In this document: one piece after another, positions 1-64,000 of the stretch
Position numbering within the stretch: position 1 is the first letter of the stretch
How the letters are laid out: the number at the start of each line of letters is the position of its first letter
NCBI RefSeq assembly: GCF_026000115.1
Contig: NZ_AP026867.1
Span: 1-64,000 of the forward strand
Direction: 5' to 3'
Origin: Aureispira anguillae
GTDB taxonomy: Bacteria > Bacteroidota > Bacteroidia > Chitinophagales > Saprospiraceae
DNA: 64,000 nt
Notes under the pieces: generated by a model
The model's database searches: none
Seen by the model: the letters and a program-made list of their open reading frames with translations, nothing else
Told to the model about the DNA's origin: nothing
Translations under genes and position numbers: made by a program

Positions 1-100
1 CCCTTATAATTTAAATATTATTAGTTGGCTCAAATTACCAAATCAATTTTTCAAGTCCGTATTATTCTGTGAAGAGTAACCCTATTTAGAATAAGCCATT

Positions 101-1510
101 ATGAGTACAGACCACGTCCAAGTTTGGCAAAATTGTTTAACAAAAATTAAGGAAAGTGTAAATGCTCAGAGTTTTTCAACTTGGTTTGAGCCAATTAGAC
201 CGTTGCGTTTGGACGGTTCTATTCTGACGATACAGGTTCCTAATAAATTCTTCTATGAGTGGTTAGAAGAACACTATGTTGTTGTCTTAAAAGAGGCTAT
301 TCAGGTAGAAATTGGAGCAGATGCACAATTGGAGTACTTGATTCCCAAAAAGACAAACATTCCTAAAACACCTTCTTTTAAGAAAGAAAATCTAGAAACC
401 AATACTACAAAAAATGGATTAAAGGGTGGGAAAATTAAAAACCCTTTTGTTATACCTGGTATCCAAAAGCTAAAAATAGACTCGCAACTTAATCCCAATT
501 ATACATTTGAACATTTTATAGAAGGAGATTGTAATCGATTAGCCCGTTCTGCGGGAATGGCAATTGCTAAACGACCTGGAAAAACAGCGTTTAATCCATT
601 AATGATTTTTGGTGATGTAGGACTGGGGAAAACGCATTTAGCACACGCAATAGGGAATGAGGTATTGGTGCAGTTTCCTGAAAAGGTCGTGCTCTATGTT
701 TCTTCAGAGCGTTTTACCAATCAGTTTATTGAGGCGCTACGTAACAATGCCATTAGTGATTTTGTTAAGTTCTACCAAATGGTAGATTTATTAATTGTGG
801 ATGATATTCAGTTTTTGGAAAATAAGCAAAAAACGCAGGATATTTTCTTCTCTATTTTCAACCATTTGCACCAAGGGGGAAAGCAATTAATCTTAACTTC
901 AGACCGCCCACCTAAGGAAATGGCAGGAATTGAAGAACGATTGATTTCTCGCTTTAAATGGGGCTTGTCTGCCGACTTGCAGATTCCTTCTTTGGAAACT
1001 CGTATGGCAATCATTCAGCTCAAGATGGATAATGATGGGGTCGATTTGCCCCCTAATGTATTAGAATTTATCTCTTATAATGTACGCACAAACGTGCGTG
1101 AAATGGAGGGGGTTTTAATTTCAATTATTGCCCAAGCAGCACTCAATCAGCGAGATATTGATATTGATTTAGCCAAAGAGGTGATTAGCAAATTTGTGGA
1201 TAATATTTCAAACGAAATTACAGTAGAACTTATCCAAAAAATTGTAGCAGAGCATTATGATTTGCCTGTTGAAAAATTAAAAGAAAAAACTAGAAAACGA
1301 TTTGTGGTTCGGGCTAGACAATTGTCTATGTATTTGGCCAAGCAACTTAGTAATAAATCCTTGAAGCATATTGGAAATGCATTTGGAGGAAGAGATCATA
1401 GTACCGTTATTCATGCTTGTCGTTCTATTGAATCTCTTTTAGAGAACGATACTCGTTTCAAAAGCGAGGTTTCTGATATTGCTAAACGTCTAAAATCGAC
1501 AGGTTTATAA
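101..1510 (+). CDS. dnaA: Chromosomal replication initiator protein DnaA
   Basis: DnaA binds DnaA boxes at oriC, forms an ATP-dependent filament and opens the DNA for the replisome. The 469-residue product has the normal family length. It shows an N-terminal helicase-interaction domain, a variable linker (about residues 85-135), an AAA+ domain with Walker A GDVGLGKTH and Walker B LLIVDDIQF, and the C-terminal DNA-binding signature GGRDHSTVIHA. The ATG start gives a canonical N-terminus. A hairpin terminator follows the stop. No cluster of TTATCCACA-type boxes was seen on either side, so oriC is probably not in this window, as in other Bacteroidota where dnaA and oriC can be separate. Confidence 0.98.
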   Translation: MSTDHVQVWQNCLTKIKESVNAQSFSTWFEPIRPLRLDGSILTIQVPNKFFYEWLEEHYVVVLKEAIQVEIGADAQLEYLIPKKTNIPKTPSFKKENLETNTTKNGLKGGKIKNPFVIPGIQKLKIDSQLNPNYTFEHFIEGDCNRLARSAGMAIAKRPGKTAFNPLMIFGDVGLGKTHLAHAIGNEVLVQFPEKVVLYVSSERFTNQFIEALRNNAISDFVKFYQMVDLLIVDDIQFLENKQKTQDIFFSIFNHLHQGGKQLILTSDRPPKEMAGIEERLISRFKWGLSADLQIPSLETRMAIIQLKMDNDGVDLPPNVLEFISYNVRTNVREMEGVLISIIAQAALNQRDIDIDLAKEVISKFVDNISNEITVELIQKIVAEHYDLPVEKLKEKTRKRFVVRARQLSMYLAKQLSNKSLKHIGNAFGGRDHSTVIHACRSIESLLENDTRFKSEVSDIAKRLKSTGL

Positions 1511-1541
1511 TTACCCTAGAACATAATTCATGCTATGGAAT

Positions 1542-1580
1542 AAAAAGGAAAATCTTATTTTAGGATTTTCCTTTTTATTT
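1542..1580 (+). terminator. Rho-independent terminator of dnaA
   Basis: A 13-bp perfect stem (aaaaaggaaaatc / gattttccttttt) with an 8-nt loop and a T-rich tail lies 30 bases after the dnaA stop. The stem is A/T-rich but uninterrupted, which is typical of this genome. Confidence 0.8.
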
Positions 1581-2174
1581 AATAGAATGAGGAGTACAAT
1601 AAATACATCCAATTATTGAATATTCATCCTATTGTCCTTCCAAACTATTTAGCGTTACTTCCTTTTTTTTACCATTTGTTGTGCTGACCTTTTTGCAATT
1701 ACCTTTCCGATTAGGCTTTAATACTCCAATGCCTAATTCTTATTTAATCATCTAATTTAGAGGGCATTTTCTGCCTTCGAGGCTAACCAAAGTATGCGAT
1801 CTATGCCCCTTTATTACCCCATAATATAGAGGTATAAATGTTTTTGATTACTCGTTAGAAAAAATGTTTCCTTCATTAATCAATATGTTCCATTCACTGG
1901 AAAAACGGACCTTTTGCAATTTCCTTATTGATTTTCTTAATAAGAATCACGAATTTTGCTTTTAAAACATAACATAATCAGAGCTTTTAATGAGGTGGGG
2001 AAATTTATAAATAAAAGATTGATAATTAGGGGAGAAGATTGACACTATGTTGATGAAATTCTTTGGGAAGCGATGAAAGCTAACTGATAAGAAAGACCAC
2101 ATTAAAAAATAAACAAATCGATAATTGCTAGCAGATTTAAATGCGGGCACATTTTTTTATAAAACGCTAAAGAC
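1581..2174. other. Intergenic stretch, nothing recognised
   Basis: About 590 bases of AT-rich sequence between the dnaA terminator and the next gene. I see no convincing coding frame, tRNA, DnaA-box cluster or long inverted repeat. A 62-codon minus-strand frame at 1962-2150 has no recognisable protein features and is treated as chance. Confidence 0.5.
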
Positions 2175-3257
2175 ATGAATTTTTATCAATTTTTTTACAA
2201 AAACATTCTTGGTTTAATATTTCTTTTGACTTTTATTCACCCCAATTTTGGGCAAATAGACCTTGATAATGGGCTAGAACTTTATTATACACTTGATGAC
2301 CATGCAGCAGATAGTAGCTCCAATCAACACCATGGAACAATAATAGGCACTTCACCAATTGCGGATCGATATGGAATCGCTGGAGGAGCCATAGAATTTG
2401 TCAATAATGGTGCTGCATTAAATGGTGGTAATATATTAAATAATGTATTTTCAGGTGCTGGCAAAAAATTTACGATTTCTGCATGGATTAAGCCTTCAGC
2501 TTTAATGTCTAACAATATTATTGTTGCTAAAGTAGGTGATGCAGCTTGTGCTGAAAATGAGCGACAGTTTATGTTAAGAATACAGGGGAGCAACCAAAAT
2601 TTAACGTTTACAAATTATTCCTCTTTATTTTCTGGCTCGGCAAGACGTGTAAGTACTTATACTTCTATTAATGACACAAGCCATTGGTATCATATTGTTG
2701 TTACTTATGATGGTACTCAAACAGGGAATAATGGTTTAGATCGTGTTAAATTATACATTGACTGCCAAGAAGAAGCTACCTTTTTGGAAACAGCATCAGG
2801 CTCACTTGGAGATATTCAAACAGGAGCAGCACATTTGGGAATAGGCAATTATATTGCCAGTACGGGAGTTCCTTGTGCCCCTGCTCGATATTTTCATGGG
2901 GGAATAGACGATGTTCGGATTTATAATCGAATACTTAATCCATCTGAAATTGAGGCTTTGTGTTCTGACACTCTATTGACGGCAATTGTTCAGCAACCAC
3001 ACCAAGAAAAGAACAGTACAATAATCCCTATTTATCCTAATCCATCACAAGGACTTTTTTATATTGCTGATAAAGGGCTAGATATTCATGCTTTTGAAAT
3101 TTATGATGTCATGGGACACTTAGTTCGTCAAGCAAATATTTTGAATGTAACCCAACCCCTTGATTTAGAAGACTTAGATCAAGGTCTGTATTTTATTCAC
3201 TTCAGAAATGTAGAAAATGTTTATGTTGGTAGAAACAAGATTCTTATAAAACGTTAG
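2175..3257 (+). CDS. Secreted LamG/concanavalin-like protein with T9SS sorting domain
   Basis: This 360-residue protein begins with a hydrophobic signal peptide (about residues 1-26, ending near NFGQ). A LamG/concanavalin-A-like jelly-roll follows (about 28-265), recognised by AWIKPSALMSNN, HWYHIVVTYDG and GGIDDVRIYNRILNPSEIEAL. The last 75 residues form a type A T9SS C-terminal domain beginning IYPNPSQGLFYI and ending in a basic KILIKR. LamG domains usually bind carbohydrate or glycoprotein; no catalytic module is visible, so it is probably a surface adhesin or binding protein. The ligand cannot be read from the sequence. It stands alone, and a separate promoter serves the next gene. Confidence 0.85.
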   Translation: MNFYQFFYKNILGLIFLLTFIHPNFGQIDLDNGLELYYTLDDHAADSSSNQHHGTIIGTSPIADRYGIAGGAIEFVNNGAALNGGNILNNVFSGAGKKFTISAWIKPSALMSNNIIVAKVGDAACAENERQFMLRIQGSNQNLTFTNYSSLFSGSARRVSTYTSINDTSHWYHIVVTYDGTQTGNNGLDRVKLYIDCQEEATFLETASGSLGDIQTGAAHLGIGNYIASTGVPCAPARYFHGGIDDVRIYNRILNPSEIEALCSDTLLTAIVQQPHQEKNSTIIPIYPNPSQGLFYIADKGLDIHAFEIYDVMGHLVRQANILNVTQPLDLEDLDQGLYFIHFRNVENVYVGRNKILIKR

Positions 3258-3346
3258 TCCTTTGAACCTGAATTCATGAGCTATTTTGGGGGTATAATTT
3301 TGTTGATAACACATGTTGGTATTTTAAATAAGTATTTATTGTAATA

Positions 3347-3378
3347 TTTGAATTGTTTTAAATAAAAGTATATATTTG
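3347..3378 (+). promoter_or_regulatory. Bacteroidota-type promoter (TTTG-N20-TATATTTG)
   Basis: TTTG at 3347-3350 is separated by 20 bases from a perfect -7 element TATATTTG (TAnnTTTG) at 3371-3378. It would start transcription about 50 bases before the ATG at 3433. This supports that ATG over an upstream in-frame TTG at 3376, which lies inside the promoter. Confidence 0.7.
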
Positions 3379-3432
3379 TTAACATATATCATTATTAGTG
3401 ATATTATTTATATATATAAATGTATACTTCAA

Positions 3433-4725
3433 ATGAAAAATACCCCCATAATTTTTACAATTGCGTTAATTTTTTGCAATCTATTCATAACCAAAGCTCA
3501 ATTTATCTCTCAGCAAAGTGGAATTTGGGCTGATGGTGCCACTTGGGGAAATGCAAGCCCAGGTGTTGAGGGAGTAGACTTTCCAGATCAGACAGATGAT
3601 CTGATCATTAGGGCAGGACATCAGATCACGGTAAACAATCTGACCGATAATGGAGGACCATCCATAGCGCCAGAAGGACTGAACTTAATTAATGTTGGCG
3701 ATGGAATGATAAACGGCAGTCCTTCTTTTCCTAGCGGGGAAGATTTGATGTTTTATCATATTGGTAATATTTCTATTGCAAGAAATGGCACCTTAATCAT
3801 CAATCAGCATGCTTTGTTAGCAGGGACTGTTGTTGTTGAAGGAACATTAACGACCGTTTTGGATGTGGTTAATCTGGGACGCTTGAATGTAACCAGCCAT
3901 GGACTGTTGAATATTGGCGGCAATTATATTATAACGGGAACGAGTGTAACCGATATAGATGCTACCCAAATAGCAGCGGCTAATTTATACATTGACCACA
4001 TGGAAACCGTCATAGGAGGGAGCAATAGTTTCACACTGCCCAATAACATTAAAACATTTAATCCTACCAATAATGACCCTTCTGCACAGATTTGTAGCAA
4101 TTTTTTGATTAACTGTGGCGGCGATTGCGATCCTAGTATAGGAGGCAATCAGGGAGTAATTGTAGGAGCAAGTGAACATCCTATTTGTTTGGAATTTTTT
4201 CCTGTAGAATTTAAACACATTGCTGCAAAGGCACTTAACTCTTATGCGGTAGAAGTAACTTGGATAACTGCTACAGAAACAAACAACGATCATTTTGAAA
4301 TTGAACGATCTACTGACGGGGTTAACTGGGAAGCTATTGGAATGGTAGAAGGGGCAGGCACTTCTGTACAAACCAATTATTATAAATGGGAAGACCGAAA
4401 TCCTACTAAAGGGATTATTTATTATAGAATTAAGCAAGTTGATGAAGACAAAACATTCAACTATTCTAAGCAAGTTGCCATTTGGATGGGAGACCAAGAG
4501 GAAGGGGTAGTATTAGCACCCAATATTGTACAGAACAATAAAAAGATACAGTTATTGACAACTCAAACCATCCAACAAATTGAAATCTTTGACCAATATG
4601 GTCAAGTGGTTCAAATAATCTCAAATCCTCAAACCATGATTTTAATGGATTTTGGAACAGGGGTCTTTAATTTAAGGATAAAACTAGATACAGGTTGGTT
4701 TTTTAGGCGTGTTATTGTGATTTAA
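3433..4725 (+). CDS. Secreted beta-helix-like protein with T9SS C-terminal region
   Basis: The ATG at 3433 gives a clean signal peptide (MKNTPIIFTIALIFCNLF...KAQ). A TTG 57 bases upstream stays in frame but adds a non-signal-like leader and falls in the promoter. The middle of the 430-residue protein carries a G8-like opening (SGIWADGATWGN) and short repeated hydrophobic strands (NGTLIINQHALLAGTVVVEG, VEGTLTT) that suggest a right-handed beta-helix. A fibronectin-like module common before T9SS signals follows (VEVTWITATETNNDHFEIER, YYRIKQVDED). The last 70 residues resemble a sorting domain. It is probably cell-surface anchored; its ligand is unknown. It converges on the TauE/SafE gene with only 2 bases between them. 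Confidence 0.75.
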   Translation: MKNTPIIFTIALIFCNLFITKAQFISQQSGIWADGATWGNASPGVEGVDFPDQTDDLIIRAGHQITVNNLTDNGGPSIAPEGLNLINVGDGMINGSPSFPSGEDLMFYHIGNISIARNGTLIINQHALLAGTVVVEGTLTTVLDVVNLGRLNVTSHGLLNIGGNYIITGTSVTDIDATQIAAANLYIDHMETVIGGSNSFTLPNNIKTFNPTNNDPSAQICSNFLINCGGDCDPSIGGNQGVIVGASEHPICLEFFPVEFKHIAAKALNSYAVEVTWITATETNNDHFEIERSTDGVNWEAIGMVEGAGTSVQTNYYKWEDRNPTKGIIYYRIKQVDEDKTFNYSKQVAIWMGDQEEGVVLAPNIVQNNKKIQLLTTQTIQQIEIFDQYGQVVQIISNPQTMILMDFGTGVFNLRIKLDTGWFFRRVIVI

Positions 4726-4727
4726 AT

Positions 4728-5447
4728 TTAGTGACAATTGGCAGGTAATATCCAAGAAGTTACTTGGCTTTGCAAAATGGGGCTTAGGTAGGGGATTCCT
4801 AGATTTAAGCCCCTAATAATAAATAAAATAGCCATAGCCCCCACAAAAAAAGGAACAATTTGGCGCATTCTATTTCTAACATTCAAAGAAATAAAGCCTC
4901 TAAATTGACTGGCTAAAATCATCATTGGCAGCGTACCAGCACCAAAGAAAAACATATATAGAGCGCCTTCTAATACTTGACCAGTGGCAATAGCTCCTGC
5001 CAATGCTGCATAGACAAGCCCACAGGGGAGCAACCCATTTAACAAACCAATACCATACAAAGCAAAAGAAGAATTGTTTTTAAAGAGTAAGCCCATCTGA
5101 TTGCGTACCCAAAGCTGTAATTGAGCGAGTATTGAATGCTTATTTTTTTGGAATTGCACAAATTTAGGAAAGAGCAAAACAACAAGAATAAATACGCCTA
5201 AAAATATGGATAGACCTTGCTGAAAGCCAGCAAAAGAAAACCCTCTTCCTAATAGCCCTAATAAGGCACCTAGTAGACTGTAAATACTAATTCTTCCTAA
5301 ATTATACAATAAACCGCCCCAGAGTTTGCTATACCAATTTTGTTCTTTGAGCGGCAACGAAAAAGCAATAGCACCACACATTCCAATACAATGAAAGCTA
5401 CCCAATATACCAATTGAAAACGCTGTCAGAAGAGCTGCTATATTCAT
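4728..5447 (-). CDS. TauE/SafE-family membrane protein of the cbb3 oxidase cluster
   Basis: This 239-residue protein is mostly hydrophobic, with about six membrane segments. It begins with the conserved FSIGILGSFHCIGMCGAI motif, whose Cys and His residues are typical of the sulfite exporter TauE/SafE (DsbD_2-like) proteins encoded next to ccoGH. Family members have been linked to copper delivery or cbb3 assembly; sulfite export is not implied here. A second LLPCGLVYAALAGAI motif supports an internal pseudo-repeat. It is the last gene of the cco cluster and starts 3 bases after ccoH. The assembly role is inferred from position. Confidence 0.8.
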   Translation of the reverse strand: MNIAALLTAFSIGILGSFHCIGMCGAIAFSLPLKEQNWYSKLWGGLLYNLGRISIYSLLGALLGLLGRGFSFAGFQQGLSIFLGVFILVVLLFPKFVQFQKNKHSILAQLQLWVRNQMGLLFKNNSSFALYGIGLLNGLLPCGLVYAALAGAIATGQVLEGALYMFFFGAGTLPMMILASQFRGFISLNVRNRMRQIVPFFVGAMAILFIIRGLNLGIPYLSPILQSQVTSWILPANCH

Positions 5448-5450
5448 TGT

Positions 5451-5876
5451 TTAGGGGATTAAGATTTGTTTTTCAATATAATAGTCTTTGTTATTATCCG
5501 ACCAACTCAATTGAAGTTTGTAAATCCCTTTTTGAAATTTTTCTAGTGGAATTTGTTGTTGTTGTTGGTCATCTAGTTGCAGTTGCTCTTCAAAGTCTAG
5601 TTGTTTGTCAGAAGGTCGGAAAAAGTTAATCTTGCCTTGTTTAGGAATAGTCGGAAATTGGATCGAAAGATGAGAAGAACCGATTTCCCAAGTTGGTTTT
5701 TGAGCCAATGCCAACACATTTTTTTGTTGGTTAATTTGCTCTTGAAAGGCTACTTCTTTGGCATAATAATCAGGAGCAACCAAGTCAAAATTTTGTTGTA
5801 CGCATTTGTATAACATAAACAACATAAACGTTATAAATGCGACAAAAAAGAGTGCTATTCTATATCCCCAGTTCAT
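5451..5876 (-). CDS. ccoH: FixH/CcoH family protein
   Basis: The 141-residue protein has one N-terminal membrane anchor (WGYRIALFFVAFITFMLFML) followed by a polar domain. The KCVQQNFDLVAPDYYAKEVAFQEQINQ segment region has the conserved pattern in which FixH proteins place the YY-K-E residues after the helix. CcoH contacts the assembling cbb3 oxidase and stabilises it. The position directly after ccoG and 3 bases before the TauE/SafE gene is the usual Bacteroidota order. Sequence conservation in this family is weak, so the call leans on both the motif and the context. Confidence 0.85.
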   Translation of the reverse strand: MNWGYRIALFFVAFITFMLFMLYKCVQQNFDLVAPDYYAKEVAFQEQINQQKNVLALAQKPTWEIGSSHLSIQFPTIPKQGKINFFRPSDKQLDFEEQLQLDDQQQQQIPLEKFQKGIYKLQLSWSDNNKDYYIEKQILIP

Positions 5877-5952
5877 AATTTTATGGATTTTTACGGACTA
5901 ATGTAATGGCTAGTTCGCTGCCTTCCATCAAAGGCAACGAACTAGTTAGTCG

Positions 5953-7347
5953 TTACTTTTTTAAGAAATTAGTGTTGACCTCATCGACCTTTTCCTCTTG
6001 ATGATAGATTCCAATACGAATTGGAGTTTGTCTAGCTTTGAGTTGTTCTTTATCTAAAATAATAAAGAAGGTCCCCGCTGTTTTTTCCCCTTTGGGTAGT
6101 GTTACTGCACTATCTCCAATTAACTGTACTTCACCCGTTAGTGACTCTAGTTTAAAATCTAAAGAAAAATCTTCATTACTTTTATTGACAATGTTATAAT
6201 TGTATAAGTTACTAATTTTTCCGTCGGGTTGCTCTTGCGAAAGTGTACCAGGTGTTCTTAATACTGTTATCTCAACTTTGTTTCTAAGAAGCAATAACCC
6301 AAGAATAATTCCTGTCAAAACAACCAACAAGACACTAAAACCAATCGTACGTTTGTTTAACTTTAGCTTAGATTCATTCTTGATGTGGTATTCAGAAGTA
6401 TAACGAATCAGACCACCAGGCAAAGATAACTTATCCATAATACTATCACAAGCATCTATACAGGCTGTACAATGAACACATTCTAGCTGTGTACCATTTC
6501 GGATATCGATACCCGTTGGACAAACATTGATACATTGACGGCAATCTACACAATCTCCTTTTCCTTGTTCTGCTCTATCTTCATTTTTTCTAAATTTTGC
6601 ACGATTTTCTCCTCTTTTATAATCGTAGGCAACAACAATAGAGTGCTGATCTAGCAAAACGCCTTGAAGTCTACCATAGGGACAAACAGAAGTACAAATT
6701 TGTTCTCTCAAACGAGAAAAAACAATATAAAAAGCAAAGGCAAACAAAAGGATGCTAAAGAATCCCCAAATATGTTCGCTAGGGGGAGCCATCATAATTT
6801 CTAATAATTCTTCGATGCCAATAATATAAGCTAAAAAGGTATTAGAAATGATAAAAGACACCGCAAAAAATATAACGTGCTTTAGTGTTTTTTTAAAGAA
6901 CTTAGAAGGACTCATATCCGCTTTGTTTAATGCCTTCTGTTTGTTCCAATCTCCCTCTATCCAATATTCTATTTTTCGGAAAACCATCTCCATAAAAATA
7001 GTTTGGGGGCAAACCCAACCACAAAACAAACGACCAAAAACAAGTGTAAAAATACCTATGGCAATTACCCCAACGGCCATTACGAACATAAAGATGTAAA
7101 AATCTTGCGGATAAAATACATTTCCAAATATGACAAATTTACGTTCAATGACATTGAGTAATAAAAGAGGGTTGCCATTTATTTTAATAAAGGGACCAGA
7201 GAACAATAAGGTCAATAATATAAGACTGACAATTACCCTGTAATTATGAAATTTACCAGAAGGCTTTTTGGGGTAGACCCATTTTCTATTGCCATCGTCA
7301 TCAACCGTGGCAAGGGAGTCTCTAAATGATTCTTCTGTGTTTATCAT
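5953..7347 (-). CDS. ccoG: cbb3 oxidase accessory protein CcoG (FixG/RdxA)
   Basis: CcoG is an inner-membrane iron-sulfur protein that reduces Cu(II) to Cu(I) for insertion into CcoN. The 464-residue protein shows a cytoplasmic N-terminus, several membrane helices, the GRLFCGWVCPQ motif, then two ferredoxin-like clusters: CVDCRQCINVCP and CVHCTACIDAC. A further helix (about 315-335) precedes a C-terminal immunoglobulin-like periplasmic domain (FixG_C). All cluster cysteines are present. It lies 11 bases after ccoP and so is probably co-transcribed with it. Confidence 0.96.
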   Translation of the reverse strand: MINTEESFRDSLATVDDDGNRKWVYPKKPSGKFHNYRVIVSLILLTLLFSGPFIKINGNPLLLLNVIERKFVIFGNVFYPQDFYIFMFVMAVGVIAIGIFTLVFGRLFCGWVCPQTIFMEMVFRKIEYWIEGDWNKQKALNKADMSPSKFFKKTLKHVIFFAVSFIISNTFLAYIIGIEELLEIMMAPPSEHIWGFFSILLFAFAFYIVFSRLREQICTSVCPYGRLQGVLLDQHSIVVAYDYKRGENRAKFRKNEDRAEQGKGDCVDCRQCINVCPTGIDIRNGTQLECVHCTACIDACDSIMDKLSLPGGLIRYTSEYHIKNESKLKLNKRTIGFSVLLVVLTGIILGLLLLRNKVEITVLRTPGTLSQEQPDGKISNLYNYNIVNKSNEDFSLDFKLESLTGEVQLIGDSAVTLPKGEKTAGTFFIILDKEQLKARQTPIRIGIYHQEEKVDEVNTNFLKK

Positions 7348-7358
7348 GATCTTTTATA

Positions 7359-7967
7359 TTAGTTGTTACAGGGTTCCCCTTGTGCTTCTTTTGGCTTTTC
7401 AGTACTCTTTCCTTTTAAGGTTAAGATATGACTGGTAATTTGCTGAATTTGCAAAGGGTTAAGTTGGTTCTGCCAACTAATCATCCCCTTACTAGGGACT
7501 CCATAAGTAATCGTTTTAAAAATAGCTTTGGCATCACAACCATGTAGCCAATTTTCATCTGTTAGGTTAGGACCTACACCACCACCACCATCTTTGGCAT
7601 GGCAAGAAGCACATTTTTTTAGAAAAAGCGTCTTTCCTGTTTCTAGGTCTTCTGCTGCGGTCAACGCCTCAACAGTATTTTCATTAATTTTGGCATATTT
7701 AGTAGCCAATAATTTTTCTTTGTGTGCTTTGGCGATCGCTACTTCTCTCTCATATTCTAGGGTTTGTAGACCTCCCATTGCAAATGTATGATAGTAGAGG
7801 ATATAACCTACCCCAAAGAGTACACAACCCGCAAAAAAATAGGTCCACCAAGGTGGAAGTGCGTTGTCCAATTCCTGAATGCCATCGTGTTCGCCTTCTA
7901 AGAGAATTTTTTCCTCTTCATCAACAGGTACTGCATTATTTATATTAGAAATAAAATCCTTTGCCAT
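7359..7967 (-). CDS. ccoP: cbb3-type cytochrome c oxidase subunit III, mono-haem CcoP
   Basis: The 202-residue protein has a short FixP-type N-terminus with the DGIQELDNALPPWW motif, one membrane helix (about 41-60), and a single cytochrome c domain with the haem-binding CASCH at residues 119-123 and a likely axial Met in KGMISW. Proteobacterial CcoP is usually near 300 residues with two haem c sites; only one CxxCH exists here. No sign of truncation is seen: the frame ends cleanly beyond the helix after the Met ligand, so this looks like a genuine short form. It passes electrons to CcoO/CcoN. Confidence 0.94.
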   Translation of the reverse strand: MAKDFISNINNAVPVDEEEKILLEGEHDGIQELDNALPPWWTYFFAGCVLFGVGYILYYHTFAMGGLQTLEYEREVAIAKAHKEKLLATKYAKINENTVEALTAAEDLETGKTLFLKKCASCHAKDGGGGVGPNLTDENWLHGCDAKAIFKTITYGVPSKGMISWQNQLNPLQIQQITSHILTLKGKSTEKPKEAQGEPCNN

Positions 7968-8169
7968 TTTATTGTAATTTGTATAGTTTAAAAGTTCATT
8001 GATTGTACGAAAAATGTTTACCTACTAAATTGATTGCCATTTTTTATAAGTGAAGTTGTTAGCGTATGGTTATGGCGCAATTAAAATAGTAAGGCTTAAA
8101 ATGAACTAATGATAGTTTGAACAGAGTGTATTTGTTACAAAAAAAACATAGAACAAATACGGATGAAAA

Positions 8170-8337
8170 TTAATCTTCTAAGGGAATATTTCCCATGGTT
8201 TCAATATGCGACTTGCTAGCTCGGAAAGCAACCCAACAAGCTAATAAAAAAACAGAGAAGAAAATTAAAAAGGATATAATCGGATAGACCTCAATATTTC
8301 CGATGCTTGTCATATGATGCTTAATGAATTTTAGCAT
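8170..8337 (-). CDS. ccoQ: cbb3 oxidase small subunit CcoQ (FixQ-like)
   Basis: This 55-residue protein consists of one membrane helix (YPIISFLIFFSVFLLACWV) and a short polar tail with DED-type acidic end. The start is placed at the ATG at 8337 (MLKFIKHHM...), because an upstream in-frame ATG at 8379 would add a hydrophobic segment not expected in CcoQ. CcoQ is a single-span protein that stabilises the CcoN-CcoO-CcoP complex. Its place between ccoNO and ccoP is the standard order. Confidence 0.85.
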   Translation of the reverse strand: MLKFIKHHMTSIGNIEVYPIISFLIFFSVFLLACWVAFRASKSHIETMGNIPLED

Positions 8338-8416
8338 AGTTTCTTGGTTTTTTAATTTAAAAAATAGGAGGGGAGCCATAATATCTTACCCTAAAAACCC
8401 CCCTCCAAAACTATAG

Positions 8417-10549
8417 TTACTCTTCTTCTTTAGTCTCTTTAGGCATAATATCTGTTCCTAAACGTTGTAGATAAGCGATGACAGCAATAACCTCTCTGTC
8501 ACTTTCTGCACCAGTAATTGTTGCCGCAATCTCATTGGCTTGTTTGTGCAAGTCCTTGATGGCGTCTTCTTTTTCATACCCTTCTGGATAAGGAACTCCA
8601 AGTGTACGCATGGCTTTGATTTTAGCTTTGGTTTGGCTGGCATCCAATTTGTTTTCTAACAGCCAAGTATAAGCAGGCATAATCGTACCAGGAGATATTT
8701 CTTGTGGATTTCTAAAGTGGGCATAATGCCACTCATTACTTTTGTAATTTCTACCCGTTACCACACCTTCACGAGCCAAATCGGGACCAGTTCGTTTAGA
8801 ACCCCACAAAAATGGATGATCGTAAACAAATTCACCCGCTTTAGAGTATTCTCCATAGCGTTCTGTCTCAGAACGGAATGGGCGTATCATTTGACTATGA
8901 CAGTTGTTACAACCCTCTTTGATATAAAGGTCTCTTCCTTCTAATTCCAATGGTGTTAGTGGTTTTACACTAGCAATTGTAGGTACATTACTTTTGATTA
9001 AGAAGGTTGGAACCAATTCTAGAACCGTTCCAATCAAAATAGCTACTGTACTAAGGAACAACAATTGAACAGGACGGCTTTCTACCGCTCTATGCCAATA
9101 GCCATCTTCGTGAGCAGGCATCAAGGGAGGAGCTTTAGCTTCTGTGTTCGGTGCAAACGTACCTTGTTTTGCTGTTTTATAAAGATTGTAAACCATGAAC
9201 AAAACTCCTATAAAGAATAACAAACCACCAACGGCTCTTAATCCATACATAGGAATAATTTGAGTAACTGTTTCTAAGAAGTTAGGATAAACTAACATTC
9301 CTTCGTCGTTAAATTCTTTCCACATCAAACTTTGTGTGAAACCTGCCCAATATAGTGGAATAGCATAAAAAATAATTCCTAGTGTACCTGTCCAAAAATG
9401 GTAGTTGGCTAATTTTTTAGAGTACAATTCTGTTTTGTACAAAACAGGGAACAACCAATAAAGCATACCAAAAGTTAAGAAACCATTCCAACCCAATGCG
9501 CCAATATGTACATGGGCAATCGTCCAATCGGTATAATGACTAATTGCATTTACATTTTTGAGTGACAACAACGGTCCTTCAAACGTTGCCATACCATAAC
9601 AAGTCAAAGCAACCACCATAAATTTAAGAATGGGTTCTTCTCGTACTTTATCCCAAGCACCTCGCAAGGTCAACAAACCATTTAACATTCCCCCCCAAGA
9701 AGGAGCAATTAACATTACTGAAAATGCAACCCCTAAAGATTGTGCCCAGTCTGGTAGTGCTGTATAGAGCAAGTGATGTGGTCCTGCCCAAATATAAAGA
9801 AATATTAAGGCCCAAAAGTGAACGATAGATAGTCGATATGAGTATACTGGACGACCAGCCGCTTTGGGAACAAAGTAGTACATCAATCCCAAATAAGAGG
9901 TAGTTAAAAAGAAGGCTACAGCATTATGACCATACCACCATTGTACCAAGGCATCTTGTACCCCTGCATAAACAGAGTATGACTTAAGCATACTAACAGG
10001 TAATTCAAACGAGTTGACAACATGCAATAGGGTAACGGCCACAAAGGTAGCGATATAAAACCAGATGGCTACATACAGATGCTTTACTCGACGTTTGAGA
10101 ATGGTAAGCATCATATTTAGACCAAAACTGACCCAAATTAAGGCAATGGCAATATCAATCGGCCATTCTAATTCGGCATATTCTTTTCCTGTGGTGATCC
10201 CAAAAGGTAGCGTCAGTGCTGCCGAAACGATGATTAATTGCCAGCCCCAAAAATTGATGCTACTCAGGACATCGCTATACATTCGTGTTTTGCAAAGCCG
10301 CTGCAAGGAGTAATAAACCCCCGCAAATGTTCCATTACCAACAAATGCAAAAATAACAGCATTGGTATGTAGTGGACGCAAGCGCCCAAAGGATAAAAAA
10401 CTGGCTAGGTTTAAACTGGGGTAAACAAGCTGAAGTGCTAGGATTAAGCCGACGAGCATACCAATAACGCCCCAAAAGACTACTGCGATCGAAAAATTCC
10501 GAACAGTAGTGTTGTCGTAATGAAAAGTTTCTAAATTTTGTGCATTCAT
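8417..10549 (-). CDS. ccoN: Fused cbb3 oxidase subunits I and II (CcoN-CcoO)
   Basis: This 710-residue protein joins the catalytic subunit CcoN (about residues 1-475, 12-14 membrane helices) to the mono-haem cytochrome c subunit CcoO (about 490-710). Haem and copper ligands are recognisable in CcoN: HTNAVIFAFVGN, WYGHNAVAFF, GPHHLLYT and IAHVHIGALGWNG. The CcoO part has CNNCH at residues 547-551 and ERYGEYSKAGEF. The enzyme reduces oxygen to water with high affinity while pumping protons. N-O fusion is well known in Bacteroidota and is not an assembly error: the linker is in frame and hydrophobic where CcoO has its anchor. Confidence 0.97.
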   Translation of the reverse strand: MNAQNLETFHYDNTTVRNFSIAVVFWGVIGMLVGLILALQLVYPSLNLASFLSFGRLRPLHTNAVIFAFVGNGTFAGVYYSLQRLCKTRMYSDVLSSINFWGWQLIIVSAALTLPFGITTGKEYAELEWPIDIAIALIWVSFGLNMMLTILKRRVKHLYVAIWFYIATFVAVTLLHVVNSFELPVSMLKSYSVYAGVQDALVQWWYGHNAVAFFLTTSYLGLMYYFVPKAAGRPVYSYRLSIVHFWALIFLYIWAGPHHLLYTALPDWAQSLGVAFSVMLIAPSWGGMLNGLLTLRGAWDKVREEPILKFMVVALTCYGMATFEGPLLSLKNVNAISHYTDWTIAHVHIGALGWNGFLTFGMLYWLFPVLYKTELYSKKLANYHFWTGTLGIIFYAIPLYWAGFTQSLMWKEFNDEGMLVYPNFLETVTQIIPMYGLRAVGGLLFFIGVLFMVYNLYKTAKQGTFAPNTEAKAPPLMPAHEDGYWHRAVESRPVQLLFLSTVAILIGTVLELVPTFLIKSNVPTIASVKPLTPLELEGRDLYIKEGCNNCHSQMIRPFRSETERYGEYSKAGEFVYDHPFLWGSKRTGPDLAREGVVTGRNYKSNEWHYAHFRNPQEISPGTIMPAYTWLLENKLDASQTKAKIKAMRTLGVPYPEGYEKEDAIKDLHKQANEIAATITGAESDREVIAVIAYLQRLGTDIMPKETKEEE

Positions 10550-10618
10550 AGTTATTTTGTTGGTCTATGATGGTTAATAGTTGTTCTTTATTAGGTTAAA
10601 TAATAATAGAGAAAGAGT

Positions 10619-10656
10619 TAAGTAACTATGCAGAATCAATTTTGCATAGTTGCTTA
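10619..10656 (-). promoter_or_regulatory. Stem-loop at the end of ccoS
   Basis: A 14-bp imperfect stem (taagtaactatgca / tgcatagttgctta, one mismatch) with a 10-nt loop spans the ccoS stop codon. No T-run follows on the minus strand, so it is more likely an mRNA processing or stability element between ccoS and ccoNO than a strong terminator. Confidence 0.5.
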
Positions 10657-10797
10657 ATCTTCATCATCAAATAGTATTCGAATAGAGGGAGTATGAGTGT
10701 CTTCATATTGTCCTGTTCGAATTGCAAAGAAAAAAGCTAGTAAAAAGAGAATTGCAATGAAAAAACTCGCTCCAATTAATAAAAAAATTACACTCAT
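10654..10797 (-). CDS. ccoS: cbb3-type oxidase assembly protein CcoS
   Basis: A 47-residue protein with one N-terminal membrane helix (MSVIFLLIGASFFIAILFLL) followed by AFFFAIRTGQYED and an acidic C-terminus FDDED. This is the CcoS pattern, in which a single helix is followed by a conserved W/R-x-G-Q-Y/F-x-D motif. CcoS is needed to insert haem and copper cofactors into the cbb3 oxidase. It is the first gene of the minus-strand cco cluster and ends 104 bases before ccoNO. In proteobacteria ccoS usually follows ccoI; here ccoI is on the opposite strand beyond hemN. Confidence 0.9.
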   Translation of the reverse strand: MSVIFLLIGASFFIAILFLLAFFFAIRTGQYEDTHTPSIRILFDDED

Positions 10798-10813
10798 GAT
10801 ACTTTTGTTTTTA

Positions 10814-10879
10814 CAAAGATAAATGGTGACTTAGAGTCTAAAAATGATGGGTTGGGAAACCAAAAGTGATCTTAATCAA
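10814..10879 (-). promoter_or_regulatory. FNR-like operator and -7 box upstream of the cco cluster
   Basis: On the minus strand TTGAT-TAAG-ATCAC (10879-10866) matches the FNR consensus TTGAT-N4-ATCAA at 9 of 10 defined bases. A -7 element TATCTTTG (10821-10814) lies downstream, with no recognisable TTG at the -33 distance. The palindrome centre would sit about 60-65 bases before the likely start of transcription, a class I activator position. It is inferred that a Crp/Fnr-family protein switches the operon on at low oxygen. Confidence 0.6.
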
Positions 10880-10906
10880 TTTTAATTTATTATATTTGTA
10901 AGTCGC

Positions 10907-12295
10907 TTATATTGTTTGGCTAAAAATTTGAGATTGAGGACTTTTTTGCCAAAGGTACTCGTCAAAACACATGCAAACATTTCGAACATAAGGTCGCCCT
11001 TTTTCGGTAATAATTAATTGGTGAGGGTGGCGCTCTACTAATCCATCTTTTTCCATTTCTCCCAATTTTTCAATTCCTTTATAAATAGCGGGATTATTTA
11101 AATCTTCAGTTGTCCATTCTGTAGACAAATCACACATTAAATTTAGAATGTGTTGGCGTAAAATTAGATCTTGTTTGTTTAGGGTGTGCCCTCTAAAAAA
11201 AGGAAACTGCCCCTTGTCTACGAGATCCGTATATTCTTCTACTTTTTTGGCATTTTGAATGAAGCCAGTCCATGAATCACTAATAGAAGATGCCCCTAAA
11301 CCAACCATTAGGCGAGTATGAAAAGGCGAGTAACCCATAAAGTTTCGATGAAGGTGCTTGTTTTTAGCAGCTTGATAAAGTTGATCGCTAGGCAAGGCAA
11401 AATGATCCATTCCAATTTCTTCGTAGCCCATTTCTTCAAACTGCCTTTTGCCTAATTCATAGAGCGCACGTTTTTGAGCATCCGAAGGAAGGGTTTCGGG
11501 AGCAAAACTTCGTTGGCTAGGTTTTAACCAAGGAACATGAGCATAGCTATAAAAGGCAATGCGATCTGGACGCAATTGATTCACTTTTTGTATGGTATCC
11601 TCTACAGAGGCTAATGTTTGCAGTGGCAAACCAAACACTAAATCAAAGTTGATGGATGTATAGCCTATTTCCCTAGCATTTTGGGTAACCTCTTCTACCA
11701 TTTCGTAGGGTTGAATTCTATTGATAATAAGCTGAACTTTGGGGTCAAAATCTTGAATTCCCAAGCTTAATCTTCTAAAACCTAAATCATAAAGCGTTTG
11801 GAGATGTTCTTTGGTGGTGTTTTTGGGGTGCCCCTCAAACCCTAATGCTACATTGTCACAAACGATTGCATTTTTGGTAATTCCATCCAATAAACGCTTC
11901 AAGTTTTTGGCACTAAAAAAGGTTGGAGTCCCTCCTCCAAGATGGATTTCTTTGATCTTTGGGCGTTCTTCAAAAACATCCAAATACAGTTGCCATTCTT
12001 TTAGTAAGGTTGCTATATAAGGCTCTTCGACAGCATGATTAACCGTAATTCTTGTATTACAACCACAATAGGTACACAAACTACTACAAAATGGTAAATG
12101 AATATAAAGACTAATTCCATCTTGGTCATTACTGCAATCAAAAGACGCTTTTACCAAATCTTTCCAAGTTGACTCAGAAGGTAAATTATACCAAAAGGGA
12201 ACGGTTGGATAACTGGTATATCTTGGTCCAGGAACATTATATTTACTAATTAATTGTTGGGATATAGAGGGAGGATTTAATGTATTAGTAGTCAT
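10907..12295 (-). CDS. hemN: Oxygen-independent coproporphyrinogen III dehydrogenase HemN
   Basis: HemN is a radical SAM enzyme that decarboxylates coproporphyrinogen III to protoporphyrinogen IX without oxygen. The protein (462 residues from the chosen start) shows GPRYTSYPTVPFW near its N-terminus, the radical SAM motif CSSLCTYC, LGGGTPTFF, and the HemN C-terminal domain. An in-frame ATG at 12346 would add 17 residues; the ATG at 12295 (MTTNTLNPP) fits family N-termini better. It sits just upstream of the cco cluster in the same direction, which fits anaerobic or microaerobic haem supply for the haem-rich oxidase. Confidence 0.95.
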   Translation of the reverse strand: MTTNTLNPPSISQQLISKYNVPGPRYTSYPTVPFWYNLPSESTWKDLVKASFDCSNDQDGISLYIHLPFCSSLCTYCGCNTRITVNHAVEEPYIATLLKEWQLYLDVFEERPKIKEIHLGGGTPTFFSAKNLKRLLDGITKNAIVCDNVALGFEGHPKNTTKEHLQTLYDLGFRRLSLGIQDFDPKVQLIINRIQPYEMVEEVTQNAREIGYTSINFDLVFGLPLQTLASVEDTIQKVNQLRPDRIAFYSYAHVPWLKPSQRSFAPETLPSDAQKRALYELGKRQFEEMGYEEIGMDHFALPSDQLYQAAKNKHLHRNFMGYSPFHTRLMVGLGASSISDSWTGFIQNAKKVEEYTDLVDKGQFPFFRGHTLNKQDLILRQHILNLMCDLSTEWTTEDLNNPAIYKGIEKLGEMEKDGLVERHPHQLIITEKGRPYVRNVCMCFDEYLWQKSPQSQIFSQTI

Positions 12296-12414
12296 ACCTT
12301 TTCTTTTTAAGTGCTGAGAGTAACAATTATCACTTAGTCCTATCACTAAGCATTATGGATAATAATATACTTGCAAAGGACGAGAAGAATGAGGACTTAA
12401 ATACTAATGAAAAT

Positions 12415-12469
12415 CATTGGATCAAATGTTTTATATCATTTCTTAGATTCAAGATCTGCGCTACATTTG
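12415..12469 (+). promoter_or_regulatory. Palindrome and -7 box in the hemN/12511 divergent region
   Basis: A near-perfect 14-bp palindrome CATTGGATCAAATG (12415-12428) lies between the divergent genes, and a -7 element TACATTTG occurs at 12462-12469 about 40 bases before the ATG at 12511. No clear -33 TTG is present, suggesting activator dependence. The palindrome shares an ATCAA half with FNR sites but has the wrong spacing, so its binder is unknown. Confidence 0.35.
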
Positions 12470-12510
12470 TCTTATCAAAATGAAATCATTCATAAAAAAA
12501 ATGAACCACT

Positions 12511-12726
12511 ATGAAGAAGATAAAAGGTACAGCAGTAGTTGCTTTGATGGGATTGGCTCAATGGGCAAATGCATTTGATAATGAGGTTGTAAAGAGTATT
12601 GATGCCAATGCAACACGAGAAGCTGTAGGAATGACGGCTATCACTTTAGTCCCTGTATTGGTCTTAGTGATTTTCTTGATTGTATTAGGGTTTGCAACAC
12701 AAAAAATTCCTGGTTTAAAAGGATAA
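12511..12726 (+). CDS. Small membrane protein of unknown function upstream of the copper ATPase
   Basis: A 71-residue protein with a possible N-terminal signal segment (MKKIKGTAVVALMGLAQWANA), a short polar stretch, and a second hydrophobic helix (ITLVPVLVLVIFLIVLGFA) ending in a basic tail. I do not recognise the family. It ends 10 bases before the CcoI-type ATPase, so the two are almost certainly co-transcribed. A role in copper delivery or cbb3 assembly is a guess from position. Note that it contains no Cys or His, so direct metal binding is unlikely. Confidence 0.75.
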   Translation: MKKIKGTAVVALMGLAQWANAFDNEVVKSIDANATREAVGMTAITLVPVLVLVIFLIVLGFATQKIPGLKG

Positions 12727-12736
12727 AAGTAAAGTT

Positions 12737-15142
12737 ATGGTAGCCTGTGAAACGCAATGTTATCATTGCGGAGAAAACTGCGAAGCAGAAGAAATCGTTA
12801 TTGCAGAAAAGAGCTTTTGTTGTGAGGGCTGTAAGATGGTTTACGAATTGTTAAGTGAGCACAGTTTAGATGCTTATTATCAGTTGGAAAACCGTCCTGG
12901 AAATCCTGTGCAGACTTCAGAAGCAAAAGAGCGTTATGCTTATTTAGAACTAGAGGAAGTACAAGATGCTTTGTTGGACTTTAGGGAAAAAGGCTGTGCC
13001 AAAATAACCATAACCATCCCTAGCATTCATTGTAGTTCTTGTGTTTATTTGTTGGAGCATTTGCCAAGAATTAACCCTGCTATAAAAGCAGTGATTGTTG
13101 ATTTTGTAAAACGGGAAGCAGCCATTACTTATAATGATGATGAACTGTCACTTCGACAATTAATAGAGCTATTAGCCAAAATTGGTTATACGCCAGATCT
13201 GTCTCAGGATAAAAAAGCAGGGCAAACCAAACAAAAATCAAATCAGCGTTTGGTCTTAAAAATAGGACTAGCTGGATTTTGTTTTGGAAATATTATGCTG
13301 CTTAGTTTTCCTGAGTATTTTATGTTAGAAGAAGGTGATCTAGTAGAATATCAAGCTTTTTTTGGAGGGCTAAATTTTCTATTGGCATTGCCTGTTCTAC
13401 TTTATTGTGCTCAAGATTATTTTACCTCTGCCATTGGTAGTTTGCGGCAGCGTATGCTAGGGATTGACATCCCTATTGTTTTGGGCATCATAGCTTTGTT
13501 TGGTCGCAGTACGTACGAAATTTTTACGCAAACAGGGGCAGGATATATGGACTCTTTTGCAGGACTCATTTTCTTTTTGCTAATCGGGAAATGGTATCAA
13601 AGCAAAACCTACCAGTCGCTATCTTTTGAGCGAGATTATACCTCGTATTTCCCTATTGCTACTACAAGGGTTCAATCCAATGGAGAAGAAGAACAAGTAC
13701 TGATTCAAAAGCTTCAGAAGGAAGATGTTATTAAAATTAGAAATCAAGAAATAATCCCTGCCGATAGTGTTTTATTGAGCGATAAAGCTGCTATAGATTA
13801 TAGTTTTGTATCTGGAGAATCGGATTGTATTACAAAAGTAGATGGCGATAAAATCTATGCAGGTGGTAGGCAGATGGGAGAAGCAATTTTACTGAAAATT
13901 ACTAAAGAAGTCAATCAAAGTTATTTTACTCAATTGTGGAACCAACATGTTTTTAAAGAAGAAAAAGCCCTTTTATTGTCTAAAACAGTTCAGGCAATTA
14001 GTCGCTACTTTACAGTTGGAATTTTGACGATTGCTTTGGCTACTTTGGGATATTGGTTGTGGGCAGATAGTACCCTTGCCTTAATGGCGTTTAGTTCGGT
14101 ATTGATTATTGCCTGTCCTTGTGCTTTAGCCTTGTCTGCTCCTTTTGCCTTTGGCAATATTTTGCGTTTGTTTGGAAAAGATGGTTTGTTTCTAAAAAAT
14201 GCATTGACGGTTGAGCAATTGGCAGATGTAACGGATATTATTTTTGATAAAACAGGAACTTTAACCACCAACAATACGGCAAATATTCAATTTATAGGCG
14301 CTAATTTAACAAAAGCTACCTATCATAAAATTCAGGCTTTAGCAGAAAATTCTACCCACCCATTAAGCCAAATGTTGTCGGGTTATATCCAAAAGCTCCC
14401 TCATTTTGAAGCTGGAAAAACCTTAGAAGTAAGTGACTTTGAAGAAATAAATGGGCAAGGAATTGCAGCTTGGGTTGATGGGCAATATATTAAAATGGGC
14501 TCTGCTAATTTTGTTGGGATAGGAACAAGTGACAGCGGACACACCGCAACTCAGGTTCATATCTGTGTAGATGGAAATGATTTGGGCTACTTTAATATTG
14601 AAAAACAATATCGGACAGATCTAGACCAGGTATTAAATAGCTTAAGTCAAAAATTTGATTTACACTTGTTGTCAGGAGATAATGATGCGGATCGATCTTA
14701 TTTAGAGCAGTTTTTTCAACAAAAAGATAGGCTTCATTTTCAACAGAAACCATTGGATAAGCTGAACTATGTTAAAGAGTTGCAAACTGCTGGGCGAAAA
14801 ATATTGATGGTAGGGGATGGTTTGAACGATGCAGGTGCGCTTCGTCAAGCCGATGTTGGAATTGCTATTTCTAACGATGTGCATAGCTTTTCTCCTGCTA
14901 GCGATGGGATTTTGGATGCTCAAAAATTTGGTGCACTCAGCCATTATCTATTTGTTGCTAAGAAAAGTCTGTGGGTAGTCAAAGCAAGTTTTATACTTTC
15001 GCTTCTGTATAATGGCGTTGGTTTATTTTTTGCTGTACAAGGGTTGTTAACGCCACTCATTGCAGCAATATTAATGCCTTTAAGCTCTATTTCGGTTGTT
15101 ATTTTTGCAACAATTTTAACCAATATAATTGCTAAAAAATGA
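12737..15142 (+). CDS. ccoI: CcoI/FixI-type copper-translocating P1B ATPase
   Basis: This 801-residue P-type ATPase carries an N-terminal cysteine-rich metal-binding region (CYHCGENC and FCCEGCK), a heavy-metal-associated domain with HCSSC, the membrane metal site ACPCALALS, the phosphorylation motif DKTGTLT, and the hinge GDGLNDAGAL. The Cys-rich N-terminus plus CPC is typical of CcoI (CopA2), which exports Cu(I) across the inner membrane for cbb3 assembly rather than for resistance. It lies close to ccoS/ccoNO but on the opposite strand, with hemN in between. A terminator follows the stop. Confidence 0.92.
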   Translation: MVACETQCYHCGENCEAEEIVIAEKSFCCEGCKMVYELLSEHSLDAYYQLENRPGNPVQTSEAKERYAYLELEEVQDALLDFREKGCAKITITIPSIHCSSCVYLLEHLPRINPAIKAVIVDFVKREAAITYNDDELSLRQLIELLAKIGYTPDLSQDKKAGQTKQKSNQRLVLKIGLAGFCFGNIMLLSFPEYFMLEEGDLVEYQAFFGGLNFLLALPVLLYCAQDYFTSAIGSLRQRMLGIDIPIVLGIIALFGRSTYEIFTQTGAGYMDSFAGLIFFLLIGKWYQSKTYQSLSFERDYTSYFPIATTRVQSNGEEEQVLIQKLQKEDVIKIRNQEIIPADSVLLSDKAAIDYSFVSGESDCITKVDGDKIYAGGRQMGEAILLKITKEVNQSYFTQLWNQHVFKEEKALLLSKTVQAISRYFTVGILTIALATLGYWLWADSTLALMAFSSVLIIACPCALALSAPFAFGNILRLFGKDGLFLKNALTVEQLADVTDIIFDKTGTLTTNNTANIQFIGANLTKATYHKIQALAENSTHPLSQMLSGYIQKLPHFEAGKTLEVSDFEEINGQGIAAWVDGQYIKMGSANFVGIGTSDSGHTATQVHICVDGNDLGYFNIEKQYRTDLDQVLNSLSQKFDLHLLSGDNDADRSYLEQFFQQKDRLHFQQKPLDKLNYVKELQTAGRKILMVGDGLNDAGALRQADVGIAISNDVHSFSPASDGILDAQKFGALSHYLFVAKKSLWVVKASFILSLLYNGVGLFFAVQGLLTPLIAAILMPLSSISVVIFATILTNIIAKK

Positions 15143-15191
15143 AGTTCCATTAGAACTAATCAATAAGATGCTAAGTTTACATTAAACTAGG

Positions 15192-15226
15192 AAGTTGTCA
15201 GTTTTTATAATTGGCAACTTTTTTTG
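15192..15226 (+). terminator. Terminator after ccoI
   Basis: A hairpin with arms AAGTTGTCA and TTGGCAACTT (one bulge) is followed directly by a run of T. It lies 50 bases past the ccoI stop. Confidence 0.75.
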
Positions 15227-15291
15227 TTTTTTCATTCTTTGGCTAATTGCGTGGTAAATGCTAAACAAGGGGAAGCGTTTAACTGCTTTTA

Positions 15292-15444
15292 GCTTCGCTG
15301 CTAGGCATCCTCGTTGGTACAAAACTGCTCGTGCACTACGTTTATGTGGTTTTAGAAGAAAGTTATAAGTCGTATGCTTAGTTCCTGTAAATACAGGACA
15401 TACGACTTACGAACTATAACTTATAACAAAAGTAGCAGCGAAGC
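15292..15444. repeat. Nested inverted-repeat (REP-like) element
   Basis: Outer arms gcttcgctgct (15292-15302) and agcagcgaagc (15434-15444) enclose a second palindrome taagtcgtatg/catacgactta (15366-15376 and 15399-15409), which itself contains tcctgta/tacagga. A segment at 15331-15346 (gtgcactacgtttatg) resembles the reverse complement of a motif in the repeat at 24.9 kb. The region is non-coding and looks like an intergenic repeat. Confidence 0.55.
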
Positions 15445-15540
15445 AGGCAAGATCGTTTTCTATTTCAAGCGATTACTAAGCTATCTCGCCTAGGTTTTAT
15501 TTTTTCTGATAGAAGTTGAGAAATGTTAAAAAAAACTTTT

Positions 15541-15628
15541 ATTTGGATTAAGTCTAAATAAAATTGGTTTTTAAAAATTACTGTTATACATTTGTGGTGC
15601 GTTGTTTTAATTTAGACTTAATCTTAAT
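15541..15628 (+). promoter_or_regulatory. Haem operon promoter with two operator-like boxes
   Basis: Box 1 ATTTGGATTAAGTCTAAAT (15541-15559) lies just upstream of the -33 TTG (15564-15566). A 20-base spacer leads to the -7 element TACATTTG (15587-15594). Box 2 ATTTAGACTTAATCTTAAT (15610-15628) lies over or just after the expected start of transcription. Box 1 and box 2 starts are 69 bases apart. The same arrangement occurs before the imelysin gene at 25013-25100. An iron-responsive repressor (Fur- or DtxR-type) is the likely binder, by inference. Confidence 0.75.
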
Positions 15629-15646
15629 AGAAATATACATCATAAA

Positions 15647-16915
15647 ATGAAAACAGTATTACACCTCTTCCTATTACTATTGATTAGTAATATCACAATA
15701 GCTCAAAGTACCCATAATTTCTCTATGGGCGCTAGTTATGCAAACGGGCAATATTACCATTTAGGAACCGATGCTACCACGAGTGCAGCACATGCCAGTT
15801 GGGATATTGCATTTAGCGTTTATGGCGCTACTGATGCAGGCATTTTTATCAATGAAGGAGCTGCATTTATGGGGACAGCCCCTAAGTTGTATCATGTACC
15901 CACCAAAAGTTTTAGTGATAACATTCTTGTTTCAGATTTAGGAGATGAACTAAAGAATACAGAAAAATCTTGGGAATCAGGAGCATTTAATACCATCAAA
16001 GTTGCCTCTAATTGGGCAGATTACGGCTGGGGAACCTACAATATGAGTAACCATAAAGTAGAAGGCACCGCCTTGTATGTGATAGAACTGGGGAATGGTA
16101 GCCACAAAAAATTAACCATAGATTCTTTAACAGGGGGGAGCTATTATTTTAGCTATGCCGATTTAGATGGAAGCAATTTGCAGCAAAAAAGCATTAGCAA
16201 AAATAATTTTGCCAACCAGACTTTAGCTTATTTTTCTTTTGCAACGAATAATACCGTTACAGTAGAGCCAAGCACAGGTTGGGATTGGGTATTTACTCGA
16301 TACGAAACCATATTGGATAATAATGGTGCTCCATTGGCTTATAACGTTGGTGGAATTCTAACCAATAGAAATGTAGAAGCTGTAATCGCAGACGGGATTG
16401 ATCCTGCAACCGTTGATGCAGCCAATTATACCACTACAGCAGATAGTTTGACCATTATAGGACATACTTGGAAGAACTACGGTTTCTCTACAGGCTGGAC
16501 TGTTGATGCAGATAGAGTATACTTTGTAAAAACGGCAGATAATAATTTGTATAAAATTCAATTTATTGATTTTCAGGGATCTTCAACAGGGCAAGGTACA
16601 TTTTTGAAAACCTACTTGGGGCAATGGACATCTATTGAATCGACTCAAAACTACACAGCATTAGAGCAATTTAAGCTATTCCCTAATCCTGCTTCTAGCC
16701 AGATTAATCTTACTTTTTCTTTAGACCAAGCCCAAGAAGGAATGCGTCTTCAATTGACCAATATGTTGGGGCAAACTGTATTGGAGACAAGCCTAGATGG
16801 AAAACGTGGGTTAAATGGTGTAGAATTTAATGTAGAACAATTTAATGCTGGTAATTATATACTGACACTTCAGTCAGAGCAAGTTTTGATTAGCCAGCAA
16901 GTTATTTTGAATTAA
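15647..16915 (+). CDS. HmuY-like haem-binding protein with T9SS sorting domain
   Basis: This 422-residue protein starts with a signal peptide (residues 1-19, ending TIAQ). The following region carries the HmuY-family hallmark of a beta strand leading into SWDIAFS, then GIFINEGAAF and a DWVFTRYET block. The final 80 residues are a T9SS type A sorting domain (FKLFPNPASSQINL ... YILTLQSEQ). HmuY proteins capture haem at the cell surface and pass it to a TonB receptor. Known HmuY is a lipoprotein; here export by T9SS is predicted instead. It is the first gene of the haem operon, right behind the twin-box promoter. The HmuY assignment is from motif and context, not from alignment. Confidence 0.7.
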   Translation: MKTVLHLFLLLLISNITIAQSTHNFSMGASYANGQYYHLGTDATTSAAHASWDIAFSVYGATDAGIFINEGAAFMGTAPKLYHVPTKSFSDNILVSDLGDELKNTEKSWESGAFNTIKVASNWADYGWGTYNMSNHKVEGTALYVIELGNGSHKKLTIDSLTGGSYYFSYADLDGSNLQQKSISKNNFANQTLAYFSFATNNTVTVEPSTGWDWVFTRYETILDNNGAPLAYNVGGILTNRNVEAVIADGIDPATVDAANYTTTADSLTIIGHTWKNYGFSTGWTVDADRVYFVKTADNNLYKIQFIDFQGSSTGQGTFLKTYLGQWTSIESTQNYTALEQFKLFPNPASSQINLTFSLDQAQEGMRLQLTNMLGQTVLETSLDGKRGLNGVEFNVEQFNAGNYILTLQSEQVLISQQVILN

Positions 16916-16954
16916 TATTATAAACAACTTCAATTAATCCTTAATAATAAAAAA

Positions 16955-17899
16955 ATGAAATCAATTATAAATGCCGCTATTGTTTTGGCAGCCAGTTTGT
17001 TTTTTCTTTTGTCTTGTACTTCTGATGCTGATAGCAGTTCAACTACTGTTGTTGATACCACAACTGCTGCCCCTAAAGAGTGGCGCATTGTTTCCTTAAA
17101 TGGTACAATTACAGAATTGTTGCATACGTTTAAATTACAAGATAAAATTGTAGGAGTTGATGTAACCAGTACTTATCCTGAAAGTGTTAAATCTATTGCA
17201 AATTTGGGACATACCAGCCAACTTAATACCGAAGCAATTTTGGAATTAAAGCCAAATTTGATTCTAATTGATGAAAAGACTGTCGGAAATAAAGCGTTGG
17301 AAGGACTCGAAGAAGCGGGAATTGATATTCAAGTGATTCAAATTCCTCAAACCTTAGATGGTTCTTTGAAGGTTGCCCAACAATTGGGGACGCTTTTGGA
17401 TCAAACCATAGAAACAGAGGTTTTGGCTAAAAAGATAGAACAGAATACCAAAAAAATTAATGATTTAGTAGCCAAGGTGACCGAAAAACCTAAAGTACTG
17501 TTTATCTATGCTCGTGGAGCACAAGCAATGATGGTAGCAGGCAAAAACACCTTTGCAGAGAAAATGATCGAATTAGCAGGCGGTATTCCTGTTGTTCAAG
17601 AATTTGAATCGTTTAAGCCATTAACAGCAGAAGCGTTGTTGCAATATCAGCCAGAAGCCATCTTAATGTTTAATTCAGGTTTGGCAAGTCTAGCGGATGA
17701 AGCTAAGGAACAAACAGGGAAAGAGCAGCTATTGGCAATTCCTGGAGTTGGGCAAACACCTGCTGGCAAAAATCAAAAAATTATTACCATGGAAGGCTTG
17801 TACCTATCAGGATTTGGTCCTAGATCAAGTGATGCCGCTTTAGAGCTGGCGACAGCCTTGCATAACAATGAGTTGACTTTATTAAGTGAAGTTGAATAG
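16955..17899 (+). CDS. hmuT: Haem ABC transporter substrate-binding lipoprotein HmuT
   Basis: A 314-residue periplasmic binding protein of the helical-backbone (TroA/FecB) type. A lipobox at LLSC (about residue 21) predicts a lipoprotein anchored in the membrane. RIVSLNGTITELLHTF and KPNLILIDEKT are the usual opening and first-lobe motifs; the long backbone helix is near residues 150-175. It delivers haem to HmuU/HmuV. It is 39 bases after the HmuY-like gene and just upstream of hmuU. Confidence 0.9.
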   Translation: MKSIINAAIVLAASLFFLLSCTSDADSSSTTVVDTTTAAPKEWRIVSLNGTITELLHTFKLQDKIVGVDVTSTYPESVKSIANLGHTSQLNTEAILELKPNLILIDEKTVGNKALEGLEEAGIDIQVIQIPQTLDGSLKVAQQLGTLLDQTIETEVLAKKIEQNTKKINDLVAKVTEKPKVLFIYARGAQAMMVAGKNTFAEKMIELAGGIPVVQEFESFKPLTAEALLQYQPEAILMFNSGLASLADEAKEQTGKEQLLAIPGVGQTPAGKNQKIITMEGLYLSGFGPRSSDAALELATALHNNELTLLSEVE

Positions 17900-17906
17900 A
17901 GTATCA

Positions 17907-18953
17907 ATGGCTCCCACCACTGCATCCATGTCCATTGTTGTGAAGCTAAGCACTTTACTTTTGTTGAGTGTATTGCTATCGCTTTGCGTGGGAGCCTATT
18001 CTATTTCACTACAAGATATCATTAAAATTTTGGGTAGCGGTTTGAACCTAAGCGAAGGGGTAGAAGAGAGGAGCTCCTTTTTAGTTTTTCAAATTAGACT
18101 ACCTAGAATTTTATTGGGTTTACTAGTTGGAGCAGGATTGGCAATTGCTGGAGCGGCTATACAGGTGGTTTTTCGAAACCCATTGGCTGAACCAGGACTA
18201 ATTGGTATATCGAGTGGCTCTATGTTATTGGCGGCAGCTTTTATTGTATTAAAAGATTATTTGCCGTTTGAAATGGGATTGTTGTCGCATTATATTGGCT
18301 TGTCTCTGGCCGCTTTTTTGGGTGGTTTGCTGGCAACTATATTGGTCTATAAGCTTTCTTCAAAAGGTGGATATACCTCAGTGAGTACCATGTTGCTAGC
18401 AGGGGTTGCCATGACTGCTTTGGCAGGAGGCTTAACTGGATTACTAATTTTTTATGCTACAGAATCTCAGTTAAGAGATATTACATTTTGGAATTTTGGT
18501 TCCTTAGGGGGAGCCAATTGGACGATTGTAGGAGTATTAACGATAATTGTATTACTCGGAAGTGGAGGAATTATAAAATATGCTAAGCAATTAGAAATTA
18601 TGCAATTGGGCGACCAAGAAGCGGGTTATTTGGGGGTAAATGTAGAAAAAACAAAGCAGTTTGTTGTAATGCTTGTTGTTCTCATGGTTGGAGCCTGTGT
18701 GGCTTTTACAGGATTAATTGGTTTTGTAGGTCTAGTTGTGCCACATTTAGTTCGTATCTATTTTAAGGATGTGTCTTTCTCAATAACTATCATTTATACC
18801 AGCTTATTAGGAGCTATTCTACTAAGCTTGGCGGATACTATTGCTCGAACTATTGTAGCCCCTGCCGAACTGCCAATCGGTATTTTAACTTCGCTTATTG
18901 GTGCGCCCTTTTTTCTTTGGTTATTGGTGAATAAAAAAACGCCTTATAACTAG
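17907..18953 (+). CDS. hmuU: Haem ABC transporter permease HmuU (FecCD family)
   Basis: A highly hydrophobic permease with about ten membrane segments and FecCD motifs: FQIRLPRILLGLLVGAGLA, then NPLAEPGLIGISSG and FVGLVVPHLVR. It forms the channel that moves haem across the inner membrane, powered by HmuV. The ATG at 17907 is 7 bases after the hmuT stop. An in-frame GTG at 17886 would add seven residues and overlap hmuT by 14 bases; ATG is preferred. Confidence 0.92.
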   Translation: MAPTTASMSIVVKLSTLLLLSVLLSLCVGAYSISLQDIIKILGSGLNLSEGVEERSSFLVFQIRLPRILLGLLVGAGLAIAGAAIQVVFRNPLAEPGLIGISSGSMLLAAAFIVLKDYLPFEMGLLSHYIGLSLAAFLGGLLATILVYKLSSKGGYTSVSTMLLAGVAMTALAGGLTGLLIFYATESQLRDITFWNFGSLGGANWTIVGVLTIIVLLGSGGIIKYAKQLEIMQLGDQEAGYLGVNVEKTKQFVVMLVVLMVGACVAFTGLIGFVGLVVPHLVRIYFKDVSFSITIIYTSLLGAILLSLADTIARTIVAPAELPIGILTSLIGAPFFLWLLVNKKTPYN

Positions 18954-19053
18954 CTGGATTTGTTGGTCGTAGATGCGTATTGTGAATGTAAGATTGTTCT
19001 TAGGATTAGATCATAGTTCGTAATGCGCTCTACCTAACTTAAAATGAAAAATT

Positions 19054-19839
19054 ATGCTTAACATCAATAACATAACAGTTCATTTAGGAGGAGAAACTTT
19101 GTTGGAGCAAATCAGTTTTGATATTCAACAAGGTGATTTTATGGTTTTGTTGGGCGGAAATGGAGCTGGAAAATCAACGTTATTAAAAACATTGGCTCGC
19201 AGTATTCCTTATTGCAAAGGGCAAGTGCTTTTTAAAGAAGAATTATTAGGGCATTGGAATCAGGAAGAATTATCAAGAAATAGAGCTGTTTTATCGCAAA
19301 ATACATTCTTGGTTTTTCCTATGAATGTAATAGAGGTCGTGCTGTTGGGGCGTTACCCGTATAGTCAAGGTCGAAAGCCAAGTGTAAAGGATGTTGCCAT
19401 TGCTTACGAAATGCTTGATCTAATGGGAATTGCTCACTATGCCGATGTAGATATTACAACGCTTTCGGGGGGAGAGCAACAACGGGCGCATATTGCTCGA
19501 GTGTTGGCGCAAGTATGGGAAAGCAGTCCAGAACACCCCAAATTATTATTACTAGACGAGCCAACTTCTAACTTAGATATTGCCTATCAGCACATCTTAT
19601 TGGAATTATTGCAGGATCGAGTACAAAAACATGGTTTGGTTGTTTTGACGATTTTGCACGATATGAATTTGGCAGCTCGTTATGCTACTCAAATTGCCTT
19701 ATTAAAACAAGGAAAATTATTGGCGGTAGGCAAGCCAGAAGAAACACTCACGCCAGATTGGATTATGAAGGCTTTTGGGGTTTCTTCCATTATACAAGAG
19801 CATCCTATTTTTGACTGCTTGCAGGTCTCTACTTATTAG
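19054..19839 (+). CDS. hmuV: Haem ABC transporter ATP-binding protein HmuV
   Basis: A 261-residue ATPase subunit with Walker A GGNGAGKST, the Q-loop SQNTF, the ABC signature LSGGEQQRAHIAR, Walker B LLLLDEPTSNLD and the switch His in TILHDMNLAARY. The sequence resembles HmuV/FhuC-type proteins of haem and siderophore import. It follows hmuU by 100 bases without a visible terminator, so it should be in the same transcript. Confidence 0.93.
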   Translation: MLNINNITVHLGGETLLEQISFDIQQGDFMVLLGGNGAGKSTLLKTLARSIPYCKGQVLFKEELLGHWNQEELSRNRAVLSQNTFLVFPMNVIEVVLLGRYPYSQGRKPSVKDVAIAYEMLDLMGIAHYADVDITTLSGGEQQRAHIARVLAQVWESSPEHPKLLLLDEPTSNLDIAYQHILLELLQDRVQKHGLVVLTILHDMNLAARYATQIALLKQGKLLAVGKPEETLTPDWIMKAFGVSSIIQEHPIFDCLQVSTY

Positions 19840-19931
19840 TAAGTAAGTTTGAGCACCTCAAACATATAAACTTCACATCTACTATTTTAAAACCTTTAGG
19901 ACTAAAAACAAAAGGTAAAACTATAACAACA

Positions 19932-20978
19932 ATGGAAACAATCACATTAAAGGATCGTTACAACGATTATAAAACAGCACATCCCAAAGCTAGAATTCGT
20001 GATATTGCGGTAGCCTTGGAAGTATCAGAAATGGAATTGTTAGAGATTTCAACAGTTGACCAATTGACTTACTTAGGAGATAACTTTAAAGGTGTCCTAC
20101 AGGATATGAAGGAACTGGGGCGAGTCATAGCATTAACCAGAAATGAACATGCTGTTCATGAAACCAAAGGGATTTATGACAATGTGAGCTTTATGAGAAA
20201 GGCTCCAATGGGGATTACACACAATGAAATTATCGATTTGCGGTATTTTATGAGCGATTGGGCGCATGTATATGCTGCTATTTTTACCGCTGGAAAACGC
20301 CAACTGCATAGCATTCAGATTTTTGATAAATTTGGAAATGCCATCCACAAAATTTATACTACCCCAGCTTCTAACTTAGAAGCCTATCATGCTTTGGTCA
20401 AAAAATATAACCAAGAGAATAGAGCAACCACTGGGGTAGAAAAAATGCCTGAAACGGTTACTCCTTCTGCCAAAACAGATGCCAATATGGACTTGGGAGC
20501 CTTTCAGACGGCTTGGTTAAACATGAAAGATACGCACGATTTCTTTGGCTTATTGCGCAAGCATAACCTAACCCGCCAACAAGCATTTTGCTTGGCTCCA
20601 GAAGGAACAACTTATCAAGTTAAGAAGCATGAAATTGTTAAAACATTAGAGTTGGCAGTTGCTAACCAAACGCCAATTATGGTTTTTCTAGGCAATAAAT
20701 CATGTTTGCAAATTTATTCTGGTCACATCCACAAGACCGTAGAAATGAATGGTTGGTATAATGTGCTAGATCCTAACTTTAACTTGCACCTTAAGTTGGA
20801 GGCAATTGATGAAGCTTGGGTCGTTAAAAAATATACCAGTGATGGTATAGTAACGAGTTTGGAGTTGTTTGATAAAGAGGGGAATCAAATCTTATATTGT
20901 TTTGGGCAGCGCAAACCAGGGATTCCTGAACTAGGCGAATGGCGTAAAATCATTGCTCAGTTAGAGAAATTAAATTAA
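19932..20978 (+). CDS. hmuS: Cytoplasmic haem-binding/degrading protein HmuS (HemS/ChuS family)
   Basis: A 348-residue protein with the two tandem ChuX/HemS-type repeats expected for the family: one ending near IQIFDKFGNAIHKIY and a second ending near SLELFDKEGNQILYCFG. The length matches HemS (about 340). Such proteins receive imported haem and store, deliver or break it down to release iron. It begins 92 bases after hmuV. A MITE-like repeat separates it from the receptor gene. Confidence 0.93.
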   Translation: METITLKDRYNDYKTAHPKARIRDIAVALEVSEMELLEISTVDQLTYLGDNFKGVLQDMKELGRVIALTRNEHAVHETKGIYDNVSFMRKAPMGITHNEIIDLRYFMSDWAHVYAAIFTAGKRQLHSIQIFDKFGNAIHKIYTTPASNLEAYHALVKKYNQENRATTGVEKMPETVTPSAKTDANMDLGAFQTAWLNMKDTHDFFGLLRKHNLTRQQAFCLAPEGTTYQVKKHEIVKTLELAVANQTPIMVFLGNKSCLQIYSGHIHKTVEMNGWYNVLDPNFNLHLKLEAIDEAWVVKKYTSDGIVTSLELFDKEGNQILYCFGQRKPGIPELGEWRKIIAQLEKLN

Positions 20979-20990
20979 ATTATTGACGGG

Positions 20991-21212
20991 AGTGGCTAAA
21001 AATATTGATTGAAGTTGTTTAAAAATGGAGTTTTGTTGAACTGAGCCTATGGCGAACTCACGTAAGTATAATGAGTACTAATTTTTAGATAAACAAGGCA
21101 AAAATTTTCTTCATAGCAGCGCTATGGAGGAAATTTTTAACGCAGAGTAGCTAGAAATTAGCTTTCATTAGCGATATAAGGCTATTCTTAATCAACTTCA
21201 TTTTTAGCCACT
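20991..21212. mobile_element. MITE-like element, copy A
   Basis: Outer 13-bp perfect terminal repeats agtggctaaaaat (20991-21003) and its complement (21200-21212) enclose inner arms beginning GAAGTTGTTTAAAAATGG (21011) and ending in its near-complement. The interior, including catagcagcgctatgg and gctagaaattagctttcat, is shared with the inverted copy at 34825-35055. It encodes no protein. The size (222 bp), repeats and dispersal fit a non-autonomous element. It lies between hmuS and hmuR. Confidence 0.75.
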
Positions 21213-21234
21213 TCTATTTATCGTTCTTTTAGCT

Positions 21235-23307
21235 ATGAAAAAGCTACTCTTGTTCTTATTGTTAACCCATCAAATCTTGGCACAAGAATCCTTAGATAGT
21301 ATTCCGCTTTCTGTTTCTTTTGACCAAGAAGTGGTCGTTACAGGGCAGTATAGCCCTACTGAAGTAAAGACCTCTACCTTGCCCGTGCGAGTAATAACCC
21401 AAGAAATGATTGTCAAACGAGCAGCAACCAATTTGACAGAGGTTTTTCAGCAAGAAGCTAATATTCGCATTGCTCACGATCCTGTATTGGGAACCTCCAT
21501 GACCATGAATGGCTTGGAAGGCAAGCACATCAAAATCTTAATGAATGGGGTGCCTATGATTGGTCGCAGTGATGGCAATCTAGATTTAGATAGAATCCAA
21601 GTACAGGACATTGAACGCATAGAAATTATAGAGAATGCTATGTCGGTTGTTTATGGAACCAATGCCTTGGGGGGAACGATTAATATTATTACCAAAAAGA
21701 CAAAAGAGGAAACATGGAATGCTCGAGTACTTGGGCAAATACAAAGCAATCAACAATATAATACGAGTTTGGCACTAGGGGGGCGTTGGAAAAATTTTGC
21801 AGCAGATGTAAATTATAATTTTAGTCATTTTAATGGCTTTTCGCTCGATACATTTCGTAGTCAAACTTGGAATCCCAAACAACAACATGCCATAGGAGGC
21901 CGCCTGAATTATAACATTCCTTCTACTTCCATTAGTCTGACTTATCAACTGAATTACTTGAACGAAAAAATAGAGGATCGAGGGATTATTAAGTTGGCAG
22001 CGTTTCCTAGCCTTTCTTATGCTAAAGATTATGATTTTATTACCATAACACAGGATCATAGTATAGCAGCATTAGGTTATTTAGATACCAAAAAAAAATA
22101 CTATTTAGATGCTTTGGTCGCTTTTAATGATTATCAGCGTGCCAAAAATGCTTATTTCCGTTCTATGAACGAAAATCCTGCTCCAGATCAATTAGATTCA
22201 ATAGATTCAGATACAACTTCTTTTCAGGCTTGGAATATTCGACTTACTTTGGCCAGCCAATACCACCAAAAAATCGATTTTAAGACAGGCATAGATATTC
22301 GTTATGATTATACAACAGGGGCTCGTATTGCTGATAATAATGCTAGGTTAGGTGATTTTGCCGCCTTTGTTAATCTACGTTATAAGCCAATTACTCCATT
22401 AAATATAGATGCTGGAATTCGAGTAGCTTATAGCACAATGAAACTCATCCCAATTACTTATTCTATCGGTCTTAAATGGAATATAATGGACGGTATGAAT
22501 CTTCGGTTTTCCTATGCCAGAGGTATTCGAACGCCATCCCTGAAGGAGTTGTATCTAAATTTTGTAGACATCAATCACAATATTCAAGGCAATCCTAATC
22601 TCAACCCAGAGTATGCCCACAACCTTAGTTTAGGTTGGTCGCACAGCAAAGTGTATAAAGGAGGGCATTTAGCCAATTTGGAGGTCAATGGTTTTTACAA
22701 TTATATCGATCAGCAAATTGCTTTATTTAGTTATGAATTAGACAGCTTGGGGAATTATGTCATGAATAGTCAATCGAACCAGTATGCTTATTTTAATTTA
22801 GACAACTATCAAAACTGGGGAATCAACAGCAAAATAAAATACCAACATAAGGGGCTAACCATTCAATTAGGAGCAACACTGATTGGTCATTATAATAGTC
22901 TAAATAAGGACTACAGCGAACAAGTCAAGCCATTTCAGTATACCCTTGAATTAAGCCAAGAAATCACTTACCATTTTAAGAAGATAGATTTGATGTTGTC
23001 GCTATTTCGTAGGGATTACGACAAGCAAATTCGTTATGTTGCTTTGACCAATCCCATGACGCAAGAAACAGAAATTGTACAAAATACAATGGATGGTTAT
23101 GGCTTAATGGATTTTAATGTAACGAAGCGATTTTTTAAAAAAGCACTATCAATTACGGTAGGGATAAAAAATATATTGGACGTACAAGTGGTTAATCAGC
23201 TAGGGACTTCCACTGCTCATGGCGGAGGTAGTGGTAGCCGATCTGTTGCAATGGGAAGAATTTTTGTCTTGCGGTTGATCTGTGAACCTTTTAGATTTAG
23301 AAAATAA
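21235..23307 (+). CDS. hmuR: TonB-dependent haem receptor HmuR
   Basis: A 690-residue outer-membrane receptor with a signal peptide (residues 1-16, ending LAQ), a plug domain (about 30-150; GLEGKHIKILMNGVPM and GTNALGGTINIITKK), and a 22-strand barrel. The TonB-box region is probably near VSFDQEVVVTGQY. The receptor moves haem across the outer membrane using TonB-ExbBD energy, and in this operon it should accept haem from the HmuY-like protein. The stop overlaps the start of the next gene (TAATG), indicating translational coupling. Confidence 0.9.
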   Translation: MKKLLLFLLLTHQILAQESLDSIPLSVSFDQEVVVTGQYSPTEVKTSTLPVRVITQEMIVKRAATNLTEVFQQEANIRIAHDPVLGTSMTMNGLEGKHIKILMNGVPMIGRSDGNLDLDRIQVQDIERIEIIENAMSVVYGTNALGGTINIITKKTKEETWNARVLGQIQSNQQYNTSLALGGRWKNFAADVNYNFSHFNGFSLDTFRSQTWNPKQQHAIGGRLNYNIPSTSISLTYQLNYLNEKIEDRGIIKLAAFPSLSYAKDYDFITITQDHSIAALGYLDTKKKYYLDALVAFNDYQRAKNAYFRSMNENPAPDQLDSIDSDTTSFQAWNIRLTLASQYHQKIDFKTGIDIRYDYTTGARIADNNARLGDFAAFVNLRYKPITPLNIDAGIRVAYSTMKLIPITYSIGLKWNIMDGMNLRFSYARGIRTPSLKELYLNFVDINHNIQGNPNLNPEYAHNLSLGWSHSKVYKGGHLANLEVNGFYNYIDQQIALFSYELDSLGNYVMNSQSNQYAYFNLDNYQNWGINSKIKYQHKGLTIQLGATLIGHYNSLNKDYSEQVKPFQYTLELSQEITYHFKKIDLMLSLFRRDYDKQIRYVALTNPMTQETEIVQNTMDGYGLMDFNVTKRFFKKALSITVGIKNILDVQVVNQLGTSTAHGGGSGSRSVAMGRIFVLRLICEPFRFRK

Positions 23308-24041
23308 TGGAAAGACTAGATCATGTTTTAATTCGAGTAGATGATTTGGAAGCGTGTGTTAATGTATTTAGAAGGGCAGGCTTTAAGGTTTATTATGGCA
23401 CTCAAATGGAAAATGCTTACAATGCCATGATTTATTTCCAAGATCAGAGCTTTATTGAATTGGTAGACACTACTAAATTTCCATTTTTATTAAAACTCCT
23501 AGCAAAAAGCAAATTACTATATGTCTTGGGAAATTTTTATAGAAGGATAGGAGCTTATGCACTGTCCAACGATCTTTTTTTAGATTATTCCATCTATGCC
23601 AAGGATATAGAAAAACAACATGAACGAGTAAAAAAGAAGGTGTCCAAATTGTATCATTTAAAAAGAAAAGATGTTTTTGGAGCACTCTTACAATGGAAAT
23701 TATTTGTTCCTTCATCTTCTCAATTACCCTTTGTAATGTCAGATTATAAGCCGCATAAATTGCCTGAAAAGAATGCGACAGAGCATAAAAATAAAGCCTT
23801 GGGAATTCGTCAAGTTGATATTTGGACAACTTATGATTTGGAAAAGTTGCAACATGAAATGCTGTCGGTATATGATTCTAATAAAGCACAATTATGCTTA
23901 AATGGGGAAACACTGGAGATTAAGACAAAGAATGCTAATATAATTTATCAAAAGGCTCAAGTCAACAAAATAGTAAGTATTCGGTTGAATAGTATAAAAC
24001 CTAATTTATTGTCTTCATTAGTAGATTATGGTATTTCTTGA
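23307..24041 (+). CDS. Glyoxalase-like (VOC superfamily) protein
   Basis: The 244-residue product begins MERLDHVLIRVDDLEACVNVFRRAGF, the classic opening of a VOC (glyoxalase/bleomycin resistance) fold, followed by a larger region resembling the Glyoxalase_3 group. Metal-binding residues are not all evident. The start codon overlaps the hmuR stop by one base, so it belongs to the haem operon. Its substrate is unknown; a role with haem or an iron chelate is possible from context only. Confidence 0.7.
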   Translation: MERLDHVLIRVDDLEACVNVFRRAGFKVYYGTQMENAYNAMIYFQDQSFIELVDTTKFPFLLKLLAKSKLLYVLGNFYRRIGAYALSNDLFLDYSIYAKDIEKQHERVKKKVSKLYHLKRKDVFGALLQWKLFVPSSSQLPFVMSDYKPHKLPEKNATEHKNKALGIRQVDIWTTYDLEKLQHEMLSVYDSNKAQLCLNGETLEIKTKNANIIYQKAQVNKIVSIRLNSIKPNLLSSLVDYGIS

Positions 24042-24092
24042 ATTACAGTACTGCTTGATTTTTAGCAGTTAAAGAACATCAATAGAATAAAT

Positions 24093-24758
24093 ATGAAACT
24101 AGAATTATCTGAAAAAGAATTGGAAGAGCTGGCAAATCAGTTGAGTTGCCCTAGTGGCGGACATGGTCGGGATGTCGCCAAATTGATGAATGAAACCAAC
24201 ATAAATATGACCTTGAGCACCGTCAATGATATGGGTTTGTCCGATGGTCAGTCTATTTTGGAGTTAGGCCACGGTAATGCTGAGCATTTGAGCAATGTAT
24301 TAAAACAAGCCAAAAACTTAACCTATTGCGGTTTGGATATTTCTCCCTTGATGAAGGAAGAAGCAGAGCGAATTAATAGTCGTTTTATTAGTGGAAAAGT
24401 AGCTTCTTTTCATTTGTATGATGGCACCAATATCCCGTTTGGAGCAGCCTCTTTTGATCGAATATTTACCGTAAATACGATTTATTTTTGGGAACAGCCA
24501 CTTGCCTTATTAAATGAACTTTATCGAGTATTAAAACCCAATGGGCAGTGCCACATTACTTTTGCTCAAAAACGCTTTGTAGAACAGTTGCCTTTTGCAA
24601 AGTATAAGTTTGAATTGTACGACAATAATACTGTCTTGAAATTGATTCAGCAAACTTCTTTTAGATTGATCGATATTATAGATAAAACAGAATTGGTCAA
24701 AAGCAAAACAGGGGAGTTTGTAGATCGAGAATATGCTATTGTTAGCTTAAAAAAATAA
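24093..24758 (+). CDS. Class I SAM-dependent methyltransferase
   Basis: The 221-residue protein shows the Rossmann methyltransferase motif I ILELGHGNAEHL, motif II YCGLDISPLM, and IPFGAASFDRIFTVNTIYF with a following YRVLKPNGQ. This is the UbiE/Methyltransf_11 type. The substrate is not evident. It lies 51 bases after the VOC gene and closes the haem operon; the next 350 bases contain a repeat and the imelysin promoter. Confidence 0.88.
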   Translation: MKLELSEKELEELANQLSCPSGGHGRDVAKLMNETNINMTLSTVNDMGLSDGQSILELGHGNAEHLSNVLKQAKNLTYCGLDISPLMKEEAERINSRFISGKVASFHLYDGTNIPFGAASFDRIFTVNTIYFWEQPLALLNELYRVLKPNGQCHITFAQKRFVEQLPFAKYKFELYDNNTVLKLIQQTSFRLIDIIDKTELVKSKTGEFVDREYAIVSLKK

Positions 24759-24776
24759 CACTTAGTTGTTTATAAC

Positions 24777-24997
24777 ATTACTCTGCTATAAAATCGTATC
24801 AATTTGATAATCAGTAAGATAGGTTTTTTTGTTAACCAAGATATTAAAAGACTGATTATCAAATTGGTACATGAACGTAGTGAACTGGGCATGCTTATAG
24901 CCAAAGCTATAAAAGTGAAGGCACTGCTTTTTTATGTTTTTGTTAACTGTCTCATGAGCATAGCGAACTAAAAAACTAAAAAAGCAGTGGTATAAAT
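24777..24997. repeat. Dispersed repeat family 2, copy C
   Basis: The element opens attactctgctataaaatcg and ends with the imperfect complement (agcagtggtataaat). It contains a 20-bp stem with one mismatch at 24796-24815 and 24851-24870, and two copies of a catgaRCRTAGYGAACT motif (24870-24886 and 24953-24969). The opening and the tttttatgtttttgttaa block match the shorter copy at 46006-46099. It encodes no protein. Confidence 0.6.
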
Positions 24998-25012
24998 AAG
25001 GTATTAAAATTT

Positions 25013-25100
25013 ATTTAGATTTAATCCAAATAAATTTTGTTTTTAAGTTTTAGAAAACTACATTTGCAGCATATTCTATTTATTTAGACTTAATCTTAAT
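25013..25100 (+). promoter_or_regulatory. Imelysin operon promoter with twin operator-like boxes
   Basis: Box 1 ATTTAGATTTAATCCAAAT (25013-25031), -33 TTG (25037-25039), a 19-base spacer, -7 TACATTTG (25059-25066), and box 2 ATTTAGACTTAATCTTAAT (25082-25100). Box 2 is identical to that of the haem operon, and box 1 is its close match. The box-to-box distance is 69 bases in both promoters. Confidence 0.75.
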
Positions 25101-25110
25101 AATTGTACAG

Positions 25111-26331
25111 ATGAAAAACTTAAAAAATACCCTCCTATTAAGCGGAGCTACTATGTTATTGTGGACGGCTTGTACCCCAGAAAATGTAGATCCTAATGCA
25201 GACTTAAAAACCAATGTAGTTAAAAACTATTGTGATATTGTACACGCTAGTTATGAAGACTCTTACGATAAAGCAGTAAGCTTGCAAACAGCAATCAATA
25301 GCTTGGTTTCAACGCCTACACAAGCTACTTTTGATGCTGCTAAAGCGGCTTGGAAGGCAGCTAGAGAGCCTTATGGACAAACAGAAGCCTACCGTTTTTA
25401 TGATGGACCAATTGACGATGCAGATGGACCAGAAGGAGCTTTAAATGCTTGGCCATTGGATGAAAACTATATTGATTACACCTTAAATAGTGCAGGAACA
25501 GCTACTGTAAATACGGGTATTATTCACGATTTGGTAGCTTATCCAAATATCACTGCTACCGTTTTGGCAGGAGCAAATGAGCAAGGTGGTGAAAAAAATA
25601 TTAGCATTGGTTATCATGCTATTGAATTCTTGTTGTGGGGACAAGATTTCTTGGATGTAAACACCAATGTAGGACAAGGAGGAAATCGCTCTTATACAGA
25701 TTATACAAGTACCAGTGCTAACTATGACCGTCGTGGTCAATACATCAAAGCTTGTGCACAATTAATCATTGATGATTTGGCAATATTAAAAGCAGACTGG
25801 GCAGAAGGTGGTTCTTATAGAACCTATTTTGAAGGTTTAACAGCGGATGAAGCCTTGACTAAAATTTTGACTGGAGCTGGTGTATTGAGCAAATCTGAAT
25901 TGGCAGGAGAGCGTATGTTTACAGCATTAGAAGCTAATGCAGTAGACAATCCTCAAGAAGATGAACATTCTTGTTTTGCTGATAATACCGATCGTGATAT
26001 TATCACCAATGCACAAGGAATTAGCAATGTATTGTTGGGAACTTATGTTCGTCCTTCAGGTACAACGGTTGGAAATAGTGCTTACTCTATCGTAATGCTA
26101 TTAACGGCTGTAGATGCTACCAAAGGAACTGAATTAACCACAGCAAACACGAAGGCAATGGGGAAAGTAAATGCCATTCCAGCGCCTTTTGATAAGACCG
26201 TAACAGAAGAAAACGTTAATGATAATGGTCCTGTTTTACAAGCAATAACAGCTTTGCAAGAACAAGGGGATAAGATTGCAGAGGCTGCAACTGCTTTGGG
26301 CTTGACCATAAGTACTGATTTGCCTGATTAA
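25111..26331 (+). CDS. Imelysin-family lipoprotein (IrpA-like)
   Basis: The 406-residue protein has a lipobox (LLWTAC, Cys21) and the imelysin GxHxxE motif in SIGYHAIEFLLWGQD (about residues 172-186). The fold is two similar helical bundles. Imelysin proteins (IrpA/EfeO-like) are periplasmic or outer-membrane proteins tied to iron uptake; peptidase activity, for which they were named, is doubtful. It is the first gene after the twin-box promoter, which supports an iron-limitation role. Confidence 0.9.
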   Translation: MKNLKNTLLLSGATMLLWTACTPENVDPNADLKTNVVKNYCDIVHASYEDSYDKAVSLQTAINSLVSTPTQATFDAAKAAWKAAREPYGQTEAYRFYDGPIDDADGPEGALNAWPLDENYIDYTLNSAGTATVNTGIIHDLVAYPNITATVLAGANEQGGEKNISIGYHAIEFLLWGQDFLDVNTNVGQGGNRSYTDYTSTSANYDRRGQYIKACAQLIIDDLAILKADWAEGGSYRTYFEGLTADEALTKILTGAGVLSKSELAGERMFTALEANAVDNPQEDEHSCFADNTDRDIITNAQGISNVLLGTYVRPSGTTVGNSAYSIVMLLTAVDATKGTELTTANTKAMGKVNAIPAPFDKTVTEENVNDNGPVLQAITALQEQGDKIAEAATALGLTISTDLPD

Positions 26332-26364
26332 TAATAGTTTAAATGTATTACGGAATTTTTCCAA

Positions 26365-26400
26365 CTCAGCAGCCAAAATGGTTGCTGAGCTTTTTAATTT
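26365..26400 (+). terminator. Hairpin terminator or attenuator after the first imelysin gene
   Basis: A 10-bp stem ctcagcagcc / ggttgctgag (one G-T pair) with a short loop is followed by ctttttaatttt. It may reduce transcription into the di-haem gene rather than end the operon. Confidence 0.65.
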
Positions 26401-26454
26401 TAGTAAGTAACTAAGCGTTTTATACACTTGCTTATGAGTTAATGAATGATACTT

Positions 26455-27861
26455 ATGAAAAAACAACTTCACTTTATTATAATAGCACTGATTATTACAA
26501 TTAGTTTTTCCGCTTGCCAAAAAGAAACTATTTTATACGCCGAACAAGGAGAGCAGTATTCGGGAGGAGAAACGACTTTTTTTAATGCCTCTAGAAATGC
26601 ATTTAGCTTTTCGGCTCCCAATTTAAAAGGCATGGAAGCCTTACAATTTACGACTGGAAATTCTTTTTTTAATCAAAGTTGGGTAACGGCTGTTGCATCT
26701 ACTACAGGGCGTGATGGTTTGGGGCCTTTATTTAATGAAACGGCCTGTTCTGGTTGTCACTTTAAAGATGGGAGAGGCAGAACGCCTGAGTTTGGGGAAG
26801 TATTTGGACATGGTATGCTAATTCGATTGAGTATACCTGGAACCGATGCCAATGGTGGTCCTTTAGATGAACCAATTTATGGGGGGCAATTTAGCCCTGG
26901 CGCAATTAATGGCATTAATGGAGAGGGGAATTTTGAAATTCATTATGTCGAAGAAGTAGGAGCTTATGCAGATGGCACAACTTATTCTTTGCGTAAGCCA
27001 ACTTATACCTTTCACGATTTAGCTTATGGAGCAATGGATAATAACGTTCTGATCTCACCTCGTGTTGCCAATCAAATGGTGGGTATGGGCTTGTTGGATG
27101 CCATTGAAATTTCTGCTATAGAGGCTTACATTGATGAGCAAGATTTAGATGCTGATGGAATTTCAGGAAAAGCCAATTATGTATACAATCAAGAAACTCA
27201 CACAATGGACTTAGGTCGTTTTGGCTGGAAATCTGGACATCCTAATGTACGCCAACAGGTGGCTGGTGCTTTTGTTGGTGACATCGGTATTACTTCTTCT
27301 TTATTTAGAAATGAAAATCACACCAACCTACAACCCGATTGTCAGGCTGCTCCAAACGGAAACAATAGTGATGGTTATGAATTGGACGAACAAGTGTTGG
27401 ATCGTGTAGAATTATATTCTAGCACCTTGGCGGTTCCTGGGCGTAGAGATTGGGATGACCAAGAAGTTTTGAAGGGCAAAGCTCTATTTCTACAAGCCAA
27501 TTGCCAAAAATGCCATGTACAAAAATATACCACAGGCACACATCCTAAATTTAGTGCCTTGTCCAACCAAACCATTTATCCTTATACTGATTTATTGTTG
27601 CACGATATGGGAGAAGGGTTGGCAGATAACCGCCCCGAATTTTTAGCCAATGGGCAAGAATGGCGAACGGCTCCTTTGTGGGGGATTGGTTTGGTAGAAA
27701 CGGTAAATGGGCACACAGAGTTTTTGCACGATGGGCGTGCTCGAAATCTAGAAGAGGCAATTCTGTGGCATGGTGGAGAAGGAGAAGCATCTAAGGAAGC
27801 TTTCCGCAAAATGTCAGCAGAGGAGCGCCAACAGCTCATTTTATTTGTAAAATCACTTTAA
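26455..27861 (+). CDS. Di-haem oxidoreductase family lipoprotein (DUF1111)
   Basis: This protein has a lipobox (SFSAC, about residue 20) and two c-type haem sites: CSGCH (near residue 100) and CQKCH (near residue 348). It resembles the DUF1111 'di-haem oxidoreductase' group related to MauG and cytochrome c peroxidases, including AVPGRRDWDD-type and FLHDGRARNLEEAILWHGGE motifs near the C-terminus. An upstream in-frame ATG at 26446 would add three residues. It sits between two imelysin genes, a common partnership. A function in iron or copper oxidation at the surface is inferred. Confidence 0.9.
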   Translation: MKKQLHFIIIALIITISFSACQKETILYAEQGEQYSGGETTFFNASRNAFSFSAPNLKGMEALQFTTGNSFFNQSWVTAVASTTGRDGLGPLFNETACSGCHFKDGRGRTPEFGEVFGHGMLIRLSIPGTDANGGPLDEPIYGGQFSPGAINGINGEGNFEIHYVEEVGAYADGTTYSLRKPTYTFHDLAYGAMDNNVLISPRVANQMVGMGLLDAIEISAIEAYIDEQDLDADGISGKANYVYNQETHTMDLGRFGWKSGHPNVRQQVAGAFVGDIGITSSLFRNENHTNLQPDCQAAPNGNNSDGYELDEQVLDRVELYSSTLAVPGRRDWDDQEVLKGKALFLQANCQKCHVQKYTTGTHPKFSALSNQTIYPYTDLLLHDMGEGLADNRPEFLANGQEWRTAPLWGIGLVETVNGHTEFLHDGRARNLEEAILWHGGEGEASKEAFRKMSAEERQQLILFVKSL

Positions 27862-27871
27862 AAGATTGCTT

Positions 27872-28951
27872 ATGTATAAATTAGTGCCAATAATGCTAGC
27901 CTTGTTTTTTGTAATCATGAATTTTGGCAGCTGCAAAAAACAACAAGATTTTGATAAACAACAGCTGTTAGAAGGTATCGTCAATGATTATGTATTGCCT
28001 AGTTATGAAGACTTGTTGGCAAAAAATCAAGCATTAGAAGTTGCTTGTAATCATTTTATTGGAAGTCCTACAGCTACAAGTTTGGTTGTGGTACAAGATG
28101 CTTGGAAATCGACCATGCGCAGTTGGTCGGCAGTAGAATTGCTTTATTTTGGACCTGGCAGAGAAGCCTATCGTTATCTCCAGTTGGATAATACACCAAT
28201 TAGTGCCACTTATATTGAAAATGCAATTGCCGATACCGTGTTAATTGACTCTTCTTATATTGCAGGGAGAAGTTCTTATACAAAAGGCTTAGCGAGCATA
28301 GAATATCTTCTTTTTGATGCGAATAAGAACCAACAGGTTGTTTTGGATCAATATCAGACGGCTAATTTTAAGCTTAGGAGAGCCGCTTATCTGTTGGCTT
28401 GTATTAAAAATACCAAAGCGATTATAGCGCAAATCTATAAGCAATGGAAATCAGACTATGCACATCAAATTAGTATGGCTACTGATAATAGTACTCAGGG
28501 AGGAATTGGAAACTTTAGCAATGTATTGATTCACATGAGTCAAACAATGGCACGTAAAAAAATTGGCAAAGCCTTAGGAAAGGAAAGTGCGGATGGCTTG
28601 ATTCATACGGAATATTTAGAAAGCCCTTATGCGCATTTTTCATGGGATATAATTCTATACAATTTGAAGGGCATCCAGCAGATTTTTGGCGATGAAAACA
28701 AAGGGATTGGAAGTTATTTAGCCTATTTGGTGAATGATGGAACGGCTACTACTGATATTACAACACAAATTCAAACCATCGAATCTTTAATAAATGCTAG
28801 AACGCTAACACTAGAAGAAGATTTATCCGCTAACACAGCAGAGGTTGAAGCTATTTACCAAGCAATAGGGGATTTGTATGAGCATTTAAATAATAATATC
28901 TCGACCTATTTTTCTATAACAATTCTAACCAATCCTGATGATGGCGATTGA
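27872..28951 (+). CDS. Second imelysin-family lipoprotein
   Basis: The product (359 residues from the ATG at 27872) has a lipobox (NFGSC) and the helical imelysin fold. In place of the full GxHxxE motif it has GLASIEYLLFD, so the His is missing. A TTG at 27866 could add two residues but is less likely. It starts 10 bases after the di-haem gene and should be co-transcribed. The missing His suggests a divergent ligand site compared with the first imelysin. Confidence 0.85.
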   Translation: MYKLVPIMLALFFVIMNFGSCKKQQDFDKQQLLEGIVNDYVLPSYEDLLAKNQALEVACNHFIGSPTATSLVVVQDAWKSTMRSWSAVELLYFGPGREAYRYLQLDNTPISATYIENAIADTVLIDSSYIAGRSSYTKGLASIEYLLFDANKNQQVVLDQYQTANFKLRRAAYLLACIKNTKAIIAQIYKQWKSDYAHQISMATDNSTQGGIGNFSNVLIHMSQTMARKKIGKALGKESADGLIHTEYLESPYAHFSWDIILYNLKGIQQIFGDENKGIGSYLAYLVNDGTATTDITTQIQTIESLINARTLTLEEDLSANTAEVEAIYQAIGDLYEHLNNNISTYFSITILTNPDDGD

Positions 28952-28983
28952 TTTGATGGATAATCTTCTCATATAATAATTTT

Positions 28984-29209
28984 ATGCAAGGAAACCTGTT
29001 ACTGATTGATATGAAAGAACATCGTTTAGCAGATCTTTTGGCAAATCCTATGTTCCAAGAGTAATAAAGATAAAATAGAAGGCTGCCAAGAATGTGAATT
29101 TAGATATCGTTGCTTTGATTATCGACCTGATGTAATGGGAACATCTATTAATTTATATCAAAAACCTAGTTGCGGTTATGACCCAAGAACAGCTTTATCA
29201 GGCTCTTGA
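28984..29209 (+). pseudogene. Remnant of a SPASM-domain peptide maturase (grasp-with-spasm GwsS-like)
   Basis: Reading frame 29030-29209 encodes KDKIEGCQECEFRYRC and SCGYDPRTA, which match the C-terminal SPASM iron-sulfur region of GwsS-type radical SAM maturases. The frame before it (from the ATG at 28984) encodes GNLLLIDMKEHRLADLLANP and fits the preceding part in a different frame, so a frameshift is implied. One expected Cys of the CxxC-x5-CxxC cluster is Tyr. The catalytic radical SAM half is absent. This is a decayed fragment. Confidence 0.6.
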
Positions 29210-29492
29210 TTGGCAAAAAAAGATTTTGTCAAGTTAGCAAAAGTCTCTTATAACCAATTTATTGAGTTAGCATAAGAATTCTTGTTGCTTAGACTAGCGG
29301 ATGGAGCAGAAAGTTTCCGAGATACTTTGTTGATTGTTACCAATTCCTTTTCTTTATCAGAAAGAGAAGGGTATTTGCTAAAAAAAGAAAAATGTGCTAA
29401 TCATCAATAATTGGCATGTTGCACATACTAGAGACTATCCTTACAGAATACCGAACCCAACACGAATCCTAGAACGAATAATTCTAAAATGA
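29178..29492 (+). pseudogene. Frameshifted remnant overlapping the maturase fragment
   Basis: An ATG at 29178 opens MTQEQLYQALDWQKK. The sense frame then seems to slip at a run of A near 29214-29221 into DFVKLAKVSYNQFIELA, meets a stop near 29271, continues as RLADGAESFRDTLLIVTN, and slips again at another A-run (about 29380-29386) into LIINNWHVAHTRDYPYR. The last part recalls the C-terminus of Fe(II)/2-oxoglutarate oxygenases, weakly. Its TGA overlaps the GNAT start by 4 bases. Both slips lie in homopolymers, so sequencing error is possible, but the stop argues for decay. Confidence 0.45.
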
Positions 29493-30313
29493 TGACAATA
29501 CAACCAATTAATAATGAAGAGCAACTTAATAAAATAGCATCGTTATTAGAAGCTTCTTATGGAGAGGAAGTTGATTTGAAGGATGAGGTAGATTATTTTA
29601 AGGAGGTTAATCCTAACGATTGGTATTTGGCAATAATAGAAAATGAAACAGTTGGGTTTATTCGATATTTTCCTGTTGGTACAGGAAATTTAGTAGAATT
29701 AGAGTTATATGCAACGAACCAAATTATAAAAAAAAACTTGTTGTCCTATTTTGTTCAAGTGTGGGATAAATATACAAGAACTTCTATAAGAATTTGTCTT
29801 CAAGAAAAAGAAGCAGATTTGATTCCTTTCATGGTAGATTTATTATTTGAACAGAGTAAAACTTATCAAGAGTGGCATTATACGGATATAATTAAATTAT
29901 CCGAGACTAAAGAATTAACAGTGCGTTTAGCTGTTGATCGTATTTCGGAACAAATTATTATCCAGAATTTATTGGAAGAATTTGGAGCAGCTAGCCCCAA
30001 AGTACTTGTTCGAAATATTCAAGATGAACAAATAACGGTATTGGTTTGGAAAGATAAAATAGTGGGCGTTTGTGTTGTCAGTGCGCATGAGATACAACGA
30101 GAGATTATTCAATTTGTGATAGCTCCCATGCATCGGAGAAAAGGATTCGGTAAGATATTCTTGGAACAAACAATGATGTTGTATAGAAAAACAATCCCCA
30201 AACTTCAATTTAAACTCCGTGTAAAAAAAGAAAATGAAGCTGCTATTAATTTGTATAAATCCATTGGTTTTTATCTAGTTTCGTCTGAATATTGGTTAAC
30301 TCGTACAAAATAA
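29489..30313 (+). CDS. GNAT family N-acetyltransferase with two domains
   Basis: The 274-residue protein has a degenerate N-terminal GNAT-like half (about 1-130) and a C-terminal half with the acetyl-CoA pyrophosphate loop RRKGFGK and VKKENEAAINLYKSIGF, typical of the family. The acceptor is not known. Its start overlaps the end of the decayed frame upstream by 4 bases. Being next to a broken peptide-maturase gene, it may once have belonged to a peptide modification cluster; this is inference. Confidence 0.8.
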   Translation: MMTIQPINNEEQLNKIASLLEASYGEEVDLKDEVDYFKEVNPNDWYLAIIENETVGFIRYFPVGTGNLVELELYATNQIIKKNLLSYFVQVWDKYTRTSIRICLQEKEADLIPFMVDLLFEQSKTYQEWHYTDIIKLSETKELTVRLAVDRISEQIIIQNLLEEFGAASPKVLVRNIQDEQITVLVWKDKIVGVCVVSAHEIQREIIQFVIAPMHRRKGFGKIFLEQTMMLYRKTIPKLQFKLRVKKENEAAINLYKSIGFYLVSSEYWLTRTK

Positions 30314-30338
30314 AGATTATTTGATCTAAGATAAAAAA

Positions 30339-30392
30339 GCGAGCAGTCTTTTTAACAATCAACGGACTATGATTAAAAAAAAGACTGCTCGC
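30339..30392. terminator. Bidirectional terminator between GNAT gene and pnp
   Basis: A 16-bp stem gcgagcagtctttttaa / ttaaaaaaaagactgctcgc with a loop of about 18 bases lies between two convergent genes. Each strand has a T-run next to the G/C part, so it can end transcription from both sides. Confidence 0.75.
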
Positions 30393-30416
30393 AATATATT
30401 CGACTAGTTCAGCAAA

Positions 30417-32630
30417 CTAGTTTCTGTTGTTGTGTTTTTTGTAACCACCTTTGTTGCCATTGCGATCTCCTCTATCTTGACGAGGTTTGCGAGGGCGCTC
30501 TACATAACCTTCAGGTTTGTCCATTAGGACTTTACGAGAAAGTTTGTATTTGCCAGTACGCTCATCAATCGCTAATAGTTTAACTTTTAGCACATCACCA
30601 ACACTTACTGCATCTTCTACATTCTCAATTCTAGCCCAAGAAATCTCAGAAACGTGCAATAAGCCCTCTTTGCCAGGCATAAATTCAACAAAAGCACCAT
30701 AAGGCATAATGCTAACTACTTTTGCATCATATTGTTCGCCTACTTCTGCTTCAGCAGCAATTCCTTTGATAATCGCCAAGGCTGCATCAACGGTTTCTTT
30801 GCCCACACCAGAAATAAAGACAATTCCTTTTTTGTTTTCTTCTTCAATGGTAATTGTAGCACCAGTATCTGCTTGGATACCTTGGATAATTTTACCACCA
30901 GGTCCGATAACTGCTCCAATTTTGTCACCAGGAATTTCGTAGCGAACAATGCGAGGAGCATGAGGTTTGAGGTCTTCGTTATGCGTAGGAATGGTATCGT
31001 TCATCAATCCAAGGATATGCAAACGACCTGCACGAGCTTGCTCTAATGCAGTAGCCAAAAGATCATAATCCAAACCATCAATTTTGATGTCCATCTGACA
31101 AGCACAGATACCATCTGAAGTACCCGTTACTTTAAAATCCATGTCTCCTAAGTGATCCTCATCACCCAAAATATCCGATAAAACAACAGCACGATCTCCG
31201 TCAGAAATCAATCCCATTGCGATTCCAGATACAGGAGCCTTGATTGGAACACCAGCATCCATTAAGGCCATAGAGCCAGAACAAACAGATGCCATAGAAG
31301 AAGAACCATTTGATTCTAATACATCAGATGTTACTCGTACCGTATAAGGATAATCCGCTGGGAAAACCATCTCTAAAGAACGACGAGCCAAATTACCATG
31401 CCCAACTTCTCTACGAGATACACCACCTACACGTTTCACTTCATTGGTACAGAAAGGAGGGAAGGTATAATGCAAGAAAAATTTATCATAACGTTGATCC
31501 ATTGCCGTATCAACCATAGGCTGATCCAATTTGGAACCTAAGGTAACCGTAGCCAAAGCCTGAGTTTCACCTCTATTAAAAATAGAAGAACCATGAGGAG
31601 AAGGCAGTGAATTTACCTCACACCAAATTGGGCGAATTTGATCGGGTTGACGACCATCCAAACGAACCTTTTCAGCCATAACCATCTCACGGATGGTATT
31701 TTTCATGTTGTTGTAGAAGTATTCGCTAACAAATTTGTCATTTTCTGCCATATACTCTTCTCCATATTTCTCCAACAAGTTTTCTTTCAACTCATCTTTG
31801 ATTAGAGAAAAGCCATCTTTACGCTCTTTTTTGCTAAGAGAACCTTTGGCAATAGCGTAAATTTTATCAGTAGTAGCCGCATTGATTTCAGCTTCCAATT
31901 CAGGATTAGAAGGTTGCTCTTCTGTAGCTCTATTTTCAGTAATACCTAAAGCAGCACGCAAGTCTAGTTGCAGTTGGCATTGCTCTTTGATCGCTTCATG
32001 ACCAAATTTGATCGCCTCAATTAATTCTGCCTCAGAACATTGATCCGCCTCACCCTCAACCATTGCGATGTTGTCCATTGTACCACCTACAATAAAGTTC
32101 ATATCAGCAGCTTCTAGAACCGTTCTAGTTGGGTTAACTACGAATTCTCCATCAATACGAGCTACACGTACTTCAGAAATAGGATTTTCGAAAGGAATTT
32201 CAGAAGCAACTAGGGCAGCAGAGGCCGCAAAAGCTGCATAAGCATCTGCCAAAATCTCTTTATCACCAGAGATCAAATACACAAAGATTTGTGTTTCGTT
32301 CATGTAACCATCAGGAAACATTGGGCGAATAACACGATCAATCAAGCGACAAATTAGGATTTCGCTATCCGACAAACGTGCTTCACGCTTAAAAAAGTTG
32401 CCAGGAATACGCCCAGCTGCCGAAAATTTTTCACGAAATTCAACAGTTAAAGGAAAAAAGCTTTGATCAGGCTTTGCTTCTAGTGCAGATACAGCGGTTG
32501 CTAGTAGCCACATATTTCCGTGGCGCAATACAACTGATCCGTCTGCTAAAGCAGCTAGTTTGCCACTTTCTAATGTAATTTCTTGTCCAGAAATTACTTT
32601 GGACACAGCTGTTGGTGTTTGTTTACCCAT
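30417..32630 (-). CDS. pnp: Polyribonucleotide nucleotidyltransferase (PNPase)
   Basis: PNPase degrades RNA 3' to 5' by phosphorolysis. The 737-residue protein shows two RNase PH-like cores (second: VSRREVGHGNLARRSLEMVFP and VCSGSMALMDAGVP), a KH domain with GAVIGPGGKIIQGIQ, and an S1 domain near GAFVEFMPGKEGLLHVSEI. A short basic tail rich in R, K, G and N ends the protein. It lies downstream of rpsO on the same strand but beyond a terminator, as in many bacteria where rpsO-pnp are neighbours. Confidence 0.98.
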   Translation of the reverse strand: MGKQTPTAVSKVISGQEITLESGKLAALADGSVVLRHGNMWLLATAVSALEAKPDQSFFPLTVEFREKFSAAGRIPGNFFKREARLSDSEILICRLIDRVIRPMFPDGYMNETQIFVYLISGDKEILADAYAAFAASAALVASEIPFENPISEVRVARIDGEFVVNPTRTVLEAADMNFIVGGTMDNIAMVEGEADQCSEAELIEAIKFGHEAIKEQCQLQLDLRAALGITENRATEEQPSNPELEAEINAATTDKIYAIAKGSLSKKERKDGFSLIKDELKENLLEKYGEEYMAENDKFVSEYFYNNMKNTIREMVMAEKVRLDGRQPDQIRPIWCEVNSLPSPHGSSIFNRGETQALATVTLGSKLDQPMVDTAMDQRYDKFFLHYTFPPFCTNEVKRVGGVSRREVGHGNLARRSLEMVFPADYPYTVRVTSDVLESNGSSSMASVCSGSMALMDAGVPIKAPVSGIAMGLISDGDRAVVLSDILGDEDHLGDMDFKVTGTSDGICACQMDIKIDGLDYDLLATALEQARAGRLHILGLMNDTIPTHNEDLKPHAPRIVRYEIPGDKIGAVIGPGGKIIQGIQADTGATITIEEENKKGIVFISGVGKETVDAALAIIKGIAAEAEVGEQYDAKVVSIMPYGAFVEFMPGKEGLLHVSEISWARIENVEDAVSVGDVLKVKLLAIDERTGKYKLSRKVLMDKPEGYVERPRKPRQDRGDRNGNKGGYKKHNNRN

Positions 32631-32781
32631 GTTGGTAAAATTTTAAGTTTTAAGTAATATTATCCATCATGATATGCCATTTACATATCACGTCATCCAA
32701 AAATGCGACAGCTTTTTTAATTACTGAAGCTTGGGGCTAAGCCCAATATGCGACCAATTCAATATTGGGCAGCACACTATT

Positions 32782-32818
32782 CTAAAAAAAGAAAGTGCTT
32801 CGGTTCCGAAGCACTTTC
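32782..32818 (-). terminator. Terminator of rpsO
   Basis: A 13-bp perfect G/C-containing stem gaaagtgcttcgg / ccgaagcactttc (32791-32818) is followed on the minus strand by seven T residues (32784-32790). It lies 20 bases after the rpsO stop. Confidence 0.9.
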
Positions 32819-32837
32819 AAACTTTTTTATATTATTC

Positions 32838-33131
32838 TTATTTGTTCTTACCAAGAACATCTCTTATACCTAGCTCTTTAATAAGCTCACGATATTTTAC
32901 AACATCTTTGCCAGCCAAATATCCCAAAAGAGAACGTCTGTGACCAACCATTTTCAACAAAGAACGTCTAGTAGAATGATCTTTGTGGTTTGCTTTTAGA
33001 TGCTCGGAAAGATTTTGAATGCGAAAAGTAAGTAATGCAATTTGTCCTTCTGTAGAACCTGTATTTTTCGCAGAACCACCGTATTTTGTAAAAATTTCAG
33101 CAGTTTTTTCTTTTGTTAGGTAGACACCCAT
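32838..33131 (-). CDS. rpsO: 30S ribosomal protein S15
   Basis: S15 binds 16S rRNA early in assembly of the 30S platform. The 97-residue protein has the family core [36 protein letters not shown] and [11 protein letters not shown]. It carries a few extra N-terminal residues ([10 protein letters not shown]) compared with the 89-residue E. coli form, as is normal in Bacteroidota. A -7 box about 60 bases upstream and a strong terminator downstream mark it as a single-gene transcript. Confidence 0.98.
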
Positions 33132-33192
33132 TTTTGTTTAATGTTTTGTATTGATTACTAATCAAGATATTCTAAATCATATTTTAGCTCTG

Positions 33193-33200
33193 CAAAAGTA
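33193..33200 (-). promoter_or_regulatory. Likely -7 element of the rpsO promoter
   Basis: On the minus strand TACTTTTG matches TAnnTTTG and lies about 62 bases before the rpsO ATG. No clear TTG is seen at the -33 distance, so the call rests on the -7 box and position. Confidence 0.45.
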
Positions 33201-33420
33201 CGGTATTTTTTGATAAAAAAAACTTTTACTTTAGAAAAGTACAAATTTTATAATATATTTACCTTAAACCAATTGGGGCTAAGGCTTGTAAAATAAGTTA
33301 TTTTAGCTAGTCTTGAGGCAGGGGAGGAAAGGCATATTGTATTTATCCTACCGTGTATTTCTATCTCTAACCAAGCAGGTTACCCACTATAAACAATCTA
33401 TCGACCAAAGATAAAAGAAC

Positions 33421-34746
33421 ATGGCAAAACAACAAATTAAATCATTAGAGGATATTATCTCATTTAGAAATCAAACAAAAACCTTGGAAGAATGCGAGAC
33501 AATGGTGCGTTATGCACAATCGCAGGGAAAAACAATCCCATCGCATATACTCAAGCAAATGTCGGATTTAAATGCTATTGCACATGAGTTAAACCATGAA
33601 ATAAAAGCAGGAAATGTAGAGCAATTGGATCCTCGATCGCTCAATATGGCGCTAATTGGAGATTTGCATAGAGAATTGGCAAGAGTGATTGCACCAGCGA
33701 CTCCTGCAACTGTGTTATTGATGGAGACCAATAAACGCAAAGGTCTATTTGGGTTGTTAGGTCCTGTTCCGTTGGTACGTCGGTTAAACATGATTACCAT
33801 GTTTTGTTTGCTGACATTTTTGGGCTTGTTCTTTGCCAAGGAAGTTGATTCGATCAGTGTAAATGGTGATATTCTTTCTTACGAAGGGCTTGCTTTTGTT
33901 TACAATGAGTTGGTCATCATTTGTATGGCAGCCTTAGGGGCTTCCTTTTATGCTTTGTTTGAAGTTTATAAATACATTACTAAAAACTCTTACGATCCTA
34001 AATATGATTCTATCTATTGGATTCGATTTGTTTTGGGGATCGTTTCTGGTGTTATTTTGGCGCAATTTATTTTTGTATCGCCAGAAATATTGGGAGAAGA
34101 CGTTAGCGATGTTGCCAATAATATGACCAAATCAAGAGAGTTGGGTGGTTTTATGACTTATAAGCCATTGTTGGCCTTCTTGGGTGGTTTCTCGGCTAGA
34201 GTTGTACACAAAATTCTCAACTCTATGGTAGAAGCAATCGAAACGTTCATCAGTGGTTCTGCTCGTGATATGGTGGTGGCTAGAGAAGAAGCTGCCAAAG
34301 TAAAACTACAACAACAAATTGATGGGATTAAGCAAAAGAACGCTCAAGTGGAATCTGCTGAGCGCATGAAATCTACCATGAAATTGATGCAGTTGAAAGA
34401 AGAATTAAGTTACGGAGCCAATGCAGATGATATTGCCTTTAGGTTGAATCAACTTATGAACGAGTTTATGCAGCCTGTTGGTGGAGTAGATATTGATTTT
34501 AATAAATCTATGAATGCGCCAGTTCCTAGCCCTTCAACGCCTCCTATTGTTGAGAACTATGAACCTGAAGTGGTCGAGAATTTTGACGATCCTATTGTTA
34601 ATGATAATGGGGAAGAGGTACATGTACATGATGTAGATGCAATTGATATTCCTGATTTTCCAGACGATATGGACAACCCTGATTTTCCTATGCCTGGTGA
34701 CATTAAGGATGACTTTGATCCTAATGATCCTAACCTTAAGGTTTAG
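33421..34746 (+). CDS. Unknown membrane protein with acidic C-terminal tail
   Basis: I do not recognise this 441-residue protein. An N-terminal helical cytoplasmic region (1-120) is followed by about three hydrophobic segments (near residues 122-140, 160-180, 200-220) and a further weakly hydrophobic one near 240-255. A long charged helix with coiled-coil character (about 275-335; AAKVKLQQQIDGIKQKNAQ) comes next. The C-terminus is low-complexity and very acidic, rich in D, P and F (IDIPDFPDDMDNPDFPMPGD). It stands alone, with 289 bases upstream and a MITE-like element downstream. It may act as a membrane scaffold, but that is speculation. Confidence 0.75.
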   Translation: MAKQQIKSLEDIISFRNQTKTLEECETMVRYAQSQGKTIPSHILKQMSDLNAIAHELNHEIKAGNVEQLDPRSLNMALIGDLHRELARVIAPATPATVLLMETNKRKGLFGLLGPVPLVRRLNMITMFCLLTFLGLFFAKEVDSISVNGDILSYEGLAFVYNELVIICMAALGASFYALFEVYKYITKNSYDPKYDSIYWIRFVLGIVSGVILAQFIFVSPEILGEDVSDVANNMTKSRELGGFMTYKPLLAFLGGFSARVVHKILNSMVEAIETFISGSARDMVVAREEAAKVKLQQQIDGIKQKNAQVESAERMKSTMKLMQLKEELSYGANADDIAFRLNQLMNEFMQPVGGVDIDFNKSMNAPVPSPSTPPIVENYEPEVVENFDDPIVNDNGEEVHVHDVDAIDIPDFPDDMDNPDFPMPGDIKDDFDPNDPNLKV

Positions 34747-34824
34747 TTAGGGAGAAAGTACATTGATATATAGTATAACTTTGAGGATGCGATGATATAA
34801 TGTTATTGTCGCATCTTTAATATT

Positions 34825-35055
34825 GAAGTTGTTTAAGAATAGCCTTACATCACTAATGAAAGCTAATTTCTAGCTACTCTGCGTTAAAAATTTTCTCCAT
34901 AGCGCTGCTATGAAGAAAATATGCTTAACGCTTATAGCTCTAGCTATAAGCCTGCGCAGTTCGCTATGCTCATGCCTTGTTTATCTAAAAATTAGTACTC
35001 ATTATCAACAAAACTGCGAAGCACTCACAAAGTAATTCCATTTTTAAACAACTTC
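34825..35055. mobile_element. MITE-like element, copy B (inverted relative to copy A)
   Basis: Terminal inverted repeats GAAGTTGTTTAAGAAT (34825-34840) and attttttaaacaacttc-type complement (35040-35055) flank an interior that matches copy A on the opposite strand: gctaatttctagctactctg, aaattttctccatagcgctg and ttatctaaaaattagtactc. It also holds an extra palindromic block (cttatagctctagctataag) absent from copy A. It is 231 bp, non-coding, and sits 23 bases before the next gene. Confidence 0.75.
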
Positions 35056-35078
35056 TTTAAAATAGATTCATTGGGACT

Positions 35079-35531
35079 ATGCAAAACCTACTATTTTTTC
35101 TATTGTTTCTATTTATAGGAACAGCAAGTACCGCTCAACAGATTGATGAGTCGCTTTTAGTGGCTTCCTTAGAGCGAACAACTTGTTATGGCAATTGTCC
35201 CTATTATGAGGTTAAGTTCTATGCCAATGGTTTCGCCACTTATCATGGAAAGAAGAATGTAGAATTTATGGGGCAATACCAGGCAACCATCCCCAAAGAA
35301 TTGTTGACAAAATTACTCCAAAAAGCGGATTTAATTGGGTATCATGATTTGGGCAATAAATATCCTGTTAAGGGGCTTGGCATTATAGACTTTCCTGTTT
35401 GTATCACCAGCTTAAAAACAGAGCAGGGACAAAAAATAATTTATAATAGAAATGACGCTCCACAAAGATTGGTCGATTATCAGAAATTTTTTGATGAATT
35501 AGTAGAGGAAATTGATTGGCAAAAAAAATAA
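35079..35531 (+). CDS. DUF6438-type secreted protein
   Basis: The 150-residue product has a signal peptide (MQNLLFFLLFLFIGTASTAQ) and the motif SLERTTCYGNCPYYEVKFYANG, followed by GKKNVEFMGQY and a helix with LLQKADL. This is the pattern of DUF6438, small Bacteroidota exported proteins with a conserved C-x-G-x-C-P motif. The function is unknown; the two cysteines may form a disulfide. It is preceded by the MITE-like copy B, which may carry its promoter. Confidence 0.75.
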   Translation: MQNLLFFLLFLFIGTASTAQQIDESLLVASLERTTCYGNCPYYEVKFYANGFATYHGKKNVEFMGQYQATIPKELLTKLLQKADLIGYHDLGNKYPVKGLGIIDFPVCITSLKTEQGQKIIYNRNDAPQRLVDYQKFFDELVEEIDWQKK

Positions 35532-35604
35532 AAAATATTTTCATTGATAATGAGCTATTTAGCTTGATTGTTTGAAATAAGTTCAAAAAAAAGAAGCATG
35601 AAAT

Positions 35605-35634
35605 TTGCAATCTAAAAAAAAGACACTATATTTG
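35605..35634 (+). promoter_or_regulatory. Promoter of tRNA-Cys
   Basis: TTG (35605-35607), a 19-base spacer and a perfect -7 TATATTTG (35627-35634) lie 20 bases before the tRNA. Transcription would start near 35641. Confidence 0.8.
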
Positions 35635-35653
35635 CATTCCATCAAGGAACGAT

Positions 35654-35724
35654 GGTCGGGTGGCCGAGCGGCTAGGCTGGGCTCTGCAAAAGCTCCTACA
35701 GCGGTTCGAATCCGCTTCCGACCT
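35654..35724 (+). tRNA. tRNA-Cys (GCA)
   Basis: A 71-base cloverleaf is visible: acceptor ggtcggg/tccgacc (one G-T pair), D arm gccgagcggctaggc, anticodon stem gggct/agctc with loop ctgcaaa (anticodon GCA), and T arm agcgg-ttcgaat-ccgct. The discriminator base is T, as expected for Cys. The 3' CCA is not encoded. Confidence 0.95.
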
Positions 35725-35733
35725 CTATAAATG

Positions 35734-35768
35734 TCCCGCAAACTAAAAAGTTTGTGGGATTTTTTTTT
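35734..35768 (+). terminator. Terminator of tRNA-Cys
   Basis: An 11-bp stem tcccgcaaact / agtttgtggga (one G-T pair) with a 4-nt loop is followed by nine T residues. Confidence 0.9.
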
Positions 35769-35813
35769 ATACGAAAAACTACTATTTACTACTTGATTTT
35801 ATCTGCTTTCTTT

Positions 35814-35844
35814 TTGTGAAAAAGGATGTTTATGTTTATACTTG
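35814..35844 (+). promoter_or_regulatory. Promoter of the ion-channel gene
   Basis: TTG (35814-35816), a 20-base spacer and TATACTTG (35837-35844; one mismatch to TAnnTTTG) lie about 40 bases before the ATG at 35885. Confidence 0.55.
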
Positions 35845-35884
35845 TGAACGCATTATTTTAGTGTAAATATGCTGAATATTGGAT

Positions 35885-36784
35885 ATGGGAAAAAATAGAT
35901 CAAAGTACAGACTTCTAGCAAGGCAAATTGTAGACAATAAATGGTTTACAGTTGGAATCATGTTTTTAATTATCTTGAATGGATTATTGATAGGTGTGCA
36001 GACCTATGATAATGCTCCTGATTCTATCCGTATTATTCAGCTTTCTATTCTCTTTATCTTTTTCTTAGAAATCATTATTCGTTGGACAGGAAGAAGAACA
36101 ACCGAGGAGTATGTACAAGATTGGTGGAACTGGTTTGATATTTTTATTTTAGTTATTGGGGTTATTCCCGAAGTAGCAGATATAATATTGGAGAGCAGTG
36201 CCGAACAAAAAAATATCATGTCTACCTTAAGAATTTTGAGAGTAGTACAACTCACTCGTTCTATTCGTGCTATTGGAGAACTTCAGTTGTTGATCGGCGT
36301 TTTGATTAAGTCTATTCGCTCTCTTTCCTATATTGCGGTGCTCTTTTTATTGATTATGTATATTTACGCCATTATTGGCGTGACACTTTTTCGGAATCCC
36401 GACTACCAAAATTCAGAACACATCAAATTAACGGCAAGCAATCCTGATCCTTATGGGGATTTGGGAGAGGCATTTTTTACCTTATTTCGGATATTAACAG
36501 GAGAGGATTGGACAGATTTGAGATATAATTTGCTATCTAATCAAGAAATCAAAGGCAGTGTTCCTGCTGCTTCGAATGGCGTGATTACTTTTTATCACGT
36601 TTCTTGGATGATTATTGCTGCCTATCTTTTGATTAATCTTGTTATTGGAGCCATTGTTAATAATTTTCAAATCGTATTGGAAGGGCAAAAGGAAGAAGAA
36701 GAAGCTGCAAAAAAGAAGGAAAAAAATGGTTCTGATGATGGTCACGATGAGCTCAGAAGACATATCAAAAGACCCAAAGTTTAG
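35885..36784 (+). CDS. Voltage-gated cation channel, single-domain (NaChBac-like ion transporter)
   Basis: The product (299 residues) has six membrane segments. S4 carries spaced arginines in STLRILRVVQLTRSIRAI, and the pore region reads FFTLFRILTGEDWTDL. A C-terminal charged coil (EGQKEEEEAAKKKE) may form the tetramer bundle. Four such subunits would make one channel. The filter TGEDW differs from the TLESW of bacterial sodium channels and has the acidic residues seen in calcium-type filters, so ion choice is uncertain. A TTG six bases upstream is in frame; ATG is preferred. Confidence 0.88.
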   Translation: MGKNRSKYRLLARQIVDNKWFTVGIMFLIILNGLLIGVQTYDNAPDSIRIIQLSILFIFFLEIIIRWTGRRTTEEYVQDWWNWFDIFILVIGVIPEVADIILESSAEQKNIMSTLRILRVVQLTRSIRAIGELQLLIGVLIKSIRSLSYIAVLFLLIMYIYAIIGVTLFRNPDYQNSEHIKLTASNPDPYGDLGEAFFTLFRILTGEDWTDLRYNLLSNQEIKGSVPAASNGVITFYHVSWMIIAAYLLINLVIGAIVNNFQIVLEGQKEEEEAAKKKEKNGSDDGHDELRRHIKRPKV

Positions 36785-36810
36785 ATCGGACAAGGATTAA
36801 GTCAAATATC

Positions 36811-37707
36811 ATGATAGAACTGACCTATAAGTCAATTAAGCCATATTTAGTAGAAAAGGTGCAAAATGGAAATAAAATACATTGTACTTTTTCGATTGAG
36901 GAACAGGAATTCGAAAGTGAGGTAGTCATAGAAAAAATGCAAAGCTCTGAAAAGTTTGGTCGGATGGTCAAAAAACCTACCGAAATGCGTTCGCTCTTAT
37001 TGAGAGCATTGACTAGACGCAAAAAAAAGAACTCGAAGGACAGTCAAGCCCATTCAACAATTACCGCAGAAGATAAGGCAGCATTGGTTCAGTTTTCTAC
37101 CAAGGAGATTGAGGCGGCTGTGGTTCATGCTTTTGAAGAAATTACAGACGAAATTGTTTATATAGAAACAACGGGCAACTGGCATTTGGCAACTCAATTT
37201 TCTGCTTTTGAGGTTTATATCCGACAACATCCATTAACCGTAGATTATGACAAGAAAATTATGTCTAGAATGCTGGTTGAGATGGCTCGGATAGATGGTC
37301 GAATTGAAGAAAAAGAACGCTTGTTTTTTGAGCATTTTCTAAACGATAAAATGGGGCGGTTAAGTGATTTGATGCAAGCGCCTTTTCTGACCGCTTCGGA
37401 TTGTGAGCAAGTTAGTCAAGCTGCCCGTGCTACAATTTTTCTTATTGTTGCCGCAGTAGCACTTACCGACAATTCTTTTGATAAAAAAGAACAGAATAAG
37501 CTACAAGTCTTTGCCGAAATGTTTGGTTTAGATCTCCCAAAACAAAAAAAGCTATTCCAAATAGCGCAGGACTATACCCTAGAAATTGCTATAAAGGTGA
37601 AAAAAAGAAAAATGAATAGGGAAGAGTTATACAAATTTGCCGACCAAATAGGGATGGATAGAACCATAGCAGAGCAGGTTCAAGATCAGATAGAATTATC
37701 TCATTAA
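36811..37707 (+). CDS. Protein with TerB-like domain
   Basis: This 298-residue protein has a C-terminal TerB-like helical domain (about 140-290) with the paired acidic motifs MARIDGRIEEKERLFFEHFL and ALTDNSFDKKEQNKLQVFAE, each of which looks like a metal-binding D-G/D-x-EE pattern. The N-terminal 120 residues are basic and unrecognised (RALTRRKKKNS). TerB domains occur in tellurite-resistance and stress-response membrane assemblies; a specific role cannot be given. It begins 26 bases after the channel gene and is probably co-transcribed. Confidence 0.7.
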   Translation: MIELTYKSIKPYLVEKVQNGNKIHCTFSIEEQEFESEVVIEKMQSSEKFGRMVKKPTEMRSLLLRALTRRKKKNSKDSQAHSTITAEDKAALVQFSTKEIEAAVVHAFEEITDEIVYIETTGNWHLATQFSAFEVYIRQHPLTVDYDKKIMSRMLVEMARIDGRIEEKERLFFEHFLNDKMGRLSDLMQAPFLTASDCEQVSQAARATIFLIVAAVALTDNSFDKKEQNKLQVFAEMFGLDLPKQKKLFQIAQDYTLEIAIKVKKRKMNREELYKFADQIGMDRTIAEQVQDQIELSH

Positions 37708-37708
37708 T

Positions 37709-39052
37709 CTATTTCGTTTTTGGGCTGGCTGCTACAATAATGTGTTCATAAACAGTACGCCACTGTTTCCATTGCCAAGCTTCACACAAAGAACTGTTGT
37801 GCCAAATACTGATTAAATGCCCTCCCACCTTTTTTGTATTGTTAATAACAGGAAGTGCTTGTTCTAGCACTTGTTCAGGGGAAAGTTTGAGGTAAGAATT
37901 AAAGGTGACATCCATCAATTGAAAAGGAAAAATTAGCAAGTTTGTTGCTTTTTCCGCTTCTAAATCATACCAAAAAAAAGGAGTGGCTATACTTGCTCTA
38001 AAACCTAAATGGCGGGCATAACCCATGGAATAATCTTCTTGAATGCTTAGGTTAACTAGGCGTTGATAGGTTTGAGGAAATTGCAACATCAAAAAGTGTT
38101 GTCTGCTTCTTGTGGTGCGTTTTTGGGTGACCTTTTCTAACCGATTAATTTCTTTGTCAACAAGGTCTTGATGCTTCTGAGAACCAAAAGAAGGATGAAT
38201 ACCTGTGCGGTAATTTTGTGCATTTTTTTGAATGAGTTGCCGAAAATGACGATTGTTGTAATGAATGTTTTTATCATAGGTTCCATAATCTCCAATTAGC
38301 CAAAAATAAATCGGGGACAAATCAAATTTGCGATCCAATTCTTGTAAGTAATCAAACGTGTCGTAGGGGTCTTTTTGTAACCTAAACCATGTTTTTAATT
38401 GCAACATTAAGGTTTCTTTATCCCGTTGCAAAAGGTTGCGTCCGAAAGCACCAATTTGCCTAAAAAAACCTTTTTGCAAAAAAGCATAGGCATAATCAAT
38501 GTCATACGTTGCGGTATATTGATATTGAGGAGGATAGCTATTGAGTTGAGGATATTGGTGAATTAATAGCTTCTTGATTGCTAAAGCCCAAAAATTAATT
38601 AGGGGCTGTTGTAAAAATCGATTTTTGTAAGCAACACTAGAAGTGGCTGAAAATCGCCCGTATTGATCTGCTGTAAAGGGTAAATATTCTTCGTAACGAC
38701 TAACCAAATAAAAAGAAAGAGCAAAGGGATCAAAGGGGAGCGCTGCTTTGTTGTTTTTTTCTGTAGGAATATGAAAAAAAGCGGCATTTAAGTCTTGATG
38801 CTTTTTAAATATTGGTTTAAGTTTTTTGTCTATGCTGGTCTCTTGCAATAATTTATGAGGATAAAAATGCGGAATGTCACTGATGTAACTACGGCTATAG
38901 TTTATCTTGGCAACGCCAGATAATTGAACAAAAGCATATAAATCGGAGGTAAGGTTTACTTTAGGAATGCCTAAAATTTGATTGAATATTAAGTCAAAAA
39001 TATAAGAAATTCTAGGACTAGAGACTGGAGTGTAAATGAAAAGTTCATTCAT
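37709..39052 (-). CDS. Polysaccharide deacetylase-like protein (DUF7033 type)
   Basis: The 447-residue protein has an N-terminal DUF7033-like region (FDPFALSFYLVSRYEEYLPF and YGRF) and a C-terminal half like a divergent NodB-type deacetylase: TYDIDYAY, PIYFWLIGDYGTYD, GIHPSFGS and SIWHNSSLCEAW. In true deacetylases the first motif is DDD; here it is DID, and H-x-x-x-H is replaced by GIHPSF, as in the DUF7033 group. No signal peptide is present. A role in cell-surface carbohydrate editing is likely. The gene converges with the TerB-like gene with one base between them. Confidence 0.75.
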   Translation of the reverse strand: MNELFIYTPVSSPRISYIFDLIFNQILGIPKVNLTSDLYAFVQLSGVAKINYSRSYISDIPHFYPHKLLQETSIDKKLKPIFKKHQDLNAAFFHIPTEKNNKAALPFDPFALSFYLVSRYEEYLPFTADQYGRFSATSSVAYKNRFLQQPLINFWALAIKKLLIHQYPQLNSYPPQYQYTATYDIDYAYAFLQKGFFRQIGAFGRNLLQRDKETLMLQLKTWFRLQKDPYDTFDYLQELDRKFDLSPIYFWLIGDYGTYDKNIHYNNRHFRQLIQKNAQNYRTGIHPSFGSQKHQDLVDKEINRLEKVTQKRTTRSRQHFLMLQFPQTYQRLVNLSIQEDYSMGYARHLGFRASIATPFFWYDLEAEKATNLLIFPFQLMDVTFNSYLKLSPEQVLEQALPVINNTKKVGGHLISIWHNSSLCEAWQWKQWRTVYEHIIVAASPKTK

Positions 39053-39156
39053 AAATTAAAGCTGTTTTGTTTAGGGTTTTGTTTGATTGTCAGTTGTTTG
39101 TGAAGTTTTTGTTTAAAACGGTTGGTAATTCAAAAATAGATATGCGTACCAAATAA

Positions 39157-39186
39157 TTGCTTTTTGTCATAGAACCCTTATATTTG
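39157..39186 (+). promoter_or_regulatory. Promoter of efp
   Basis: TTG (39157-39159), a 19-base spacer and a perfect -7 TATATTTG (39179-39186) lie about 90 bases before the efp start. Confidence 0.75.
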
Positions 39187-39279
39187 TCTCAAATTTCTTT
39201 TTAGTTCCTAAAAATATGAACTTGTAAGACCAACCAATTCAGGTTAAATTTACAAATTTTTATACAAAACAACATACAA

Positions 39280-39846
39280 GTGGCAACAACATCAGATATT
39301 CGTAAAGGGATGTGCCTAGAGCATAATGGGCATACTTACATTATAGTAGAATTCCAACATGTAAAGCCTGGAAAAGGTAATGCTTTTGTGCGTACAAAAT
39401 TAAAGAACTTGACCAATGGTAAAGTAGTAGATTATACTTTCCCTGCTGGACACAAAATTCAAGATGTACGAGTAGAGCGTCGCAAATATCAGTATTTATA
39501 CGACGATGAAGATCGTCTATATTTTATGAATAATGATACTTACGAACAAATTGATGTCTTGAAAGAGATGTTGGATAATGTTCAGTTCTTGAAAGAAGGA
39601 ATGGATGTTGAGGTGCTTTTTCACGCTGAAAAAGAAATTCCTTTGTCTTGCTCCTTGCCTCAATACATCATCTTGGAAGTAACAGAGGTGGAACCTGGTG
39701 CAAAAGGAAATACTGCGACCAATACCTTGACTCCTGCTACAGTAGAAACGGGTGCAGAAGTACGTGTTCCTTTGTTTATCAAAGAGGGTGATTTGATTAG
39801 AATTGAGTCTGAAACAGGGGCTTATATGGAGCGCATGAAGAAATAA
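39280..39846 (+). CDS. efp: Elongation factor P
   Basis: EF-P helps ribosomes form bonds at polyproline stretches. The 188-residue protein has the three beta-barrel domains of the family; the tip loop VKPGKGNAFVRTKLKN carries the conserved lysine (Lys32). The C-terminal signature (NTLTPATVETGAEVRVPLFI) is present. The start codon is GTG, chosen because it gives the standard N-terminus and no earlier ATG exists in frame. A promoter and a 90-base leader precede it, and accB-accC follow. Confidence 0.97.
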   Translation: MATTSDIRKGMCLEHNGHTYIIVEFQHVKPGKGNAFVRTKLKNLTNGKVVDYTFPAGHKIQDVRVERRKYQYLYDDEDRLYFMNNDTYEQIDVLKEMLDNVQFLKEGMDVEVLFHAEKEIPLSCSLPQYIILEVTEVEPGAKGNTATNTLTPATVETGAEVRVPLFIKEGDLIRIESETGAYMERMKK

Positions 39847-39850
39847 TAAG

Positions 39851-39896
39851 TTTTATCACAACTTAATTATTGTATAAACTGTATTTTGTGATAAAA
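39851..39896 (+). terminator. Hairpin between efp and accB
   Basis: An 11-bp perfect stem ttttatcacaa / ttgtgataaaa with a 24-nt loop begins 5 bases after the efp stop. The 3' arm is A-rich and is not followed by a strong T-run, so it may be a weak terminator or an mRNA-stability element. Confidence 0.5.
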
Positions 39897-39945
39897 TTAT
39901 AATAATAGAAACTTATATTTTATACCTAATAAAAACGAACTTACT

Positions 39946-40461
39946 ATGGAGTTTGAGAAAATCAAAGAACTCATTAAGTTGATTCAAAAAAGTAAAATCA
40001 GCGAATTCAAATATGAAGATGAGTCTTCAAAATTCAGTATTCGTACCAAAAGTTATTCTACTCAAAAAGAAGTGATTGTTCAACAACCTTCTGTTATGCC
40101 TAGTATGCAAGTTCCTACTGTAGCTGCTCCCGTAGCTGCACCTGTAGCTGCTACTCCTGCTGTAGATAATGCTGCTGCTCCAGCGGTTACTACTGAGGCG
40201 CCCAAAGAAGAGGCAAATAACTACATTGAAATAAAATCGCCAATGGTAGGAACATTCTATCGTTCTCCATCTCCAGAAAAAGGAGCTTTTGTAAAAGTGG
40301 GAGATTCAATAGGTAATGACGACACAGTTTGTTTGATTGAGGCGATGAAATTGTTCAATGAGGTAAAAGCAGAGGTAGAAGGACGTATTGTTAAAGTAAT
40401 GGTAGAAGATGCTAGCCCAGTTGAATATGGACAAGTATTATTCTTGGTAGAACCAGTATAA
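39946..40461 (+). CDS. accB: Biotin carboxyl carrier protein of acetyl-CoA carboxylase
   Basis: The 171-residue protein has an N-terminal helical region, an Ala/Pro/Val-rich flexible linker (about 48-88) and a C-terminal biotinyl domain with VCLIEAMKLFNE, in which Lys135 is the biotinylation site. The usual EAMKM is EAMKL here, as in many Bacteroidota. It carries CO2 on biotin from AccC to the carboxyltransferase in fatty acid synthesis. It is followed by accC. Confidence 0.97.
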   Translation: MEFEKIKELIKLIQKSKISEFKYEDESSKFSIRTKSYSTQKEVIVQQPSVMPSMQVPTVAAPVAAPVAATPAVDNAAAPAVTTEAPKEEANNYIEIKSPMVGTFYRSPSPEKGAFVKVGDSIGNDDTVCLIEAMKLFNEVKAEVEGRIVKVMVEDASPVEYGQVLFLVEPV

Positions 40462-40579
40462 TTTGCACGCTATTGCGTTCACTAGAGGAATTTCATTAAG
40501 TATGTTAACAGAACAGAATTCATTGTGAATGAATCTCTGTCTTGATAACATGCAAAAGTCCTAATCAAAAACGAATACT

Positions 40580-41938
40580 ATGTTCAAGAAAATATTAATC
40601 GCCAATCGAGGCGAAATAGCTTTGCGTGTCATTCGAACTTGCAAAGAGATGGGCATCAAAACGGTTGCAATTTATTCATCTGCTGATGCTGATAGTTTGC
40701 ATGTCCGTTTTGCTGATGAAGCAGTTTGCGTTGGACCTGCTGCTAGTAATTTGTCTTATTTAAATATTCCAAACATTATGGCAGCGGTAGAAATTACCAA
40801 TGCTGATGCTGTACATCCAGGTTATGGATTTTTGGCTGAAAATGCTGAATTTGCTGAGATTTGTTCTCAAACAGGGGTCAAGTTTATTGGACCTACACCA
40901 GAGCACATTCGCAAAATGGGAGACAAAATTACAGCAAAAGAAACCATGATTAAAGCAGGTGTACCTGTTGTTCCTGGTTCTGATGGCTTGGTCAAAAACT
41001 TTGACGATGCCAAGGTTATTGCTGCTGAAGTAGGATACCCTATTATGTTAAAAGCTACTGCTGGTGGCGGTGGAAAAGGAATGCGTTTGGTCTGGAATGA
41101 AGAGACCTTAGAAGAAAACCTTAATGCTGCTCAAAATGAGGCTAGATCTGCTTTTGGTAATGATGGTATGTACGTCGAAAAATTTGTAGAGGAGCCTCGC
41201 CACATCGAAATCCAAATTGCTGGAGATCAATATGGCAATGTATGTCATCTTTCGGAAAGAGAGTGTTCTATACAACGTCGTCACCAAAAATTATTGGAAG
41301 AGTCTCCTTCTCCATATTTGACCGATGAGGTTAGAGAAAAAATGGGAGATGCTGCGATTGCTGCTGGTAAGGCAATTAATTACGAAGGTGTTGGTACCGT
41401 TGAGTTTTTGGTAGATAAATATCACAATTTCTACTTCATGGAGATGAATACTCGTATCCAAGTAGAACATACGGTAACAGAAGAGGTAATTGATTATGAT
41501 TTGATTCGTGAGCAAATCAAAATTGCGGCTGGTGAAAAGATCACTGGAGACAATTATTATCCAACCATGCATGCGATTGAGTGTCGTATCAATGCGGAAG
41601 ATCCTTTTGCTAATTTCCGTCCTTGTCCAGGAAAAATTACTTCTTTTCATAGCTCAAAAGGGCATGGAATTCGTGTAGATACCCATGTTTATGCTGGTTA
41701 TACCATTTCTCCTTATTATGATTCTATGATTGCTAAGTTGATTTGTAAGGCAAGAACAAGAGAGGAATGTATTAGCAAAATGCGTCGTGCATTGGATGAA
41801 TTTATTGTAGAAGGAATCAAAACTACTGTTCCTTTTCACCGTGCATTGATGGACAATGAGCAGTTTATTTCGGGTGATTTTACAACGAAATTTATTGACT
41901 CAATGGATTTGCAGTCTATGAAACCAAAAGAAAGTTAG
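40580..41938 (+). CDS. accC: Acetyl-CoA carboxylase, biotin carboxylase subunit
   Basis: AccC carboxylates biotin on AccB using ATP and bicarbonate. The 452-residue protein begins with [20 protein letters not shown], has the ATP-grasp loop [12 protein letters not shown], the [10 protein letters not shown] region, and [13 protein letters not shown] at the active site. Length and motifs are standard. It follows accB by 118 bases and ends before an unassigned 330-base region with a strong terminator. Confidence 0.98.
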
Positions 41939-42270
41939 TAAAGAAGAAAAAATAAGGTATCGAAAATGAGCAGCAATATTTTTGGATTTCTTTTCGTGTA
42001 AAATTGCGAAGTGTCATAAATTACGCACTCAAAATTTTAGGCTAAAAGGGAACAAAAAAATTAGGCAAAACGATAGATTATTTTTGAGGCTTTACTCTAT
42101 GGTCTAAATTTTATACCATACAAAATATGATAGAGCTTAACCTGAATGGGTTAAGCTCTTTTTTATGATAGAAAGTACCGCAACGTATTGGGATTTAGGA
42201 ACTATTAAAGCAATGGCATTGTTTGGTAATTGATTGTTTATTCTTTTGAGAACCCCTATAAATAAAACAG
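41939..42270 (+). terminator. Post-accC region with terminator at 42132-42164
   Basis: The 330 bases after accC contain one clear feature: an 11-bp stem agagcttaacc / ggttaagctct (42132-42142 and 42149-42159) with a loop of six bases and a run of T. The first 190 bases are otherwise unremarkable. The terminator is likely that of the accBC transcript. Confidence 0.75.
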
Positions 42271-42885
42271 ATGATGAATTGGTTTTTGAACGCAAAGCAT
42301 TGGCAGTTATTTGCATTGATTTTTGGTCTACCATTTTTTTTACAAACAATTGTAATTGGAGAAATACTTACATCTATTCCGATAGAGGGAAACCTGAATC
42401 CTATTCTGTTTGATCTTTTGATGGTACCTTTGTTTTTGGGTATGGGAATTTTATGGGGCTGGTTATGGTCGATAGGAGTAGGTTTGCAATCCATCATTCC
42501 AGAGGAACATAGGATGAATATTAAGCGATTTAAGTTCCTTCTTATTGTTCCCTGTGCCTACCTCTTGTTTTCTTTAGGAATGGCGAATGTTTATAATTAC
42601 AGCGCATCTCCCTTGGAAATAAAATTCTTTACTGTACTACTTCTACTACATCTATTTTCTATATTTTGTACCTTCTATAGCTTTTACTTTGTTGCCAAAG
42701 CCCTAAAAACGGCAGAATTACAGCGTAAGGTAACTTGGGGGGACACTTTGGGAGCTTTTATTCTCTTGTCTATGTATCCGTTGGGGATATGGCGCATTCA
42801 GCCAAAAATCAACACATTGATGGCAGAAAGCATACCACAAACTTCTAAAAATCCTTTTGAGGTATTAGATGATGGGGTGTTTTAA
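42271..42885 (+). CDS. Unknown integral membrane protein
   Basis: The 204-residue protein has about four hydrophobic segments (near residues 10-28, 45-66, 86-104, 112-135) and a final one near 160-178. A cytoplasmic C-terminus follows. The order of segments and the motif PLFLGMGILWGWLWSIG resemble DUF-type membrane proteins common in Bacteroidota, but I do not recognise a family. It has no operon partner; the next gene converges on it with 18 bases between stops. Confidence 0.7.
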   Translation: MMNWFLNAKHWQLFALIFGLPFFLQTIVIGEILTSIPIEGNLNPILFDLLMVPLFLGMGILWGWLWSIGVGLQSIIPEEHRMNIKRFKFLLIVPCAYLLFSLGMANVYNYSASPLEIKFFTVLLLLHLFSIFCTFYSFYFVAKALKTAELQRKVTWGDTLGAFILLSMYPLGIWRIQPKINTLMAESIPQTSKNPFEVLDDGVF

Positions 42886-42903
42886 ACGGATTGCTTAAAA
42901 CGA

Positions 42904-43452
42904 TTAAATAATAGAGAGAATAATAATAAGCGCAACTAAGAGGAAAAAGCCAACTACAATTGCCATATAGTTGGTATTGCTTTTATAAATTTCATACATG
43001 ACCACCAACAAATCTGTCCATTCCATTCTTCGGGCAAGGGATTCTGTTGCAATAAAAAAGTATTTGGATCGATTGCCTTTAGAACTGTGATCTCCATGTT
43101 TTTTGAGAATAAAAAAGCTCTCATTTAGAAATACTCGCTCGTACAACTCATGCCTACCTGCAAATTTTATCACCAATCCCCCTAGTGTATATTCCCATGA
43201 ACCCGTCGATATATCACCATCTAGAATACGAAGATATTGCCCATTGTCTTCAAAAACATGCAAAATGGCTTCCTGAAAATTAATATCATCACGAACTTCC
43301 ATCCAGCGCTTATTAATATAAAAATCGTGTTCCCATAAATCTTCACTAAAACGATGAAGGTAGCCCATAAGAAAGTCAATGCCCTCGTCAAGGGAATTAA
43401 ACTTAGGCAATTCCTCATTCATGGAATTAAATATCTTGTTAATAAGCTTCAT
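42904..43452 (-). CDS. Unknown protein with C-terminal membrane anchor
   Basis: The 182-residue protein has a soluble region of about 158 residues with no recognisable motif, then one hydrophobic segment at the very end (MAIVVGFFLLVALIIILSII), so it is probably tail-anchored. It contains FNSLDEGIDFLMGYLHRFSEDLWEHDFY-like aromatic helices and a GSWEYTLGGLVIKF strand region. It is the last of several minus-strand genes downstream of the calpain-type protease, separated by 189 bases, so joint function is uncertain. Confidence 0.7.
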   Translation of the reverse strand: MKLINKIFNSMNEELPKFNSLDEGIDFLMGYLHRFSEDLWEHDFYINKRWMEVRDDINFQEAILHVFEDNGQYLRILDGDISTGSWEYTLGGLVIKFAGRHELYERVFLNESFFILKKHGDHSSKGNRSKYFFIATESLARRMEWTDLLVVMYEIYKSNTNYMAIVVGFFLLVALIIILSII

Positions 43453-43641
43453 TGATTCTCTACATGGATTTTGCGCCCTAAAATAAAGTACAAATATCGT
43501 GGATTATGGATTACAAACCCTCTAATAACGGCAATTTTTTAGCAAAAAAGATGCTTTTATCGCTGATTTTTTAGCGTAGTTGCAAAATTTTGAACTGGCG
43601 CAGTAATAAAAAGGCTAGGAAGATCGCTCAAACGTATTAGC

Positions 43642-44265
43642 TCAATCAAGGTTGGAAGTCCCACTTTTAAAACACTTATTGCGTTTAGGTGTTAAATCTT
43701 CTTTTTCTCTCCAATAGATGATTTTTTTGTCTTTGATAACAAAGGCATAACTAGCCCATTGATACGCTTGCGAAAACCCATTGATGATAATTTCAATAGC
43801 GACTAATTTTTCGGTATGAGTACTGTCATAAGACATAGAATAAACATTTAAAAAACCAGAGGGAGGAAATCTTGGTTTTTTATGTTCATTGGGGGCTTGT
43901 TTTGGATAGTTATAACAGTCTTCATTTTTTCTAATAAGCCCCCATTTTTTAGGTTTGTACCTGCCTTTTATTTTATTGAAGGTTGGTATTATTTTGTGTT
44001 TGTGATAAAAATCCTCTTCTTTATTATAGAGATTCAGTACGTTCTTATAATAAGGGATTATATAAACAAATGTGTAAAAATTAGTTGGCCAAATTTTACC
44101 ATTAGCATACAAAATCTTATCCTTTAGAATAACACGATTGGGATAAATACTATCCATAAAAAAACGGAGGGCAATTTGTTCGGCTTCTAGTTTATTGTTC
44201 TTTTTCTGAGCAAGGCAACTATTGCAAACAATGAATAAGAGGAGTAAGAACATTAGTCTATTCAT
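43642..44265 (-). CDS. Unknown exported protein coupled to the calpain gene
   Basis: The 207-residue product starts with a signal sequence (MNRLMFLLLLFIVCNSCLAQ); the NSC could be a lipobox or be cut at LAQ. The mature part is basic and rich in Tyr and Lys. No family is recognised. Its ATG overlaps the stop of the calpain-family gene by 4 bases (ATGA), so the two are translationally coupled. An inhibitor or immunity role for the protease is a hypothesis from this arrangement only. Confidence 0.75.
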   Translation of the reverse strand: MNRLMFLLLLFIVCNSCLAQKKNNKLEAEQIALRFFMDSIYPNRVILKDKILYANGKIWPTNFYTFVYIIPYYKNVLNLYNKEEDFYHKHKIIPTFNKIKGRYKPKKWGLIRKNEDCYNYPKQAPNEHKKPRFPPSGFLNVYSMSYDSTHTEKLVAIEIIINGFSQAYQWASYAFVIKDKKIIYWREKEDLTPKRNKCFKSGTSNLD

Positions 44266-45299
44266 AATTCAAGAATTTGTAGGTTAGAAAAATGTGTTTT
44301 GAGAAGTTTACTATCCAACTCAAGATGATGTTTTCCATGAGGATTGTAGAGAAAAATACGATCTCCTTCCATTTTATCTAAGGTATAAGCATGTCCTTGA
44401 AATAATTTTTGAACTTTTCCTCCAAAAGAAATTTCTACTTCCTTTTCACCTGTTCCCCTACTATTAAAGGTTGTTGGATATTGGCAATCAATAGACGTTT
44501 GTATCTTTTCCATTAAATCATCGGTTGACATTGTTCCTGGGTCATAGGTACTGCTTACTTTGCCAGTGAGGACTTCTAAGGCTTCTTTAGTTGTTCCTCC
44601 TTCAATATTGTCATAACCTCCTAAAGCCTGTGCATAAGCCTTTTCTAATAGGATAGCCCAAAGTTCGTCATCTCCTAAACCTTGATAGATTGGTTTTCCC
44701 TCTGGATTAACCCAAGTAGAAGGACGCACAGTAATAATAGTAGGGGTTCTTTTTTTAGAATTTCTATCTTTTCTTAGGTGTAGCGTTACTTCATAGTTTT
44801 CACCTTTCTTTTTAATGATTGCACTTTTGCCATGGAATAATTCAGGTTGCATTCTTGCCAAAGCAGCCACAGAAGATAGGTAATAACAATCGCCTGTAGC
44901 TCCTTGATCAATATCATTGCTATCAATGACAGAAGCGTCACCTACGCCTTGATTGAATAGGGGCAATTCAGATAAATCTTTTTGTTCTAATACAGCTTCA
45001 TGTATCTTTTTAGGCTCAGGTTCTTCGTCAGGGCAGGGAGAATCTTGTGCCCGTTCCATGGTTTGTTGCAATTTTTTTTCGATTTTTTCTTTTAGAGTAG
45101 CCATTCTGCCGTCTGTTTCCCAATCTTTGCGAATACGTTCTATTATTTTTTGATATTGTTGTTTTAATTCAGGTGTTTTAATAATATTATCATAAATGTC
45201 GTTTAACCCACCAGGTGCTTCTGTTAGTAGTTTTTTTAGCGCAATTAAACGCATTAAATCAATTTCTTCTGTCAAGGATGAATTTGCATTTTCTTCCAC
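44262..45299 (-). CDS. Calpain-family (C2) cysteine protease
   Basis: The 345-residue protein has a helical, charged N-terminal region (1-110) and a calpain catalytic core (about 112-345). The triad is complete: Cys138 in DQGATGDCYYLSSVAALA, His303 in GHAYTLDKM and Asn319 in FLYNPHG. The conserved ELWAILLEKAYAQALGGYDNIEGG-type block is also present (residues 212-235). No signal peptide is seen. Calpains are calcium-activated in animals; bacterial relatives are scattered and mostly uncharacterised. It lies between a 149-residue unknown gene and a coupled exported protein. Confidence 0.88.
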   Translation of the reverse strand: MEENANSSLTEEIDLMRLIALKKLLTEAPGGLNDIYDNIIKTPELKQQYQKIIERIRKDWETDGRMATLKEKIEKKLQQTMERAQDSPCPDEEPEPKKIHEAVLEQKDLSELPLFNQGVGDASVIDSNDIDQGATGDCYYLSSVAALARMQPELFHGKSAIIKKKGENYEVTLHLRKDRNSKKRTPTIITVRPSTWVNPEGKPIYQGLGDDELWAILLEKAYAQALGGYDNIEGGTTKEALEVLTGKVSSTYDPGTMSTDDLMEKIQTSIDCQYPTTFNSRGTGEKEVEISFGGKVQKLFQGHAYTLDKMEGDRIFLYNPHGKHHLELDSKLLKTHFSNLQILEL

Positions 45300-45367
45300 T
45301 AAGGTATTCCTAATGGTACTTTCTAGTTGTCTATATCTACGAAGTTGGATGCTTATTTGAACCTGTC

Positions 45368-45817
45368 CTAAGCTAGAATTTTTTCCATTTTCTTAGTATA
45401 GATAATTAGGCGGTTATTTTTCCTTCTAAATGAAAATTTTCCTCCAACATTAGGGCTAGGCAAGCCATCTTTCCATCCCAATTGAATCCCAAAACAATTT
45501 AAAAGATAGTTTTCGTAATCTTCTTTATGTTTTTTGATAATATTGATTCTTGAATTGAGTATCTGAGGATCTTTAGCGTCATCATATTTATGGATACAAG
45601 CAGGAATATCTTCAGGAGGGCAGTTAGGCACAACTTCTTTTGTCGCTTTTATAATTGGCTGTATAATTTTTAGGGTAGCGACCGATGCTTTGGCGAAAGC
45701 TAGATAATGCTTTTGCTGTTTGGGGTGATCTATCTTTTTGAATTCTAGGACAAAAGAAGCCAATCTTTTTTGTAGGATCTTTAGCGCATTGATAAATTGG
45801 GGGTGAGGTGCTTTCAT
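45368..45817 (-). CDS. Unknown basic protein upstream of the calpain gene
   Basis: The 149-residue protein is predicted to be helical and basic, with three Cys residues that may matter (NCPPEDIPAC and LLNCFG). It ends with KFSFRRKNNRLIIYTKKMEK. No signal peptide, membrane segment or family is recognised. It starts the minus-strand group and lies 68 bases before the calpain gene, so co-transcription is likely. A chaperone or adaptor for the protease is only a possibility. Confidence 0.7.
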   Translation of the reverse strand: MKAPHPQFINALKILQKRLASFVLEFKKIDHPKQQKHYLAFAKASVATLKIIQPIIKATKEVVPNCPPEDIPACIHKYDDAKDPQILNSRINIIKKHKEDYENYLLNCFGIQLGWKDGLPSPNVGGKFSFRRKNNRLIIYTKKMEKILA

Positions 45818-46005
45818 CTTAAGATCAATTTTTTCGTAGTAGTCTTAATACATTGTTCGTCGATGCAAAATAGTATATTTTAAGGATAAGATGTTTTTTT
45901 TGTTATGTAAATTGTTGATTTTTAATGAATTTTGTCTTTTAGTGTATAGCTTATTAACACAATGAAAATTAAAAGCGCTATTTTTTTAATCACTTGGCTA
46001 AAAGC

Positions 46006-46099
46006 ATTACTCCGCTAAAAAATCGTATTAATTATCAACTTAATACAAGGTGTTTTTTTATGTTTTTTGTTAAAAACTAAAAAATTAGCGGAGTATTAT
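46006..46099. repeat. Dispersed repeat family 2, copy D
   Basis: A 94-bp element with terminal inverted repeats attactccgcta (46006-46017) and tagcggagtattat (46086-46099). Its opening and the block ttttttatgttttttgttaa match copy C at 24777-24997. It is non-coding. Confidence 0.6.
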
Positions 46100-46165
46100 A
46101 AAAACATAGCTTGGCTTATTGTTTTTATTGTTGTAATTTGCCTCAATCTTAATCTACATTATTTG

Positions 46166-46411
46166 GTTCTTTGACAACTCTATCACAAAGTAAATTGTGT
46201 GCTACTAATTATACGGTAAGGTGATATTATTCTATTTGAGGATATTAAAGCATAGACCACGTTGTTGTTAGATCGTTTCGCTTTTAGACTATATAGTTGC
46301 AATTCATACCTATATAGTCTAAAAGCGAAGCGATCTAATTTCTAAAATCTAATACCCAAACGGTATAATTAAGACCATTAATTAAAATTTTCACACGAGT
46401 TGTCAAAGAAC
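46166..46411. repeat. Nested inverted repeat with boxA-like arms
   Basis: Perfect 15-bp arms GTTCTTTGACAACTC (46166-46180) and GAGTTGTCAAAGAAC (46397-46411) enclose a 29-bp stem with one mismatch (46268-46296 and 46310-46338) and a 13-nt loop, plus partial inner complementarity aattatac/gtataatt. The arms resemble the antitermination motif boxA (E. coli TGCTCTTTAACA; Bacillus TGTTCTTTGAAAAC). It precedes a glycosyltransferase gene by 27 bases. It may be a mobile hairpin element or a leader that controls transcription. Confidence 0.65.
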
Positions 46412-46437
46412 GCATTATTTATAATTATCATTTACGA

Positions 46438-47190
46438 ATGCATCCAGAGTTTCCAAAAATTTCTATTATCACCATTTGTTATAATGCAGCTGAAACGATA
46501 GAAAAAACAATAAAGAGCGTTGTCGCACAAGACTATCCGAATATAGAATATATCATTATCGATGGAAAATCAAAAGACGATACACTCACTATTGTAGAGC
46601 AATATCGAGCGCATATTGCGCTGGTGATTAGTGAGCCAGATCAAGGAATTTATGATGCGATGAACAAAGGAATCGATCATGCATCTGGGGATTATATTTG
46701 GTATATGCATGCTGACGATCAGATTTATGCGCCCAATACTCTAAGCCTAATTATGGCAAACCATCAATATGAGGACTTTATTTATGGAAAAGCACTGTTG
46801 ATTGATGAAGCAGGGAATGAACGGAGTTTAGAAACCCGAAAACCGCATCCTAATGATCGAGAATTGTCTTGGAAAACCATGAAACAAGGAATGGCAATTA
46901 GCCACCAAGCCATGTTGATTAAACGAACAATAGCGCCAAAGTATGACTTAGCTTACCGATATGTTGCAGATTTTGATTGGTTGATTCGAGTGCTCAAAAA
47001 GTCAACGACTGTTCGAGATACAGGAGTGTATTGGTGTCGTTTTGCAGAGGGAGGGATTTCTACTCAGCATCGTGTTGATTCTCTAAAAGAGCGCTTTGCC
47101 ATTCTTCAAAAACATTTTGGGCTAATTCCAACCATTTGGCAGCATTTTCTGATTAGCCTTAAAGCCTTAAAGCGAGGCTCTATTCGGTAA
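46438..47190 (+). CDS. Glycosyltransferase family 2 protein
   Basis: The 250-residue protein has the GT-A nucleotide-sugar opening ISIITICYNAAETIEKTIKSV and YIIIDGKSKDDT, the metal motif MHADDQI (DXD-type), and the acceptor-side region MKQGMAISHQAMLIKR with ADFDWLIRVL. This is the WcaA-like GT2 type used for exopolysaccharide or lipopolysaccharide chains. The sugar is unknown. It converges with the GDP-fucose genes, which could provide its donor. Confidence 0.9.
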   Translation: MHPEFPKISIITICYNAAETIEKTIKSVVAQDYPNIEYIIIDGKSKDDTLTIVEQYRAHIALVISEPDQGIYDAMNKGIDHASGDYIWYMHADDQIYAPNTLSLIMANHQYEDFIYGKALLIDEAGNERSLETRKPHPNDRELSWKTMKQGMAISHQAMLIKRTIAPKYDLAYRYVADFDWLIRVLKKSTTVRDTGVYWCRFAEGGISTQHRVDSLKERFAILQKHFGLIPTIWQHFLISLKALKRGSIR

Positions 47191-47257
47191 TTATACCAAG
47201 GTAGGAGATTTGAACATAGGTGGATAAATATGTTCAAACCTCCAGAATTGGATAAAG

Positions 47258-48163
47258 CTATTGGCGTATATTAGGATAGTTGGTCTCAAACCATTCTACG
47301 GTCTTTTTTAGCCCTTCATATAATGGCGTGTATTGAAAATCGGGAAGGTATTTTTGCAATTTTGAATTGTCGCTTGGCTTGCGGTATTGCCCATCAGGCT
47401 TATCGCTTAACCAAATTAATTTCCCTTTGAACCTCAATAATTCAGCTACCATTTCAACTAGCGTTTTGATACTAGTTTCTTCTGAAGTAGAAAAAATAAT
47501 AGGTTCCGCCTCTTCATAATGTTCTAATGCCCATTCAGATAATTTTGCAACATCTTCGGCATAAATAAATTCTCTTAAAGGAGCGCCAGAGCCCCAAACT
47601 TCTAAGTCTTTGCCTTGTTCACGAGCCAAATAGCAGCGATGAATGAGAGAAGGAACAACATGCCCATTTTCTAAATCAAATAGATCGTTAGGTCCATAGA
47701 TGTTTGTGGGAATTACTGAAACATAATTTAAACCATATTGTTCCCGATAAGCACGAATCTGGATGTCCGTCATTCGTTTGGCATAAGCATAAGCATCGTT
47801 GGAGGTATGTGGAGGTCCCAGATGAATTTTTTCTTCAGAAAGAGGGTATTCTACCGAATCGGGAAAAACACAGGTCGACAAAAAGGCAACCAAGCGTTGG
47901 ACACCGTGCAAACGAGCAGCTTCAATGATGTGCGTATTCATGAGGATGTTTTCTCTAAAGAAATCTCCTTTGTAATTCATGTTTCCCCATATTCCTCCTA
48001 CTTTGGCTGCACAATGGATTACTTCTTGGGGCTTGTGCTCTTGAAAAAAAGCATTGACTGCATTCCAATTGGTTAAGTCACAATCTTTTCGTCCAATTTT
48101 TAGGTCGGCACGAATCGCAGAGCCAACCATTCCCGTTCCCCCTGTAATTAATCGAGTTGCCAT
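47258..48163 (-). CDS. fcl: GDP-L-fucose synthase
   Basis: Fcl (WcaG) converts GDP-4-keto-6-deoxymannose to GDP-L-fucose by epimerisation and NADPH reduction. The 301-residue SDR protein shows the nucleotide motif GGTGMVG, FLSTCVFP, the catalytic YAYAK and the substrate region IPTNIYGPND. It is 2 bases after gmd, so both enzymes of the pathway are made together. The length is slightly shorter than many homologues (about 310-320), but all motifs are intact. Confidence 0.95.
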   Translation of the reverse strand: MATRLITGGTGMVGSAIRADLKIGRKDCDLTNWNAVNAFFQEHKPQEVIHCAAKVGGIWGNMNYKGDFFRENILMNTHIIEAARLHGVQRLVAFLSTCVFPDSVEYPLSEEKIHLGPPHTSNDAYAYAKRMTDIQIRAYREQYGLNYVSVIPTNIYGPNDLFDLENGHVVPSLIHRCYLAREQGKDLEVWGSGAPLREFIYAEDVAKLSEWALEHYEEAEPIIFSTSEETSIKTLVEMVAELLRFKGKLIWLSDKPDGQYRKPSDNSKLQKYLPDFQYTPLYEGLKKTVEWFETNYPNIRQ

Positions 48164-48165
48164 AG

Positions 48166-49149
48166 TTATTTTTTAGAATAAAAGTCCAACCAATATTGCA
48201 CCATTTCATCCATCATACTTTCAAAAGTATACTTAGGTTCCCAACCCAAGGTTTGGCGCATTTTAGAACTATCTCCTTTTAAATCGTCCAACTCTTCAGG
48301 GCGAAAATAGCGTTCAGAAGTTGTTACATATTTGTTTTGATCTAAATCTAAAGATTCAAAAACATAGTCTACTAGGTATTGTACCGAATGTGAAATACCT
48401 GTTGCACAAACAAAGTTATCTGCCTTATCGTGTTGCATCATTAACCACATTGCTTGAACATAATCTTTGGCATGTCCCCAATCTCTAGTTGATTGCGTGT
48501 TACCCAATACCAATTGATCCGATAACCCTAGCTTGATACGAGCAGCCTCTTTAGCAACCTTATTGGTTACAAAGTTAGAACCACGTCTTGGAGATTCATG
48601 GTTAAATAGAATCCCATTGGATATAAATAGATTGTAAGAATTTCGGTAATTGTTACAAATATTGTAAGAAAAAACTTTGGCACATCCATAAGGCGAAACG
48701 GGACTCATAGGAGTTGTTTCGCGTTGGAAACCATCAGCATCAATGTTATTCCCAAACATTTCAGAAGAAGATGCTTGATAGAAATGAGCCTTCGGGCAAA
48801 TTAAACGCATCGCCTCCAACAAATTTAAGGTTCCAATCGCTGTAACTTGAGCGGTATAAATTGGTTGGTCAAAACTAATACGGACATGAGACTGTGCGGC
48901 TAAATTGTAAATCTCATCGGGTTGTGCTTGTTGCAATACGTTGACCAATGATGCTAGATCAATCAAATCTCCATAGACTAATTTTAGGTTGGGATGATTT
49001 CTAATTTGATCAATGCGGTAGGTTTGATTTTCTGCAACAGAATTACGCTTTAATATACCCCAAACGGTATATCCTTTTTCAATCAAAAATTCGGCTAAGT
49101 AAGAACCGTCCTGCCCATTTATTCCTGTTATTAATGCTGTTTTGCTCAT
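48166..49149 (-). CDS. gmd: GDP-mannose 4,6-dehydratase
   Basis: Gmd makes GDP-4-keto-6-deoxymannose, the precursor of GDP-fucose. The 327-residue protein has GINGQDGSYLAEFL, NLAAQSHV, the active site YGCAK, and the signature FNHESPRRGSNFVTNK, which is typical of Gmd. It begins the gmd-fcl pair. The upstream 270 bases hold an unclassified inverted repeat (49248-49301). Confidence 0.97.
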   Translation of the reverse strand: MSKTALITGINGQDGSYLAEFLIEKGYTVWGILKRNSVAENQTYRIDQIRNHPNLKLVYGDLIDLASLVNVLQQAQPDEIYNLAAQSHVRISFDQPIYTAQVTAIGTLNLLEAMRLICPKAHFYQASSSEMFGNNIDADGFQRETTPMSPVSPYGCAKVFSYNICNNYRNSYNLFISNGILFNHESPRRGSNFVTNKVAKEAARIKLGLSDQLVLGNTQSTRDWGHAKDYVQAMWLMMQHDKADNFVCATGISHSVQYLVDYVFESLDLDQNKYVTTSERYFRPEELDDLKGDSSKMRQTLGWEPKYTFESMMDEMVQYWLDFYSKK

Positions 49150-49423
49150 TGTATAGTTGAGTTACGAACCCATTTCTCTACCCAAAGATATTCCTTTTAA
49201 GAGCATACAGGTTCGAAATAAATAATTACACCACGCAGTAGGAGCGTAGCCTTATTAAAAAATAGAACGTAGCAAAAATAAAATAAAAAGTGAATAAGGC
49301 TTATTAAAGTGCATTTTTTCATTTTTTTATAACAATTATCCTTTTTTTTTTTTGACTATAGGACAGTTGAAGGCTTAGAATGTTCTTACATTCCATTTGT
49401 TGCACTTTTTCCATTTTTAGGAT

Positions 49424-49999
49424 CTATTCGTCATCGTCTAAGGTAATATAGCCCCAGTCAATTCCTTTCTCAATTTTTCTTAATTGAGCCATTGTAATAT
49501 TGAAGTTTTTTGCCAAAATCTGTTTTTTTGTTTTTCCTTCTTTTAAACGTTGTTTCAGCAACTTAACCCGTGTAGGATTCATTTTGTTTAATGGAGATGG
49601 TTTTCTGTTTTTTGGATCGTAAACTCCATTCTCAATCTGAAAATCCGTCATTTCTCGTTGTGTCATCCATTTTAGATTTTGATAATGATTGTTGAGATTA
49701 TCTTGATCTAAATGAACAACAAATTTTTGATCTTCATTTTGTTTGGGACAAAACTCCTCAGCCACTAACTTGTGGATATAACAACCTTGAGTAGAGTTTC
49801 CTTGGAGTCTTAGGTTTAAGAGCATAAAACCTTGAACCGTTTTAGAACCTTTTAAGAGTTGTTCTGCTTGATTAATTTTGTCAATACTTTTTACCCTTCC
49901 ATAGTCAGAAAAGTAGTATTCTTTTTGTTTGGTAGGAGTCCTAGTAATTACTTTTGCCCAGCGTTCATTCCAAAAACTCTTAATTTTATTAACTGTCAT
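49424..49999 (-). CDS. Free-standing NUMOD4/HNH homing-endonuclease-like protein
   Basis: The 191-residue protein opens with a NUMOD4-like block (WAKVITRTP ... EYYFSDYGRVKSID) and has an HNH_3-like core: HKLVAEEFCPKQ, VVHLDQDNLNNHYQNLKWMT. The expected His and Asn residues are present. A short C-terminal helix-turn-helix-like part (KTKKQILAKNFNITMAQLRKI) could bind DNA. Such proteins cut DNA and are usually encoded by mobile introns, inteins or phages. It lies 440 bases downstream of the intein-bearing dnaB. No host intron is visible. Confidence 0.8.
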   Translation of the reverse strand: MTVNKIKSFWNERWAKVITRTPTKQKEYYFSDYGRVKSIDKINQAEQLLKGSKTVQGFMLLNLRLQGNSTQGCYIHKLVAEEFCPKQNEDQKFVVHLDQDNLNNHYQNLKWMTQREMTDFQIENGVYDPKNRKPSPLNKMNPTRVKLLKQRLKEGKTKKQILAKNFNITMAQLRKIEKGIDWGYITLDDDE

Positions 50000-50441
50000 G
50001 TGTTAATTGTTTTGGTAGTTAACATAACAAATACAGCCAAAATAGTGTCTTTATATACTACTTAGCGATATTATGTCATAACAACCTTCTAAAAGAAAAG
50101 CTATTTGATTATTTTTTAGGACTAAATTGGGGATGTTGAGGTGTTTTATAAAATATCAATATCGAGGGTATAATGATATGTTAGGAACTCGTTGAATTAT
50201 ATTCAAATATAAATAAAAAATATAAGTAATGCTAAAAAAATACCCTTATCCTCCAAAGTATTATAGACTGCAAATAAAGTCTTTTTAATAGATTTTATCA
50301 AAAAAATCAACCAAAAAATACAATTCAAAGGATGAGAATTATGTAAACATCATAAATAGCCCGCTATATTAGGTCATTTTATAAGGACAAATAAAATGCT
50401 AATTTAGATAGAACGATATGATAAGAAATTGATATAAGGTA
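50000..50441. other. Intergenic stretch, nothing recognised
   Basis: About 440 AT-rich bases between the HNH gene and dnaB. I see no gene, terminator of normal form, promoter or inverted repeat of note. Confidence 0.45.
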
Positions 50442-52928
50442 CTAAAAAGGAACATCATCGATACCTGTATCATTGCCATTGGCTTCATTCATTTTAGAAG
50501 AAAAAGTTTCGCCACTCAACTGGTTATTGGCTTGGTCAAAGAAACTAGAATCATCTAAGCCCGTAAAGGCATCATCATCCAAGTTTGAGAATTTGGCGTA
50601 TTGTCCATCCCATTTCAAACGAACAGAATCTAGTGCTCCATTTCGATGTTTAGCAACAATAATCTCGCCAATTCCTTTGAGTGAATTTCCTTCTTCATCT
50701 TCCAATATCTGATAATACTCAGGACGATAGATGAACGATACAATATCAGCATCTTGCTCAATCGCTCCAGATTCCCTTAAATCAGATAACTGAGGTCGTT
50801 TGGATCCCCCACGAGTTTCTACCGCACGAGATAATTGGGATAAGGCAATAACAGGAACATTTAATTCCTTTGCCAATCCTTTGAGACCACGTGAAATCAT
50901 CGAAATCTCTTGCTCACGATTTCCTTTGTTATCCCCACCTCCAGTCATCAACTGCAAGTAATCAATGATAACCATTTGGATATCATGCTGCATTTTTAGA
51001 CGACGACATTTAGCACGCAATTCGAAAATACTAATACCAGGCGTATCATCAATAAAAAGAGGTACGTTACTCAATTTGTCTACTTGAGCATGCAGTTGTT
51101 GCCATTCGTAATCTTCCAATTGCCCTTTACGAAGTTTTTCGGAGGGAATTTCTGTTTCCATAGAGATTAGACGATTGACTAATTGCAAAGAGGACATCTC
51201 CAAAGAGAAAAAAGCGACTCCTTTGTTAAAATCAATAGCAGCATTTCTAGCTACAGCCATTGTAAAAGAGGTATTATGCGTAACGGTCATATCCTCTAAT
51301 AAAAATAAATTATTTTTGTCTAGCGTAAACCCATAATAATTATCTACGACATCTTCTACTACAGTAATATCAGTAGCTTGCCAATCTATAGTTGCCTCCC
51401 AAGGAGAGGCTGTATGCTTAGTAATTTTAGTAGGAATGCTACTAATAGCTCCATAGATGTTGATGCTAGTTTCATTCAATATCGTTCTAAAGCCTAGAGA
51501 GTCGCACAAAAATTTAATTTGTTGAGCTAAATTTTCGTTCGTTAGGCTAATTTTATAAGCACTAGCTTGGACTAAGCACTGCCCACAACTATCAATTAGC
51601 CCCGCTAATAGATCAAGTCGTTTTTGGGTAGAATTGATTAAAAATGATTGAGGGATATGGTTATTATCAATAAGATTGAGCTGTTGGAGCTGTTGTGTTA
51701 ATTGACAAGTAACATCGCTATTTGGATTCCCTTCCAAGGTATGATTCAGGTCTTGATCTGTTGAATCATAGGTATTGGTTAGCAATTGTTGTTGCTTGGC
51801 AAATTGTTGCCAATAATCAGCCATTTTCTTTTTGGGCAAGGTAGCCTTGTCTTTTCCTAGCCATAAGCCAATAAAATAGGGCGGAAGGAGCGTATCTTGA
51901 GTCGGAAACTCAACTGCAACTTTATACCCTTTATAATTAGATTGAAAGGCAGCAGACTTAGTTAACCAATCTCGAACAGAGATGTTTAGGATCGCTCCCT
52001 TTTTATCCTTTCCATTAGGATTGGTGCACTTAAGGGATAAAATATGACTCTCATTAACTCGATAACTAATGCCTTTGTTCTGGTGAATCCAATACATTTT
52101 TTCTTTGCCACGAGCAATAGAACATACTTTGCGAGGAGTCGAATCATCGCCCATTAGCAAATCGCCTGCTACAACATCTTCGACCTTTTGGACACGACCA
52201 TCGTACATTAAAACCTTGGTTCCTTTGGCTAGACATTTTCCCATACCAGGTCGAGCAGCAATAATAATCAAATCAGAAGGCTGCCAACCTGAGGTTAATT
52301 TATCCAAGTTTACAAAACCTGTAGGAACCCCTGTTAAGCCCTCTTCTTTGCCACTCATTTCTTCTAATTGCTTAACAGCCATATTAACCAAGGTACTCAT
52401 TCCTAATGAACCACGGCTTAAGTTCTGTTCTGTAATATTAAAGAGATTTTGTTCCGCACTATCCAATAAATCAAATACGTCAACAGTATCTTCATAAGCC
52501 GATTTGATGGTTTCGGTTGAGGTACGAATTAGTTCTCGTTGGATAAATTTCTGAGCAATAATTCGAGCATGAAATTCAATATTAGCAGAAGAAGCGACTC
52601 GATTGGTTAATTCTACCAACTGATAAGGGCCACCCACCATTTCAAGTTTGCCCATTTTTTTGAGTTCCTCTGTTACAGTCAAAAGGTCAATCGGATGACT
52701 TTTTTCGAATAGAACACAAATTGCTTTGTAAATATGTTGGTGAGCTTCTTTATAAAAAGAGGCAGGACGTAGAATATCAATAATAAGTGCTACCGCATCC
52801 TTATCAAGCATCAATGCCCCCAAGACAGCTTCTTCTAGGTTAGTTGCCTGAGGTTGTACTTTTCCATGCTCTGAATAAGAGTTGGTTTTTTTAGTGTATT
52901 TCTTTGTGAAATTCTTTTTTTCGTCCAT
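50442..52928 (-). CDS. dnaB: Replicative DNA helicase DnaB containing an intein
   Basis: DnaB unwinds DNA at the replication fork. The 828-residue precursor contains the normal N-terminal domain (about 25-130), the RecA-like helicase domain, and a 321-residue intein after Lys231 of the P-loop (PGMGK then T). After splicing the helicase would be 507 residues, the normal size. Walker A (ARPGMGKTS once joined), Walker B IDYLQLM, and LSDLRESGAIEQDADIV are intact. The P-loop placement means the unspliced protein cannot bind ATP properly. The gene is preceded by a clear promoter. Confidence 0.96.
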   Translation of the reverse strand: MDEKKNFTKKYTKKTNSYSEHGKVQPQATNLEEAVLGALMLDKDAVALIIDILRPASFYKEAHQHIYKAICVLFEKSHPIDLLTVTEELKKMGKLEMVGGPYQLVELTNRVASSANIEFHARIIAQKFIQRELIRTSTETIKSAYEDTVDVFDLLDSAEQNLFNITEQNLSRGSLGMSTLVNMAVKQLEEMSGKEEGLTGVPTGFVNLDKLTSGWQPSDLIIIAARPGMGKCLAKGTKVLMYDGRVQKVEDVVAGDLLMGDDSTPRKVCSIARGKEKMYWIHQNKGISYRVNESHILSLKCTNPNGKDKKGAILNISVRDWLTKSAAFQSNYKGYKVAVEFPTQDTLLPPYFIGLWLGKDKATLPKKKMADYWQQFAKQQQLLTNTYDSTDQDLNHTLEGNPNSDVTCQLTQQLQQLNLIDNNHIPQSFLINSTQKRLDLLAGLIDSCGQCLVQASAYKISLTNENLAQQIKFLCDSLGFRTILNETSINIYGAISSIPTKITKHTASPWEATIDWQATDITVVEDVVDNYYGFTLDKNNLFLLEDMTVTHNTSFTMAVARNAAIDFNKGVAFFSLEMSSLQLVNRLISMETEIPSEKLRKGQLEDYEWQQLHAQVDKLSNVPLFIDDTPGISIFELRAKCRRLKMQHDIQMVIIDYLQLMTGGGDNKGNREQEISMISRGLKGLAKELNVPVIALSQLSRAVETRGGSKRPQLSDLRESGAIEQDADIVSFIYRPEYYQILEDEEGNSLKGIGEIIVAKHRNGALDSVRLKWDGQYAKFSNLDDDAFTGLDDSSFFDQANNQLSGETFSSKMNEANGNDTGIDDVPF
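51273..52235 (-). mobile_element. Intein in DnaB (321 residues, LAGLIDADG type)
   Basis: It starts with Cys (CLAKGTKVLMYDGRVQKVED), contains block B-like VNESHILSL, and ends FTLDKNNLFLLEDMTVTHN with Thr as +1 residue. Splicing blocks A, B, F and G look intact. The endonuclease motifs are FIGLWLGKD and LAGLIDSCG; the catalytic acidic positions (normally D in GDG and DxDG) are Lys and Cys. So splicing is predicted to work and DNA cutting to be lost. Confidence 0.92.
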
Positions 52929-53012
52929 TATATTTTGCTAATCTAACTCTTTTAGGGATGCTAGAGCTTTCAAAGAAGGTTAATGTTCAATTGGTTCTCT
53001 AGAGGTAGCCTA

Positions 53013-53044
53013 CAAAAATACACTTTATTTTTAGCAAGGACAAA
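53013..53044 (-). promoter_or_regulatory. Promoter of dnaB
   Basis: On the minus strand TTTG (53044-53041), a 20-base spacer and TATTTTTG (53020-53013) match the Bacteroidota promoter. The leader would be about 75-80 bases. The remaining sequence from 53045 to 53310 shows nothing recognisable. Confidence 0.7.
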
Positions 53045-53310
53045 AAACTATACCAATAGATTACATTTTTTTTTTGTAGCTCTGGTTGTATATTGTTGAT
53101 TGTTAGCTTGTTGTGGTTTTTGGGTGTATTGGGTGAGATCATTTGTCTACTACTTAATGTGTCTGCTTTTTTGAGTATTATAAAAGAGTGCTTGAACATC
53201 GATAGTAGGCTTTAGTAGCGTATTAAGTTGCAATTTTTTTGATCTACTTGGAGCTTTATTATTGGATGAGACTAGTACTAGAATAAAACGCCCTTAGCTT
53301 ATTGAACCAT

Positions 53311-53877
53311 TTACAATTTTGCTTTTTTATTAGGATTGTCCTTTATGAAACTACTCCAATCGTTGTATTTTTTTTGTCCTAAACCAAGCCCTTGAGTTTG
53401 AATATGATGACAAAAGGCGACTCCTAGTGCATCCGTAGCATCAAGTGTAGCAGCATCAATTTGCCCTTCAATAACATGGGGAAGCATTCGAGCTACCTGT
53501 TCTTTGGAAGCGTTACCATTCCCTGTAACGGCTTTTTTGATGCTACGAGGAGAATATTCTTCAATTAAAATTCCTTTTTCGGATACCGCAACCATTGCTA
53601 CCCCCTGTGCTCGACCTAGTTTTAGCATAGATTGCACATTTTTTCCATAAAAGGGCGCTTCAATAGCAGCAGCAGTTGGTTGATATAATTTGATTAATTG
53701 TTGCAATTCTGTAAAGATATGGGCTAGTTTTTGACCGTGATTATCATATTGACGCATATCCAAAACGCCCATACTAATAAGGCGTGGTTTTTTCTTACCG
53801 ATTACTTGTATAAAGGCATACCCCAATATATTACTGCCAGGGTCAATGCCCAATATTATCTTTGGTGTTTTATTCAT
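53311..53877 (-). CDS. ruvC: Crossover junction endodeoxyribonuclease RuvC
   Basis: RuvC cuts Holliday junctions during recombination. The 188-residue protein carries all four acidic residues in their normal motifs: ILGIDPGSNILGYAF, AAIEAPFYGKN, and the pair DATDALGVAFCHH. A short basic tail (about 20 residues) follows. No ruvA or ruvB is nearby. It is divergent from the flippase-like gene. Confidence 0.97.
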   Translation of the reverse strand: MNKTPKIILGIDPGSNILGYAFIQVIGKKKPRLISMGVLDMRQYDNHGQKLAHIFTELQQLIKLYQPTAAAIEAPFYGKNVQSMLKLGRAQGVAMVAVSEKGILIEEYSPRSIKKAVTGNGNASKEQVARMLPHVIEGQIDAATLDATDALGVAFCHHIQTQGLGLGQKKYNDWSSFIKDNPNKKAKL

Positions 53878-54087
53878 TATTACTATTCGTTAAATTACTA
53901 TTCGTTCATCTATTTTTTTGTCAATAGATCGACTAAAAGGGGAAGATACAACGTTATAGGAATTAATACTCGTGGAGTTTTGCTTTTTTGTTGTTTTCGT
54001 TCTTTATTGGGTGGATAATCAAAGGTGCTTTTATGTGGACTAATAAAATTTAATGAAGAAGAAAAAAAGAAATGATAAACTATTCCA

Positions 54088-54118
54088 TTGAGAACCTTCA
54101 TATTTTCTTGTAAATTTG
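54088..54118 (+). promoter_or_regulatory. Promoter placed directly at the start codon (54123)
   Basis: TTG (54088-54090), a 20-base spacer and a perfect -7 TAAATTTG (54111-54118) end 4 bases before the ATG at 54123. The transcript would begin at or within a few bases of the start codon, suggesting a leaderless mRNA, or that the real start is elsewhere. Confidence 0.65.
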
Positions 54119-54122
54119 CACT

Positions 54123-55208
54123 ATGCTTACAAATATTACACGAACGCTAACTATTAAAGATAAGGGCTTTTCTCTAAAGTCACTCATACAGCATAAATTT
54201 TTTGCATTATTATTAAAACTAACAATTGTAATAGTTTTATCCTTCATTTTGTATCATCAGATTTTTGGTCGGGAAGATATAACAATTCAAAAGCTAGTAG
54301 AAGAGTTTGTGGCAAGGATGTCTTGGCAAAATATTCCATTAATAATGCTTGTATTGGTATTGATGCCGTTGAATTGGTTTTTTGAAACTCAAAAGTGGCG
54401 TTGGCTAATGCAAAAAATAGAACCAATCACCTTAGGCGAAGCCCTAAGGATTGTTTTAGTTGGTTTGACCTTTTCTTTGTTTACTCCCAATCGAGTAGGG
54501 GAGTATGGGGGGCGCATAATGATGGTGTCCAAAGAAAAGCGGTTGATGGCTATTTTTGCTATTATGGTTGGCGCTTCAAGCCAATGGATTGTTTTGGTGG
54601 TAGGAGGTTGGTGGGCAATGATTGCGACTTTTTATTGGGGATTTATTCCTGTCAGTAACATGGTGTTAGGGATTTTAATAACACTTGGGCTATTAATTTT
54701 TCTGATTCTTCTACTTGTTTACTTTAACTTACCTGTTTTAGTCAATTTTTGTTTACGTTTTCGATGGACAAAAAAATGGGCAGGACAAATGCAACAATCA
54801 TTGGGACAACCTTATACGAACCAAGAGTTATTAATTGCATTGGTATATTCCTCTACTCGGTATTTAATTTACTCTTTTCAATACTTATGTTTGCTTTACT
54901 TTTTTGGTTTCGAAGCAGGAATTATTTCAACCTTTTTAGGAATACAGATTGTTTATTTATTACAAACAGGAATACCCTTGCCTCCTTCAACGGGCTTATT
55001 AGCAAGAGGAAATTTAGCTCTATTGATTTTTGGTTATTTAACCGTATCCAGTCATGCTTCAACGGCTATTCTCGCATCTACCTTTGGTTTGTGGTTAATT
55101 AATGTTGTATTACCTGCTCTTATTGGCGCTTTTTTTATTCTTAAGTTTGGTTGGGATAATAAAAAAAAGAAGGAGCAATTGGTTCAAGAACCCTGCTCCT
55201 CGCACTAA
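54123..55208 (+). CDS. Flippase-like membrane protein (UPF0104/YbhN, LPG synthase TM family)
   Basis: The 361-residue protein has about eight membrane segments, the family motif PLNWFFETQKWRWLMQ near residue 80, and FSLFTPNRVGEYGGR, a hallmark of the lysylphosphatidylglycerol synthase membrane region (AglD2/YbhN). It lacks the C-terminal synthetase domain of MprF. Relatives may move lipids or polyprenyl-linked sugars, but the substrate is unknown. The first internal Met is far downstream (about residue 66), so the ATG at 54123 is kept despite the very short leader. Confidence 0.85.
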   Translation: MLTNITRTLTIKDKGFSLKSLIQHKFFALLLKLTIVIVLSFILYHQIFGREDITIQKLVEEFVARMSWQNIPLIMLVLVLMPLNWFFETQKWRWLMQKIEPITLGEALRIVLVGLTFSLFTPNRVGEYGGRIMMVSKEKRLMAIFAIMVGASSQWIVLVVGGWWAMIATFYWGFIPVSNMVLGILITLGLLIFLILLLVYFNLPVLVNFCLRFRWTKKWAGQMQQSLGQPYTNQELLIALVYSSTRYLIYSFQYLCLLYFFGFEAGIISTFLGIQIVYLLQTGIPLPPSTGLLARGNLALLIFGYLTVSSHASTAILASTFGLWLINVVLPALIGAFFILKFGWDNKKKKEQLVQEPCSSH

Positions 55209-55224
55209 GATTTTTGAATCGTTT

Positions 55225-56850
55225 TTATACAAATAAAGGAGTAAATTTAAAATCTCCCCCATCAAATAAACCTTTGTCGCTTAATTTTAATCTAGGAATA
55301 ACCAACAGAGCCATAAAAGAAAGTGTCATAAATGGTGCTCTAAGTTGACAACCTAACCGTTCTTTGCTGAATAAATCAATGGTGGAATAGGATTCGGCTA
55401 CTGTGGTTCCCTCATCTGTAGACATAATCCCCGCAACAGGCAAAGGAAGAACGTGAGTTTGCTTTTCATCGACTGCTGATATGCCGCCTTTGTTTTCGAT
55501 AATTAAGTTGACCGCTCTACAAATGGCATCATCATCCGTTCCTACTGCAATTATATTATGAGAATCATGTCCTACACAGGAAGCCAAAGCACCTGTTTTT
55601 AGTTCGAATCCATTGATAAAAGCAATGGCTGGAGGCGTATTAGCATAGCGATTTACAACGACCATTTTGAGTACGTCCTTTTCTATATCAGAAACGACAT
55701 TATTTTGTTCTACTTTAGCTAAGCTTTCAAAGCTTTTTGTAATAAGTTCTCCATCTATTGCCTGAATAACATGTAAATTAGGCGTTTGAGGAGCGATGGC
55801 AAAATCAGCAGGTTTTTTTAATGGAGTATCAAAATTATTGATGGTAACTTCATTAACTCGTTCGATCATTGATTGACCATTTTGAGCAACCAGTTCCCCA
55901 TTAATATAAGTAGCCAATACTTTAAAATGTTCCAAATCTTCAACGATCGCAAAATCGGCAAAATCACCAACCTGCAACAGTCCAATATCAAGTTTATAAT
56001 GTTGTACAGGATTAACGCAGGCTACTTGCAATACATCAAAGAGCGGCACTCCTTTGGCAATTGCTCGTGCGGCCAACTGGTTGATGTGCCCAAGCATTAA
56101 ATCATCAGGGTGCTTATCATCCGAACAAAACATAACATTAGCGGTATGTTCAGGTAGAATAGAAATTAACGTATCAAAGTTTTTAGCAGCAGAGCCTTCT
56201 CTAATGATTACTTTCATTCCTAAGCTCAGTTTTTCTAATGCTTCCTCTAAGGCGAAACACTCATGATCGGTGCTAATGCCTGCTCCGATATATTTTCGTA
56301 TATCCTCACCACGGACACCAGGAGCATGTCCATCAATGGGTTTACCGCTGGCTTTTGCAGCATCTAATTTGGCCATTACCATGGGGTCTTGAAAAATAAC
56401 GCCAGGATAATTCATCATTTCTGCCATATATTTAATATCAGAACTGGCCATTAATTCTTTGATTCCCTCTACGTCAATTTCGGCTCCTGCGGTTTCAAAA
56501 CTAGTAGCAGGAACGCAAGAAGGAGCACCAAAATTAAACTTAAAAGGCACTTTCTTCCCATTGTTTATCATATAATATACCCCCTCTAGTCCCATTACAT
56601 TAGCAATTTCATGAGGATCAGAAACGGTACCTACTGAACCATGAATCACAGCCAAGCGGGCAAACTCGGATGGGATGAGCATAGAGCTTTCTATATGAAC
56701 ATGAGCGTCTACAAATCCAGGTATTGCATAGCCCTTTACTACTTCATGGATAGGAGTTACTGCAACAATTCGATCCTTTTGAATTTTGATCTCTGCAGCA
56801 AATATTTTTTTGTTGGGTATATCAACATAATTGGTCTTAATCGTCATCAT
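55225..56850 (-). CDS. ade: Adenine deaminase
   Basis: The enzyme converts adenine to hypoxanthine and ammonia. The 541-residue amidohydrolase has [14 protein letters not shown] with the metal-binding Hx[21 protein letters not shown], and [12 protein letters not shown] containing the catalytic Asp. The C-terminal half carries [18 protein letters not shown], typical of Ade. The length is normal (about 540-590). It converges with the flippase-like gene with 16 bases between them. Confidence 0.95.
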
Positions 56851-57016
56851 TGGTTGTATCTAATTTTTGATTACTTGTGCACTCAATTTAATAGAAAAAA
56901 AGGAAAAAGTGTAGCTTAGATATAGATATATAAAAGGCTGCCCTCTAAAGAGAAGACAGCCCATTTTATTTTTAACAACTGCTTAGTACAGAAAAGAGTA
57001 CTATTAGTTGATCTTT

Positions 57017-58078
57017 TTAAGCAAGAGATTTAAGCCCTTCTAGTTTTGCTTTTAAACCATCAATAGAAGCAATTTCAGAATCAAAGCTACCTAATAATTC
57101 AGCAATTTTAGCATTAATATCGGCAGAAATAGAATCTAGAGCAGCATTAGATTTTTCCCCTTGTTTCGCTTTGATAGATTCAACAGTAGGTTTCAATTTA
57201 GTTGCATAACCTTCTAGGTTGGTGTTGATTTTCTTAACGGCTTCTAATTCTTTTGTCAAAGACGAATTACCGTCAGCATTCTTTATAAAATCAGCTATTT
57301 GAGGGAGTAAGGCTTGAATTTCATCCCAACAGCCAATAACAGCTTTAACTTTTGATTTAGCATCCGCTTTACTTATAGCAGGCCAAGCAACATCTTTGAT
57401 GTTTTTGAAACTACCCACTAATGTTTTTACCGTAGCTTTTAAAGCATTGGCATCATCAGAAGTTTCAGAGGCAGAGCTAGGAGCACTAGTACTGCTAGAA
57501 GGAGCTGGAGTCTCTTCCTCGTCAGTTACAGTTTCAAATCTTAAAATATGTCCACTCTTAGCTAAAAGATCGTAGCCAATATTTTTAATATCTTCAGCTA
57601 ATGACTTCTTCTTCGTTTTACCGTTTACTTTTACGCCAGTTTTTACCGCCATGAAACACTCCTTAGTAGCCTCGTCCAATCTAGCAAAGCGAATGCTACC
57701 AAAGGCATAACCTTTGGATTTTTTAGCTGTTTTTTCTAGCTCTTCTAAGAATAGGATTTGAGCTTCTAAATTTTCTTTATCAGCCTCTTTAGTTGTTTTG
57801 CTTAATGTTTTTTGGGCGGTGGTAAGTGCAGCACTTAAATCAGATCCCAACGGAAAAGAAGTACCGTAGAAAAAGTAATTTTTTTGCCCCATGTTTAGAT
57901 AAACAAAAGGCTTAAGTCCTTTTACATCAAGTTTTGGAGCCGAATCTTTGAACAACTTCCCTGGTTTAGCAATTTTACCTTTTTCTAGAAGTTCTAATAT
58001 ATAAGATAAGGCAGAACCATCAATTCCAAATGCTTTGGATAAGACAGCCGTTTTTTTTGATAGATCTTTTAATTTCAT
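57017..58078 (-). CDS. Unknown protein, second gene of a paired cassette
   Basis: I do not recognise this 353-residue protein. Residues 1-195 look like a mixed alpha/beta domain (PFVYLNMGQKNYFFYGTSFP; AFGSIRFARLDEATKECFMA). A Ser/Pro/Ala-rich linker follows (about 196-215; APSSSTSAPSSAS), then a helical domain of about 140 residues with coiled-coil character. There is no signal peptide or membrane segment. The partner upstream has the same order of parts, so the two may be distant paralogues. The gap between them is 78 bases. Confidence 0.75.
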   Translation of the reverse strand: MKLKDLSKKTAVLSKAFGIDGSALSYILELLEKGKIAKPGKLFKDSAPKLDVKGLKPFVYLNMGQKNYFFYGTSFPLGSDLSAALTTAQKTLSKTTKEADKENLEAQILFLEELEKTAKKSKGYAFGSIRFARLDEATKECFMAVKTGVKVNGKTKKKSLAEDIKNIGYDLLAKSGHILRFETVTDEEETPAPSSSTSAPSSASETSDDANALKATVKTLVGSFKNIKDVAWPAISKADAKSKVKAVIGCWDEIQALLPQIADFIKNADGNSSLTKELEAVKKINTNLEGYATKLKPTVESIKAKQGEKSNAALDSISADINAKIAELLGSFDSEIASIDGLKAKLEGLKSLA

Positions 58079-58156
58079 GATATATTTTTTAGCGTGAATG
58101 TTTAAGAATAAATGCCTTATGTTAGAATTGTAAACAAAAGCAAAGTATGTATTTGA

Positions 58157-59095
58157 TTATCCAAGTGTTTTGAGGTCAACACGTTTTAATATTTCTTTTA
58201 TTTCAGAACGAGTCTCATTCATCCGTTTTACAACTTTATGGAGCGACTGTTTTATTGCAGCCGAGGTCTCATTTCTTGTTTTTTGCGAATGAATAGCTGT
58301 TTCTAATTTTTTCCATTTAGGAATTCCCTTTTCTAAAATTTTCTTTTGAGAAGCAAATTTTTTACTGGTAGCAGCATCGGTTTGCGTTAAATTAGTCAAA
58401 AAGATAAGCCCCGCTTTGCGCAAAGCGTTCACAAAGGCAGCATCATTGGCTGTTGCGTGGCGTTTTTTGTAACGGGGGATAACATCGTTAACTAATTTTT
58501 CAAGCCCTCTTTTGATGTCCTTCGCTTTTTTTACGACTTCATCGGTACTGATCTGAGGGGCTTGAGCAGTTGTTGTGTCATTGGCACTTTCAGCCGCCGC
58601 TGCCGCTGCCGCCGCAGGAGTAGCAGATTCCACCTTAGATGGGTCCTGAGCATCAACCATCAACGGAGCATTGAGCCAACGCACTTCATGAATTTGTTTC
58701 ATAAAAGAGCGCTGCATTTTTTTTAATGCTTTAAGGATCGGTGCTTTTTTGCCTTTCGCCAAAGAGTTATTGGCTTGAATGCACAATATTTTTTTATCCT
58801 TTTCTTCTAAGATAAAACAAGATCCCATTGAGATTTTTGATTTATCAAAGCCCTCATTTCCTTTTCCAGCAGCCTTAAATACCTTTTTGTGACCTTCTGT
58901 TTGGTCTCCCATTACTAAAAGGTCTTTCCCATCCATAAAATTCTCACAGAAAAAATAATCTGTTGTCGTTTCTACATTGGTATTCTGGATAAGAAGCTGT
59001 TGCAAACCTTTATAGTACTTATCTAGGAAGCTAACATCAATACTTCTATTTTTTATTTGTTCTGCCTTAAGTTTAAGTGTAATTTTAAATGCCAC
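58157..59095 (-). CDS. Unknown protein, first gene of a paired cassette
   Basis: The 312-residue protein has an N-terminal domain (about 1-150; YFFCENFMDGKDLLVMGDQ; SCFILEEKDKKILCIQ), an Ala-rich linker with a run of eight alanines (about 160-185), and a basic helical C-terminal domain (about 188-312). No known family is recognised. It lacks signal or membrane features. The match in layout with the downstream gene, including YFF near the middle of the first domain, suggests a shared origin. Gene-order evidence favours an operon. Confidence 0.75.
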   Translation of the reverse strand: MAFKITLKLKAEQIKNRSIDVSFLDKYYKGLQQLLIQNTNVETTTDYFFCENFMDGKDLLVMGDQTEGHKKVFKAAGKGNEGFDKSKISMGSCFILEEKDKKILCIQANNSLAKGKKAPILKALKKMQRSFMKQIHEVRWLNAPLMVDAQDPSKVESATPAAAAAAAAESANDTTTAQAPQISTDEVVKKAKDIKRGLEKLVNDVIPRYKKRHATANDAAFVNALRKAGLIFLTNLTQTDAATSKKFASQKKILEKGIPKWKKLETAIHSQKTRNETSAAIKQSLHKVVKRMNETRSEIKEILKRVDLKTLG

Positions 59096-59701
59096 AGTGT
59101 TTTTAGACTTAAAAGGTTAGGAATCGGGAAAACATGAATTAAATGAATGATAAACAAAGAACACCTTCAAAAGATGGACTTTAAGAATTCGGGTAAATTT
59201 AATAAAAAAAAATTAAAAAAACAAACGATTTTTCTTTTTCCACCTGAAAGGAGTTTTACTTTTATTTAGGCGTTAATTGAAAATACTAAACGATTAGTTT
59301 TTGCCAAAACGATTGTTTTTTAGTTCATAGGTTTAAAATCCAATCTGTTCTTAGTACTTTTGTGCTTTGATAATTAAAACGGCAACAAAATGTACGAAAT
59401 AGTTGTCTTACTATAAAGAGAATGGTTGATTCATTTTTATTTTTTTCCTTCAAAAGGACTCAAAATGATTATGATAAGGTTGTTGATCGCTAGGTAGTTG
59501 GATGAAAAGCAGAGGAGCGTTATAGCTGAATTAATTAGCAAATAAAAAAGTAGATAATTAAAAATTATGTTTTTTTGATGTGATGTGTGCTATACCGCTC
59601 GCACTATACTAAAATAGTCATAAAAGAGTAGAAGCAGCTTAATAGTCCACAAACTCCCATTGTCAAAAAAGCGAAAATTATAACAATAGATATACAAGAG
59701 C
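59096..59701. other. Long intergenic stretch between divergent genes
   Basis: About 600 AT-rich bases between two divergent genes. A -7-like TACTTTTG is present at 59355-59362 on the plus strand but lacks a good -33 TTG and lies 340 bases from hscA. I see no open frame, tRNA or strong hairpin here. A non-coding RNA cannot be excluded. Confidence 0.4.
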
Positions 59702-61564
59702 ATGGCAAAAATTCCTATCGACTTAACTAAGGGAACCTTAAAAAAGGTAGAGAAGCCCCAAGAAAATGTAATTATAGGTATTGATTTAGGAACGACCAAT
59801 AGTCTAGTCGCTTATATGTCGGATGGCAAACCTGTTGTGGTAACAGACCATATTGGCAAAAATGCCTTGGTACCATCCATTATACATTTTGAACGAGCTG
59901 ATTCTATCATTGTTGGGCAAGATGCTATAGAGAAGTTGGTGACCGATCCAGAGAATACCATATTTTCTATCAAACGCTTGATGGGAAAGTCGTATCAAGA
60001 TGTAGAGGACTATAAACGTTTCTTCTCGTATCAAATCATAGACAATGAAATTGATAGTAGCTTAGTCAAGGTTCGAATCAAGGATAAGTTTTATACACCG
60101 ACAGAGTTATCTTCCCAAATTTTAAGACAGCTAAAACGCCGTATCGAAAAAACATTGGGAACTGAGGTTGACCGTGCTGTAATTACAGTCCCTGCTTATT
60201 TTAATGATGCTCAACGCCAAGCCACTAGAGATGCAGGGAAATTAGCAGGCTTGGATGTTTTGCGAATTGTGAATGAACCAACAGCAGCAAGTTTGGCTTA
60301 TGGAATTGGTTTGGACAATGAGATGACACAAACAGTGGCCGTTTATGATTTGGGAGGGGGAACCTTTGATATTTCTATTCTTAAAATTGAACATGGAATC
60401 TTTGAGGTCTTGTCTACAAATGGGGATACCTTTTTGGGAGGAGATGATTTTGATAAAGCAATTCAGGATTATTGGATCAAAGAACATGGTTTTGAAATCA
60501 ATGAGAATCCTTCTTTGAGTCAAGAACTGAGGTTGGCAGCAGAAGAAGCAAAAAAAGCATTTACGCACACAGAAGCGTTTGAAATAGAGGTGGCAGGGGT
60601 CTCTTGCCGCATGACAAAGGCAAATTTTGAAAATTTGGTTACTCCTTTGGTAGAACGCACATTAGTTGCTTGTAAGAATGCGTTGAAAGATGCAGCATTA
60701 GCTATAGAAGATATTGATGAAGTAATCATGGTGGGGGGCTCTACTCGCATGTGCATTGTACAGAATACCATTGCTAACTTTTTTCAGAAAAAGCTAAATA
60801 ATACCTTAAATCCAGATGAAGTAGTGGCGATGGGAGCTGCTGTTCAAGCTGATATTTTGGCGGGCAATAACAAAGATATTTTATTGTTAGATGTTACTCC
60901 TTTGTCTTTGGGAATAGAAACGGTTGGGGGGCTAATGGATACGATTATCGCTCGAAATACCAAGGTGCCTATCAAGGCTGGGCGTCAATACACAACTTCT
61001 ATAGATGGTCAAAAAAATCTAAAGGTTGCCGTTTATCAAGGAGAGCGAGATTTGGTTGCTGACAACCGAAAATTGGGTGAATTTGTGCTTCGAGGAATCC
61101 CTCCAATGGCTGCGGGGCTTCCTAAGATTGAAATTCACTTTTTGCTCAATGCGGATGGTATTCTAAAAGTTCGTGCTAAAGAATTGCGTTCGGGAGTAGA
61201 ACAAACGGTAGAGATGCGTTCTCCTTATGGTATTTCTGAGGAAGAGATGGGGAGAATGTTGTTGGATTCTATCCAGAATGCTAAAGGGGATATGGCCGTT
61301 CGGGCTTTGATTGAAGCCCGTACAGAAGCTCAAAATGTAGTCTTGTCCGCCCGCAAATTTTTGAAACAAAATGCTGCAATTTTAACAGAGGAAGAGACTA
61401 ATATCACAACTTCTCTGGTGCTAGAGTTAGAAAAAGCCACTAAAGGAACGGACAAAGATTTGATTCATAAACAAATGGAAGATTTGAATGAATATACTAC
61501 TCCATTGGCACATCGAGCGTTAGACATTAATATTGCGGATGCAATAAAAGGAAAACAACTCTAA
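59702..61564 (+). CDS. hscA: Fe-S assembly chaperone HscA (Hsp70 family)
   Basis: The 620-residue Hsp70 protein has the ATPase signatures [31 protein letters not shown] and VMVGGSTRM, and a peptide-binding domain with [10 protein letters not shown]. An HscA-like N-terminal extension precedes the first motif, the [13 protein letters not shown] insert is present, and the C-terminal end ([18 protein letters not shown]) matches HscA rather than DnaK, whose tail is Gly/Asp-rich. HscA releases Fe-S clusters from IscU with HscB. Neither partner is in this window. Confidence 0.85.
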
Positions 61565-61671
61565 TTAATAGAGGTATTTAATCGTTTGCCATTACAAACA
61601 TTAACGGAGTATTATACAAAATAATGAAACTCTGGGGCTTACATTTTTAAGCATCTTGGAGGAGCCAACAG

Positions 61672-61716
61672 AGACAGAACAAGACTTTATTTAGGTACTT
61701 GTTCTGTCTTTTTATT
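61672..61716 (+). terminator. Terminator of hscA
   Basis: A 12-bp perfect stem agacagaacaag / cttgttctgtct with a 14-nt loop is followed by tttttatttt. It lies about 107 bases after the hscA stop. Confidence 0.85.
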
Positions 61717-61767
61717 TTGGGGAGATTAAAGTGAGATTGGTTTTAAGGTATACCTCAGTAGAAATAC

Positions 61768-61897
61768 TACACTGTAACAAAACCTTCTAAGCACTTTCAA
61801 CTTTTCGCTTTGATAACATTGCCATCAGGCTGTAATTGTCATCGAATCTCATCTCAAATTCGCTGCAAAAATCATCCATCACTTTTGTTACAGTGTA
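61768..61897. mobile_element. 130-bp element with 15-bp terminal inverted repeats
   Basis: Perfect terminal repeats tacactgtaacaaaa (61768-61782) and ttttgttacagtgta (61883-61897) flank about 100 bases. On the minus strand the interior has a 31-codon open frame (VMDDFCSEFEMRFDDNYSLM...) that stops just before the far repeat. It may be the shortened end of a transposase gene, or chance. No family is assigned. It lies between the hscA terminator and the next gene. Confidence 0.55.
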
Positions 61898-61918
61898 CTT
61901 AGTTCTTTTTTGTGAAAA

Positions 61919-62734
61919 CTAATAAAATGTATATTCAAAAATTTCGAAATGGCTTCTTGTGATGCTTTCGGTTTCCTGATTATAGGTGTCAAACGATTTT
62001 TGAGCAATTAACTTTTTTTTGTTGTACTCTATAGTTGATTTGCTTAATAGATCCTCGTTTTGATATTCTGAAATACCGATTAGCTGTTTCTTTTTGTTGT
62101 AATGATAAATATTGCTGAAGCATAGACGACAAAAGCAGGAAGCTGTTTTATACAGCAATTTCTTTTTGTTGTAATAAAAAACCTCTCTAGAGTTCTGTAT
62201 CCACTCTTTGTCGCTATCTATTGTTGAATGCGAAAATAAGAGTAGTGCACTAAGCTTTTTTTCCTTGTTGTAGTGCCATATTTTCATTTGTGATTCTGTA
62301 CTGCTAATAAAAGAAGTATCAATTAAACCAGTTGGGGTGTATTTGTAAATGACAGAATAGGCATTGGTTTTACTCTGGTGTTTTTCTTCAACTAGGTAGC
62401 CATCTTGATACGTAAAAGATATATTTTCTAGGATTGTTCCATCTTTAAGTGTTTTGATCAGATGGGTTAGCATCCCCGAAGCATTGTATTGATAAGAATC
62501 AATTGTTGGGCTGCCTACATAGTGTGTTTCTTGAATAATTCTCCCTTCTGGTGTAAATGATTTGACGGAATGTAGCGTAAATTCATTTGCTTCATTTTTT
62601 TCTTGGATGGTAATTGTCTTTATTTTCGCTTTTTTTATTGCAATGGCATCTTTATATAGTTTTAGAGGAAGGGGAAGTTGTGCTAAGGTTAAAAAAGGAG
62701 TTGCTAATAAAGTGATGACTATCAGTAACTTCAT
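61919..62734 (-). CDS. Secreted protein with YD-repeat-like strands
   Basis: The start is placed at the ATG at 62734 (MKLLIVITLLATPFLTLAQ), which gives a clean signal peptide; an upstream in-frame ATG at 62776 would hide it. The 271-residue protein has many short tandem beta strands of the kind YNxxGxLT or YNKKKxL (YQYNASGMLTHL, WHYNKEKKLSALL, YHYNKKKQLIGI), like RHS/YD-type repeats without a toxin domain. No T9SS sorting domain is seen. A -7 box (TACTTTTG, minus strand 62781-62774) precedes it. Confidence 0.75.
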   Translation of the reverse strand: MKLLIVITLLATPFLTLAQLPLPLKLYKDAIAIKKAKIKTITIQEKNEANEFTLHSVKSFTPEGRIIQETHYVGSPTIDSYQYNASGMLTHLIKTLKDGTILENISFTYQDGYLVEEKHQSKTNAYSVIYKYTPTGLIDTSFISSTESQMKIWHYNKEKKLSALLLFSHSTIDSDKEWIQNSREVFYYNKKKLLYKTASCFCRLCFSNIYHYNKKKQLIGISEYQNEDLLSKSTIEYNKKKLIAQKSFDTYNQETESITRSHFEIFEYTFY

Positions 62735-63140
62735 TGGAATTGGTGTTTGGTTGGTATAGTAGTGTGGTTTATACAAAAGTACCCAATACTTAAAGAAAAA
62801 ATAAAAATATAGATTATAAATTAATTTTTATTTAAAAGCGCTATCTCGATAGCTAAGTAGATGCTTAGTTTATAACTTTTCAAGTATATTTTTAATGAAA
62901 ACTGCTAACTATTCTAAAAAAAGTTAATATAGGTTTAAAGTAAACGGCTAATTGTCTCCCAAAATACTACTTTTGTGATTGCTGCGTTTTAACTTTTAAA
63001 ACAGCAGAGAGAGACGATTAAATTTGTCAAAGAACAATCATTAGTTTTGCTGAGTTAAGTAGATGCCCAATTTAATGTTAATTATTTTTGTTCATCTAAG
63101 TACTTACTTCAGAACCAACAATAAAAACACCTTATAAGAT
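62735..63140. other. Intergenic stretch between divergent genes
   Basis: Two divergent genes are separated by 406 bases. A plus-strand -7-like TACTTTTG is seen at 62968-62975 without a good -33. A boxA-like GTTCTTTGACAA lies on the minus strand (63035-63024), the same core as in the repeat at 46.2 kb. An 11-base direct repeat (taagtagatgc) occurs twice. No gene is recognised. Confidence 0.45.
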
Positions 63141-64000
63141 ATGCAGTATAAAATAGGAATTAGCTTTTTTATTATATTGATGATGCAAGTGATTGGAATT
63201 GCTCAAAAGGACAGTAGTATATACCACAAAAAATATGCATTTCAACCCAAAGATTTAACAAAGGAATTAGAGGCAGGGCAAGAATTCTTCTTGGCGGATG
63301 GGATCTATAAAGTATGGAATGGCAGTCGTTTTACTTGGGGTTTTTATAAGGAGACTACTGCTGAGAAATTGACGGAACCTAAGTACGATACAATTACTTA
63401 TCGTTATTTGCACAAAAAGAAAAAAGGTTTTTATCGAATTAAAGAAAACGGCAAGTGGGGAATGTTAGGTGAAGATAGAAGTGTTTGGGTGCCTGTAGAA
63501 TACGATCAGTTGAATTACATTTCTAAGCGTCACCAGCAATACGTTAGCATTAAAAAAGGCAATAAATATGGCGTGTTGAGCCCAGAAGGGAAGGTCATTT
63601 TAGAGGCTGCGTATGATGATATTTTATTTGATGGCTATCGTTACAAAGTCAAAAAAGCCGATAAATGGGGCTTAAAAGATAATCAGGGCAAAGAACTTAT
63701 TCCAACTTGTTTTGATGCGTTAGAAGATCATGCTTATGTCTCTCATACTCGTGTTAGAATAGGAAAAAAATGGTCGGTGTACAACTGGATAAAAGATAAG
63801 CCCTGTGCATTTGAAAAAAAATTCGATGACATCGATTATTTTTCTCGTTACTTTGTGGTTAGAGAGGATGGAAAATATGGGCTGCTAGATATTAATGCCA
63901 AGGAAATCTTGCCTTTTGAATACGATTATATGTCTCCTTTCTTTCTCAAATACTTGAGTTCTATTTTGGTTGGAAAAGATAAAAAGGTAGGGCTATTGAG
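63141..64000 (+). CDS. WG-repeat protein, 3' end beyond the window
   Basis: An open frame starts at the ATG at 63141 (signal peptide MQYKIGISFFIILMMQVIGIAQ) and runs to the end of the window without a stop. It carries repeated units of the WG (KWG) type about 45-50 residues apart: NGKWGMLGEDRSVWVPVEYD, GNKYGVLSPEGKVILEAAYD, ADKWGLKDNQGKELIPTCFD and DGKYGLLDINAKEILPFEYD. WG-repeat proteins are probably exported beta-rich binding proteins; their ligands are mostly unknown. The protein is truncated only by the window edge. Confidence 0.85.
   Translation, partial: MQYKIGISFFIILMMQVIGIAQKDSSIYHKKYAFQPKDLTKELEAGQEFFLADGIYKVWNGSRFTWGFYKETTAEKLTEPKYDTITYRYLHKKKKGFYRIKENGKWGMLGEDRSVWVPVEYDQLNYISKRHQQYVSIKKGNKYGVLSPEGKVILEAAYDDILFDGYRYKVKKADKWGLKDNQGKELIPTCFDALEDHAYVSHTRVRIGKKWSVYNWIKDKPCAFEKKFDDIDYFSRYFVVREDGKYGLLDINAKEILPFEYDYMSPFFLKYLSSILVGKDKKVGLL

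Follow-up and report, generated by a model that had tools for sequence, protein, structure and literature searches.

Why inteins retain endonuclease domains that are long and useless has no settled answer, and experiments that deleted the domain from individual inteins conflict. The PhoVMA intein of Pyrococcus horikoshii (PDB 7qst) lacks active-site residues in both LAGLIDADG helices and keeps the fold. As described in PMC8966425, it splices, does not cleave its site and shows no detectable binding to it; splicing continues when the dead domain is removed, and the authors take this to mean that mutualism did not arise in PhoVMA. For the Methanocaldococcus jannaschii intein MjaTFIIB, in contrast, efficient splicing reportedly requires the degenerate endonuclease domain; deletion of the endonuclease domain impairs the splicing of TFIIB inteins (PMC6801210) and of the TliVMA intein (PMC8966425). 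The yeast VMA1 inteins are described as a mix of active and inactive alleles (PMC1508164). In Mycobacterium smegmatis, site b of DnaB, located in the P-loop, is occupied by DnaBi1 (PDB 6bs8; PMC6195587), a class 3 mini-intein without an endonuclease domain.

The window analysed here is a 64,000-nucleotide stretch from Aureispira anguillae (Bacteroidota; Saprospiraceae; contig NZ_AP026867.1, positions 1 to 64,000). It holds an intein at the same DnaB site as DnaBi1, but of class 1 and full size. Like PhoVMA, this intein lacks active-site residues in both LAGLIDADG helices and keeps the predicted fold; like MjaTFIIB, it has a degenerate endonuclease domain. PhoVMA differs in being archaeal, in its VMA-b site, in a block E deletion and in splicing without its dead domain, whereas the window intein sits in a bacterial DnaB P-loop and can be compared with close live, dead and empty relatives. 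The dependence of MjaTFIIB on its domain was tested by deletion; that of the window intein is proposed from selection only. The closest solved structure, by sequence and by fold, is PI-SceI, a yeast VMA1 intein. Inteins that keep both catalytic acids are called live, those that have lost both are called dead, and dnaB genes without the intein are called empty.

The intein in dnaB

All features of the locus lie on the minus strand. The 828 aa open reading frame at 50442..52928 is DnaB by its match to TIGR00665 (score 540 bits, cut-off 385) and is interrupted in frame by a Hom_end_hint match (PF05203, E 7e-21). The 321 aa intein, precursor residues 232-552, occupies 51273..52235. It is preceded by the N-extein (DnaB residues 1-231, 52236..52928), which ends in RPGMGK by alignment with intein-free dnaB, and is followed by the C-extein (50445..51272), which begins at Thr+1. 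The Walker A motif is thus split as PGMGK/T, at the position named DnaB-b after PMC6195587. Four dnaB genes without an intein in the same genus read straight through PGMGK/TAF, and the intein boundaries are therefore fixed.

The splicing (Hint) domain is encoded in two parts, an N-terminal part with Cys1 and block B His64 (intein residues 1-118, 51882..52235) and a C-terminal part with Asp289 and His320-Asn321 (residues 284-321, 51273..51386). Cys1, His64 and His320-Asn321 are invariant across eight aligned inteins and the +1 residue is Thr, as in class 1 inteins. A preliminary description of this DNA had placed a P-loop intein with intact splicing residues in DnaB at exactly these coordinates and had proposed a comparison with intein-free relatives; the profile matches, the split motif and the invariant residues bear out the first two statements, and the comparison, now made, confirms the insertion point. 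DnaB is needed by the cell, and the window genome (98.6% complete, 7.8 Mb, three contigs) has a single DnaB match at E <= 1e-20. It is plausible that DnaB would be inactive until spliced, given the P-loop position and the RadA precedent quoted in PMC6195587.

Loss of the endonuclease active site

The endonuclease domain spans intein residues 119-283 (51387..51881) and retains both LAGLIDADG helices (119-126 and 203-217), nested within Hint; their motifs read FIGLWLGKD and LAGLIDSCG. Asp218 and Asp326 of PI-SceI are the metal-coordinating pair of the active site (PMC1508164). These residues align with Lys128 (AAA, 51852..51854) and Cys217 (TGT, 51585..51587) of the window intein, so that neither helix ends in a catalytic acid. 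Both positions are Asp in 19 acid-intact relatives, and each of the two codons is at least two changes away from GAT or GAC. Near motif 1 the sole acid is Asp129, which follows the catalytic position by one residue. In motif 2 only Asp215 remains; live inteins conserve it too, and it does not occupy the catalytic position. The block D lysine, corresponding to the catalytic Lys301 of PI-SceI, is replaced by Asn192 (AAC, 51660..51662). The loss of both catalytic aspartates claimed in the preliminary description is thus upheld, and the alignment that it called for offers motif 2 no substitute acid and motif 1 only the displaced Asp129. DNA cutting and binding by this domain have probably both been lost, to judge from its residues. 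As a separate observation, the window intein has seven cysteines (1, 38, 70, 177, 217, 220 and 244) against four in the live intein of G006, and one of them, Cys217, stands at the second catalytic acid position.

An AlphaFold2 model built from 41 sequences (mean pLDDT 85.2, pTM 0.85; residues 157-165 below 50) keeps the endonuclease fold. In a Foldseek search with this model the top match was PI-SceI (TMq 0.82), and the PhoVMA intein, itself degenerate, came at rank 13. With its acids lost and its modelled fold kept, the window intein belongs with the degenerate-endonuclease inteins. At 321 aa with a full endonuclease domain it is not a mini-intein, and it is about 19 residues shorter than its live relatives.

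Empty, live and dead alleles in Aureispira

Nine Aureispira genomes were compared. Four have an empty dnaB (G001, G004, G005, G007), two have an acid-intact intein (G006, G002) and three have a dead one: the window genome, G000 (LGKD, DSCG), and G003 and G008 (both LGLG, DSSG). Empty, live and dead alleles thus coexist in one genus, as the homing cycle predicts. In the tree of the dnaB host gene, G006 pairs with the empty G001 (98/99), and G000 groups weakly with G003/G008 (69/68). In the intein tree the Aureispira inteins group together, with G000 and G003/G008 forming a clade (98/98); the two branches so joined are long, and the program warned that the join may be false. Because of this warning and the weak host-gene grouping, two separate losses within the genus are possible. 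The end branches of the dead Aureispira inteins measure 0.81 and 0.86, compared with a median of 0.17 and with 0.11 for live G006. Co-conversion tracts were sought in one pair, live G006 and empty G001, and third-position divergence was not raised near the insertion point.

A gene for a NUMOD4/HNH_3 protein (49424..49999, minus strand) is separated from dnaB by 442 bp and has the same orientation. Such a gene stands beside dnaB in G000, G003 and G008, in live G006 and in empty G001 as well, but is absent from the stretches read beside dnaB in live G002 and empty G005. G004 and G007, in which dnaB is near a contig end, were left out of this comparison. The gene tracks clade rather than intein state and therefore does not look like a helper nuclease, a role made unlikely by its presence beside empty G001 and its absence beside live G002. 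The co-occurrence of nuclease gene and element that marks homing in trans is not seen in the genus. The NUMOD4/HNH_3 family is multi-copy in the genus, and the window genome has a second copy at C1:369867-370427.

Other nuclease sources were sought in the window genome. A profile of seven inteins of this kind matched the window intein and no second relative. PF14890 and PF14528 gave no match over the cut-off, a weak negative because both families also miss the window intein itself. A single scan of viral contigs for a viral source yielded one distant relative, at 21% identity.

Frequency of acid loss across families

In the Saprospiraceae, the family of the window genome, 26 of 298 genomes match the intein profile. 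Two were set aside: G722, whose intein is in another helicase, and G747, cut by a contig end. Read without gaps, seven of the 24 classifiable inteins lack both acids (G000, G003, G008, G718, G652, G825, G726), although for G652 (LIDSAPDW) the alignment assumes a two-residue insertion, under which the second acid is retained. G028 lacks the second acid only, and the other 16 keep both. All seven dead inteins are 318-339 aa long. In a second family, that of G245 (204 genomes), 51 of 51 inteins at the P-loop site keep both acids. In the family of G060 the P-loop intein occurs in two of 13 genomes, intact in G060 and with a degenerate first motif in G913. A further set of 91 rows combined the best 80 of 249 relatives from named species genomes, a choice biased to intact inteins, with eleven others and included four duplicates; 86 of its rows read D/D (85 by pattern, plus L122), the exceptions being the window intein, G003, G008, G028 and L100. 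In L009 and L100 only the second acid is changed (Asp to Asn); these may be nickases or first steps of decay.

The dead inteins outside Aureispira have end branches of 0.96 to 4.31 (G825, 4.3); long branches are also found for the acid-intact G678 (0.97) and for G913 (1.46). The dead inteins occur in different genera; five separate acid losses are likely, although the tree placement of G718, G652, G825 and G726 is poorly supported. Inteins with degenerate endonucleases are a kind already known; new here is the recurrent loss of both acids at the DnaB P-loop site in the family sample. In the literature library searched, no paper linked Aureispira with an intein, and for Bacteroidetes DnaB inteins with a homing endonuclease there was a single match, on phages.

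Mini-inteins were absent from the P-loop site in both families: the 24 Saprospiraceae inteins measure 318-370 aa, and in the second family the range over 51 inteins is 340-349 aa. Intein parsing required at least 200 residues, and the matched spans show none shorter at the site except the contig-cut G747; a mini-intein too diverged for the first profile look would be missed.

Several other arrangements were noted. A second DnaB insertion site (LRE/C...HN/S) is occupied in L008 and L217 and, by split matches, in G009, G014, G030 and G034. G011 and G726 have both inteins in one dnaB gene; in G726 the P-loop intein is dead and the second has the first motif IGDG. A relative of the window intein, L215, lies in the P-loop (GAGK/S) of a different helicase in G722 and has both acids. 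P-loop DnaB inteins of Campylobacterota (L088, L103, L106, L111, L117, L126, L131, L133) nest within the Bacteroidota intein tree with support 88, which suggests transfer between phyla or misbinning, several of these records being metagenome bins. In the family of G245 the intein profile also has distant matches (G471, G468, G525, G651 and others), which lie inside open frames roughly 1350 aa long.

Selection on the dead domain

Pairwise dN/dS, largely saturated, gave way to a codon likelihood model of 19 of the 34 inteins in the tree; the other 15 were the long-branched G825, the single-acid or otherwise odd inteins G028, L100, G913 and G734, four duplicates and another six live inteins. Omega for the endonuclease domain is 0.067 on live and 0.313 on dead branches, rough values because synonymous sites are near saturation between species, and the dead branches include time before the acids were lost. 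Two rates fit better than a single omega (2ΔlnL 80.8), and dead-branch omega differs from 1 (2ΔlnL 47.9). With the dead branches of Aureispira alone (11 taxa) the endonuclease omega is 0.293.

The relaxation is uneven. In the LAGLIDADG helices, with the acids excluded, omega is 0.070 on dead and 0.030 on live branches (2ΔlnL 39.1 against dead = 1), whereas the non-helical part of the domain gives 0.450 and 0.057, respectively, with a range of 0.45-0.50 on dead branches over the runs. Other helices vary: live and dead values are 0.065 and 0.124 for helix 234-246, and 0.083 and 0.327 for helices 136-148 and 176-185 together. When all helices of the AlphaFold2 model are combined, dead versus live omega is 0.147 versus 0.062 (2ΔlnL 12.1), that is, some relaxation; helical blocks chosen post hoc give 0.064 versus 0.050, no relaxation, and this is a cleaner picture than that from the model-derived partition.

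Single sites show the same unevenness. Conservation of at least 95% in 19 live inteins is found at 43 endonuclease sites, 41 without the two acids. In six dead inteins (G008, a near-copy of G003, was dropped), 17 of the 41 are kept in all six and 12 in at most two; none of 20000 shuffles reached this unevenness, and the result is the same with one row per clade. The sites kept in every dead intein are, in G006 numbering, Tyr120, Gly123, Pro200, Asn206, Arg211, Leu212, Leu214, Leu215, Ala216, Gly217, Asp220, Lys246, Cys249, Leu252, Gly253, Gly281 and Pro287. Those kept in at most two are Gly129, Ile136, Lys197, Asn230, Glu233, Gln236, Lys237, Lys261, Arg276, Arg278, Lys293 and Ser300. Site retention and omega by structure together indicate that catalytic and probable DNA-contact sites are gone and that the core of the domain is still selected.

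Selection on the Hint domain

In Hint, omega is 0.026 for live branches and 0.060 for dead ones, and it stays within 0.02-0.06 over the codon-model runs. This low value, and the lack of a second DnaB match, suggest that the window intein is competent for autocatalytic splicing.

Some Hint residues differ between live and dead inteins. The comparison used 119 distinct inteins: 108 live, 6 dead and 5 set aside. Position 308 in G006 numbering, where the window intein has Asp289, is Gly in 106 of the 108 live inteins, whereas the six dead ones have D, D, D, E, T and D (Fisher p 1e-8 without correction, with 103 Hint columns scanned and rows that are not independent); among those set aside it is Asp in G028 and Gly in L100, G913 and G734. 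Ser71 and Arg72 (each 108 of 108 live), Glu74 (106) and Lys96 (107) are lost in five or six of the six dead inteins. Asn53 (108 of 108 live) is lost in four of them and kept in the window intein. The Hint domain of PI-SceI contacts DNA, and these six positions (308, 71, 72, 74, 96 and 53) may likewise touch the homing site.

Origin and persistence of the dead intein

The preliminary description had held that the intein should be trapped or depend on another nuclease to move. The first is well supported by the loss of both acids, of the block D lysine and of several probable DNA-contact residues, as well as by the long branch and the relaxed selection. The second finds no support, the HNH gene following clade and the genome holding no second related intein.

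The account that we consider probable, with real room for error, is that of an immobile class 1 intein that still splices, lost its endonuclease once in the ancestor of its clade and keeps the dead domain as a scaffold. The intein would splice out of the only DnaB found and could no longer home. The loss of both acids would most likely be a single event in an ancestor that the window genome shares with G003/G008, with vertical inheritance of the intein thereafter. The intein would stay because the cell needs DnaB and a clean deletion from the P-loop is presumably rare, and its dead domain would keep the core helices because the splicing domain relies on them for its folding or for the alignment of its halves. 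The grounds for this last step are the selection on the helices, the same pattern in other lineages and domain-deletion experiments on other inteins, some but not all of which show such dependence. A HEN-Hint mutualism like that of MjaTFIIB and TliVMA may exist here, with helix constraint and the lack of mini-inteins as its basis and PhoVMA as the counter-example.

The scaffold step is made uncertain by PhoVMA, biochemically the nearest analogue, and a folded, harmless insert is a serious rival, if a rather unlikely one. On this reading too the intein splices and is dead and trapped; Hint, however, is independent of the domain, whose core is kept only since misfolding would damage the DnaB precursor. 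The constraint on the fold may indeed mean only that a misfolded insert harms the precursor, the pattern of constraint would be the same, and PhoVMA does splice after deletion of its dead domain (PMC8966425). A dispensable domain should, however, permit mini-inteins, of which the two families have none at this site; in-frame deletions may simply be rare.

That the domain decays neutrally after inactivation, and persists because in-frame deletions are rare, is improbable. The relaxed non-helical parts and the shortened length of the window intein agree with it, and in the endonuclease domain of one inactive yeast VMA pair, an extreme example, dS/dN is 0.67 (PMC1508164). The dead domains here, in contrast, are constrained overall, with omega below 1 for the whole domain and far below 1 in the LAGLIDADG helices, and uneven retention follows structure.

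That the dead domain was recruited to control DnaB activation through conditional splicing, by binding DNA or by sensing stress, is quite improbable. A mycobacterial DnaB P-loop intein responds to oxidation (PMC6195587), and the window intein has its additional cysteines, one at a former acid. Only Cys1 and the cysteine of FLCDS are shared with G003, however, and the loss of probable DNA-touching sites in dead inteins argues against DNA binding.

It is very improbable that the endonuclease still works, through displaced acids or as a nickase: Asp129 adjoins a lost position and single-acid variants exist (G028; L100, D/N), but in G003 and G008 an acid is missing both from each of the two positions and from the residue that follows it, the window intein has no substitute in motif 2, and the block D lysine has been lost together with probable DNA-contact sites. 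Least credible is spread in trans by another nuclease that cuts empty dnaB, perhaps the neighbouring NUMOD4/HNH protein; such domains do occur in homing enzymes and the gene is close by on the same strand, but its distribution among live and empty alleles and the lack of a second related intein in the genome speak against it.

Significance

At the DnaB P-loop site, related bacteria can be compared that have a live intein, a dead intein of the same family or an empty allele, and the acids were lost repeatedly. A bolder view, which we regard as unlikely, is that repeated inactivation at this site in the Saprospiraceae has made the dead endonuclease into a dedicated splicing domain; selfish inteins would then have turned into obligatory two-domain splicing proteins unable to shrink to mini-inteins, some of which may gate DnaB by redox or temperature. 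Residues that probably serve homing only (G006 numbering) are both acids, Lys197 and Lys261 in the endonuclease domain and Ser71, Arg72, Glu74, Lys96 and Gly308 in Hint. Those kept without homing are above all in the LAGLIDADG helices. This site pattern gives testable predictions of the parts of an endonuclease on which a splicing domain depends.
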